In this document: in pieces, positions 1 to 64,000 of the stretch
Layout of the letters: each line of letters opens with the position of its first letter
Numbering within the stretch: position 1 is the first letter of the stretch
NCBI GenBank assembly: GCA_947568835.1
Contig: OX387611.1
Coordinates: 3,600,001-3,664,000, forward strand
Origin: Protonemura montana
Lineage: Eukaryota > Arthropoda > Insecta > Plecoptera > Nemouridae
DNA length: 64,000 nucleotides
Direction of reading: 5' to 3'
The notes under the pieces: generated by a model
Seen by the model: the letters and a program-made list of their open reading frames with translations, nothing else
Told to the model about the DNA's origin: nothing
Database searches by the model: none
Made by a program: the position numbers and the translations under genes

Positions 1-660
1 GAGGCTGAGATCGCCTGACAGAGCTTCTCAATTCTGCTATCTTATGTTACCACGGGTATATCATGGCCTAGCATAGGAGGTTCAATGGTAGATTCAACGT
101 TTGGTTGCCATGGAGATGCTGAGATCGCCTGACAGAGCTTCTCAATTCTGCTATCTTATGTTACCACGGGTATATCATGGCCTAGCATAGGAGGTTCAAT
201 GGTAGATTCAACGTTTGGTAGCCATGGAGATGCTGAGATCGCCTGACAGAGCTTCTCAATTCTGCTATCTTATGTTACCACGGGTATATCATAGCCAAGC
301 ATAGGAGGTTCAATGGTAGATTCAACGTTTGGTAGCCATGGAGATGCTGAGATCACCCGACAGAGCTTCTCAATTCTGCTATCTTATGTTACCACGGGTA
401 TATCATGGCCTAGCATAGGAGGTTCAATGGTAGATTCAACGTTTGGTAGGCATGGAGATGCTGAGATCACCTGACAGAGCTTCTCAATTCTGCTATCTTA
501 TGTTACCACGGGTATATCATGGCCTAGCATAGGAGGTTCAATGGTAGATTCAACGTTTGGTTGCCATGGAGATGCTGAGATCGCCTGACAGAGCTTCTCA
601 ATTCTGCTATCTTATGTTACCACGGGTATATAATGGCCTAGCATAGGAGGTTCAATGGTA
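1..660 (+). repeat. 114-bp minisatellite, family A, about 6 copies
   Basis: Unit contains ATGTTACCACGGGTATATCA and GGAGGTTCAATGGTAGATTC. It lies in the CDK12 intron just downstream of the last exon in the window and runs off the left edge. The same family recurs at 3119-3372 and 8652-10654. Confidence 0.95.
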
Positions 661-685
661 GATTCAATCAGATTGCGCCACTCAC

Positions 686-3600
686 TTGTCAGGCTGCACG
701 TTCTTCAGCCACACGGACTTCAACGCATCCTCGGCCGTGATCCGCTTCTCGGGGTCGAGCTCAAGCATCTTGTCCAGCAGATCCAGCGCCGAGCCCGGCA
801 TGAAGATGAACTCCTCGCGCAGACGCCGTCGATACGCCTTCTTCGGCTTCAGCGTGTGCCAGAGCGGCAGCTTGATGACCGACGGCCAGACGGCGGGCGT
901 CGGCGTGCCGCACATGCGCGAGATCATCTCGAGCTGCATCATCTCCACGTTGGCCTAGAGGCAGACAAAGTGTGGTTAAAGCTGACCTTTTGCTATTTTT
1001 CCCCAATTTTCTTTGCAAATCCATGCTGTTGAGAGGTTGATTTACAAGGTTAGTTAAGTTGTACTAACTTTCATCCTTCCAACCTCTCTCCCAAACAGAA
1101 CTGGTCATGTATATGATGGTCACCCATCCAATACCTGACTCAGCGCAGTGTTGCTTAACTTTCATCCTTCCAACCTCTCTCCCAAACAGAACTGGTCATG
1201 TATATGATGGTCACCCATCCAATACCTGACCCAGCGCAGTGTTGCTTAACTTTCATCCCTCCAACCACTCTCCCGAACAGAACTGGTCATGTGTATGATG
1301 GTCACTCATCCAATACCTGCCCTAGCGCAGTGTTGCTCAACTTCGGTGGTCTCATATATGCAGGGATATGAAGCATTTAAAGAGTGAAATTGTCGCAAAA
1401 TCTAATTCAAATTGAAAACGCTTGCAATGCGCAAAGTGTTTAGTTATATGAAACACTAAAATCCTCTTGAAAACGATGTGTCCAAGTAGCTCAACCCAAG
1501 TGTCCCAAGTGTCCAAGGAGATCAGAGTTTGAATTTAAGTTTTTAGCGGTCGCCAGCGTTCCAAATAATGAAGTGCAATTGTTATAGACAGGAGTTTGAC
1601 TGGGACAGGGGTCCTTATAATATCTTATTAATGCTTTTTAATATCGTTACGTGTGTATCAATTGTTGAGGTAAACATTGATGGAGATTTTTTCATCATGA
1701 AAAGTCTCAAAAGCGAGTTAACCTACGAGAAATATTGAAATTAAATTTCACACGACAGTGGCTCCACTTAACGTGATGTTCCGGTACTCTGCATTTTTGT
1801 CGGTAAGGTAGTCATTTGGCGGCCATCTTTCACGCAGAGACTGTAACATTGACGTTGAAACTCTACCTATAACCTGCACTCAACGGTACAAGAGTTTTCG
1901 TTCACCTGAAAGACCGGTTTCTTCCAGAACAGCTCCCCATTGCTCTATTACGGGGGCGAAAGGTACAAGAGTTATCGTTTACCTGAAAGACCGGTTTCTT
2001 CCAGAACAGCTCCCCAAGGATGCAGCCGCAGCTCCAGACATCGATCGCTGGGCCGTACCTCTCCTCGCCGAGCAACAGCTCCGGAGGTCTGTACCAGAGC
2101 GTGATCACTTTGTTGGTGTACGGTCGCTGCCGATCCTCGGCGTTGTAAAGTCGAGCAAGACCGAAGTCAGCCAGCTTAACCTGGAATTAAGCGGGTTATA
2201 CTGTTTTTTTTTTTCAAGAGAAATAAAGATAAATCAGATTTAAGAACTGTAGTTAAATTGTAATGTGCCAAAGAGCTGGGATAACAAGAATATGTTGATT
2301 TGTAATGTGTCAAAGTGCTGGGATAACAAGAATATGTTGATTTGTAATGTGTCAAAGTGCTGGGATAACAAGAATCTGTTTATTTGTAATGTGTCAAAGT
2401 GCTGGGATAACAAGAATATGTTGATTTGTAATGTGTCAAAGTGCTGGGATAACAAGAATATGTTGATTTGTAATGTGCCAAAGTGCTGGGATAACAAGAA
2501 TATGTTGATTTGTAATGTGTCAAAATGCTGGGATAACAAAAATATGTTGATTTGTAATGTGTCAAAGTGCTGGGATAACAAGAATATGTTGATTTGTAAT
2601 GTGTCAAAGTGCTGGGATAACAAGAATATGTTGATTTGTAATGTGTCAAAGTGCTGGGATAACAAGAATCTGTTGATTTGTAATGTGCCAAAGTGCTGGG
2701 ATAACAAGAATATGTTGATTTGTAATGTGTCAAAGGGCTGGGATAACAAGAATACGTTGATTGGGAAAGTTCAGGGAGAGTACGTAACTTCCTGGGCGGT
2801 GAGTGGTAGGTTGCGACAGTGTACACTTGTTCGTTAACCTCTCTCTACATTGATCCGCCCACTTTACGATGTCTGTACATGCTTACCTCCCCCTTGTTGT
2901 TCATCAGTATGTTGCTGCATTTGATGTCGCGGTGGAGAAAATTTTTGCGGTGACAGTAGCTGAGTCCGTCGAGTAGCTGCCTCATGATCGAAGCATTGTT
3001 GGCCTCGTTGAAGTCGACCATGCCCGACTCAAGGAGGCCCATCAGGTCGTGGTCCATGTATTCGAAGACGAGGTAGAACGAGCCCTTGTCCTGGGAAAGC
3101 GAGGGGTCGTTAACGCTGTGATTGAGAAGCTCTGACAGGCGATCTAAGCATCTCCATGGCTACCAAACGTTGAATCTACCATTGAACCTCCTATGCTAGA
3201 CCATGATATACCCGTGGAAACATAAGATAGCAGAATTGAGAAGCTCTGTCAGGCGATCTTAGCATCTCTATGGCTACCAAACATTGAATCTACCATTGAA
3301 CCTCCTATGCTAGACCATGATATACCCGTGGTAACATAAGATAGCAGAATTGAAAAGCTCTGTCAGGCGATCATCTTTTTAATGATTTTTAACTTTTTTT
3401 CCGAAACTTTCCCAATCTTTTCATACAAGATTGCTTAACGGCAAAGAAAAGAGGAGGAAATATAATCTCGATTACATGAGTTACTCCTCTCTGCGCTATC
3501 ACATGCACCAGCCGTTTGGACTCATCATCGTTTCAACGCCAACGAGAATCTTTCAACGAACCCTCGACAAAACACTCGGCCGTCACCGTACCTTGCGGAA

Positions 3601-6600
3601 GTCCATCGCGTCCTGCTTGTCCGTTACGATCTCGCGCAGGTTCACGATGTTCTTGTGGTTGAGCTGCCGCAGGATCTTGATCTCGCGGACGGCCGTTATA
3701 GGGAAGCCTTCCTTCTCGTTCTCCAGACGAACTTTCTTGAGCGCGACCAGCTCTGCAATCCGATCGTGGTCCATTTAATTACGAGAAATAACGATGTAGC
3801 TACAATAGTTTTTAGACTCATGTCTACTTGATTTATCCTTAGCACAAGTTTTAAGATAAACTATTTCAACTGGATTTTGAATGCTAAGTAAAGGGGTACT
3901 AAATTTCACTTCACTTTAAACGTCATCTTGATTTATACGAGTTATATGAATGTATATGATTTATACGATGATCATGAGGAAATTTAGTAGCCCTTTACTT
4001 AGCATTCAAAACCCAGTTCAAATAGTATTTCTTAAAACGATGTAGCTAAACGGTTGAGTTTAACTAGAGCACGATGCCTATGTTTAAGTCGATTAATGAT
4101 CTCCCCGAGTCTGAGCGACTCACTGTCAGTAGCTAAGGGACATAATTTAACCCCGTGACTGACTGACTTTGACTTCGGTTTCATAGACACTATTTTCTGA
4201 TCGAGATAAGACCAACTTTTCTGAAGTCGTCGTGCTCTGGGGTAACAAATAACAAATTATCGCTATCGAAATTGTATTTACCGGTGAGATTTCAGCGTTG
4301 AAACACGAACGGAGTTTTTTTACTCATTTTAACACAATTAAGAACAGTAATTTTATTTGTAATTAGATAAGTAAGATGTCTGAAAACTTGTTATCAAATC
4401 AAGATTAGTATTGAAGATGTAATAAAATAATTGCGAATGACTCAACTCTCTTACTTCTCAAAAAACCAAAGACTACAACAAAAAGTTTGTTTTTCTGAGT
4501 TTCCCACAAATTTCCTGCAGAATAATTGTTTAAAGTATTTTATTAGTGAGTCAGCAACACTATAGAATAATGCCATGCAAACAGATTTGCTCAAATATGA
4601 TTTTTACATTCTGAACGAACCACCATAAGGTTTAAAAATATATATTCTTACAGTTTCCAATTGTAATCTACGCTGTTTCTTGATTATAAAATATCAATTC
4701 GGTAAACAATTCCATTTGTTAATGACTGCAGTGTGTTCCACAACTTCTCTCCCACAGCAACAAAGAAGTGCAAGTTTGAGTTCGACAAAGTGATGCTTTA
4801 TGTCAGATCTCATAACCTAACTTAGTTCACCTATTCTGTTAGTGATGTCAGCTCATGGGACAAAGCCCCAAAAACAGTAGCTGCAAAACAATTTTTGTTA
4901 CCTATTCCAACATAGGAAAGGTGAAATCTCCACTACATAATATTTCAAGGCAAGATTTTAGCAGGTTTTTGAGTAATTTGAAGACTTGAAGCATTTGAAA
5001 AGATGACTCATTCGCAAAAACCTCACGGAATTTCTTACTACAGGCACGTAAGCCTTCGTTAATGTTGACGACATTAAATCTTAAATGCAACGCAGACAGG
5101 TTTGAAAGCGGGAGATGACTTACCGATTACAGGCGGAGAGTCAGTCCCAGGAACACCACCTGGAGAAAAAAAACCAAAATGAAACATGGTTTTAGACTTT
5201 GTGGGCTTTGTTATATATAAAGCTTGCACAGATATTCCATCCTTATGAGGCAAAGACTAGCACAGATAAAGCTTGCACAGATATTCCATCCCTATGAGGC
5301 AAAGACTACCACAGATAAAGCTTGCACAGATATTCCATCCTTATGAGGCAAAGACTAGCACAGATCAAGCTTGCACAGATATTCCATCCTTATGAGGCAA
5401 AGACTAGCACAGATAAAGCTTGCACAGATATTCCATCCTTATGAGGCAAAGACTACCACAGATAAAACTTGCACAGATATTCCATCCTTATGAGTCAAAG
5501 GCTACCACAGATAAAGCTTGCACAGATATTCCATCCTTATGGAGTTATGTTTTAACAGCGATCTGTATAAATTAAACTCTTACAGCAACGAATGGCTCAG
5601 ATATAGGACAGACATAACCCGACTCCACCCACCTGTGGCATGCCGCGTGTCCTTGGCCTTGTAGACTTGGCCGTAAGTCCCCTCCCCGATCTGCGCCAAC
5701 ACCTGGAAGACATCGACGCAGCGCTCGCCCCAGTCCTTGCCGCCGGTCGCGGACATCGGAGCCGAGCTCGACTTAGAGCCGCGGCGCTTGTTGACGATCG
5801 TTGGCCGCTTGAGCCGCGGCTTGGCGTCGTCGCGAGGCGCCGTGGCAGAGGGGTCGTCGACCGGGACAGCAGCGGGAAAGCTCGCTGAGACGGAAAGTTA
5901 GGTTAGGTTGGCTTCGTTAGTCGTTAACAGATGGCCGATGGACAAGGCTAAGCGGTGACTGGTCCTTGATGCTGTTGGACAGGAGCAGCCAACACAGTGT
6001 ATCAAAGTGACAAGGCTAAGCGGTGGCCGGTCCTTGGTGCTGTTGGACAGGAGCAGCAAACACAGTGTGTCAAAGTAACAAGGCTAAGCGGTGACTGGTC
6101 CTTGGTGCTGTTGGACAGGAGCAGCCAACACAGTGTGTCAAAGTGACAAGGCTAAGCGGTGGCCGGTCCTTGGTGCTGTTGGACAGGAGCAGCCAACAGT
6201 GTGTCAAAGTGACAAGGCTAAGCGGTGGCCGGTCCTTGGTGCTGTTGGACAGGAGCAGCCAACACAGTGTGTCAAAGTGACAAGGCTAAGCGGTGGCTGG
6301 TACTTGGCACTGATATGAACCTACCTGGTGGCATGGGCAGGTCCTTGATGCCCCTCCTTGCCTTGACCGGCTCGGGGCTGGGACTCATGCTCGGGGAGTC
6401 GATGCTCTCGAGGTCGCAGGACCGAATGCCGGGCGGCAGCGGCAGCTTGGTGAGGCTCCGGGAAACTCGCGGGCCGTTCTCGGGCAACGAAGACGGAACG
6501 GAGCTGGAAAAAGCACGAGGGGTTAGATACGGAGTTCTTTTGTAGGGAGACTGGTGATTGACAATTATCGACTCTAGTCGTGTTGCCTTCGCACAAAACA

Positions 6601-9600
6601 ACACCAAATCTCTCAACTTAACGGGTTGGCGTATTGGAAACACCGGTTCTCGTGAGATTACCGAAGTTAAGCAACACTGCGCTGAGTCAGGTATTGGATG
6701 GGTGATCATCATACACATGACCAGTTCTGTTCGGGAGAGAGGTTGAAGGGATGAAAGTTAAGCAACACTGCGCTGAGTCAGGTATTGGATGGGTGATCAT
6801 CATACACATGACCAGTTCTGTTCGGGAGAGAGGTTGGAGGGATGAAAGTTAAGCAACACTGCGCTGGGTCAGGTATTGGATGGGTGACCATCATACACAT
6901 GACCAGTTCTGTTCGAGAGAGATGTTGGAGGGATGAAAGTTAGACAACACTGCGCTGTGTCAGGTATTGGATGGGTGACCATCATACACATGACCAGTTC
7001 TGTTCGGAAGAGAGGTTGGAGGGATGAAAGTTAAGCAACACTGCGCTGGGTCAGGTATTGTATGGGTGACCATCATACACATGACCAGTTCTGTTCGGGA
7101 GAGAGGTTGGAGGGATGAAAGTTAGTACAGCAACTTCACTCGCCCTGCTTATCAACCTCTCGACAGCATGGATTTGAGGAGGAATCCTGTTGTTCGCGTT
7201 GTACCGTCCTTCGGAAGGGATGTTAAGCTGGTGGTCCCCTTGGTCTTTGACAGGAGTAGGCTACGTGCCGGCACTGGGTTTCCCCTCCTCCCTTCCAGGC
7301 TAGGTTAGGTTTATTATCATCCACTCATTCACCGATGCCATCAGACAAGTGCCGTATGGCCAGATGTCAAAACAGTGCATTGTCAAACACCACAAAATAA
7401 TAATAAATAATAACACCGAATCCGTTCTCACCTTTTCTGGGTAGCGCCTGTCCCCCTCGTCCGGCTATCCGAACGAAGCCGCTCCGGCTCCTGGTCCGGC
7501 ACCGCGCCAGAATCCGGCACAAATGGTATGTTCGCGGGCGCCGACGGCAGGGGCACCAACGACTGGAACACATCGGAATACATAGTTTCAGACGTGGGAT
7601 CGATATCGAAGAGCTCACATTTCCAGGACCGCCAATTGAAATCAAGAGCCAAGCAAGCTCTGGCAATATTTTCATATGGACGTGTTAATTGGTCTGTTTG
7701 CCGTCCTTTACGGCAAATAAGGTGCTGGTTAACTTATGCTTAACATTAACCATTGCCACACGTTACCGGCTCATTTGCTCAGCAGAACGTTTTAAATTAG
7801 AGCTGAGAACCAAGATGTACCCACAATTGGCATGGCAATGAAAACAAGCACAAGAAGAAGCACTAGCACTTTTACAGCGACACAGTGATTTTCTAATCTA
7901 TCGATATACAAAGTTGGTATTTTATTATTATGAACACTTTAACCGTCTCAAAAATTGATGCCCAAACGGGGACTCGAACCCCGATCTCCACCTGTCGCGG
8001 GTGTTGCTCTAACCAATTGAGCTACTTGGACCCCGATCTCCACCTGTCGCAGGTGTTGCTCTAACCAATTTAGCTACTTGGACACTAGCTTTTTGAGACG
8101 GTTTTAGTGTATTTGATGAGAATGACAGATCTCCAAGGAGTAGTACCAAAAGGCTGTGAATACTCACAGTCACTCTGATTCTAGTGACGCTATATCACGT
8201 CACAACCTGTGAAACTCGAATTTAAATGGCTAATTTAAGCTTTGGCGTAACTGTCACTTGTGTTCTCAGTAGAATCAATTTGAGGTTATCTTGAAGAATA
8301 TTAAATGTTAACAGTAAAACTGCCACAAAATGCTACATTAAATTTTATTCGTTGACTAATTCCATAAAGTGCGATTTGTCTTTGACCGTCTGTGGCTGGA
8401 CCCTTTTCTACGTGAATAGAACGTGAAGCGGATGAAGAACTCACCACCGGGTCTTGCACGAAGAGGATGTTGCCCGATCCAGCGACGACCGCCACCGGCT
8501 CGTGGCTCACGCCCACCTCGCCGAACATCGGAGGCGGTGCTAGAGGGGCGTAGGGGGCGGAGTCAGTCACGTCGTCGGACTCGGGTGGGTCTAAAACGAT
8601 CACCTCGGGCTCCTTAGATTCTGTAAAAACAAGTAGAGTTGCTTAGAGAAGTGATCTTATGTTACCACGGGTATATCATGGCCAGGCATAGGAGGTTCAA
8701 TGGTAGATTCAACGTTTGGTAGCCATGAAGATGCTGAGATCGCCTGACAGAGCTTCTCAATTCTTCTATCTTATGTTACCACGGGTATATCATGGCCTAG
8801 CATAGGAGGTTCAATGGTAGATTCAACGTTTGGTAGCCATGGAGATGCTGAGATCGCCTGACAGAGCTTCTCAATTCTGCTATCTTATGTTACCACGGGT
8901 ATATCATGGCCTAGCATAGGAGGTTCAATGGTAGATTCAACGTTTGGTAGCCATGGAGATGCTGAGATCGCCTGACAGAGCTTCGCAATTCTGCTATCTT
9001 ATGTTACCACGGGTATATCATGGCCTAGCATAGGAGGTTCAATGGTAGATTCAACGTTTGGTAGCCATGGAGATGCTGAGATCGCCTGACAGAGCTTCTC
9101 AATTCTACTATCTTATGTTACCACGGGTATATCATGGCCTAGCATAGGAGGTTCAATGGTAGATTAAACGTTTGGTAGCCATGGAGAAGCTGAGATTGCC
9201 TGACAGAGCTTCTCAATTCTGCTATCTTATGTTACCACGGGTATATCATGGCCTAGCATAGGAGGTTCAATGGTAGATTCAACGTTTGGTAGCCATGGAG
9301 ATGCTGAGATCGCCTGACAGAGCTTCTCAATTCTGCTATCTTATGTTACCACGGGTATATCATGGCCTAGCATAGGAGGTTCAATGGTAGATTCAACGTT
9401 TGGTAGCCATGGAGATGCTGAGATCGCCTGACAGAGCTTCGCAATTCTGCTATCTTATGTTACCACGGGTATATCATGGCCTAGCATAGGAGGTTCAATG
9501 GTAGATTCAACGTTTGGTAGCCATGAAGATGCTGAGATCGCCTGACGGAGCTTCTCAATTCTGTTATCTTATGTTACCACGGGTATATCATGGCCTAGCA

Positions 9601-12600
9601 TAGGAGGTTCAATGGTAGATTCAACGTTTGGTAGCCATGGAGATGCTGAGATCGCCTGACAGAGCTTCTCAATTCTACTATCTTATGTTACCACGGGTAT
9701 ATCATGGCCTAGCATAGGAGGTTCAATGGTAGATTAAACGTTTGGTAGCCATGGAGAAGCTGAGATTGCCTGACAGAGCTTCTCAATTCTGCTATCTTAT
9801 GTTACCACGGGTATATCATGGCCTAGCATAGGAGGTTCAATGGTAGATTCAACGTTTGGTAGCCATGGAGATGCTGAGATCGCCTGACAGAGCTTCTCAA
9901 TTCTACTATCTTATGTTACCACGGGTATATCATGGCCTAGCATAGGAGGTTCAATGGTAGATTAAACGTTTGGTAGCCATGGAGATGCTGAGATCGCCTG
10001 ACAGAGCTTCTCAATTCTACTATCTTATGTTACCACGGGTATATCATGGCCTAGCATAGGAGGTTCAATGGTAGATTAAACGTTTGGTAGCCATAGAAAC
10101 GCTGAGATTGCCTGACAGAGCTTCTCAATTCTGCTATCTTATGTTACCACGGGTATATCATGGCCTAGCATAGGAGGTTCAATGGTAGATTCAACGTTTG
10201 GTAGCCATGGAGATGTTGAGATCGCCTGACAGAGCTTCTCAATTCTGCTATCTTATGTTACCACGGGTATATCATGGCCTAGCATAGGAGGTTCAATGGT
10301 AGATTCAACGTTTGGTAGCCATGGAGATGCTGAGATCGCCTGACAGAGCTTCTCAATTCTGCTATCTTATGTTACCACGGGTATATCATGGCCTAGCATA
10401 AGAGGTTCAATGGTAGATTCAACGTTTGGTAGCCATGGAGATGCTAAAAACGCCTGACAGAGCTTCTCAATTCTGCTATCTTATGTTACCACGGGTATAT
10501 CATGGCCTAGCATAGGAGGTTCAATGGTAGATTCAACGTTTGGTAGCCATGGAGATGCTGAGATCGCCTGACAGAGCTTCTCAATTCTGCTATCTTATGT
10601 TACCACGGGTATATCATGGCCTGGCATAGGACGTTCAATGGTATAGGAAAACAAGCAACCAAAAGTTATTAACTTTGAAATTTTTTAGGTTATGTCGACA
10701 CGAAATGTTTGTCATTTCCACTAACCGCTCGGTTCGGATGGCACCGGAATGTCCACGACCTCGGCCAACTCTGCCATCTCCTTCCTCGCGTTGATCGCGG
10801 CCAGTTTCTGCATCGCGAGCTGCCGTGTGTTCTTTTCCTTCAACAGCTCGGCAAACAGGCTCGTCTGCGCCATTTTCTCCATGCCGCGCAGCTCCTTGGC
10901 TGTGTGGGCGGGGCTTCCGGGGGCGGGACCCCGCGGCGCGGAGGGCGGAGTCCGTGGTGACGCCGCCCTCTTGTTCGCGCGCGTCATGGAGGGGGGCGGC
11001 GATCGCGGCCGCTTCTTGGCGGCGGCGCGAGCGTGAGGGGAGTGACGCGACCGGAAGTGCGGCGACCGCGATCGGGTGCGCGATCGCGGAGACGAGCGGC
11101 GGAGGCTGAAAGTGAGGTTAGGTTGGGTCGAGTCAGCGTTGAGGACTCTAATGGCATGACTTGAAGTGTAAAAATAGCGCTCGAGGGCTTCTAAGTGGTA
11201 CGGTTACTTATTTAACTAGAAAAACAATTTACTTTAATATAAAGTTTATGAAGTTTTATCGAACAAACATAGGACGCCACTCACTCCTTGGCAGAGGAAC
11301 TCAGCTATGGAACAGCCTGTCATTCAATGAACTTGCCAATATTGTAAAATTGTAAAATTGTAATTTAGTATCATAGTTTGTAAGTATGTTCCTACCACAC
11401 TAGTATTACCACCATACCATCAGAATTATTATTATGATTATAACTATATTAGTATCATAGTTTGTAGGTATGTTCCTACCACACTAGTATTACCACTATC
11501 CCATCAGAATTATTATTATCATTATTACTATATTAGTATCATAGTTTGTAGGTATGTTCCTACCACACTAGTATTACCACCATACCATCAGAATTATTAT
11601 TATCATTATTACTATATTAGTATCATAGTTTGTAGGTATGTTCCTACCACACTAGTATTACCACTATACCATCAGAATTATTATTATCATTATTACTACT
11701 ACAATTATCATATTTATTATGACTGTACTTTTTAATATTACTAATTTTAATATTACTACTTTTTAATATTTTATGTAATATCCTGAAGATCCCTAGCAGG
11801 ATTCACGACTTGTAAATGTTTTTTTTTTTTTAAGCCAAGAAAGGAAATCAATCAATCAATTACCTTGTACGGAATGATGCCGGCAGACCCGAGCCCTGCG
11901 GCGACCGCGAACGCTTGTGCATCCCTCGTTCCTTTGCTCCGCGGCGGTGAGACTTGGCGCGGCCCTTGAGCTCCTTGGACTCCGTCGTCGGCATTGGCCC
12001 ACGCTGCTCCGTTCTCCGCTTCTTCCTCGGCCGCGGGCTCGGACTGCGACGGCTGGCGCAGAAACAGAGTCGTTAAACACATAATAAGACCGGTGGTATT
12101 ATAAAACCCCGACCTAGAGCGGTCATTTGGTGGTGCTACCATGGTGCTACATAATACGACCGGTGGTATTATATAACCCCGACCTAGAGCCGTCATTTGG
12201 CGGTGCTACCATGGTGCTACATAATACGACCGGTGGTATTATATAACCCCGACCTAGAGCGGTCATTTGGCGATGCTACCATGGTGCTACATAATACGAC
12301 CGGTGGTATTATTTAACCCCGACCTAGAGCGGTCATTTGGCGGTGCTACCATGGTGCTACATAATACGACCGGTGGTATTATATAACCCCGACCTAGAGC
12401 GGTCATTTGGCGATGCTACCATAGTTCTAGGTCGGGGCTATTCTTCCAAACACCCGGCAGCCGAGCTGCAAATAACCGCGAAACTTCCGAACTGACCTGG
12501 ATCTCAAGGACTGAACGGGCGACAGGTTTCTGTGCATCGGCGCCGGGGATCTAATCGGCGACCTCCACGCTCGGTGAGAATCAAGCCTGAGAAGCTCGTC

Positions 12601-15600
12601 CTCGTAGCGAGGTAGTAGCCGGCCAGGCGAGGGGGAGCCATACCTGGGGGCAAAAAACGAGATATTAATAATGGTTATATCTATCAATATCTACCAGCCT
12701 CTTGGCATCCTTTTCACACAGTAAATAAATTTGAAGTGCTCTTAAAAAATCACAAGAAAATTGCAGAAATGCCAGAAAAAAAAAAGTAAATGTGATGGTT
12801 TTTAGACTCATGTCTACTTGATTTATCCTTAGCACAAGTTTTTAGAAAAACTATTTGAAATGGGTTTTGAATGCTAAGTAAACAGCTACTAAATTTCCCG
12901 ACGTTTTGCAACATATACTAGTTACTTCTTCAGAGGTTTGAGCAGTCCTGAATATGGTTAAAGGACTGAATAAAGGACTGCTCAAACCTCTGAAGAAGTA
13001 ACTAGTATATGTTGCAAAACGTCGGGAAAGTTAGTAGCTGTTTACTTAGCATTCAAAACCCAGTTGAAATAGTTTTTCTTTGAACGTAAATGTGGTTTTA
13101 GTTCTGCGCCAACGTCTCACCTGTTTGGCGGCGGCGAACTGGACAAGCGAATGACTCGGTGCCGCGTGGGACTCGGCTTTCTGCTGGCAGAACGGAAACG
13201 GTTACGAGAATGGCCAAATTCGATTCTGATGCATGTCGCATTTGCCGTAAAGAACAGCATTTGTTGTAACAGTGCTGTGCTTGTGCTTATTGCTATGTCA
13301 ATTGTGTGCAGTCCCATATGATAACCAAGTTTTAAGATCCTTGTGTGCTATGCACGTTGTGTCAATTGTGTGCAGTCCCATATGATAACCAAGTTTTAAG
13401 ATCCTTGTGTGCTATGCTTGTGCGGATTGCTATGTCAATTGTGTGCAGTCCCATATGATAACCAAGTTTTAAGATCCTTGTGTGCCATGCTTGTGCTTTT
13501 GGCTATGTCAAATGTGGGTAGACCTTCATACAGTCGAGGTTGGCTTCAGCAAGAAACGCAAACCCACCTGTGTGGTGGCGGAGAGTTGGACAACCTAATA
13601 GCCCGGTGCCGCCCGGGACTTGGCCTTCGCGCCGGACTGGCGGGGCTCACGGACCGCCGGTCCCTCTCAGTTTCCCGGTCGGTGTCGATCTCCCGATCCC
13701 GGTCTCGATCTGCTTCCCGACTGCGTTCGTATGCCTTCGGGGGCAGAGGGGGAGTGTGGGGAGACTCCTAGAAGAAAACAAGCAGGTCGTTCATAATCCT
13801 TTGCTCTATCCAGGTTATTTGGGATCAGCTGGCTGGATCCTATGCTCTATCCAGGTTATTTGAGATCAGCTGGCTGGATCCTATGCTCTATCCAGGTTAT
13901 TTGAGATCAGCTGGCTGGATCCTATGCTCTATCCAGGTTATTTGAGATCAGCTGACTGGATCCTATGCTCTATCCAGGTTATTTGATATCAGCTGACTGG
14001 ATCCTATGCTCTATCCAGGTTATTTGAGATCATCTGGCTGGATCCTATGCTCTATCCAGGTTATTTTAAATCAGCTGGCTGGATCCTATGCTCTATCCAG
14101 GTTATTTGATATCAGCTGACTGGATCCTATGCTCTATCCAGGTTATTTGAGATCATCTGGCTGGATCCTATGCTCTATCCAGGTTATTTGAGATCAGCTG
14201 GCTGGATCCTATGCTCTATCCAGGTTATTTGAAATCAGCTGGCTGGATCCTATGCTCTATCCAGGTTATTTGATATCAGCTGACTGGATCCTATGCTCTA
14301 TCCAGGTTATTTGAGATCATCTGGCTGGATCCTATGCTCTATCCAGGTTATTTGAGATCAGCTGGCTGGATCCTATGCTCTATCCAGGTTATTTGAAATC
14401 AGCTGGCTGGATCCTATGCTCTATCCAGGTTATTTGAGATCAGCTGACTGGATCCTATGCTCTATCCATGTTATTTGAGATGACATGCTTACCCGCGGAC
14501 TGAGCCTCCTGGAGGGTAATGGTGGCGTTAGGGGCGTGAGGGCCGGCGAAGCTGACTTCTCCGACCCCGCCCCTGACTTTGCCGGTGCCGGTTCCCGGTC
14601 GTCGATCTCCCATGGCTCGGGCACGCGGCCTACGCCCCCAGCTGGGGCCGGCGCTTCCGCCTCCTGGAAATAAGAGACCGGGTTAATTTTGTTGTTTTGT
14701 TTAACAAAATGTCAGCATCAATTTAATCGATTGATTCCTTTTTTACTCGTTTCGTTCGTCTGTGAGCTAGGGATAGACTTCACAGACCATTCTCGGCATT
14801 GATAGAATTATTCCGTCGATGCAGCTTTTTGGGCAAAAATGATAAAAATTCACATTTTTTCAGGCTAGCTTCCTTTCCATCTTTCGTTTGCTGGTTTCAG
14901 CTCCCAGGTAGTAACGTCAGAAAAAACAAAAAACCCTGCAAAAACCCAAACCTTTGGAGAAACAGAACGTGATTCGAAGAATGGTGATCAACGTTCTGTC
15001 CTGTGACCGTTGAATAAGCATCTCATCGTAGAGTTGCTAAGAACTCTACTCTACTCTAGTCTCAGCCTCTTCCCCCTCGAGGGGGTCCCTCGATCCCGGC
15101 CCACAAGGCTGGAATCTGTGTGCCCAGATAGCTCAGTTATATTGTATTGTATTGTACCTTTACTTGTCCAAAATCACAGGGCTTACATTCGAAGAGTAAA
15201 AGGATGTGGACTCGTCAAGATTAAAAGTACATTATGATTACAAATTACAAATAAATTGCAAAAAACAAAGACAATGCTTTATACTTAAATACTAATATAG
15301 ACATATGAAATACTGAAGTAACAGCACTCATACCTTTGTCCAATCATTCGTGTTTAATTTATAAAATTTGTCATAATTTTAAAAACCTTTGTGTAATAAC
15401 AATTTTTTTATAGTGCGTCTAAACTTTGATAAATCAGCTATTGTAGCAACATTGTCAGGAAGATTGTTAAAAAGTTTAATACCAAGTCAGTAGACCGACC
15501 GGCAATTGGGAGGTCCTGGGTTCGAATTCCAGTTCGGATGCACTTTTTTTCCAGTCTAGCTTCCTTTCCATAGCACGGTTTTTGAGGCAAACGTAAGATC

Positions 15601-18600
15601 GAACGCCTTACCTCGTCGTCGTCCTCAGGGTCCGACGTCATGAAGCTCAACTTCGGCCGCGACTTCGGACTCGGCTCCACCTCCGCCGCGCTCGAGCTGT
15701 GCGACCGTCGCTTGCGTCGCTTCTTGCGCGAAGACGGCTTCGACTTCTTGTCGCGCTTGTGACGCTTGTCCTTGCGATAGCGACGTTCTTTCTTCACCGC
15801 GGCGTCGACAAGAGGCGGCGGCGGGCTGGCCTTCGCCTCAACGCTGCCGTAACTGTCGGGGCAAAGCGAGGTTAGTTTTCAAGATCTTTTGATTTAATTG
15901 TATTTAATATAATTCAAGATGGAAATGGGATGAAAGTGCTAAAAATAGCACAAAAGCTTTACGCTAAAAAAGCAGCCATTTTTTTAGCGTAAATTTAACG
16001 AATCCAACGTCAAATTGGAGTTACTGAAGTTTGACAGGTTGTGACGTGATATAGCGTCACTAGAATCAGATTGACTGTGAGCATTCACAGCCTCTTGGTT
16101 CTGCTCCTTGGAGATCCGTCATTCTCATCAAATACACTAAAATCATCTCAGCGAATTATGTGTCCAAGTAGCTCAATTTGTTAGAGCAACACCCGCGACA
16201 GGTGGAGATCGGGGTCCAAGTAGCTCAATTGGTTAGAGCAACACCCGTGACAGGTGGAGATTGGGGTCCAAGTCCACGTTCAGGGCATCAATTTTTGAGA
16301 CGGTTATGGTGTTCATAACAATTATTTTTCAAAAAAATCCGAGATCGTTTACTCTGTAGGGTCTAAACTTGGGACGAGGGGCATACCGCTTGCGACGATG
16401 CTGGGCAGAGACGGCCGACGAGACGGAATCGCGGCGGCTCCGCGGCTTCATCTCGACGGGGGACGGAGAAGAGACGGGAGACGCGCCAACCTGCGGGAGA
16501 GAAGTCGCGTTACAGTCAAGCCAGCTGTGTACATCACGAAACTGAACCAAATTATTTATAATTCAAATATTGCACATTTTACTGCAAATAAAACATATAT
16601 ACCAGCATATATCGCTTCCTTCTTAATTCATTCTTTGATTTGTGGTGTTTAACGACGCACTGTTTTGATAACGTGCCATGCGGCACTGGTCTAATGGCGT
16701 CTGTGAATGAGTGGATGATGATGAACCCAAATTAGACTAGAAGGGAGGAGGGGAAACCCGGTCCCCGCAAGTAGCCTACTCCTGTTGAAGAGCACTAAGG
16801 GGACCACCGGCTTAACGTCCCTTCCGAAGGACGGTACAACGCGAACAACAGGATTCCTCCACAAATCCATGCTGTCGAGAGGTTGATAAGCAAGGCGAGT
16901 GAAGTTGCTGTACTAACTTTCATCCCTCCAACCTCTCTTCCAAACAGAACTGGTCATGTGTATGATGGTCACCCATCCAATACCTGACACAGCGCAGTGT
17001 TGTTTAACTTTCATCCCTCCAACATCTCTCCCGAACAGAACTGGTCATGTGTATGATGGTCACCCATCCAATACCTGACCCAGCGCAGTGTTGCTTAACT
17101 TTCATCCCTCCAACCTCTCTCCCGAACAGAACTGGTCATGTGTATGATGGTCACCCATCCAATACCTGACCCAGCTCAGTGTTGCTTAACTTTCACCCCT
17201 CCAACTGGTCATTCTTTCATCTACCCCGTTACATAAACCTTATAAAACCCCAAGCCCACCGGCAGAAGCCATCAACTCACCTCCGCGAGGGTACGAGCTG
17301 GATCGACCGCCGCTCTAAACGGCTTCACCTTGCCGCCGCCAGCATCGCGCCGCGACTCCGACAGCGATGTCGGGCTCACCTGTAAATTTGTAAATTAGTT
17401 CTATTGTTATTACTGTTATTATTATTATTACTGTGGACTGTCACATATCATGTATTTGATCTTCACGGCAATAAACATACACATCAAACAACACCTGGAA
17501 AAGACAGACGAGCACCGGAGTTAGGAACCTAATTAATAATGACGGGATCAGAGGGTAGCAAGAATGAGATGCTCGGGATAAGGGACAAATATCAAACAGA
17601 TGAAAAATTAAGGTTTCAATTTATTTTTTGCTCTTTGATTTTGGCATCATAGCGTGTTTTTTTTTTTTCAAATATATATTTTTTCATTTATGTTTCAATA
17701 ATATGCCAAATCTGATTTAAATTGCAAACGCTTGCAATGCGCGGGGTATTCTATTATTATCAACACTATAACTTGATCCATGTTTGGTCATCAAATTTTG
17801 AGACCTTTTTAAGTGTTTCTAATTTTTGCGTTTTGTTTCAATGTAATTCACAAATACAAACTTTTATTTTGTATCGGTCTCTTATTTTCCCCTTCTTCAA
17901 AGCGTCTCATTTTCACCCAACTTCAGCCGAAATAGTTTCGGTCTTCGATTACGAAGCCAAAAAAAGGATGTTAACATTTTTCAAGCATAAAAATTAACGT
18001 ACATTATTTGAAAATATTGTAACCTCATGAAACTGTTAAAGTCTAATAGTATGATAATGATAATGATGATGATGAATGATAAATGTATGATAGATTATTT
18101 AAAAATTTGGCAAATTATTTTACCCACACAAATAATTAAATCAGGATTCAATATTCAAGTTGCTTACAATTGTGTGTGTCTATTATGATTGATTTTAGAC
18201 TCATGTCTACTTGATGTAAACTTAGCACTAGTTTTAACAAAAACTATTTCAACTGGGTTTTGAATGCTAAGTGAAGAACAACTGAATTTCCCAATGTTGA
18301 TATTAGCTTTGATAAAGTAACAGGTACAAGTTACGAAACGTTGGTAAATTTAGTTGTTCTTCACTTAGCATTCAATCCTAGTTGAAATAGTTTTTGTCAG
18401 TATTTGTCAGTTTCTTTTTCACAATCAAAGCCTAACAAAGCTTTTTAAAGAAGGCCGACGCCATTAGACCAGTGCCGCATGGCCAGATGTCAAAACAGTG
18501 CGTCGTTAAACACCGCAAATAATTCTTAAAGAAGGCCAAGTCAGGTTATGAAAGTGCGGTCAGGTTATGAAAGTGCGGTTAGGTCGCCCACCTCTCCCTC

Positions 18601-20403
18601 GCTGAGACTGAGTCCATCGCTCTGTATCTCGCCGGCCTCGGGACCCGAGAGGTCCTCGGAGCTGACGTCCGAATACTCGACGAGCGGCTTTATCGACGCG
18701 GAGACCAGCTCGACGAGGTCAGAGTCGCGCGGGGAATCACGGCTTCGCTTGCTGCAAAACACGGAGCTGGTTAGGTTAGGTTAGGTTAGGTTAGGTAAGG
18801 TTAGGTAAGGTTAGGTAAGGTTAGGTTAGGTAAGGTTAGGTTAGGTATGGTTAAGTTAGGTTAGGTTAGGTAAGGTAAGGTTAGGTTAGGTTAGGTTAGG
18901 TGAGGTTCTGCGAAATCTGATTTAAATTGCAGACGCTTGCAATGCGCGGGATATTTTATTATTATAAACATTTGCAATTTAAATCAGATTTTGCATATTT
19001 AACATCAAATTGGAGTTATTCGAGTTTGACAGGTTGTGCCTTGATATAGCGTCACTACAATCAGAGTGACTGTGAGTATTCACAGCCTCTTGGTTCTACT
19101 CCTTGGAGAACTGTCATTCTCATCAAATACACTAAAATCGTCTCAAAAAGCCAGTGTCCAAGTAGCTCAATTGGTTAGAGCAACACCCGCGACAGGTGGA
19201 GATCGGGGTTTGAGTCCCCGTTTGGGCATCATTTTTTGAGAAAATATTATAGTTCCTAATAATAAAAAATATTCTGAGATTTTTTCGAAGAACAAGGAAA
19301 CGAATATTTATAATGAAAAAAAACATTGATTTCTGACGCAATAGGCAAACACATAATGTGCATTCTGGGCAAGATCGAAATATTACTGACAGTTTTATGA
19401 CGATCTCATAAGCTTTTTCTAAAATAAATTGAAAGTCACATTTGGCTGCATTTGCCCCATGAGAATGTTAAATCTATGAAAGCTTCATCAGTGATTGCAT
19501 ATCATGTCCATCTGTGTTATCATTGTCATTGAAGATTTTGTACTAAAAGTTCTGAAACCTTTCTCATCTATTGCACAAGCATTTTAAATGTATGTCGGGA
19601 TAATGTAAAAGCTAATTTGCAAACGCTTTCAATGTGCAAAGTAGTTTATTATTATAAACACTATTAACCGATAACAAAAACCCATTTTTACACATATTTT
19701 TGAGAGGTCATCAACATTCCATAAAATACAAAATGTCCGAAAAGATCTTTCATGAAATCCCACGCACCCATCTATTTTGTACTTCAACCGTTGAGCGCAG
19801 GTTCTAGGTAGAGTTTCAACGTCAATGTTACAGTCTCTGCGTTGAAGATGGCCGCCAAATGACTACCTTACTGACAAAAATGCAGAGTACCGGAACATCA
19901 CGTTAGGTGGAGCCACTGTCGTATGAAATTTAATTTCGATATTTCTCGTAGATTACTTGCTTTTTAATATTGCTATGTGTTTATCAATCGTTGAGGTAAA
20001 CATTGATGGAGATTTTTTTAGCATGAAACGTCACAAAAGCGAGTTAACCTACGAGAAATATCGAAATTAAAATTCATACGACAGTAGCACCACTTAACGT
20101 GATGTTCCGGTACTCTGGATTTTTGTCGGTAAGGTAGTCATTTGGCGGCCATCTTTCACGCAGGGACTGTAACATTGACGTTGTTTCTCTACCTATAACC
20201 TACACTCAACGGTATTACCAACCGAAAATCCCGAAATGGGGTTCGCCATCAGAATCCAGAGTTACTCACTTGGAGGCGGAGTCCTTGCGCTTGGACTTCT
20301 TCGTCACTTTCTTGGACTTTGAGTGCTTCCGTCGGCCCTTGGACTCGGAATCCGTCTTGGTCCTCGAGCGGCCGTTGCGGGAAGACTCGCGCTCGCTCGG
20401 CAT
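686..20403 (-). CDS. CDK12: Cyclin-dependent kinase 12/13 (partial, C-terminus off window)
   Basis: RNA polymerase II C-terminal-domain kinase that partners cyclin K in the nucleus. Phase-consistent coding exons (minus strand): 20270-20403, 18592-18751, 17281-17379, 16387-16490, 15612-15852, 14493-14663, 13568-13767, 13121-13183, 12497-12643, 11864-12052, 10726-11105, 8445-8620, 7432-7562 (could extend to 7613), 6325-6503, 5633-5884, 3592-3752, 2887-3090, 1983-2180, 686-954; about 1152 residues. The N-terminus is Arg/Ser/Lys-rich and holds the conserved [14 protein letters not shown] motif. The kinase shows glycine loop [16 protein letters not shown] lysine, helix [24 protein letters not shown], the T-loop Thr in [11 protein letters not shown], and [12 protein letters not shown]. 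The last exon ends at a GTGAGT donor (intron from 685), so the gene continues left of position 1. The start ATG follows a 3' splice site at 20412. CDK12 and CDK13 cannot be separated here; invertebrates usually have one gene. Confidence 0.95.
1063..1345 (-). mobile_element. 5S-derived SINE fragment, three 91-bp internal units
   Basis: Reverse-strand copies of the unit carrying TAAGCAACACTGCGCTGGGT and GGATGGGTGACCATCATA, the 5S rRNA internal promoter region. The 3' body is limited to a few bases (1022-1062). CDK12 intron. Confidence 0.8.
1378..1495 (+). mobile_element. Decayed fragment of the tRNA-like repeat
   Basis: Contains AACGCTTGCAATGCGCAAAG and a remnant of the tRNA head (GTCCAAGTAGCTCAA). 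CDK12 intron. Confidence 0.5.
1632..1886 (+). mobile_element. Half copy of foldback MITE family E
   Basis: Matches the right half of the roughly 425-bp foldback element (CACTTAACGTGATGTTCCGG, ending in CACTCAACG). The left arm is missing. Confidence 0.75.
1895..2016 (-). repeat. 76-bp duplication of a CDK12 exon end with its splice donor
   Basis: The 3' end of the kinase exon (GGGGAGCTGTTCTGGAAG on the minus strand, through CAG and the GT donor) occurs twice, near 1971-2016 and again near 1895-1940. The upstream donor, GTAAAC at 1982, gives the conserved KKPVFQ junction. The second copy is in another frame with donor GTGAAC. A decoy donor therefore sits 76 bp into the intron. Confidence 0.75.
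2256..2768 (+). repeat. 42-bp minisatellite, about 12 copies
   Basis: Unit contains GTGCTGGGATAACAAGAATA. As 42 is divisible by three, several frames stay open on both strands; these are not genes. CDK12 intron between the 1983-2180 and 2887-3090 exons. Confidence 0.95.
3119..3372 (-). repeat. Family A 114-bp minisatellite, two inverted copies
   Basis: Reverse complement of the array at 1-660, starting about 30 bp upstream of the acceptor of the 2887-3090 exon. Inverted copies on either side of two kinase exons could pair in the transcript. Confidence 0.9.
3806..4035. mobile_element. Foldback MITE family D
   Basis: Inverted arms: TTTTGAATGCTAAGTAAAGG on the left, its complement on the right (CCTTTACTTAGCATTCAAAA). 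The centre here is short and diverged. CDK12 intron. Confidence 0.75.
4040..5210. other. CDK12 intron, no recognised feature
   Basis: AT-rich unique-looking intron sequence. I see no exon, RNA gene or repeat family here. Confidence 0.5.
5214..5542 (+). repeat. 49-bp minisatellite, about 6.7 copies
   Basis: Unit contains GCTTGCACAGATATTCCATC and TTATGAGGCAAAGACTA. The same family recurs in the zinc-finger gene intron at 47373-47593. CDK12 intron. Confidence 0.95.
5936..6303 (+). repeat. 68-bp minisatellite, family B, about 5.5 copies
   Basis: Unit contains GGCTAAGCGGTGGCCGGTCC and GCTGTTGGACAGGAGCAGCC. A larger inverted array lies in PSMC5 at 27070-27935. CDK12 intron, ending 20 bp from an exon. 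Confidence 0.95.
6621..7415 (+). mobile_element. 5S-rRNA-derived SINE with tandem 91-bp internal repeats
   Basis: The head reads GAAACACCGGTTCTCGTGAG then ATTACCGAAGTTAAGCAACA and GGATGGGTGA, a clear match to 5S rRNA with its A and C box regions. The next 91 bp are repeated about five times. A body follows (CCTTCGGAAGGGATGTTAAG, GGCCAGATGTCAAAACAGTG), ending in an A/T-rich tail (AATAATAATAAATAATAA). This is the fullest copy in the window. SINE3-class elements have 5S heads; that class assignment is inference. Confidence 0.85.
7905..8220 (-). mobile_element. tRNA-like repeat (family T1), one full and one partial head
   Basis: On the minus strand 8031-7959 folds as a 73-base cloverleaf: GTCCAAG/TTTGGGC acceptor stem, D arm GCTC/GAGC, T arm CGGGG/CCCCG. 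Box A (TAGCTCAATTGG) and box B (GGTTCGAGTCC) are present. The base before the anticodon is G, not T, so it is unlikely to be a working tRNA. Flanks shared with other copies include GACGCTATATCACGTCACAA. Confidence 0.8.
8652..10654 (+). repeat. 114-bp minisatellite, family A, about 17.5 copies
   Basis: Same unit as 1-660. Nested higher-order repetition is visible: the variant with GATTAAACGTTTGG recurs at intervals. It fills the 2.1-kb CDK12 intron between the 8445-8620 and 10726-11105 exons. Confidence 0.95.
11215..11860 (+). mobile_element. 5'-truncated LINE 3' end with an 84-bp tandem repeat
   Basis: Reads [20 protein letters not shown], the usual C-terminal end of a non-LTR retrotransposon reverse-transcriptase protein. 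Then come four 84-bp copies (11362-11700; GTAGGTATGTTCCTACCACA), an A/T-rich stretch and a terminal (AATC)n tail. The tail ends two or three bases inside the CDK12 intron, next to the donor of the 11864-12052 exon. Confidence 0.7.
12078..12432 (+). repeat. 70-bp minisatellite, about 5 copies
   Basis: Unit contains CTACATAATACGACCGGTGG and CCCCGACCTAGAGCGGTCAT. The same family forms an 18-copy array at 40558-41822. CDK12 intron. Confidence 0.95.
12686..12720 (+). repeat. Single copy of the 29-bp minisatellite unit
   Basis: CAGCCTCTTGGCATCCTTTT flanked by AATATCTAC matches the unit that is repeated about 52 times at 45412-46915. CDK12 intron. Confidence 0.7.
12801..13080. mobile_element. Foldback MITE family D, near-perfect hairpin
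   Basis: The left arm (TTTTGAATGCTAAGTAAACA to TTTGAGCAGTCCT) is mirrored by the right arm (CTGCTCAAACCTCTGAAGAA to CATTCAAAACCCAGTTGAAA). Arms of about 120 bp flank a short loop. CDK12 intron. Confidence 0.85.
13121..13767 (-). repeat. Tandemly duplicated CDK12 exon segment
   Basis: Exon 13121-13183 encodes [20 protein letters not shown]. The neighbouring exon 13568-13767 ends with [20 protein letters not shown]. Both end in the same phase (AG before GTGAG or GTGGG). The sequence therefore shows a duplicated exon end, kept in frame, inside the SR-rich region. The intron between them carries three copies of a roughly 65-74 bp repeat (13296-13510). Confidence 0.75.
13296..13510 (+). repeat. 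Three copies of a 65-74 bp repeat
   Basis: Unit contains GTGTGCAGTCCCATATGATA and ACCAAGTTTTAAGATCCTTG. It lies in the intron between the two related CDK12 exons. Confidence 0.85.
13798..14484 (+). repeat. 41-bp minisatellite, about 16.7 copies
   Basis: Unit contains GCTCTATCCAGGTTATTTGA and CAGCTGGCTGGATCC. Variants repeat in groups of about five units, a higher-order structure. It ends ten bases before the donor of the 14493-14663 CDK12 exon. Confidence 0.95.
14850..14960 (+). mobile_element. Body fragment of the second tRNA-derived SINE (family T2)
   Basis: CTAGCTTCCTTTCCATCTTT and GCTGGTTTCAGCTCCC match the body of the copies at 15120-15571 and 63350-63640. No tRNA head here. Confidence 0.55.
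15120..15571 (+). mobile_element. tRNA-derived SINE (family T2) interrupted by a LINE
   Basis: The head starts CCCAGATAGCTCAG (box A) and resumes after the insertion with ACCGGCAATTGGGAGGTCCT and GGTTCGAATTCC (box B), then TCTAGCTTCCTTTCCAT. Compare the intact relative at 63350-63640. Confidence 0.7.
15138..15486 (-). mobile_element. 5'-truncated LINE 3' end inserted in a SINE
   Basis: The minus strand encodes [20 protein letters not shown] followed by [14 protein letters not shown] and a stop, the C-terminal tail of a non-LTR retrotransposon protein. A 3' UTR and an (ACAAT)n tail follow. TCAGT direct repeats at 15133-15137 and 15487-15491 look like the target-site duplication. Confidence 0.75.
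16020..16320 (+). mobile_element. tRNA-like repeat (family T1), two heads
   Basis: Contains GACGTGATATAGCGTCACTA, then two truncated tRNA-like heads (GTCCAAGTAGCTCAATTTGT) and the TTTTTGAGACGGTTATGGTG end. CDK12 intron. Confidence 0.75.
16635..17206 (-). mobile_element. 5S-derived SINE, body plus three 91-bp units
   Basis: Tail and body on the minus strand (GTTTAACGACGCACTGTTTT, GGACCACCGGCTTAACGTCC on plus) joined to three internal units at 16907-17206. The 5' head is lost. CDK12 intron. Confidence 0.8.
17715..17770 (+). mobile_element. Fragment of the tRNA-like repeat flank
   Basis: TTGCAAACGCTTGCAATGCG and TATTATTATCAACAC match the outer part of family T1; no tRNA head. Confidence 0.5.
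18194..18398. mobile_element. Foldback MITE family D
   Basis: Inverted arms GGGTTTTGAATGCTAAGTGA and TCACTTAGCATTCAA around GTAACAGGTACAAGTTACGA. CDK12 intron. Confidence 0.8.
18455..18527 (+). mobile_element. Solo tail of the 5S-derived SINE
   Basis: TGGCCAGATGTCAAAACAGT followed by GCGTCGTTAAACACCGCAAA matches the 3' end of the element at 6621-7415. Confidence 0.65.
18771..18901 (+). repeat. Interstitial TTAGG telomere-type array
   Basis: About 26 TTAGG units with TAAGG variants. On the CDK12 strand it is (CCTAA)n and ends about 18 bp before the acceptor of the 18592-18751 exon. TTAGG is the ancestral arthropod telomere repeat. Confidence 0.9.
18912..19250 (+). mobile_element. tRNA-like repeat (family T1), one full head
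   Basis: Outer flank AATCTGATTTAAATTGCAGA, central GATATAGCGTCACTACAATC, then a full tRNA-like head ending GGTTTGAGTCCCCGTTTGGG and TTTTTTGAGAAAATATTATA. CDK12 intron. Confidence 0.75.
19789..20211. mobile_element. Foldback MITE family E, full length
   Basis: About 423 bp with long inverted arms: GTTACAGTCTCTGCG and GAATGACTACC-type sequence on the left, and GGTAGTCATTTGGCGGCCAT to CTACACTCAACG on the right. CDK12 intron, close to the first coding exon. Confidence 0.85.
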
Positions 20404-20559
20404 ATCACCGGCTGCAAGCAAGAACAAACGTTCGACGTTACGGTCGTTGATTCAGACGTTACTTTCCATCGGCTCGTCGCAATGTCGCTATTGGGTTGGC
20501 TGGCGCTGGCGCTACAGTACAAAATCATTTCTCAACGCTTGAGTAAACAGACAAAAACG

Positions 20560-23500
20560 TAAATTTTATGTGATTTAGATGTGATACCGTCGTGGATTAA
20601 AATCAAGCATCACTTAAGGGATAAAAGCACAGAGTTAATTTTTGATAGGACCAGTAAAGCGTTGTTACGGAAAAGCGTTCAAGACGCAAGAAAGAAAATT
20701 TGGGTTTGTAACGAACAAATCTATTTCTGCAGATCAAAGGTAAACCTCTGAAGAAGTAACAAGTATATGTCACGAAACGTCAGGAAATTCAGTAGCCCTT
20801 TACTTAGCATTCAAAACCCATTTCAAACAGTTTTTCTTAAGTTTATTTTATGTGTTATTTATCTGTATGATGCTTTCTATGACAATTATTTGCTTACTGA
20901 AATAAAGAAAATTATTATTATTATTATTGAAAAGCGACTGGAGAATACAGGGACTGTTTTTTTGGTGTAATACACTACGGTTTAGCCCATGGGAAGCACA
21001 ACGTTACTATTTGCCGGCTAGATTGCTCAGCAGAAATTTTAACACTAGCACTGGCCCTCTGAATACACCTACAAACCCAACTGTAAAATTCAGTAACCTT
21101 ACTACAGTCGCGTTAGCCTTACCTTACCACAGCCTGGTGGACTCTGACGTCACTAACTACATGTTGGCAACTTTAGAATGCAAAATAATGCCAGTCTTCA
21201 CCGGGGAGTTTTAAAATTAACCAGGAAATTATGATCAAACAATGCATCTCGCATTTAAATTCTTTTGTGAATTGATCAGTTTATTTACGGGAAACTAAAT
21301 CCATTGAAAAATAAGAACTTAAATGCAAAACTAAAAGTCCTAATGACTTCTGCTAAATAACTACCGTAAACTAGCGGATTTTAGCAATGGCTGCCAAAGA
21401 GCGGTTTGCAAGCTTGGTTTCCTGCCGAAACCTGATAAAAGTTAAAAGTAATCCAAAATATATTAATTTGAACTTTGGTTGATTAATATTTATTGTTTTT
21501 CATTAAATATTTTGTTTTCCTGAAATTATTAAATGTTTCAACCAAAGAAAAACATTATTTTGTTGCTTTTAAATCGGATAGCTAACAGTAGCATCATGGT
21601 GTCATGTTTTCTAGGTTGATATGAGAATCCCAGAAAGTAGCAAACTCAAATTAATCCAAGTGCATCAAGTAAACTAAGCTAGGTTCTAGTTTTGCTACTT
21701 GAGCTTCCTTTATCGCTAGACCTAATACCAAGCCATCACTTAGCTTATTTACCGATATTTATGAGAGCTTCATATTTCCATTCGTAATTAGCTCGAGTAA
21801 ATAACTATAAAATTACATTTTTGGTGACAATTCTATTGAGAAATGCATTCCATAGTTTCAGTGTATGAGCAAAGAAAGGAGTGCATGGCTGTATATTGAA
21901 TAAAAGAACAATGAAGTGCCTGGTTAACGGATTGTCTTGATTGGCTAAATTAAGTAGCTTTGCTTACCTTTATTATAATTAATAGAATTGAACTACCTAG
22001 GGGCCTAAATAGGCTAGCCTTGAAGAAATAACAGGTACAAGTTACGAAACGTTGGGAAATTTAGTTGTTCTTCACTTAGCATTGAAAACCCAGTTGAAAT
22101 AGTTTTTGTTCGTAGTGTATCTTTTTTGAACATTGGTGTTTCATTTTTGTAATAATTTTTGGGGAAAATTAAATGCTTTTATTACATTTTTCACAACTGA
22201 ACAACTTTAATATGTAACGAGCATTATTTTATTGATTTCAGATGCTTGTTTCCATGCAATATAAATGGTTTGCATGTATTACTTCAAATTTCGTGAATTT
22301 CTGCATCACAAAGTATAAGTTTATGTATCATTTTTACCGCGTTTGACCCTATCTCTAAATTTTTTTTAAACTTTTGTGCTCCTTACATTGTTGAACAATA
22401 CTAGTATTGTGGTACCCACTTTCTTCAAAAGGTTAAATCGTTCTACATTATTTGGACCATCTATTCTACTCGTAACTTCCACCTAGGCTGGTGTTTTGGC
22501 ACGAGCTGTAAAGATTTTGCGTAGAAAGCTTTCAAATGAGTTGTGACTCATATTTAGTAACTACCACAAACGAATGCTACAAACTTTGGAAATGCCGAAA
22601 GCTAATAACGACAAAAACCCTCTCAAAAATGTGTTTCTTATTCGATGATCTAACTCTAGTCACTACTTTTGCCAGGACAATACGAGCAAAATGAGCATAA
22701 GAGTTATTTATGAATATAGTAGTAGCACTCAATAAATAAAAATTCTCACGAAAGTTGTTTGCCGGCTATGAAACTGGTTTGTAACAAATTCAAAGTGTTC
22801 AGTACAATTGGCTATCGTTTAACGACAAAAACACACACACTTTTTTGCCACCTACAGATCTAGCTTCACCAACTTCAGGACTAGTGTCAAGGCTATCAAA
22901 CACTCTGGTGTATGGATCTAGAACTTGTTTTAAAATAACAAAGAACACTGAACCTAGGTAGGACATATATAATTATTGCCAATGAATCGGGGGATGGTAG
23001 AATTATATTTTAGATACATTAAATACCTGTTGATTCTATTATAATTACTTGTGATTTGCATGATTTTCCGTTATTAGTAACAGTGCGCCTTTTTCAGACC
23101 CATCTAACGGGTATTCAACTTCTGGCCCACTAGAGCAACAGCCACAAAAGCTGGGGGCTGTGAGATGATTCCCAAAATTGGAATACGTTTTTAAGGAATC
23201 ATTGAAGTACTAGAGATGATTAATTGCCCTGCTTAGAAACTAGTAAGCATAAGGAAGTTAGAAAGTAATTTACAAGCGTACTAGAAACTACTTATGTCAC
23301 CAGGTCTCAGAACAAATAAAGCTAGAAGCTACTGAGCTAGATCTAAAATCTTGTTAGGATCATGTAAAACTACATATAACCATGTCAACAGGCTTAAGCA
23401 GAATCTCATTTATTTGTTTTGTAAATAGATTTATAAGCAATGTTTGAATCAAAAGTGATGGGAAGATGCCATTTGTTTGCAGATGAAAGCTACTCTTCAG

Positions 23501-24250
23501 CTCAGTATGTTCCTAAATTCAAAGAGAAGAACTGATTCACAGATCAAGACATAAAAAAATCCTTTGGTTCAAGAGTCAATTTGATTGTGATTAGCGTATC
23601 TGATTAGATGGGGGGGTTCCGACCCTAGTACAATTCTTTCAATGCAACTCTTATTGGTTTTCCATCAGATGGCCCCTCGCTCAAATCTCCTCAACATCAA
23701 TTAGGAGCTAGGCTTGACAAAACAATGTCGTGCCTAGCCTGATTGGCGATCATCATTTGGAACCGTTGGTAGTTGACTTAACGTGCGAGTTTATTAATTA
23801 TTATGTAGTTATCGCTAATTAAAAACAGATGGGGAGCTTTAAATTTTTCTATATACATGTTTACTTAACATTGGAACGACATTATATTGTATTTTTTTCA
23901 CAAAAACGTATCAATTGCTATTCAAATACTTTGCCGAAAGCCGATCTGAACATAACCTAGATCTCAATTTTAATAGCAGACGAGTGACAAGTTTATCAAG
24001 TTCCCACGAAGCCGAAAGTGGGGTAATTACAATATAAATTGTAAAAACTATAAATCGCAAGCTATGCATTACTTGAAAATGTTGTAAATAAAAATAAACA
24101 AATTATCTTCCTGGTCAACGCCTTGAAAAACCCAGGCGTCAGCCATTTTTGTCCACATAGGTCGTCTCCCGAAAAAGTCGTAGTTTCCTGGATTCAGGCA
24201 ACTATTGGGGCAGGGAAGCAAACATAATTCTAGGAAATAAAATTTTGTAC
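20560..24250. other. Probable first intron of CDK12, few features
   Basis: AT-rich. Half copies of foldback MITE D lie at 20740-20842 and 22021-22112. The 3' end of a LINE-like element may lie at 20840-20935 (AAATAAAGAAAATTATTATT). The rest shows no gene, RNA or array that I can support. Confidence 0.5.
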
Positions 24251-24254
24251 TCAC

Positions 24255-24400
24255 CCTGTTAAAATACACTCGCAAATCATCGGCGAAACACACATTCACT
24301 TCACAGAATTATGATGCACTACCGCTTGAGAGCGATCGCAGTCCGAAACGTAGCGACGTGTTATTCCTTGTCGGTTTTAAGCGTTTCCTTCGCTTCCAGC
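24255..24400 (-). other. Probable non-coding first exon and promoter of the CDK12 gene
   Basis: The CDK12 start codon sits eight bases inside an exon whose acceptor (TTGCAG) ends at 20412, so a 5' untranslated exon must lie upstream. The best candidate is here: on the minus strand AACAGG is followed by GTGAGTAC at 24254. The region up to about 24600 is more GC-rich than its surroundings and could hold the promoter. This would make the first intron about 3.8 kb. Inference from the splice site only; the upstream limit is a guess. Confidence 0.4.
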
Positions 24401-25087
24401 TGAATATGAATATGCAACTATAATAGTTTGAGGTGTTTTGAAGTTTATTTCATTATCATCGTGCCTCGATGCAGCGTTAATTCATAGGATTAAGTGGATT
24501 CGGAAGTATCCAACATCATGACCGGGATTGACGACGTCGCCATTACTTCGTTCGTTGGACGTCTGACGTCACATTGCAGACGGCCGTTCACACGATAAAG
24601 CGATGTTGCCAGAAATCTTGTTTATCGTTAAAATCGGTCGCTTTTATGGATGAGCAAAGGGTTCGATTCTTGGAGGGTGCATTTGGACCAATTTGGTCCC
24701 TGTCGGCTGTCACCTTACAGAATTAAGACTCTCATTAAGTGTACTTAGTAAGATTTAAGACCATTCACAACTGAAGAAGCTCGCAACTGATTAAAATAGC
24801 CAATTGAGATTAAAGTGTAAAATAAATAATTGTCTAAATCTTCTGTCACCAACAATTGCCGAATATTAGCAATTCAAACAAAACAGAACCTAAAACCTTA
24901 TCTCCTACCAAACAAGAAACTCAATAAACAAAGGAAAGAAAAAAGAACAAAATTTACATTCTGCTCTAAAATATGCAATGTCATTGGTTAATGAAATTCG
25001 ATCAGTTGTAGATGATTGATTTAACTTGTCGATTGGTTCTTTGTAACCTTTTCGTTGGAATCAGTTAATGAAAGGGTAATGATTAGT

Positions 25088-25632
25088 ATGATTGTGGACA
25101 TTACCTAGCCTAGAAGGGAGGAGGGGAAACCCAGTGCCGGCACGTAGCCTACTCCTGTCAAAGACCGAGGGGACCACCGGCTTAACGTTCCTTCCGAAGG
25201 ACGGTACAACGCGAACCACAGGATTCCTCCACAAATGCATGCTGTCGAGAGGTTGATAAGCAAGGCGAGTGAAGTTGCTGTACTAACTTTCATCCCTCCA
25301 ACCTCTCTCCCGAACAGAACTGGTCATGTGTATGATGGTCACCCATCCAATACCTGACCCAGCGCAGTGTTGCTTAACTTTCATCCCTCCAACCTCTCTC
25401 CCGAACAGAACTGGTCATGTGTATGATAGTCACCCATCCAATACCTGACCCAGCGCAGTGTTGCTTAACTTTCATCCCTCCAACCTCTCTCCCGAACAGA
25501 ACTGGTCATGTGTATGATGGTCACCCATCCAATACCTGACCCAGCGCAGTGTTGCTTAACTTTCATCCCTCCAACCTGTCTCCCAAACAGAACTGGTCAT
25601 GTGTATGATGGTCACCCATCCAATACCTCACC
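25088..25632 (-). mobile_element. 5S-derived SINE, body plus four 91-bp units
   Basis: Body (GGACCACCGGCTTAACGTTC on plus) and four internal units at 25288-25632. It lies between CDK12 and PSMC5, about 70 bp from the PSMC5 polyadenylation signal. Confidence 0.8.
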
Positions 25633-25703
25633 TAATGTAGACTGTTTAAAAGTCTTTGAATTCTTGTAAAAAACAACGCAGAGCCTAAATTAGATTGAAA
25701 GTG

Positions 25704-25709
25704 TTTATT
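25704..25709 (-). terminator. PSMC5 polyadenylation signal
   Basis: AATAAA on the minus strand, about 50 bases after the PSMC5 stop codon. Confidence 0.7.
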
Positions 25710-25758
25710 AATACAATTAAAGACAAGAGCGCTTAGCTTTTACGACCCATTTAATTCT

Positions 25759-31895
<6,137 letters not shown>

Positions 31896-32003
31896 TGTGA
31901 ATGACTTTTGTCTCCGGTTTTGGGGATAAGAGGCGAATACCAACTAACGAAAACAAATATTACTAACAATAAACAAGTACCACACAATGACATTTACAAT
32001 TTT

Positions 32004-32009
32004 TTTATT
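32004..32009 (-). terminator. Probable MRPS21 polyadenylation signal
   Basis: AATAAA on the minus strand, about 180 bases after the MRPS21 stop and just upstream of the PSMC5 start. The two genes are almost contiguous. Confidence 0.5.
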
Positions 32010-32185
32010 TACTCATTAAATTAATACAACACATATCCATTAAAATCTACGATGTATTTTTTTTCTACAGATCACTTAAAAATCAGCATTTACTTGGCCA
32101 TTTACACAAGCCAAAGCCTTTATAAGGCGTTTAAACAGGAAATTGGCCCCGGCATATGCAGGAGTGTTTGTAAGCAGGTCAATAA

Positions 32186-32455
32186 TCACATGCAGCCAGG
32201 AAAAGGATCAACTCGGTTCTTCCTGAGCACGAACTGTATCTTCCTGTCCATGTCTTCATTGTAGATCGCCTTACATTTCTCGTAGTTGATGCGTCTTCGA
32301 GTTTGGAACGGCTTCTCGAAGAATCGGGTATGTCGGAACTGATCGAAGATTCCTTCGCGGCCCAAGATTCTGTTGAGAAGTCTGCAGGCTTCTTCTACAT
32401 TTTTGTTTCTCACGAGTACAGTGCGGGCGATGAAAGGCACGTGTCTTGATGTCAT
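32186..32455 (-). CDS. MRPS21: Mitochondrial small-subunit ribosomal protein bS21m
   Basis: Component of the 28S subunit of the mitochondrial ribosome. The 89-residue frame is uninterrupted, close to the 87 residues of the human protein. Recognisable segments are HVPFIARTVLVRN at the start, LNRILGREGI, RTRRFFEKP-like RFFEKPFQTRRRINYEKC, and the end RKIQFVLRKNRVDPFPGC. The start ATG at 32455 gives the family's usual N-terminus. It is head-to-head with the gene starting at 32672. Its 3' end lies about 290 bp from the PSMC5 start, and an AATAAA at 32004-32009 leaves only about 110 bp between the two transcripts. Confidence 0.93.
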   Translation of the reverse strand: MTSRHVPFIARTVLVRNKNVEEACRLLNRILGREGIFDQFRHTRFFEKPFQTRRRINYEKCKAIYNEDMDRKIQFVLRKNRVDPFPGCM

Positions 32456-32671
32456 TTTAAAATTTAACTTGGTATTTTATAACTCTTTATGTGTAATATT
32501 GTTGTTATGCCTCAAACCCAAACACCCATGCTCGGAAATCAGCTGTACGAATTACTTTTTGTTGTGTTGGCTAAACTGTGATTTCAAAATACAACACGAA
32601 AATAGAACCAAGCTTCGTTTTTCACATTTTTGTTCCCAAAATATATTTTTTCAAGAGCTGTGGTCTTAGAG
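32456..32671. promoter_or_regulatory. Shared promoter between MRPS21 and the 1600-residue gene
   Basis: Only 216 bp separate the two divergent start codons. No TATA box is evident. The spacing implies a bidirectional promoter; this is inferred from layout, not from a motif. Confidence 0.5.
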
Positions 32672-35600
32672 ATGGACTCTCCAAAGTCAAAGATATCTTT
32701 GGGTTGTAATAAAAAATCAATACAAATCGAATCAGGCTCCGACTCTGATAAAACATACTATAATGGACCTCCACTGATGACTGCTGCAAAAGAAATCGTT
32801 GCAAATATTGCAATTTCAAATGATATCTCATATCAAGATCACTTGTTGAGATTTACCACAAACACCAATGTAGAATGTACAAGTTCAATTGATACACAAA
32901 TTGTTCAGAAGCAATGGAGCGAACCTAGATCATCTCGACAAGAGAATCAGGCATCTAGTTTTGGATTGGGCCGGCGCTTGTCGTGGAAAGATCCAATTGC
33001 CAGCTTTTCTCAAAGAAGTTCAGAACGTTTGCGTAAAGAATCACCCAGAGAAAATATCAAAGACACACATCTAGTAAGTGGTTGACTGATTTTTATTGTA
33101 AGCCAAATATTTCTGTAGTATTTTCGTAAGACCCAAAGTACTAAACTTAGCTTTTCCACAAGCAATTTTGCATATAACTACTTTTATCTTGGCTTCAGCT
33201 GGTTTAAACTCGAAATCTGTCAGAACTGAGAAGAAAGAGCAAAAATGGAAACTGAAAAACTTGCCATTTGTTTCTGATCTCTGAACCAAGTTAATAGAAA
33301 TCCAAATCGAATTCCACATTAATTAGCAAATTAAATTGTCAATACTAAGGTAAGAATAGTCGTAAAAAAAGTATGCATTTTTTCTGTTTGCTAGATTAAG
33401 TTGAAAACCTGGCTGTTCAAGACTGACTCTAGGTTAACAATGTCGTTGCTCTCTGGGGGACAACCTTTAAGTTGCGACGAAGCCGAGTCGGTGCTCAAAA
33501 AGACAAAGCAATGCTTGCAGCAATTTGCAGAACTGAAGCAAGGCACAGAAGATCTGATGCAGGAGGCACAGTTTGTAGCAGAGAAGATCATCAGGCGTGT
33601 TACCATGAAAATAAGGTAAATCGAAGACGTTTCGTGAGTATACAGTTTGCGTTTATACTTTAGAATTGCCGTCACATAAATTGTTCAGCCCTGATTTAGT
33701 TCAACTGCACGATATATTGCGGGACGGGGATTATCGCAAGGTTTTCTTTAGGCATTCCCCTTGCCTTCAAGTACGTGGTGTCGTCCTAAACGTGGTTCAA
33801 CATCGAACAACGACCAATCATTTTTCACTTTTACAGAAACCCACCTTTACATCATAGAAATACTCTGATGAACACAAACTTGGTATTTTTTTTCCTGTAA
33901 TTTTGATCGCCTTTATTTTGTCGCTAATTGATGTAAACTATTTTACACATAATCATGACTCGATTGTCATATATCCACAGTTTTATTTATGATATTGGAG
34001 TACACATTTTGCAGATTCGATGCTGTAAGAAATCATGAATATCTTATGCATAAATATATCAGGATTAAATAGTTTGCAACAAAAAAATATATAAGGAAGT
34101 GTAATAATATATATATTTTTTTTAATGCTCGTATTGGTCAACTTGGTGCTTTCTATTGATACAATTTCTCAAAGATGTACATTATTTGTGAGATTTTTAA
34201 ATAATTAAGCTTCCTTGTTTCAATGTTTCTAGGGATCAGCATTGCTACGATAACAGCGCTCAATGCCCCAATCGTTCCTCGTTAGAGAAATCATCGCGAA
34301 ACACCAAAGATTCTGTTGTTGAATCCTTCGTACACCAAACGAATATCAACGAACCAATCGCGACGCAGTACACATTCGAGGACGACAAGAAAACTCAAAA
34401 ACAAACAAAAGCCAAAAGATTTACTCCGTCACAAAATCGTTTCGAAATCAAAACGAACCGCAAACGAAAGCAGCCGCGTTTAGACTACGATTCAGATTAC
34501 TTGCCGCCGCAGAGAATAATGAAGCAGATCAAAATACAGCCAAGAAATAAAACACGGCGGACTTTAGCGGCATCGCAGGTTAGTTTCAGTGAAACGAGTT
34601 TACGATCGCAAGGCAACGTAAAGTTACAAGAGTTGAGAGAATCGGCCGCGTCCCCGTCCCTGTTGGAAATGCAGGGGACGATGCAGTTGACGGAAAGAGG
34701 AAACGAATGGGAAACTCGGTCAAAAATGCAAAATCTGATTGTAACGGGAACAGATATAGAAAATCCCGTAAGAAATCTCTCGTTTGAACGAACCAGTGAC
34801 ATGTTTCAAGGTTGCTATGACAGCGTCGTGGTTAACGGCGGCAAGTCGGACGACGAATTTGGGGCGAGAGAACGAAAATTTGAATCGGTTTCATCGGAAA
34901 TACCTGGAGAGACAAGAAAAATCGGAGATTTTGAGATTGCTACGAAATCGACAACGGACACCAACGATGAGGTTATGGTCTTGACGCGTGTGGCTGGCGA
35001 AACGGTAGAAATCGGCGAGGAAATCGAGGGAAATTCGGAAAGTTTGGCTTACGATTCAGGAAATGGGGCCGACAGGAAGATGAAAGCGGAAAGTACGTCT
35101 TCAGCGAATTTCGTGCGAGAGGATTTCAGTTCGGAAATCATCGAAGATACTTCGCCTGTCGAGTTGGAAAGCTTTAAGAAGCTGGGAAAAAAAGTGAAGA
35201 GCTTTCAAAAGAAAAGAGCGGACTCTCCGCTGCCAATAGTCGGGGAAAACGTGACCAGTCTGCCGTTCCCTATCGTGACCGAGGATATTTCAACGACGGA
35301 CTCGTCGTTTCGGAAAAATGCTTTCGAAGAAACTTTGTTTAAAGACAGGAAATGTTCGGCTTTGATAGTTCGTAAGCCGACCTCAAAAGTTGAGTCCAAG
35401 CAAAAGTCGATTCCGAACGCAGATCAAATCGAAGAGAGCGGAGATTTCATTGATTATTTTACGACGGCAAAAGATATAAAAAATACTTTGCAGAAAACTG
35501 CCGAGCTCGTGTCACCCAAGTCTTGCGAAGACTTCGTATCGTTTGAAGTGAAAGAAGACGCAGAGCCGTCGAAACCGTTTGCAATAAGTTGCAGACATAT

Positions 35601-38600
35601 TTTGACCGGCAAAAACGTTTCAATTGAAAGTGACCGGGAATTGGAAACGGATCGTTCGACATTTCAAAAACGATCGGAAGACTTAAAAGTTTTGCCCATC
35701 GCAGAAAGACTCGACGACGACCGATGGCATTTGCTCGAAACTTATTACAAGATCCAGAAAAAAATGAGAGAGAACGCCGTTATTAAGCAAACGAACGATC
35801 GACCATTCACGCAAACGTTGGCGGAAAACATTGGAACCTTCGGACAAAATACCACGGCCATCGAACACAGCCGTTCGTTGTCCTTATTTCAAGACGTGTC
35901 AGGGCCGAACCTGGATTTCTCAGCGAAGAAAACGTCTTCGAAAGCCGTCGGAAATTCGATGACGGTAATCGACGATAATCTTTTAAAGTTAAGACCGACG
36001 TATAAAGACACCCTGGAAAACTGCAGCACAATCAGCAACTCAGACAATACATTTCCAGATGTTTTAACTGTAAACGCTAAACGTGAACAAACTTTGACGC
36101 AGTTGTTGACGGAAGACAGTCAAGTTCTGACCGACACGCAATTAGTTGCAAAATTAGTTGCTTTATCAGCAATAAAATCAACAAATCGGGTCAACTGTGA
36201 CTCAGATTCAATAAGCCAAGCTAATAACACGCGGTCCTATAATAATTTTGCGAAACCAGCAATAAATTACGTTGAATCTGATCTTTTAACTCAGTCGATG
36301 CTTAAAGACAGCCAAGAGTTGATAGGCACTCAACTGGGTAAAGAACTGAACGAACAGGACAAAAAAAAACAAGAAAATTGTAATAAATCCCATCCTGATT
36401 CCGTAAAACTCGCTAAAAATTGCATGAGAAGCGTAAACGACGACCGATCTGTGACACAATCGATGCTTGAAGACGGCCAAGAAATCCCGTTGTTCGCAGA
36501 GAAAATAAAGAAAGCTCCGTTCACGAACTTGGGAACGATTCCCAAAGTTTCTGCGCCGCGACTCAAAAGAAAATCTCTGGAATCGGCAGAAAGTTCGGTG
36601 AGAATAAATTCTGCGGCGTTGGACATCTTCGAGCTTAAATCAAAGTCGCCAAGGGCAGCGGAAAAGTTTAATTTTCGAGGCAAAAATTTGGAAAGTCAAG
36701 AATGTGATAAAAGCGAGTTACTTCAGAAAGAATTAGATTGTTTTGTCAGCGAAATTATTAATGAAGGTCGATTCGGCTTAGAAAACATCGCAGTTCAAGG
36801 GACAAAAGATTCTTTGCAAGCTTTTGATAAAGATGTAAAATCAGAAGCTTTTGGAAAAGCATTTCTACCAAATTTCTCTCCGAGCAAAGTTGACTTTGGA
36901 AAAACAAAAAATCTGAGGACACAAAGCGAACTCGCGTTCATTTGGCCGCAAAATCCAAAGAAGCAAGAAAAAGAGCAATTTTTTAAAAACTCTTTCGCCG
37001 AAACTAAAAAATTGTCAGCGGAAATACCATCGTTGAATTCTAAACGTAATTTTGTGTCTTGTCTCGATCAGATTGCTGAGAGATCGCAGACCATGCTTCG
37101 AGATTCAAGACAAACTCCATCGAAAGAATCGGATCAACGTAAAGAGTTGGTTTCACACAAACTTCTGTCGAACAATGCAAACCAATCGAAGAAAGAATCC
37201 GTAAAAACATCACAGAAAAAAAAGTCAATTCCGAAAAATTTGCAAATCGATATCGAGTTCAGGCCAGAACTTGACAAAATCACGAGGCACGATTTGAGCA
37301 ACGTTTCTCAAACAATGAGCCGGCTCGAAGATTTGATTCCTGTTAGCAGCATAAATTTTAGCGAAAACGAAAGCACTTTAAAAAATCCACTTCCCAAAAA
37401 CCAGTTTAACATACAAAGCGTTCCGGGTTTGACGGCAATCGACGTGGAACTGCGTCAAGTGCAGTCGACGAAAACATCGCCGAATCATAACCTAGAAATG
37501 GAGCAACGAAACAAGGCAGAAAATGTTTGCGAGAAGCAAGCGGCGACGAAACGATACCAGTATTTCGCCAGAACACCGACGGAAGAAAACGCTGCTAGGA
37601 AATTGCAACCCCACGGAAATGCGGTTGGAGATTGGCCGGGCTTTGAAGGCATGGCTTCGTGGCAAGGTTTTGAAAGTTTCAATTCACTTTCTAATCGGTT
37701 TCAAAGAACTGAAGACGCTAAAAATTCGCGGAACGTAGAACAGTCGGAGATTAGATGGCAAAATTTTACCAGTCGCCCGATTTCTGCAAATTTAAACGAG
37801 TTTCGCATGAAAAATGTGTTTTTGGATCAGATTCGAGGTCCAAAAATCGGGTTAACTGAAACCAAGAACAAAGAATTGACTCAAAGCTTGCCAGCTCAAG
37901 ATGATTTCCAAGTTGGTCAACAATTTTCTTCTGGTAAAAATCATTCGCAAGCCCAATCCGATTCGACTGATTCGATAAAATCGACCATAAACCAAGACGT
38001 CCTGAAAGCGAAACAAGCGAAATGCTCTGAAACATTTGATTCATTGATTGTAAAAATGTTGGACTACAAAAACGTAGCAAATTGTAGAGCGAGCGAGAGC
38101 CAGGATTCTGTTTGTGCCGAGATTCTAACAAAACAAACGCAGCTCCAACAAAACATCGATAAAACATCTGTAGCTAAAATAACTGTCAGGTAAGATTTTT
38201 TAAAAATCATTTAACAATAAATCATTTAAAAGCCCAAAAATTATTTAGATAACAAACGACAGAAGATTTTAAATCATTTGACGAGGATTTATCGATCCTA
38301 TTTGTTTTTGAGAATCCAGGAAACAATATACTTTTTTAATTCTTTAATAATGATTGGTAAAAACTGTTACTGCAACTAAAAAAAAATCTCTTTTAGTGCA
38401 AATTTTCTGGAAAAATCAGTTCTTAAAATAATACATATAAAAACATGATACAATTAATAAGGAATGCTTCTCAAAATGGCTGCCTTGAGTATTTTTTATG
38501 TGTAGTTTGGTAGTTTGAACAGATTGAAGAAATTTAAGATCCACAGCTGCTACAAGAACTTGGATATTTTTTCTGTAAAAAACAACAAAAAAACGTCTTG

Positions 38601-39024
38601 AACATGCTCTTTTACAACGCGTGTACCTAAAAGACGAAATCATATTTTTGTTTTTGAAAAGCGTCAATCTGTTGCCTAGTTTTTGTTTCGTCGCGATCGA
38701 ACAAGTGGTTTGACCGATTAGTTGTATCCAGTAAACCTAGATATAGATTTAATGTTTGATAAAGCATAAAGCAAGCTTTTTTTGTTTGGAATGATTTTCA
38801 GTTTTCTGCCCGAACCTCTTTTCCCAACAAATCTCGAGCCGGCTCGTGCTGCGGAGAGAAACGCGATTTTGAGCCCGAAATACGTGCGAACTCAATCAGC
38901 TCAAGATTTTGCACCGAGGGACGAAGAAATCGCGGATTTCTCTCAAAAACCATTCACTTGGGAAAACATTCCGGATGAAATTCTCAAAGATTTAGAAGAT
39001 TCTTCAGAAGAAGATAATGCGTAG
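32672..39024 (+). CDS. Unrecognised 1600-residue SQ/TQ-rich protein
   Basis: I do not recognise this family. Four exons join in phase: 32672-33073, 33395-33615, 34233-38189 and 38802-39024, giving 1600 residues. Exon 1 starts MDSPKSKISLG; an in-frame ATG at 32630 is less likely. Exon 2 encodes a helical, coiled-coil-like stretch (about residues 150-205: DEAESVLKKTKQCLQQFAEL). The 3957-bp third exon is hydrophilic, Ser/Lys/Glu-rich and probably disordered, with a basic patch (KTNRKRKQPR). Near its middle are degenerate repeats of the type TQSMLKDSQEL, TQLLTEDSQVL, TQSMLEDGQE, SQTMLRDSRQ. The acidic C-terminus (WENIPDEILKDLEDSSEED) may be a conserved interaction motif. SQ/TQ clusters are typical of ATM/ATR targets, so a DNA-damage or meiotic role is possible but unproven. 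Codon use and the open frame argue that it is real. Confidence 0.82.
33616..34232. other. Intron 2 of the 1600-residue gene
   Basis: AT-rich; no repeat family or RNA seen. Intron 3 (38190-38801) is likewise featureless. Confidence 0.5.
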
Positions 39025-39255
39025 TATTAAGATCACTATGGTAATTATTGAAAGTAATTTACGAGTATGTTTATTGGTAAAGTAAAGAGGAGTATAAAAC
39101 TTACCGACAATGAGGGGCAGGTGGCGATTGTAGGAATTCTTTGTTGACGTTTCAGCCGTTGCCTTTATCACCGGAGAGAAGAGACTTTAAGAGAAGCGGT
39201 CTCTTCTTGTTTCAGTTTCCTTCGACCAAAGTCAATATCACAAAGACATCGATGT

Positions 39256-39261
39256 AATAAA
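39256..39261 (+). terminator. Possible polyadenylation signal of the 1600-residue gene
   Basis: AATAAA about 230 bases past the stop at 39024. It is the first good match on this strand. Confidence 0.4.
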
Positions 39262-39323
39262 AATTAAAGCATTGACATCAGAAAGTTTCAAGATCAAGAA
39301 AAAATAAGTAGGACGTGTGTGAA

Positions 39324-39930
39324 ATCTGATTTAAATTGCAAACGCTTGCAATGCACAAAGTATTTTTTATTAGGAACTCTATTAGCTCTCAAAAATTGAT
39401 GCCCAAACGGGGACTCAAACCCTGATCTCCACCTGTTGCGGGTGTTGCTCTAACCAATTGAGCTACTTGAACCCCGACCTCCACCTGTCGCTGGTGTTGC
39501 TCTAACCAACTGAGCTATATAAAGATCCGTCATTCTCATCAAATGCACTAAAATTGTCTCAACAAATTGTGTGTCCAAGTAGCTCAATTGGTTAGAGCAA
39601 CACCCGCGACGGGTGGAGATCGGGGTCCAAGTAGCTCAATTGGTTAGAGCAACACCCGCAACAGGTGGAGATCGGGGTCCAAGTAGCTCAATTGGTTAGA
39701 GCAACACCCGTGACAGGTGGAGATCGGGGTCCAAGAAGCTCAATTGGTTAGAGCAACACCTGCGACAGGTGGAGATCGGGGTCCAAGTAGCTCAATTGGT
39801 TAGAGCAACACCCGGGACAGGTGGAGATCGGGGTCCAAGTAGCTCAACTGGTTAGAGCAACACCCGCAACAGGTGGAGATCAGGGTTCCATTCCCCGTTT
39901 AGGCTTCAATTTTTGAGAGTTTTTAGTGTT
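39324..39930. repeat. Family T1 tRNA-like repeats with a six-copy 52-bp array
   Basis: An inverted head with an outer flank (39324-39520) is followed by about six forward 52-bp tRNA-half units (39572-39880) and the standard end TTTTTGAGAGTTTTTAGTGT. Intergenic. Confidence 0.85.
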
Positions 39931-39934
39931 CTTA

Positions 39935-40555
39935 TAATAAAACGTAAGACGTGTTAATATTCTTAGCGTTAATTATTCTATGTCAGTTTTTAGCTGCTGT
40001 CGAGAAATTTCTAAAATTTCAGCCTCGTTGTTATTGTTAGAGATATTACAACTGATTGTCGAAAAGTTAAATTATCGGGAATTCTAGAACATTTTCAACA
40101 AATGCACAATGGAACAACAATTTCCATCATTAAAAATATATATATAGCCAAAATACTGCCAATAAATTTTGCTATTACATGTTCTTAAAAGTAAAAGTTC
40201 ACTCTGGCTTATTTCGTAGCTTGGCCTCAAACACAAGCTGCTAGCTTGGCTTGACGGCCCGCGTTACTTTGGATTTTCGCTAGTCTTTATATCGACGCAA
40301 TAAAAAGTGTTTCGAGACTTACCTTCAGGTTTCAGGATATAGGACAACAAATTAAAGAGGTAAGACATAAAAAGCACTCATTTAGAGTTCGATTTGGTGG
40401 AAAATATTATTTTGCTCCAAATATTCTAAATAAACTGACATGATGTCCATGGTTTTGGTGAAAAATAAGGGCCTTCACTTCTTATTAAGCCCCAATACAA
40501 GGATCCTAAAATAAAGACAGGCTTAAGCTTTATGTGGGTGAACCTTTACTGGGGC
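39935..40555. other. Intergenic, little recognised
   Basis: No gene seen. A short stretch (40360-40445) reads RHKKHSFRVRFGGKYYFAPN and could be a LINE protein tail, but this is weak. Confidence 0.3.
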
Positions 40556-40557
40556 CT

Positions 40558-41822
40558 TACCTAGAGCAGCCATTTGGCGGTGCAACAATGGTGCTACATA
40601 ATACGACCGGTGGTATTATATAACCCCGACCTAGAGCAGCCATTTGGCGGTGCAACAATGGTGCTACACAATACGACCGGTGGTATTATATAACCCCGAC
40701 CTAGAGCGGTCATTTGGCGGTGCTACCATGGCGCTACATAATACGACCGGTGGTATTATATAACCCTGACCTAGAGCGGTCATTTGGTGGTGCTATCATA
40801 GTGCTACATAATACGACCGGTGGTATTATATAACCCCGACCTAGAGCGGTCATTTGGCGATGCTACCATGGTGCTACACAATACGACCGGTGGTATTATA
40901 TAACCCCGACCTAGAGCGGTCATTTGGCGGTGCAACAATGGTGCTACACAATACGACCGGTGGTATTATATAACCCCGACCTAGAGCGGTCATTTGGCGG
41001 TGCAACAATGGTGCTACACAATACGACCGTTGGTATTATATAACCCCGACCTAGAGCGGTCATTTGGCGGTGCTACCATGGTGCTACATAATACGACCGG
41101 TGGTATTATATAACCCTGACCTAGAGCGGTCATTTGGCAGTGCTACCATGGTGCTACATAATACGACCGGTGGTATTATCTAACCCTGACCTAGAGCGGT
41201 CATTTGGCGGTGCTACCATGGTGCTACATAATACGACCGGTGGTATTATATAACCCTGACCTAGAGCGGTCATTTGGCGGTGCTACCATGGTGCTACATA
41301 ATACGACCGGTGGTATTATATAACCCTGACCTAGAGCGGTCATTTGGCGGTGCTACCATGGTGCTACATAATACGACCGGTGGTATTATATAACCCTGAC
41401 CTAGAGCGGTCATTTGGCGGTGCTACCATGGTGCTACATAATACGACCGGTGGTATTATATAACCCCGACCTAGAGCGGTCATTTGGCGGTGCTACCATG
41501 GTGCTATACAATACGACCGATGGTATTATATAACCCCGACCTAGAGCGGTCATTTGGCGGTGCTACCATGGTGCTACATAATACGACCGGTGGTATTATA
41601 TAACCCCGACCTAGAGCGGTCATTTGGCGGGGCTACCATGGTGCTACACAACACGACCGGTGATATTATATAACCCCGACCTAGAGCGGTCATTTGGCGG
41701 TGCAACAATGGTGCTACATAATATGACCGGTGGTATTATATAACCCCGACCTAGAGCGGTCATTTGGCGGTGCTACCATGGTGCTTCATAATGCGACCGG
41801 TGGTATTATATAACCCCGACCT
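40558..41822 (+). repeat. 70-bp minisatellite, about 18 copies
   Basis: Same unit as 12078-12432, intergenic between the 1600-residue gene and the zinc-finger gene. Confidence 0.95.
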
Positions 41823-42016
41823 ATTTAGCTGAAAACAAAGTCGGGAGCAAAAGCTTGAAGCTTAGTTGCGTAGACGAGCGCTGTTGGCAGTGGATCGCTC
41901 GACATTTGAAAGAAATGCTGCGAGGCATTGTCAAGTTGCAAGTAAACCGGCCGCTCCTGCGAAAGAAAGTCCAGTTGAAACATTTCTAACAAGCTCTCCA
42001 CGCACATAGATACTAG

Positions 42017-42441
42017 CGTTGAGTGTGTAGGTTTTAGGTAGAGAAACAACGTCAATGTTACAGTCTCTGCGTGAAAGATGGCCGCCAAATGACTGCCTTA
42101 CCGACAAAAATGCAGAGTACCGGAACATCACGTTAAGTGGAGCCACTGTCGTATGAAATTTAATTTCGATATTTCTCGTAGGTTACTCGCTTTTTAATAT
42201 CGTTACGTGTATTTCAATCGTTGAGGTAAACATTGATGGAGATCTTTTGAGCATAAAAAGTCTCAAAAGCGAGTCAACCTACGAGAAATATTGAAATTAA
42301 ATTTCATAGGACAGTGGCTCCACTTAACGTGACGTTCCAGTACTCTGCTTTTTTGTCAGTAAGGTAGTCATTTGGCGGCCATTTTTCACGCAGAGACTCT
42401 AACATTGACGTTGAAACTCTACCTTTAACCTACACTCAACG
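42017..42441. mobile_element. Foldback MITE family E, supplying a stop codon
   Basis: Full-length copy (GCGTTGAGTGTGTAGG to CTACACTCAACG). The last exon of the zinc-finger gene runs into its right arm and stops there. Confidence 0.85.
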
Positions 42442-45400
42442 ATATTACTTTAAAAACCAAGTTGGGAGCATTTGTTAAAAAGCCAGTTGCTAATGGCAAC
42501 TGACAACAAACTAACGATAAATAAACCCAGTTCGGTCGAACTTCGGCCCGAAACCGGTTTCCACGAACCGGTTGCGCCGTCTCCTTGCCCTGCAACAAGT
42601 AGACCCGGTTTTCCCCGGAATCCTGCGCCATGACAGCGCACTCCGATTCCAGCGCGACGGCGGCGGCAACTTCGCTCGACCCTGGCTTCTGTTCCCCGTG
42701 CACTTTCCTGTCAATCAAATCGCAAACACTATTTAATAATGGTTTTTAGACTCATGTCTACTTCATCTAAACTTAGCACTAGTTTTAAGAAAAACTATTT
42801 CAAATGGGTTTTGAATGCTAAGTAAAGGACAACTAAAATTTCCCGACATTTCGTAACATGTACTTCTTCAAGGACTGCTCTTACCCTTGATAAAGTAACA
42901 GGTACAAGTTACGAAACGTCGGGAATTTTAGTTGTTCTTCACTTGGCATTCAAAACCCAGTTGAAATAGTTTTTCTTAACACTATTTAATATTTAATTCT
43001 TTTTCACGATTGATTGATTTGTCAAGTAACATTTTAGAATGACTCCAAATCACAGACTAATTCAGATCTTTTTCTTTCTGGGCCTTTTCCTTGCGTGGGT
43101 TTCATCAGCAGACCTAGTAAGTCGGCTAAATGTAATCATTTCCGTAAAACCACTAATCAAAGTTAGGGTTCAGCTAAACTATAAATAAAAAGTGGGCGAT
43201 AAGCAAACACCAGCGTTCATTGACAAATAAATCACCCGGACGTAACCTAGCCTAACATAACCTAGCCTGACATAACCTCGCCAAGGCAAACATAACCCCA
43301 CTTACTTGAGGTGGAGCTTCAGGTCCCAGTTGCCCGCATAGGTCTTCGAGCAGTGCTGGCAGTGGAAGCGTTTCTCTCCACGGTGCCGTCGTGTGTGCTC
43401 GTCAAGCTTGGACTTGCGGATGAATCCCTTGCCGCATGTGGGACAGAGGTGCGGACGTTCGCCTGGCAATCACCGAGCTCTTTAAATCACTTTTCATTAC
43501 CCTCTGGCCAGCAATCCATTGTTAATGCAATGGATTTTGCCACACAGATGGTCTGTCCTATGTTAAAAGTGGATCCAGCACACAGATGGTGTGCCCTATG
43601 TTAAAAGTGGATCCAGCACACAGATGGTCTGTCCTATGTTAAAAGTAGATCCAGCACGCAGATGGTCTGTCCTATGTTAAAAGTGAATCCAGCTCACAGA
43701 TGGTATGTCCTATGTTAAAAGTGGATTCAGCACACAGATGGTTTGTCCTATGTTAAAATTGGATCCAGCACACAGATGGTCTGTCCTATGTTAAAAGTGG
43801 ATCTAGCACACAGATGGTCTGTCCTATGTTAAAAGTGAATCCAGCACACAGATGGTCTGTCCTATGTTAAAAGTGGATCCACCACACAGATGGTATGTCC
43901 TATGTTAAAAGTGGATCCAGAACAAAGATGGTCTGTCCTATGTTAAAAGTGGATCTAGCACACAGATGGTCTGTCCTATGTTAAAAGTGGATCCAGCACA
44001 CAGATGATTTGTCCTCATTTTTAAAGTGTTAAAAGCCGTGAAAGCGTTTACCTGTGTGAATCCGCGTGTGGAAAAGCAGCTTCTCCTTCTGCTGGAACTT
44101 CTTGTCGCAGTGCGCGCAGGTAAACTGCAACGGCTGCGTGTGGACCTTGATGTGTGCGTTCAGGCTGCTCGGCGTTAGGAACTTAGTACCACAAACCTGC
44201 ACGCAGAGAAAAAAATTATTTTAATAGTAGATTTGTGACTCTGTCCCAGTGCAACTTTCACGTGTTCGACTGGACATGTGACTCTGTCCCAGTGCATCTT
44301 TCACGTGTTCGACTGGACATGTGACTCTGTCCCAGTGCAACTTTCACGTGTTCGACTGGACATGTGACTCTGTCCCAGTGCAACTTTCACGTGTTCGACT
44401 GGGCATGTGACTCTGTCCCAGTGCAACTTTCACGTGTTCGACTGGGCATGTGACTCTGTCCCAGTGCAACTTTCACGTGTTTGGGTGGGAGCGCTCTAGC
44501 TTGGAGCTGGTACTAACCCGGTGGAGGGCATGACGCCTTAAAGCAAGTTTTAAACCAGCCCTGGTGCAGACCAGTTAAAAACGCCTAAGATTCTTTTAAT
44601 ACTGGATCGGCGAACAGATTTCAGTCAAGTAATACCAACCTGACAAAGATAGGTCTTCTCCAATGAGTGCCTTGCTATGCAGTGGTTTGTCAACTGCACT
44701 TTTTTCCTGAACGACAGTTGGCAATGCATGCAAGTTAGCTGAGCCGGCTTCTGCCTCTCGTGCATGTTGACCTGGTGCTTCTGCAATGAAGTACGTCGCT
44801 GAAAGTTTGCATCGCATTCGTCACACTTGAAGCACTTTTTGCCCCTGAAACAAGAATAAGGCATTTATTTGTGAAATCTAAGTTCAAACGCTTGCACTGC
44901 GCTAAGTATTTAATTATTAGGAACACTAATAACCTCTCAAAAATAAACGTCCAAACGGGGACTCCCACCCTGATCTCCACCTGTCGCAGGTGTTCCTCTA
45001 GCCAATTGAGCTACTTGAACCTCGATCTCAACCTGTCGCAGGTGTTACTTTAAGCAATTGAGCTACTTGGGCCCCGATCTCCACCTGTCGCAGGTGTTGC
45101 TCTAACCAATTGAGCTACTTGGGCCCCGATCTCCAACTGTCGCGGGTGTCGCCCTAACCAATCGAACTATTTGGACATGTCCATTTAAGAGGATTTTATT
45201 GCATTTGGGCACCAAACGATATCAATCGACAGATTTGCAGATGTCGGCTGCACTGGTCTGTACTCCACACCTACACATAATACCAGTGCAAAGCTCAAAA
45301 AAATTTCGTGGTATCTGCGATACAAAGAAAACTCGTAAAAATACAGCTTACCTCAAAGACTGTAATTTACATAAGTACTTAATTGCACTCCTTCTCTTTT

Positions 45401-48400
45401 CTCTTTTAGCACAACAATATCCAGTCTCTTGGCATCCTATTCACAATATCCAGTCTCTTGGCATCCTATTCACAATATCCAGCCTCTTGGCACCCTATTC
45501 ACAATATCCAGCCTCTTGGAACCCTATTCACAATATCCAGCCTCTTGGCATCCTATTCACAATATCCAGTCTCTTGGCATCCTATTCACAATATCCAGAC
45601 TCTTGGCATCCTATTCACAATATCCAGCCTCTTGGCACCCTATTCACAATATCCAGCCTCTTGGCAGCCTATTCACAATATCCAGCCTCTTGGCATCCTA
45701 TTCACAATATCCAGTCTCTTGGCATCCTATTCACAATATCCAGCCTCTTGGCACCCTATTCACAATATCCAGCCTCTTGGCAGCCTATTCACAATATCCA
45801 GCCTCTTGGCATCCTATTCACAATATCCAGCCTCTTGGCACCCTATTCACAATATCCAGCCTCTTGGCATCCTATTCACAATATCCAGTCTCTTGGCATC
45901 CTATTCACAATATCTAGCCTCTTGGCATCCTATTCACAATATCCAGCCTCTTGGAACCCTATTCACAATACCCTGCCTCTTGACATCCTATTCACAATAT
46001 CCAGCCTCTTGGCATCCTATTCACAATATCCAGCCTCTTGGCACCCTATTCACAATATCTAGCCTCTTGGCATCCTATTCACAATATCCAGTCTCTTGGC
46101 ATCCTATTCACAATATCCAGCCTCTTGGCATCCTATTCACAATATCCAGCCTCTTGGCATCCTATTCACAATATCCAGCCTCTTGGCACCCTATTCACAA
46201 TATCTAGCCTCTTGGCATCCTATTCACAATATCCAGCCTCTTGGAACCCTATTCACAATACCCTGCCTCTTGACATCCTATTCACAATATCCAGCCTCTT
46301 GGCATCCTATTCACAATATCCAGCCTCTTGGCACCCTATTCACAATATCTAGCCTCTTGGCACCCTATTCACAATATCCAGTCTCTTGGCATCCTATTCA
46401 CAATATCCAGCCTCTTGGCACCCTATTCACAATATCCAGCCTCTTAGCACCCTATTCACAATATCCAGTCTCTTGGCATCCTATTCACAATATCCAGCCT
46501 CTTGGCATCCTATTCACAATATCCAGCCTCTTGGCATCCTATTCACAATATCCAGCCTCTTGGCACCCTATTCACAATATCTAGCCTCTTGGCATCCTAT
46601 TCACAATATCCAGCCTCTTGGAACCCTATTCACAATACCCTGCCTCTTGACATCCTATTCACAATATCCAGCCTCTTGGCATCCTATTCACAATATCCAG
46701 CCTCTTGGCACCCTATTCACAATATCTAGCCTCTTGGCACCCTATTCACAATATCCAGTCTCTTGGCATCCTATTCACAATATCCAGCCTCTTGGCACCC
46801 TATTCACAATATCCAGCCTCTTAGCACCCTATTCACAATATCCAGTCTCTTGACACCCTATTCACAATATCCAGCCTCTTGTCATCCTATTCACAATATC
46901 CAGCCTCTTGGCACATCTCCAGCCAGCAAGGTTTGTCCTTGTCTTTCTTATGCTCATTCTGTGTTTTACTTAATAACATTAAATATTTTATTTAGTTTAG
47001 TAAACAAAGTTTTTTTTTGTCAAAATCGTATTTTAACATTAGATAGAAACGAAATGTTACTTAGATATGCGAGGTCTGTTGAGTCTACTCACTTGTGTTT
47101 GTCGTTCTTGTGCTGATTGAGCGTGTTCTTGAAGTCGAAGATCTTCTTGCACACGTGGCACGGATACGGGCCGGGCAAGCACCGCGGCAGGTGGTACGAC
47201 ATCCGCTCTACGCTGCGGTACTCCTCGTGACACGTCCCGCAGACAAAGCTCGTTACAGAGTTTAGACGACGCAGGCTCAAGACCAGGCTTTGCTGCTGCT
47301 CGGCCATCGGTCGCAGCTGGAAAAATAGGTTCGAGATTATGTTTGTTTTGGTATAACTTACAAATATGTTTCATCCTTACGAGGCAAAGACTAGCACAGA
47401 TAAAGCTAGCACAGATATTCCATCCTTATGAGGCAAAGACTAGCACAGATAAAGCTTGCACAGATATTCCATCCTTATGAGGCAAAGACTACTACAGATA
47501 AAGCTTGCACAGATATTCCATCCTTATGAGGCAAAGACTAGCACAGATAAAGCTTGCACAGATATTCCATCCTTATGAGGCAAAGACTACCACATATCTG
47601 GTTCTATGCTCTGCTGTCTTTTGCAAAAGTAATTGAAGTTGCAATGTAGATCAGCTGAGATTTTTTTTTGGGAACCATGAAATTACTGATTTTGCAAAGT
47701 TCATAAACAAGATATGCTAAGATATACAACGATCAGGTACTTATTTAACCAATTACCAGCCACCGTACACGCTTGTCTACACCTGTTTGAAGCGTGATTT
47801 GGTGTAATCTGTCTTAGATTTTATGAAAGTAATTGATTATTATGAAACTATATCGTAGAATGGAACTGTAAAAGCTTGATTTTTATTTTTAATTTTTTTT
47901 CTTATAGATGTTATTTTGTTCAATTTGATATAATTACTATCATCTAAGCATAAGATTGCACGTGGTTTTCTCTTGGGCTTTAATTGGTCAAATTGACATA
48001 GAAATATTGGTGTGTGCCGGCCCATGTGTCAATCTAAAATGTGCCAGTATTTTCTGATTGACTTGAGACTACCTTTTTAAAATACTGAACTTTACATGTT
48101 CGACATTGCCAAACAAGACACTATCTAGCTAGCACATTGTTGATTGTCAATACAGTTCATGAGCTAAGTGTCTAAACCCAACTTTTTTCTAAACCTTTTA
48201 AACTAGGGTATCGTCGTTGTGTGCAGGTTCTCGGTAGAGTTTCAACGTCAATGTTACAGTCTCTGCGTGAAAGATGGCCGCCAAATGACTACCTTACCGA
48301 CAAAAATGCAGAGTACCGGAACATCACGTTAAGTGGAGCCACTGTCGTATGAAATTTAATTTCAATATTTCTCGTAGGTTAACTCGCTTTTAAGACTTTT

Positions 48401-49666
48401 CATGCTTAAAAAATCTCCATCAATGTTTACCTCGACGATTGATAAACACGTAACGATATTCAAAAGCGAGTAACCTACAAGAAATATCAAAATTAAATTT
48501 CATACGACAGTGGCTCCACTTAACGTGACGTTCCGGTACTCTGCATTTTTGTCGGTAAGGTAGTCATTTGGCGGCCATCTTTCACGCAGAGACTGTAACA
48601 TTGACGTAGTTTCTCTACCTATAACCTACACTCAACGATATCGTCAAATACAATAATAACCAATTCCATTGACAAGTAATTTCACAGTTAATGATCTGAA
48701 AACCAAAACGTACTAAGTCTGAATCGGTGCAAATGTGTTCAACAAATTCTTTCTTGGTCCAAAAATTTAAAGAACACGATCGACAACAGAAGAAAGGCAG
48801 CTCAGCTTCGACGGCAGGGACTTGAGCTTCTTCCGATAATATCTCTTGATTAAAAGTCACATTTTGTTTGGTAACTCTACGGACACCTCTAGTTCTTTTC
48901 TTTGGTTCTCTTTTCCTTTTGCGAACACTTGGCTTCACTTTGTGCAACTCTTCGCCACTACTCGAATTGTTTTCTAGATTAGTTTGAGTTGGAAATGAGA
49001 TGTCGTCAAGGATCGGCGTAGGTTCTGATTCACATAGAAATTTATTCTCAATGAATTCCGGGCTACCATTTTGCGACCCGAGAGCAAACGAATCTGGGGT
49101 AATGTGGTTGGATTCGTCTAAGACCACTTGTTGCAGATTGAATAGATGTTGATGAATCGATGTCTCAGTGTTGAACTGGACATCTGCAGCGATAACCTGA
49201 AACAAAGTAAGTAATATAATTGATTAAGTGGAATTTAGACATAGAGGGAAAGAGGATGTTTTAGAGAATGGTAAGGTTATGAAATTGGGATAAACAAGGC
49301 ATGTGGGTGAGGTAGGTAAGGTTGTGATTCACGTCTTGAAATTTCCAAACTTACTTCAAGTTGATTGGAAAACTCTCGAATGAAGGTCTTGAAGTTGACT
49401 GTTATGTGATCCTGACTTAAATCAGGTTTTAGTCTATAATTGAAGATTAGAGTGTCAAAGATGTCTAGGGCTGCAATCTGAAAAGGAGGAAGCAAACGCG
49501 TTGTTGTAGCAAATTAACAAGTCAGAATAAAGTATGATTCATTCACCCCCGGGGAAGAGATTTTTTTTTTAATTAAGTCCCATGGAATGTAAATGTTTGA
49601 ACTTGCTTTCTGTAGAAACATTTCTAAATGTGCAAATGTTGCACCAACGATACACTGATACGCCAT
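42425..49666 (-). CDS. C2H2 zinc-finger protein, nine fingers
   Basis: Probable nuclear DNA-binding protein; no orthologue recognised. Exons (minus): 49547-49666, 49355-49477, 48714-49196, 47093-47316, 44640-44844, 44052-44196, 43306-43462 and a last exon starting at 42707. All phases agree. The N-terminus MAYQCIVGATFAHLEMFLQK is not a ZAD or KRAB domain. A basic patch (RKRKREPKKRTRG) precedes the fingers. Finger starts: FFCCRSC (partial), FVCGTC (C2HC-like), YPCHVC, FKCDEC, LTCMHC, YLCQVC (across an exon junction), FTCAHC, HLCPTC, FHCQHC. Linkers HTGERP and HRGEKR occur between the last three. The final finger ends KLHLKKVH across the last junction. The frame runs on to a stop at 42425 within the terminal inverted repeat of a foldback MITE (579 residues). 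Another last exon beyond the MITE (41825-41970) cannot be excluded. Confidence 0.86.
42738..42976. mobile_element. Foldback MITE family D
   Basis: Arms GGGTTTTGAATGCTAAGTAA and TTCACTTGGCATTCAAAACC, with GTAACAGGTACAAGTTACGA inside. Zinc-finger gene intron. Confidence 0.8.
43536..44016 (+). repeat. 38-bp minisatellite, about 12 copies
   Basis: Unit contains CACACAGATGGTCTGTCCTA and TGTTAAAAGTGGATCCAG. Zinc-finger gene intron. Confidence 0.95.
44236..44485 (+). repeat. 43-bp minisatellite, about 6 copies
   Basis: Unit contains CATGTGACTCTGTCCCAGTG and AACTTTCACGTGTTCGACTG. An inverted array lies in the PSMD11 intron at 52462-52955. Confidence 0.95.
44868..45205 (-). mobile_element. tRNA-like repeat (family T1), four partial heads
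   Basis: Inverted tRNA-half units (AACCAATTGAGCTACTTGGG) repeated about four times, with the AACGCTTGCACTGCG flank. Zinc-finger gene intron. Confidence 0.8.
45412..46915 (+). repeat. 29-bp minisatellite, about 52 copies
   Basis: Unit contains CACAATATCCAGCCTCTTGG then CATCCTATT. Because 29 is not a multiple of three and no frame has a stop, all plus-strand frames stay open and read SSLLASYSQYPASWHPIHNI-type repeats. Higher-order blocks recur, for example the variant with CACAATACCCTGCCTCTTGA. Zinc-finger gene intron. Confidence 0.95.
47373..47593 (+). repeat. 49-bp minisatellite, about 4.5 copies
   Basis: Same unit and orientation as 5214-5542. Zinc-finger gene intron. Confidence 0.95.
48215..48638. 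mobile_element. Foldback MITE family E with target-site duplication
   Basis: Element flanked by TATCGT at 48209-48214 and 48639-48644. About 424 bp, long inverted arms, zinc-finger gene intron. Confidence 0.85.
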
Positions 49667-49951
49667 TTTTTCACCTTGGCATTTGACGTTTGTATTTGAG
49701 TCAAGTTGGTGCGGGACTAATGCGGGACATTCAAATGGGCCGAAAAATAAATTACAATAAATTGTTCATGAAAGCTCCAAAATACCACTTAAATTGTTTT
49801 CAACTTTAAAGATAAATCTTTTGTTTGATTTCAAACAAAATTTTTCGTTAATATGTAAATCAAAAATATCTGTCGCAATTTAGTTGCTGTGTTCGCTCCA
49901 GTTGTTAGGTTGCTCGACCTCCATTGATGACGGAGCGGTTTGTCTAGAAAA
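49667..49951. promoter_or_regulatory. Shared promoter between the zinc-finger gene and PSMD11
   Basis: The start codons of the two divergent genes are 285 bp apart. No TATA box is seen. The region contains the paired phrases GCGGGACTAATGCGGGACAT. Bidirectional use is inferred from spacing. Confidence 0.5.
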
Positions 49952-52900
49952 ATGGCAGGCGCAATGTTGTTCGAAAGGTCTCAGACCCTTTCACATCCAA
50001 ATCGTGAAGAAAGTATGCTATTTTTGAGTCAATTCGGTACAGCAGAACATACAGCAGTTGAAGATGAAGACAAAATTCGCCACATGGAACAGGAAATCCT
50101 CGATATGGGTGAGCAATACAAAAACGAGGGCAAAGCCTTGGAGCTAGCGGAGCTCATCAAGACCACCAGGCCATTTCTGAGTCATATCAGTAAAGCAAAG
50201 GCAGCTAAATTGGTTCGATCTCTTGTCGACTTTTTCCTCGATCTTGAAGCTGGAATTGGTATAGAGGTACAACTTTGCAAAGAATGCATCGAATGGGCAA
50301 AAGACGAGCGGAGAACTTTCCTTCGCCAATCTTTGGAGGCACGGCTCGTTGCTCTGTACTTCGACACAGGCATGTTTTCCGAAGCCCTGGTCCTCGGCTC
50401 TACACTTTTAAAAGAACTGAAGAAACTCGACGATAAAAATCTCCTCGTTGAAGTACAACTCCTCGAAAGCAAGACTTATCACGCTCTCAAGAATTTGCCG
50501 AAAGCCAGAGCTGCTTTAACATCTGGCCGAACGACTGCCAACTCGATTTATTGCCCGCCAAAACTTCAAGCCTCTCTCGATCTCCAATCCGGAATCCTAC
50601 ATGCTGCCGACGAACGAGATTTCAAAACCGCTTACTCCTATTTCTATGAAGCATTTGAAGGTTACGACAGCGTCGACTGCCCAAAAGCTTTGACGGCGCT
50701 CAAGTACATGCTTCTCTCGAAGATCATGCTGAACACCCCAGAAGACGTTCAGCAGATTATCAGCGGGAAACTGGCGTTGAAACACGCAGGCAGGGATATC
50801 GAAGCGATGAAGGCAGTTGCTGATGCCAGTCACAAGAGGTCGCTTGCTGATTTCCAAAAGAGCCTCTCACTTTACAAGGTAATACTAGCAGTACCCGCTG
50901 CCAGAAGGCCGCTTAAGATTTTGGGGAAGTGGGCATTTTGGTTTAAACGTTTCTCGATTCGAAGCATATTTAAAAAAATAACCATTTCATACGAAAAAAT
51001 ACCATACAATACCATACAAAACCAAACAATACCAAACAATACCATAGAAGGTAATATTCTTTGTTGCTTTGTTGTTGTGTTGACCGGTCTAATATGATGT
51101 TGCAAGGTTGCACAATGTCTTGCAACATTGTCATCTTGTGAATGACTTGTGTTTTTATAAAATTACTTAATATACTGAATAATAGGTATACTTTTTAGAA
51201 CCTTATTATGAAATGAACGATGCAGTTATTATGGGTTGAAGACCCATGTAAACTTTATCCTACCTTAGCACTAATTTTGAAGAGAAGAAACTAACTGGGA
51301 TTTCAAAATCTAACTAAAATACTATTACTTTACTTCTTTAAGTGTTATACCTGTTACTTTATCAAGGGTGATAGCAGTTTTTTCCCTCAATAAATTAATG
51401 GGCATAAACTATGAAACATTGAAAAAGTTTGTTAAATTTTACTTGGCGCTCAAAAACCCAGGAGTAAATCATTTTGTTTCAGGGCAGCAATACTTCAAAA
51501 TAATGATTTTGGTTATATGTTGAAGATAATTAAAGTTAATTTTTGGACTCATGTCTACTTGATTTATCCTTAGCAATAGTTTTAACAAAAACTATTTCAA
51601 CTGGGTTTTGAATGCTAAGTGAAGAACAACTAAATTTCCCGACGTTTCGTAACTCTCTGTGGGGAGAAACGTGAAAAGTTAGTCTTAAATTGTAGATTAC
51701 ATTTTCTGAGGTAATTGTTATAATTTTATGTGGTTTCTTTTGTTATCAGAAAATTGTCAGGACTGCTTTTACCCTTGATAAAGTAACTAGTGCAAGTTAC
51801 AAAACGTTGGGAAATTTAGTTGTTCTTTACTTAGCATTCAAAACCCATTTCAAATATTTTTTGTTATGTTTAAATTTCTGGCTAGAAATAACAGATTAAG
51901 AGTTCCCAAAGCCTGGTAAATGACTTGGGGAAGATGAAAGCCTTGTTTACTTATTGAAGTATCATCTGGCAATTCTACACTACGTAAATAATACAAAATG
52001 AACGCTGTATCTTTTACGGTTGACATTTCCAACTCTAACAAGCCAGATTCCTCTCTGTTCTTCTCCCCCAGTTCATACAAAATGATAACACAGTTTCAAC
52101 TCTTTGCCCATCTTTCAGAATCACTTTCTCGCCATGTAGATCCGGGCACTAACCTGTGTTTATTTGCAGGCTGAGTTGGAAGATGACACGATCGTGTGCG
52201 CTCACCTTGGAACTTTGTACGACACGATGCTCGAACAGAACTTGTGCCGTATTATCGAGCCATACTCACGCGTACAGGTACGATCGCACATCATTCACTC
52301 TACTATGAGTCGGAAAGTTTCGACTTGATATGAAGGCTATTCAATCGTATTTAAACATATATCTACCTAAAATATTGGGTAAGAGCCCACCTGGCTATAA
52401 GTACTCTCTTTAGTTAATCTCGGAGCGAGAACAGTGCATCGGGAGTGACCCAAGAGCGAGCAACTCTGCCAGTCGAACACGTGAAAGTTGCACTGGGACA
52501 GAGTCACATGCCCAGTCCAACACGTGAAAGTTGCACTGGGGCAGAGTCACATGCCCAGTCGAACACATGAAAGTTGCACTGGGACATAGTCACATACCCA
52601 GTCGAACACGTGAAAGTTGCACTGGGGCAGAGTCACATGCCCAGTCGAACACGTGAAAGTTGCACTGGGGCAGAGTCACATGCCCAGTCGAACACGTGAA
52701 AGTTGCACTGGGACAGAGTCACATACCCAGACGAACATGTGAAAGTTGCACTGGGACAGTCACATGCCCAGTCGAACACATGAAAGTTGCACTGGGACAG
52801 AGTCACATGACCAGTCGAACACGTGAAAGTTGCACTGGGACAGAGTCACATGCCCAGTCGAACACGTGAAAGTTGCACTGGGACAGAGTCACATGCCGAG

Positions 52901-53247
52901 TCGAACACGTGAAAGTTGCACTGGAGCAGAGTCACATGCCCAGTCGAACACGCAGATGTGCTAGAATACGACATAAAAATTATATTTGTAAACTCATACT
53001 TGTCTTATCTCCACAGGTGGACTTTGTCTCCAAGGCGATCGCACTGCCGCACGCTCAGGTAGAGAAGAAACTGTCGCAGATGATCCTCGACAAGAAGTTC
53101 CACGGAATCCTCGACCAGGGCGAAGGTGTTCTTATAGTCTTCGAAGAGACGGCTGTCGACAAAACTTACGAGACGGCCCTTGAGACGATCGTCAGCATGG
53201 GCAAGGTGGTCGACACTCTATACCAGAAAGCGAAGAAACTGTCCTAA
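49952..53247 (+). CDS. PSMD11: 26S proteasome non-ATPase regulatory subunit 11 (Rpn6)
   Basis: PCI-domain lid subunit of the 19S regulatory particle; it clamps lid, base and 20S core together. Three exons in phase: 49952-50878, 52170-52277 and 53017-53247, giving 421 residues against 422 in human. The start [13 protein letters not shown] is the first ATG after an in-frame TTG. Helical TPR-like repeats fill residues 40-300. The winged-helix PCI region spans exons 2-3, with the near-invariant [20 protein letters not shown] and C-terminus [14 protein letters not shown]. Intron 1 carries foldback MITE copies; intron 2 carries a 43-bp minisatellite. An AATAAA at 53500-53505 could end the transcript. 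Confidence 0.98.
51236..51865. mobile_element. Two foldback MITE family D copies
   Basis: A diverged copy at about 51236-51480 and a longer copy at 51545-51865, split by a unique segment (51660-51770). Arms carry GGGTTTTGAATGCTAAGTGA and CTTTACTTAGCATTCAAAAC. PSMD11 intron 1. Confidence 0.7.
52462..52955 (-). repeat. 43-bp minisatellite, about 11 copies
   Basis: Reverse complement of the array at 44236-44485 (GAACACGTGAAAGTTGCACT). PSMD11 intron 2. Confidence 0.95.
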
Positions 53248-53499
53248 GCCAGCGGAAAAGTCCGACGGTTTCGAGGTTTCTGGCAGTTTTAGGTTAAAAT
53301 CGGCGATTTTCACAGAAGACCGGTGGTTTTAGGTTAATGCTGGCCGGTGTCAGGTTATGGCCGACCGGTTAATTTAGAGATTAAGCTTTCTACTGATTGT
53401 GTGTACAGAGCGTGCAAGAGGCGTGAGATATCAGCTGGGTTTTTTTGGCGGGCTGTTAGAGTAAAATTTCAAGTGTATGCCACGATGAATTTGAAATCG

Positions 53500-53505
53500 A
53501 ATAAA
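53500..53505 (+). terminator. PSMD11 polyadenylation signal
   Basis: AATAAA about 250 bases after the stop codon, on the coding strand. Confidence 0.55.
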
Positions 53506-53519
53506 AACACAGCAAAAGT

Positions 53520-54180
53520 ACATTGTTTAGTTTTGTTCGGTAGTTTCTGATTTGTGTTTGAATTCAATATTTAATTGGAAAGCTGCTCTAGTTTTAAATT
53601 TGTGTTGATCTGTTCGAAAGAAGAGCAAGCATTTTCTTAAAAACATCTCATGGATACAAATTTGTTTCAGATTTATATGCTTGGTAAAGTACCCAGTTCA
53701 AGAGCAATCATCATATTTTTCCGTGTCGTTTAAATTATTCTGAAGCTCTTAATAAAATAAGTCGTTCGTTTTTCATGTCGTTGAATTAAAATGTAATTTA
53801 GCTACGTGGTTTGCACAAAAACTAAGAAGAAAACGGAGTCTCACGTTCTGTCAATAATCTGACGGCGCTGAGTTTACATTTCAATGAACTGGTTGATTTC
53901 GGAAGCCCACGACTGAAGCTGCTAACAAATTATCAATAAAAAATTTCGTTTTCGTTTCTATTTTCTTAACAACTATCCTCTTTCAAAATCGATCGCATTT
54001 TTCAATTTCATATTTGTAAATAACGACCATCTATATAGTTTTGATTAATCTAATTGTTTCTTGATTATAACGATAAACTAATTTAACTAATAAAGATCTC
54101 TAATGCCTACCTGAAAAGCGTTGTAAATTTGGTTACTCGATCCTTTTGTCCCATATTCCCATTACTTGCTTCAAATTTTC
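53520..54180. other. Intergenic, nothing recognised
   Basis: AT-rich sequence downstream of PSMD11 with no gene, RNA or repeat family seen. Confidence 0.5.
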
Positions 54181-54183
54181 TAG

Positions 54184-55133
54184 GTGAGGGTCACTGCTTG
54201 GTGCTATGGTGGTCCTAGTTAGCCCGGTGCTACTGACAGTAATACCAGGGTCACTGCTTGGTGCTATGGTGGTGCTAGTTAGCACGGTGCTACTGACAGT
54301 AATACCAGGGTCACTGCTTGGTGCTATGGTGGTGCTAGTTAGCACGGTGCTACTGACAGTAATACCAGAGTCACTGCTTGGTGCTATGGTGGTGCTACTG
54401 TCAGTAATACCAGGGTCACTGCTTGGTGCTATGGTGGTGCTAGTTAGCACAGTGCTACTGACAGTAATACCAGGGTCACTACTTGGTGCTATGGTGGTGC
54501 TAGTTAGCACAGAGCTACTGACAGTAATACCAGGGTCACTGCTTGGTGCTATGGTGGTGCTAGTTAGCACGGTGCTACTGTCAGTAATACCAGGGTCACT
54601 GCTTGGTGCTATGGTGGTCCTAGTTAGCACGGTGCTACTGACAGTAATACCAGGGTCACTGCTTGGTGCTATGGTGGTGCTAGTTAGCACGGCGCTACTG
54701 ACAGTAATACCAGGGTCACTGCTTGGTGCTATGGTGGTGCTAGTTAGCACGGAGCTACTGACAGTAATACCAGGGTCACTGCTTGGTGCTATGGTGGTGC
54801 TAGTTAGCATGGTGCTACTGACAGTAATACCAGGGTCACTGCTTGGTGCTATGGTGGTTCTAGTTAGCACAGTGCTACTGACAGTAATACCAGGGTCACT
54901 GTTTGGTGCTATGGTGGTGCTAGTTAGTATGGTGCTACTGACAGTAATACCAGGGTCACTGCTTGGTGCTATGGTGGTGCTAGTTAGTACGGTGCTACTG
55001 ACAGTAATACCAGGGTCACTGCTTGGTGCTATGGTGGTGCTAGTTAGCACGGTGCTACTGACAGTAATACCAGGGTCACTGCTTGGTGCTATGGTGGTGC
55101 TAGTTAGCACGGTGCTACTGACAGTAATACCAG
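54184..55133. repeat. 60-bp minisatellite, about 16 copies
   Basis: Unit contains GGTCACTGCTTGGTGCTATG and TGCTACTGACAGTAATACCA. Both strands are open for more than 300 codons (minus reads TSTTIAPSSDPGITVS repeats). Intergenic between PSMD11 and CENPA. Confidence 0.95.
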
Positions 55134-55439
55134 GATTCAGTTTACTGCTTTGGAAATTAGGAAGTTTTTATCAAGTTCATTTCAGGGATGAAAGGAAAGG
55201 AAATCTTTGGCTACAACAGTTAATACTGCTCAGCATTTTTAGGTCTTATGTATTTTGAGGTTAAGAAACAATGACACCATTTTACATTAAAATTTGTATA
55301 TATAAAAAATAAATTGCCTGACCAGTGATTTGAAAAACATCATCTTTATGACATTTTTTGGTGTTCTTGTAGAAAAGTTAGTAATAACACACCTCTGGTG
55401 TCTATAGGAACACACTGATTGAGATAATTGCACAAAAAT

Positions 55440-55610
55440 CCTCTCAAAAATTATGTGTCTAAGTAGCTCAATTAGTTAGAGCAACACCCGCTACAGGTGG
55501 AGTTTGTGTCCCCGTTTGGCCATCAGTTTTTAAGACGGTTATAGTGTTCCTAATAATAAAATACCTCGCGCATTGCAAGCGTTTGCAATTTAAATAAGAT
55601 TTCACACATT
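55440..55610 (+). mobile_element. tRNA-like repeat (family T1), one diverged head
   Basis: GTGTCTAAGTAGCTCAATTA then CCCGTTTGGCCATCAG and the outer flank CATTGCAAGCGTTTGCAATT. Another decayed fragment lies at 55980-56095. Confidence 0.65.
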
Positions 55611-56681
55611 TTGACAAACTTCTTTTGTCTTTTCCATAACTTGCTGCTCTAACTGAAACTATTGCTAGAACTATTAAAAAAATGTATAACATTTTTCAGA
55701 TTTTGTAGAAAACTTTCGGAGTTTTATTGCTAAAAATGTAAGATTTTTTTGGCACGTAGCTTTGCGAGAATGTGAAACACATTAGATTTAAGTAGCCGTA
55801 AAGTTTTTGGCCTGTGTTTTCTTTCTCTTTTTATACGGAAATTTCCAACTCGATTTTGTGATTTTTGGCTAATTTGCTTTGATCTTTACAATGGATCGAC
55901 TTCACATTTTATTGTCTGCTATGCTCATTTTACAACAAAACTAAAATTGTGTTTGCAAAGCTTTAATAGTTTGACAATAAGTGAAATCTGATTTGAATTG
56001 CAAACGCTTGTAATGTATTTTGTTAAATTAGAAACACAAATAACCTCCCAAAAATTGATACTCTGACTTGGACACGAACCCCGATCCATATCGTTCATAC
56101 GTTTGTAACAAATTTTTAAAACTAACAAAATTGTGACCATTTACGAGAGGATTGTAAAAGTTAAATCTTAACAAATTTCATGACAATCAGCGAAACAAAG
56201 GAGAAAATAAATAAAAACACCAACCTCGACAATTCTCTACACGAATCAGATTCCAAAAACAATTTCTCTATGAAAATATCAAAGAACACATTGGCCCCGA
56301 TATTTCACTACGACCAAATTATACTTGATGCATAAAATAATCGTCAGACTTTAATACCGTCACTCAGAAGCTAATTTACTGTGCAAAGCAGCAACCATCA
56401 TAATCATCATATCATCATATCATGATTCATCAGCCATCATAATCATAATCTATAGGAACTACAAATCTGATCCTATTTTGCTTTATTCTAGTTACTGTTA
56501 TTATTACTACTTACTTAGAACCTGCAGACTCGACGGTATTATATATCAAAATAAAAGTATTATTTAAAATTATATTAAAATAGTCAGTACCTTGGAATAG
56601 TGCCTTACCACATACAATTGCAAAATGAAACAAAAAATATCAAATATCCAAAATCGCATTGAAATACACATAACCTCAATG

Positions 56682-56687
56682 TTTATT
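56682..56687 (-). terminator. CENP-A polyadenylation signal
   Basis: AATAAA on the minus strand about 55 bases past the stop codon of the last CENP-A exon. Confidence 0.65.
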
Positions 56688-56740
56688 TATAAACTCTAAG
56701 AATCGGTGAACTTGCAAGGTTACTCATTTGGTTTCGATGT

Positions 56741-59700
56741 CTACGGGTTAAGCGGGTGATTTCTGCCTAGTAAAAGTCGCGCGAGTTGGCAGTCCCGGAC
56801 CATCAGGGTCTTGCGGCGCGCGTGCCAGGTGCAGAAATAAGACATCGTGAAAAAGTTGGTCAACTGAACTTCTGCGGCTTCTTGCAGGCACTGGAGAGCT
56901 TCACCAGTGAACCTAGTGGACCGTTATTAAGTTTTGTTTTACTCATGTCTACTTTATCTTAACTTAGCAATAGTTTGAAGGACAACTAAATTTCCCAACG
57001 TTTCGTAACTTGTACCTGTTACTTTGCAGGAAATCATCAGATTGGTGATTTCAACCATTTCACAGAAGACTAGTAATTTGTGTTGTCCAAGATTCCTTCT
57101 GATGGTATCGGTTACTTCTGTCCCTGCTACACTTAAATCGGCTAGCTTAAAAAATCAGTAGCAACCTCTTTGCTGATTGGCGGCCGGGAATTACCAATCT
57201 GTCACTTATTTCGTTTCCTTACGAGTTAAAAAAATTAAGTAATTCTGTGTTGGGAGTCTCTTGATTTGTCTCCCAAAAGAAACTAGGCAAGTACCTCGGC
57301 ATTAGGGTTGTTATACGTCCCGCTTTTCACTCAAAAGTCCCGCGTCCCGCTCGATCGTAATTTTCTTTTAAAAAATCGCAAAATCAATCATTTCATTTGC
57401 ATTGCTCCTTATAAATAGCTAATTGTTCCTCTAATTGTGCCACTGGCATTATGATTGTACGTGAACTGTCGCCCATACATTTTTTTTTTAAATCTATGGT
57501 TAAATATTTTTTTTTTTTAAATAGTTATACTAATTATACCTAAATTGCTTGCTAATAAATTGAAAGTTGATGCATAAATATGACTCAGGATTTCAAGTGC
57601 CAAGAAAATCCTTAATATATCTAAAACGCGTAAATTTGCTGAAAATGGCCCTCAATTCCTGTTCCCACATCCACACCCTTATTTTTTGGGGAGCTTTGTC
57701 TGTCCCCCGAGCCTCCGGCCTAACTAATTTTCGTTTGTTAAAATTTGTTCCGCCCTCCGAAATTTTTATTATGGCAACCCTACTCGCCATGCCACAAACC
57801 TACGGTGGAACTGAGATGAAGTGAAGCTGTTCAATCACAAGGAGTTCGATAGAAAATGTAAAATTGTCGGTTGATAGGTTTACACGTAGGTTTTCTACAT
57901 TCTTTTACATCTCAAGTGGTTTACACACGTTTCTTCAACTACATGATTCGACGTTTGTCGCTACATAGACGTTTGTTAAAAATGTACGGTTGCAGGCGCC
58001 ATCGTTTGGTCACCTCCGTTAAAACGTGTAGCAGGCTCGTTTGCTCTGCAAAGAGTTTAAGAGTAGCGCTAAGCTCTGACTAATTGTAGTGCTAATTATA
58101 TCGCTTTGAAGGATGCATGTATCGAAGCAAGCCAATCTTTTATAAAAAGTGTTACAGACATGAATTAGGGAAAACTTATTATTAACTCTGCTGCCTTTCA
58201 AGAATCGGTATTTATATTAAACAAGATACTGGGATGAAATCTTATTTAAATTGCAAACGCTTGCAATGCGCGGGGTATTTTATTATTATCAACACTATAA
58301 CAGTCTCAAAAATTGATGCCCAAACGGGGACTTGAACCCCGATCTCCACCTGTCGCGGGTGTTGCTCTAACCAATTGAGCTATCTGGACACTGGCTTTTT
58401 GAGACAATTTTAGTGTATTTGATGAGAATGACGGATCTCCAAGGAGTAGAACCAAGAGGCTGTGAATACTCACAGTGATTCACTCTGATTCTAGTGACGC
58501 TATATCACGTCACAACCTGTCAAACTTGAATAACTCCAATTTGACGTTGGATTCGTTGCTGTATAAGGATGAAATACACTAAAATCGTCTCAAAAATCCA
58601 GTGTCCAGATAGCTCAATGGTTCAGAGCAACACCCGCGAAAGGTGGTGAATTTGAGTCCGCGTTTGGGCATCAATTTTTGAGACGGTTATAGTGTTGTTA
58701 ATAATAAAAATAAGATACTGTTTCTGCTTTCTGGCTGATTCTTGGGATCTTATTGTTGTTATGATAAATGAATCGTAAATAGTTTTGATTACCCTTCTAC
58801 TGTTGTGAGTTTGTATCCTAAACAAATTAAACTTTTGGAGTGTTGACTAGATAGATCTAGTCCAATCTGAAATCTAGAATAATCTGAATCTAGAATAATA
58901 AGAATAATCTAATAATCTAGAATAATCTGAAATCTAGAATCTTTGTTCCAATCTGAAATTGTTCTTATGCATGTTTATGATTTTTTCAATTGTATGTGAC
59001 TAACCTCATGTCTTGCAGAAGAAACCCATCTTTCAAGCAAGAGTCTTCCTTTCGTCGCCTATTCTCTTCGGCTGCTAGAACATTTCTGACAACTCGAATG
59101 AAAGCGGCTCTCGGGATGAGTAGGTGTGTAGACTTTTGGAGCTTGCGTATCTCCTGGAGAGCTGCCACGCCCGGAGCTCTTCGCTTCTTAACGTCAGAGC
59201 CCTGTGATTTGCTTCTGCGAGATGAGCTCTTTTGCAGTGAGGTACTTTGAGACGAGCTCCTTTGAGACGAGCTCCTTTGAGACGAGCTCCTTTGAGACGA
59301 GCTCCTTCGAGATGAGCCAGTTGTGCATGATTTTTTGGAAGACTGCATAAGGTAAAAGAAGGTTGGTTTGTTTTTTGAATAATAGAATCATAGAAGAAAG
59401 ATAAAATCTATCCACTTTTAAAAAAGTGGCAAACGGAATTGATTCTCAGGCAACTTCTTGTAAACTGTCTGTTATTTCTAGTCGTAAACATAAATAACTC
59501 CTTAGCCTAGAACGCCTCGAAATAAACCATTGTTCCATTATTTAAAAACGTAATCAAATAATAATGAAAGAAAGACGTCAGATTCCAATTTAGAATAGAA
59601 CATGAAGTAGGTACACACCTTTGAAGACCTTGCGCACGTTTCGCTAGGCGTCTTCGGCGTACTTTTAATTGCTTCCACGAAGAATTCTTTCAGCTTCTTT

Positions 59701-59741
59701 TTTTCTACGTTAGGCAATGGAACTTGCTTCGTTCGAGCCAT
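56741..59741 (-). CDS. CENPA: Centromeric histone H3 variant (CENP-A/CenH3)
   Basis: H3 variant that replaces H3 in centromeric nucleosomes and seeds the kinetochore. Three exons in phase: 59619-59741, 59005-59342, 56741-56912; 210 residues. It starts MARTKQVPLP, keeping the H3 N-terminal hexapeptide. A Ser/Arg/Gln-rich tail (about residues 42-90) contains repeats of SSSQR. The fold begins at KRRAPGVAALQEIRKLQKST, with THLLI as in CENP-A rather than ELLI as in H3. After helix 1 (IRVVRNVL) there are about 16 extra residues before MRFTGEAL. The last exon aligns with H3 helices 2 and 3 without gaps: LQEAAEVQL, HARRKTLMVRDCQLAR, stop. The exon 2-3 join (AG plus G) restores an Arg-Phe shared with H3. 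A 2-kb intron 2 holds tRNA-derived repeats. AATAAA at 56682-56687 supports the end. Not canonical H3: introns, divergent tail, divergent helices. Confidence 0.9.
56939..57025. mobile_element. Fragment of foldback MITE family D
   Basis: ACTCATGTCTACTTTATCTT and CAACGTTTCGTAACTTGTAC. CENPA intron 2. Confidence 0.6.
58234..58712. mobile_element. Two opposed family T1 tRNA-like repeats
   Basis: An inverted copy at 58234-58560 with one complete head (CGGGGACTTGAACCCCGATC) and a forward copy at 58565-58712 with a damaged T arm. Together they form a large palindrome in CENPA intron 2. Confidence 0.75.
59215..59325 (-). repeat. In-frame 15-bp coding repeat in the CENP-A tail
   Basis: About five copies of a 15-bp unit (AGCTCGTCTCAAAGG on the coding strand) encode SSSQR repeats, flanked by degenerate copies. 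The 15-bp length keeps the frame, so copy number can vary without breaking the gene. Confidence 0.8.
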
Positions 59742-60135
59742 TTTCTTTGATCATTAAATTAAATCGTGGAAATTATCTGCTGAAACCTAACCTCTATCAG
59801 ACCAGACGCACAAATTTAAAAGAGCGTCGGGTAGTGACGTCACGCACACACGCGCATTGGATACTTAATTTATGACCGAAAATTTGAATGACGAGTTAAA
59901 AACACTATCAACGGTTCGACATAAAAATGATTTCCCCAGCAAGTGTTTACCAGAAGGCCTGATTAATAATGCACTGGTCAAATGTTATTACTACTTTATT
60001 GGATATATTTCTGTGTAGTAACATATTCTCACTACTATGGCTCGCACAATTATAGAAATCCTTTTTCTATACTGTAACTAATCCCTTGTCCAGACCCATA
60101 ACTTAACGTTTGCTTCAATTATTTTACCCTTGCAG

Positions 60136-60357
60136 GTTGGCAGGTGCTATTATTCTCGGGTTTCACCATGATGCTCGACCTGCTTGCTGAATACCTCGAG
60201 CTCCGCGGCTACAGTTATTGCTCTCTGGACGGATGGATGAAGCTAGAAGAAAGGCAGGTTGAGATCCGACGATTTAACTCGGATCCCGACTGCTTTGTGT
60301 TTCTGATTTCCACTCGCACAGGGGGGCTTGGCATCAACCTCACGGCAGCAGACCTTT
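60136..60357 (+). pseudogene. Orphan exon of a SMARCAD1/Fun30-type SNF2 helicase
   Basis: The frame reads WQVLLFSGFTMMLDLLAEYL, then LDGWMKLEERQ, FNSDPDCFVFL and TGGLGINLTAAD, matching the start of the helicase C lobe of SNF2 proteins. The phrase FTMMLD points to SMARCAD1/Etl1. It is preceded by an intact-looking acceptor (TTTTACCCTTGCAG), so it was copied as genomic DNA, not as a retrocopy. Homology stops after GGCAGCAGAC with no donor. The usual FSQF is FSGF, and the conserved LDG-x-T segment is altered. No other exons are visible nearby. Probably a broken fragment. Confidence 0.6.
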
Positions 60358-60359
60358 GT

Positions 60360-61660
60360 TCTTGTTCATTTCTGTATTTTTCTGCTTGGCTAATGGCAAC
60401 ACCCCTATCCTGAACTTTTTATTATTCACAGACAACATTCGACATATCAAACAAAAAACTAAAAGTAGGTACTCTAAAAGTCAATCATCTTTGAGTCATG
60501 AGATTAATTTTGTAACATAATTTAATACACTTTTATTCACTATAACCCTATAACCTAAGACTTGGCAAATGATAACAAGTAACAAAATAGGTTATCAGTC
60601 TAGTTTGTAAAATCTATTAGGCATAACAAAAAATAACCAGTTTTTACACTGGTATCACATCAACAAAGGTTCCAGTTCCCAATTATCCAAAACACAACGT
60701 ACAAAACATATTTCAAACCTTTTTATAAAACAACTTTATACTATCTTTGCCTTTACAAAACAATCTGGATCTGAATCAGAATCTACCGGATTTATTATTA
60801 GGTCCAATAACTTTGTACTTTGTACATTACCCAGTACATTGTTTCGGATACAAGGATGGATCCAGTAAGATTTGCAAACTGGACCACAGTAAATCTGGCA
60901 AGTCTTAAAATGCCTCATTACTCATTAGTTTTCAAAAACCCATGCTGCTTTCATATCTTTCATATAAACCCAAAATGACTGTAAAAACAATCGACAACGA
61001 CTCCAAATTAGGTTATGTATGCAAAGTGAGGAACATATTCTGTTTAAGATACAAAATAAAAAGAAATATCAGTTAAATAAACAGTTGTGTGGAAGTGGAT
61101 TCAAAACCATTTTTAGGTTTACCAATTTTTAATTAGTTTTATGTCCTGTTACCTGTATCGAAGTGAGCAATCATCTTCGTGCGCAGTATTTGTGTATTGC
61201 AGCTTTCTTCATCCATTAACAATTACTGAACAAATAAATATAACAATATTAACAGAAGCAGTGATCACCTAAAACATAAGCAAACTATTTTCACAGATTT
61301 AAAGAACACGTATTTTTTTAAAATCTAAATGAATAATTTTAATTTAACAATAATTTTAATATGCTTCAATGTAAGAAGTCGGTTTAAACTTTCCGTGCTT
61401 TTGTGGGCCCCAAGCGACTCTTGTTAGTTTTGACGATATTTTCTGTTTTCAAAGTTGGCAACCTAAATGAATATTTTAGAAAAATGATCTCAGTGAAAAC
61501 GTTGTCAGTGCCTCTCTTCGCTTCTTCTCAATAAATGTCTTAACGTTTCTCTGATTGTTGAGTCTTTTAACCTAACAATTCATAAAAGCTGTGACAGAAC
61601 CAGAAGGTAACCAGCATTGCACTTTTTTGACACCATTTTGAAAATATTTTGGTGCTATGA
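60360..61660. other. Intergenic, nothing recognised
   Basis: AT-rich sequence between the helicase fragment and the 15-bp array. No gene, RNA or repeat family seen. Confidence 0.5.
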
Positions 61661-61661
61661 T

Positions 61662-63357
61662 GGCTTCTTCGAGCGCTAACTCTTGGAGCGCTAACTCTTG
61701 GAGAGCTAACTCTTGGAGAGCTAACTCTTGGAGCGCTAACTCTTGGAGAGCTAACTCTTGGAGAGCTAACTCTTGGAGAGCTAACTCTTGGAGCGCTAAC
61801 TCTTGGAGCGCTAACTCTTGGAGAGCTAACTCTTAGAGCGCTAACTCTTGGAGAGCTAACTCTTGGAGAGCTAACTCTTGGAGAGCTAACTCTTGGAGAG
61901 CTAACTCTTGGAGCGCTAACTCTTGGAGCGCTAACTCTTGGAGAGCTAACTCTTGGAGAGCTAACTCTTGGAGAGCTAACTCTTGGAGCTCTAACTCTTG
62001 GAGCGCTAACTCTTGGAGAGCTAACTCTTGGAGAGCTAACTCTTGGAGAGCTAACTCTTGGAGAGCTAACTCTTGGAGAGCTAACTCTTGGAGCGCTAAC
62101 TCTTGGAGAGCTAACTCTTGGAGAGCTAACTCTTGGAGAGCTAACTCTTGGAGCACTAACTCTTGGAGCTCTAACTCTTGGAGCGCTAACTCTTGGAGCG
62201 CTAACTCTTAGAGCACTAACTCTTGGAGAGCTAACTCTTGGAGAGCTAACTCTTGGAGAGCTAACTCTTGGAGCGCTAACTCTTGGAGAGCTAACTCTTG
62301 GAGCGCTAACTCTTGGAGCGCTAACTCTTGGAGAGCTAACTCTTGGAGAGCTAACTCTTGGAGCGCTAACTCTTGGAGAGCTAACTCTTGGAGAGCTAAC
62401 TCTTGGAGAGCTAACTCTTGGAGAGCTAACTCTTGGAGAGCTAACTCTTGGAGAGCTAACTCTTGGAGAGCTAACTCTTGGAGAGCTAACTCTTGGAGAG
62501 CTAACTCTTAGAGCGCTAACTCTTGGAGAGCTAACTCTTGGAGAGCTAACTCTTGGAGCGCTAACTCTTGGAGAGCTAACTCTTAGAGCGCTAACTCTTG
62601 GAGAGCTAACTCTTGGAGAGCTAACTCTTGGAGAGCTAACTCTTGGAGAGCTAACTCTTGGAGCGCTAACTCTTGGAGCGCTAACTCTTGGAGAGCTAAC
62701 TCTTAGAGCGCTAACTCTTGGAGAGCTAACTCTTGGAGAGCTAACTCTTGGAGAGCTAACTCTTGGAGAGCTAACTCTTGGAGCGCTAACTCTTGGAGCG
62801 CTAACTCTTGGAGAGCTAACTCTTGGAGAGCTAACTCTTGGAGAGCTAACTCTTGGAGCGCTAACTCTTGGAGCGCTAACTCTTGGAGAGCTAACTCTTG
62901 GAGAGCTAACTCTTAGAGCGCTAACTCTTGGAGCGCTAACTCTTGGAGAGCTAACTCTTGGAGAGCTAACTCTTGGAGAGCTAACTCTTGGAGAGCTAAC
63001 TCTTGGAGAGCTAACTCTTGGAGCGCTAACTCTTGGAGAGCTAACTCTTGGAGCGCTAACTCTTGGAGAGCTAACTCTTGGAGAGCTAACTCTTGGAGAG
63101 CTAACTCTTGGAGAGCTAACTCTTGGAGAGCTAACTCTTGGAGAGCTAACTCTTGGAGCGCTAACTCTTAGAGCGCTAACTCTTGGAGAGCTAACTCTTG
63201 GAGAGCTAACTCTTGGAGAGCTAACTCTTAGAGCACTAACTCTTGGAGAGCTAACTCTTGGAGAGCTAACTCTTGGAGAGCTAACTCTTGGAGAGCTAAC
63301 TCTTGGAGAGCTAACTCTTGGAGAGCTAACTCTTAGAGCGCTAACTCTTGGAGCGCT
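61662..63357 (+). repeat. 15-bp minisatellite, about 113 copies
   Basis: Unit CTAACTCTTGGAGAG with GAGCG and TTAGAG variants. The minus strand reads LQELA repeats. The array joins directly to the end of a tRNA-derived SINE at 63350. Confidence 0.95.
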
Positions 63358-63640
63358 GCTCCCAGTCGTTGTGCAGCGTTTTCAACGCGTCCCAGAACAC
63401 GAAGCAGAGCGTAGTGTGCGGCCCAAGTCGTGCGTAGGTGGGCACAAAACCTGCGTTGGACAAAACAAACGTTGCAGGGTTTTTCTGGCTCAGGGATTCC
63501 ACAACGGAGCTGAAACCAGCAGGCGATGGATGGAAAAGAAGCAAGACTGAAAAAAATGTGCAACCGAACCGGGATACGAACCAGGGACCTCCCAATTGCC
63601 GGTCCGTCAACCAACTGAGCTATCCTGACACACATATTCC
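63350..63640 (-). mobile_element. tRNA-derived SINE (family T2)
   Basis: Minus-strand head at 63632-63561: GATAGCTCAGTTGGTTGACG (box A), GGTTCGTATCC (box B), then TTTTTTTCAGTCTTGCTTCT and GCTGGTTTCAGCTCC of the body. Its 3' end (GAGCAGCGCTCCAAGAG) leads into the 15-bp array. Confidence 0.75.
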
Positions 63641-63869
63641 AGTTTTTGCAGGGTAGGTTAAAGAATCCCCTCAAGGGAGTTCGTATCCCAATTTAGCTGC
63701 ACAAAAGCTTAGTCAAGTTTAACTTCCAAAACAAATGTTATTAATTAAAAATTTGATCTCTTAACACAAACCCAAACCCAGATCTCCAACCATTTACGGG
63801 TGTTGATTTAAAAATGAAAAAAGGGTATTTGAAATGGCATTTAAAAAGGCCACATTTAATTAGCTTTAA

Positions 63870-64000
63870 CGGTTAGAGCAACACCTGTGACAGGCGGAGA
63901 TCGGGGTCCAAGTAGCTCAATTGGTTAGAGCAACACCCGCGACAGGTGGAGATCAGGGTCTAAGTAGCTCAATTGGTTAGAGCAACACACGTGACAGTTG
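63870..64000 (+). repeat. 52-bp tRNA-half array, running off the right edge
   Basis: Three partial units of the family T1 head (GTCCAAGTAGCTCAATTGGT). The array continues beyond the window. Confidence 0.85.

What the first reader, a model, noticed from the sequence alone, without database searches (positions are those of the whole stretch)
56741..59741. A CENP-A/CenH3 gene hidden in three small exons
The last exon is too short for ordinary frame calling. The three exons join in phase to a 210-residue H3-like protein. Helix 2 to the C-terminus aligns with H3 without gaps, KSTHLLI resembles CENP-A, and a polyadenylation signal sits 55 bases past the stop. Centromeric histones evolve fast and are often missed, and they define the centromere type of a lineage.
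Basis: partly seen in the sequence, partly recalled or inferred. Interest (0 to 1): 0.9.

Follow-up and report, generated by a model that had tools for sequence, protein, structure and literature searches.

The report
Insect centromere histone (CENP-A) gene
This stretch of an insect genome holds one intact three-exon gene for the special histone that marks centromeres; it looks like a real gene that is easy to miss, but an expected one, with an unusually long loop and an ordinary-H3 beginning as its oddities.

Summary
Three minus-strand exons (59741-59619, 59342-59005, 56912-56741) join in phase at GT/AG sites into a 210-residue H3-like protein, with AATAAA starting at base 54 past the stop. 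Pfam Histone E is 4.8e-19; the best PDB sequence is fission-yeast CENP-A, narrowly ahead of H3. EIRKLQKSTHLLI is identical to human CENP-A, the tail is unlike H3 apart from MARTKQ, and loop 1 is 16 residues longer than in H3. Trees put it outside H3, but with modest support and borderline rejection of an H3 placement (p-AU 0.041, 0.049, 0.11). In its 258-Mb genome it is the only CenH3 candidate found, beside H3 and H3.3. The genome is an insect's with ancestral mitochondrial gene order; the order was not identified. I read it as the species' single CenH3/CENP-A gene: a new member of a known family, expected in a monocentric insect. Interest would rise sharply only if the species proved holocentric. 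No transcript or localisation data were available.

The parts
59619..59741 (-). CenH3 exon 1 (codons 1-41): MARTKQ... start and basic tail
   Evidence: join; only 1 of 1,980 ATGs followed by ARTKQ; donor AAG|GTGTGT 8 of 9 consensus positions
59343..59618 (-). intron 1, 276 nt, GT...TTATGCAG
   Evidence: GC 0.31 against 0.50 in the exons
59005..59342 (-). CenH3 exon 2: Ser/Arg-rich tail with RSSSQ repeats, alpha-N helix, alpha-1 and loop 1
   Evidence: Histone E 1.7e-7 for this frame alone; 15-bp tandem repeat 59219-59317
56913..59004 (-). intron 2, 2,092 nt, carrying a tRNA-like (SINE-like) element at 58315-58390
56741..56912 (-). CenH3 exon 3: alpha-2, loop 2, alpha-3 and stop codon
   Evidence: Histone E 1.4e-11 for this frame alone; 44% identity to H3.3 over 50 residues, no gaps
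56682..56687 (-). AATAAA polyadenylation signal, starting at base 54 after the stop
59835..59842 (.). TGACGTCA (CRE-like palindrome) about 95 bases upstream of the start codon; one of 3 in the window, role unknown

Best explanation
A functional, single-copy gene for the insect's centromeric histone H3 variant (CenH3/CENP-A). Shown here: an intact frame with splice sites, H3-fold homology, CenH3-type sequence features, one copy found in a genome that also has ordinary H3 and H3.3. Inferred: the protein pairs with H4, is deposited at centromeres by an Scm3/HJURP/CAL1-type chaperone that reads loop 1 and helix 2, replaces H3 in centromeric nucleosomes and seeds the kinetochore; the Ser/Arg-rich tail is a target for kinases and modifiers.
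For: Pfam Histone 69.3 bits, cut-off 26.4. Best of 175 PDB sequences is S. pombe Cnp1, a CENP-A. EIRKLQKSTHLLI identical to human CENP-A, whose recalled sequence matched 3nqu_A over all 140 residues. Loop 1 is +16 relative to H3 where the seven CenH3s compared have +2 to +6; Q68 to I and T107 to S. The H3 rows form one side of a branch without it: 86/92, 88/94, 93/91, below the program's star threshold. In its own genome the only strong matches besides H3 and H3.3 are its own three exons. No internal stop; introns rule out a processed copy. Its second intron, at DMR|FTG, lies elsewhere than the H3.3 intron, read by eye at GALQ|EAS, so it is no recent H3.3 duplicate.
Against: F84, one of the residues said to be absent from CenH3, is kept. 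p-AU for joining it to all H3s is 0.041 and 0.049 under LG+G4 but 0.11 under the mixture model; for joining it to its own H3s 0.027 and 0.085, to H3.3 0.028 and 0.092. At positions where Cid or Cse4 differ from H3.3 it matches H3.3 more often (16 to 12; 7 to 3), though the reverse holds for human, Xenopus, S. pombe and Arabidopsis CenH3. The PDB margin of Cnp1 over H3 is only 3.7 bits. No CENP-C cupin found with Pfam's model, a weak negative. No expression or localisation data.
Confidence: 0.92

Rival explanations
1. A divergent non-centromeric H3 variant (for example germ-line specific) that kept the MARTKQ start.
For: Keeps MARTKQ and F84; H3 placement not rejected under the mixture model (p-AU 0.11).
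Against: The rest of the tail is unlike H3, loop 1 is much longer, the KLQKSTHLLI and SY..T.H motifs match human CENP-A and Cid; no other CenH3 candidate was found in the genome, so this reading would leave the genome without a detected one.
Confidence: 0.05
2. A decaying CenH3 pseudogene or an exon set that is no longer spliced.
For: Fast divergence; the acceptor of exon 3 has a weak pyrimidine tract, 9 of 17; a relic-like HELLS exon lies about 400 bases away.
Against: 633 nt open with start, stop, GT/AG sites and polyadenylation signal; no other copy was found in the genome that could have replaced it.
Confidence: 0.03

Closest known systems
Insect CenH3 (Drosophila Cid; CenH3 reported in Hymenoptera, Coleoptera, Blattodea, Orthoptera, Phasmatodea, Ephemeroptera, PMC4359364)
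   Same: Histone fold, SY-x-x-T-x-H and TL-x-VRD residues shared with Cid, Leu-Ile-Pro before helix 1, longer loop 1
   Different: 34 of 91 residues identical to Cid; loop 1 insert of 16 rather than 2; ordinary H3 start MARTKQ. Only Cid was compared by sequence; the other insect CenH3s were not available.
Human CENP-A
   Same: EIRKLQKSTHLLI identical; 45 of 99 aligned residues
   Different: Longer loop 1, Ser/Arg repeat tail, MARTKQ start
Arabidopsis CENH3 (HTR12; sequence recalled, not checked)
   Same: Highest identity of the 11 compared, 53 of 102; IPxAxFIRxVR; a MARTK start is recalled
   Different: Plant protein; branch support for the pairing is 55/25, i.e. none
Canonical H3 and H3.3 of the same genome
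   Same: First six residues, fold, gap-free alignment from RFTGEAL onward
   Different: 44 of 98 aligned residues identical to H3.3; H3 repeats on C11, orphan H3 on C16, H3.3 on C13 with another intron position

Membership tests
CenH3/CENP-A | Histone H3-type fold domain | tested here: met
   Pfam Histone E 4.8e-19; the 60 PDB sequences shown of 175 are H3 or CENP-A by name, but for one called 'Histone domain-containing protein'
CenH3/CENP-A | Loop 1 longer than in H3 | tested here: met
   +16 residues; +9 if donor 59026 is used
CenH3/CENP-A | N-terminal tail unlike H3 | tested here: met
   By eye only MARTKQ is shared; the rest is Ser/Arg/Lys-rich with RSSSQ repeats. The shared start is itself unlike human CENP-A
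CenH3/CENP-A | H3 residues Q68, F84, T107 (69, 85, 108 with Met; criteria seen in passages of PMC7598501) absent | tested here: inconclusive
   Q to I and T to S, but F kept: 2 of 3
CenH3/CENP-A | Groups apart from H3 in a tree | tested here: met
   weakly: support 86/92, 88/94, 93/91; p-AU against joining H3 0.041, 0.049, 0.11; few and partly recalled references, long branches
CenH3/CENP-A | Located at centromeres | not testable with these tools
   Needs antibody, tag or ChIP
CenH3/CENP-A | Transcribed and spliced as modelled | not testable with these tools
   No RNA reads available
canonical H3 / H3.3 | Near-invariant sequence | tested here: not met
   44 of 98 aligned residues identical to H3.3

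The most novel reading that the evidence does not exclude
A CenH3 that keeps the exact H3 start ARTKQ, so that centromeric nucleosomes could themselves carry the lysine-4 mark and be read by H3K4 readers and writers, combined with a strongly extended, charged loop 1 that a co-evolved chaperone must accommodate; and, if the species belongs to a holocentric lineage, an exception to the rule that holocentric insects lost CenH3.
Probability: 0.1. Interest if true: 0.6.

Novelty: new member of a known kind. Interest (0 to 1): 0.25.

Why it matters
CenH3 marks the centromere and evolves fast, so each correctly modelled gene from another insect lineage gives an entry point (antibody, ChIP) to map centromeres in a genome that, in this window at least, is rich in tandem repeats. 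The extended loop 1 lies in the part chaperones read (CATD; passages of PMC13001451), and the ARTKQ start makes a simple question testable: is the centromeric histone modified at lysine 4?

Tried and rejected
Nested gene inside HELLS: the helicase exon at 60135-60353 is a lone copy; a recalled human HELLS found no other credible match in the window, and a multi-exon HELLS-like gene lies on C12, whose corresponding exon is 67% identical in DNA over 213 bp. Two long HELLS-like frames on C1 looked like retrocopies, but the stretch compared reads like CHD- and ISWI-type helicases (names recalled).

Naming the species: satellite and SINE words found nothing in viral contigs or genome contigs; of 43 pattern matches in viral contigs none encoded a relative of the protein. 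Nemurella pictetii (257 Mb; part 1 of 2 of the paper's text seen) was considered and rejected because its chromosome sizes differ from the contig lengths. A search by six chromosome sizes found one paper, not about a genome, and one by '258 megabases' none. The model PF12278, recalled as Hymenoptera-specific, rang nowhere, so it is uninformative. Literature searches for loop 1 insertions in crustacean CENP-A (0 papers) and for CenH3 with Plecoptera or Ephemeroptera (12 listed of 358, none of the 12 holding Plecoptera) gave nothing further.

Structure prediction of the joined protein was not tried: the tool admits only proteins that the DNA gives letter for letter, and a spliced product is not that.

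Selection (dN/dS) was not tested: no related sequence was found. The Scm3/HJURP (PF10384) search did not complete.

Full report
What is there. On the minus strand of the window three exons, 59741-59619, 59342-59005 and 56912-56741, join at GT/AG sites into a frame of 210 codons and a stop; introns are 276 and 2,092 nt. AATAAA starts at base 54 after the stop. Exon GC is 0.50 and intron GC 0.31 and 0.37. The protein begins MARTKQ, continues with a basic, serine-rich tail that contains a 15-bp tandem repeat coding for RSSSQ, and ends with an H3-type histone fold.

Chance. A profile built from 11 histones without this protein (partly recalled sequences) gives 55.2 bits for the exon 3 frame and 43.1 for the exon 2 frame; the best score in 60 dinucleotide-shuffled windows is 15.5. 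The two halves therefore stand on their own, and the junction between them restores the H3 register: DMR|FTGEALQCLQEA against DLRFQSAAIGALQEA. Exon 1 has no fold to support it, but only 1 of 1,980 ATGs in the window is followed by ARTKQ.

What it is. Pfam Histone matches with E 4.8e-19. Of 175 PDB sequences at E up to 10 (60 shown) the best is fission-yeast Cnp1, 67.9 bits, ahead of H3 at 64.2; the margin is small. EIRKLQKSTHLLI is identical to human CENP-A, where H3 reads EIRRYQKSTELLI. In an alignment with four H3s and seven CenH3s, loop 1 is 16 residues longer than in H3; the seven CenH3s have 2 to 6 more (mouse, Xenopus and Arabidopsis CenH3, human H3.1 and H3.3 and yeast H3 are recalled sequences). 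Of three residues that tell H3 from CenH3, Q68 and T107 are changed and F84 is kept (criteria as used for Tribolium, passages of PMC7598501; loop 1 and tail criteria also in PMC4359364, section 5 part 1 of 2). At positions where a CenH3 differs from H3.3 the protein sides with the CenH3 for human (9 to 7), Xenopus (9 to 4), S. pombe (7 to 3) and Arabidopsis (12 to 4), and with H3.3 for Cid (16 to 12) and Cse4 (7 to 3); mouse was not counted. In trees the H3s form one side of a branch without it, support 86/92 (12 rows), 88/94 and 93/91 (15 rows including the genome's own H3s), none reaching the program's star. Forcing it to join all H3s gives p-AU 0.041, 0.049 and, with the mixture model, 0.11, so the tree alone is not decisive. 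Its nearest neighbour is unresolved.

Its own genome. The window is C14:3600001-3664000 of a genome of 258.5 Mb in 34 contigs. Pfam Histone gives 36 matches there. I translated five of these places: an H3 repeat on C11, an orphan H3 on C16, H3.3 split by an intron on C13 (two matches), and weaker matches on C13 and C4 that are no H3; two more are exons of this gene, and the rest, mostly repeats on C11, were not translated. Searching with the protein itself gives 15 matches: its three exons, eleven H3 or H3.3 places, and one weak match to the serine-rich tail. It is thus single-copy as far as this search sees, and the only CenH3 candidate found. A CENP-C cupin was not found with Pfam's model, which says little for a fast-evolving, exon-split protein.

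Which animal. Odorant receptors of the 7tm_6 family (129 exon-level matches) and an Orco gene on C5 make it an insect by established knowledge. The EcR ligand domain is equally close to 2nxx and 4ozt (208 and 209 of 233; beetle and louse, recalled), less so to 1z5x (413 against 460 bits; whitefly, recalled), and far from 1r20 (315 bits; moth, recalled). On the mitochondrial contig C34 (15,000 of 15,885 bp examined) the tRNA order, with two of 24 calls in the COX1 region set aside, and the protein frames read by eye follow the ancestral insect arrangement; rRNA genes were not searched; A+T is 68.5%. From general knowledge this argues against barklice, lice, thrips and most Hymenoptera, and fits stoneflies, mayflies and several other orders. 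A (TTAGG)n-type stretch at 18769-18907 agrees with an insect. The order is not settled, and neither is the centromere type.

How it most likely works. Inferred from the family: the protein replaces H3 in centromeric nucleosomes, is loaded by an Scm3/HJURP-type chaperone through loop 1 and helix 2 (passages of PMC13001451), and recruits the kinetochore. Nothing in this chain beyond the sequence was shown here.

What is known and what is new. CenH3 has been reported in every monocentric insect order examined in PMC4359364 (Diptera, Hymenoptera, Coleoptera, Blattodea, Orthoptera, Phasmatodea, Ephemeroptera) and was not found in the holocentric ones (section 5, part 1 of 2). A new insect CenH3 is therefore expected. 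Unusual within the set compared are the length of loop 1 and the intact ARTKQ start; in a text search for CenH3, CENP-A, N-terminal tail and ARTKQ, none of the 12 papers listed of 153 holding at least three of the terms contained ARTKQ, which is a narrow search. I cannot say that either feature is unprecedented, because insect CenH3 sequences other than Cid were not available.

Noticed in passing
60135-60353 (+): A lone helicase exon that matches HELLS/LSH best; a 67% DNA copy of one exon of a multi-exon HELLS-like gene on C12, with no other credible HELLS match in the window: probably a relic of a partial duplication about 400 bases upstream of CenH3.
   Followed up: partly
window, e.g. 6664-7124, 28221-28815, 29361-30038: About 28% of the window is tandem arrays (34 intervals that I chose from the 49 rows); an array of a 91-bp unit overlaps a 5S rRNA match (6617-6735) and arrays of a 52-bp unit overlap tRNA-like matches, so satellites seem to have been built from 5S- and tRNA-derived pieces.
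   Followed up: partly
34201-38190 (+): A 1,330-residue open frame without any Pfam (E up to 0.1) or PDB (E up to 1) match, with repeated TQSMLxDSQ-like stretches seen by eye.
   Followed up: partly
61666-63357: A 1.7-kb array of about 113 copies of a 15-bp unit, which leaves frames open by its period alone, just upstream of CenH3.
   Followed up: no
G000:C4:5760766-5777812: Two nuclear COX1 copies 15,886 bases apart, about the length of the mitochondrial contig (15,885 bp), which suggests a head-to-tail nuclear insertion of mitochondrial genomes; only COX1 was looked at.
   Followed up: no
G000:C5:14737961-14758121 (-): An Orco gene with 39 to 74% identity per exon to Drosophila Orco (recalled query), which looks divergent for this conserved co-receptor.
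   Followed up: no
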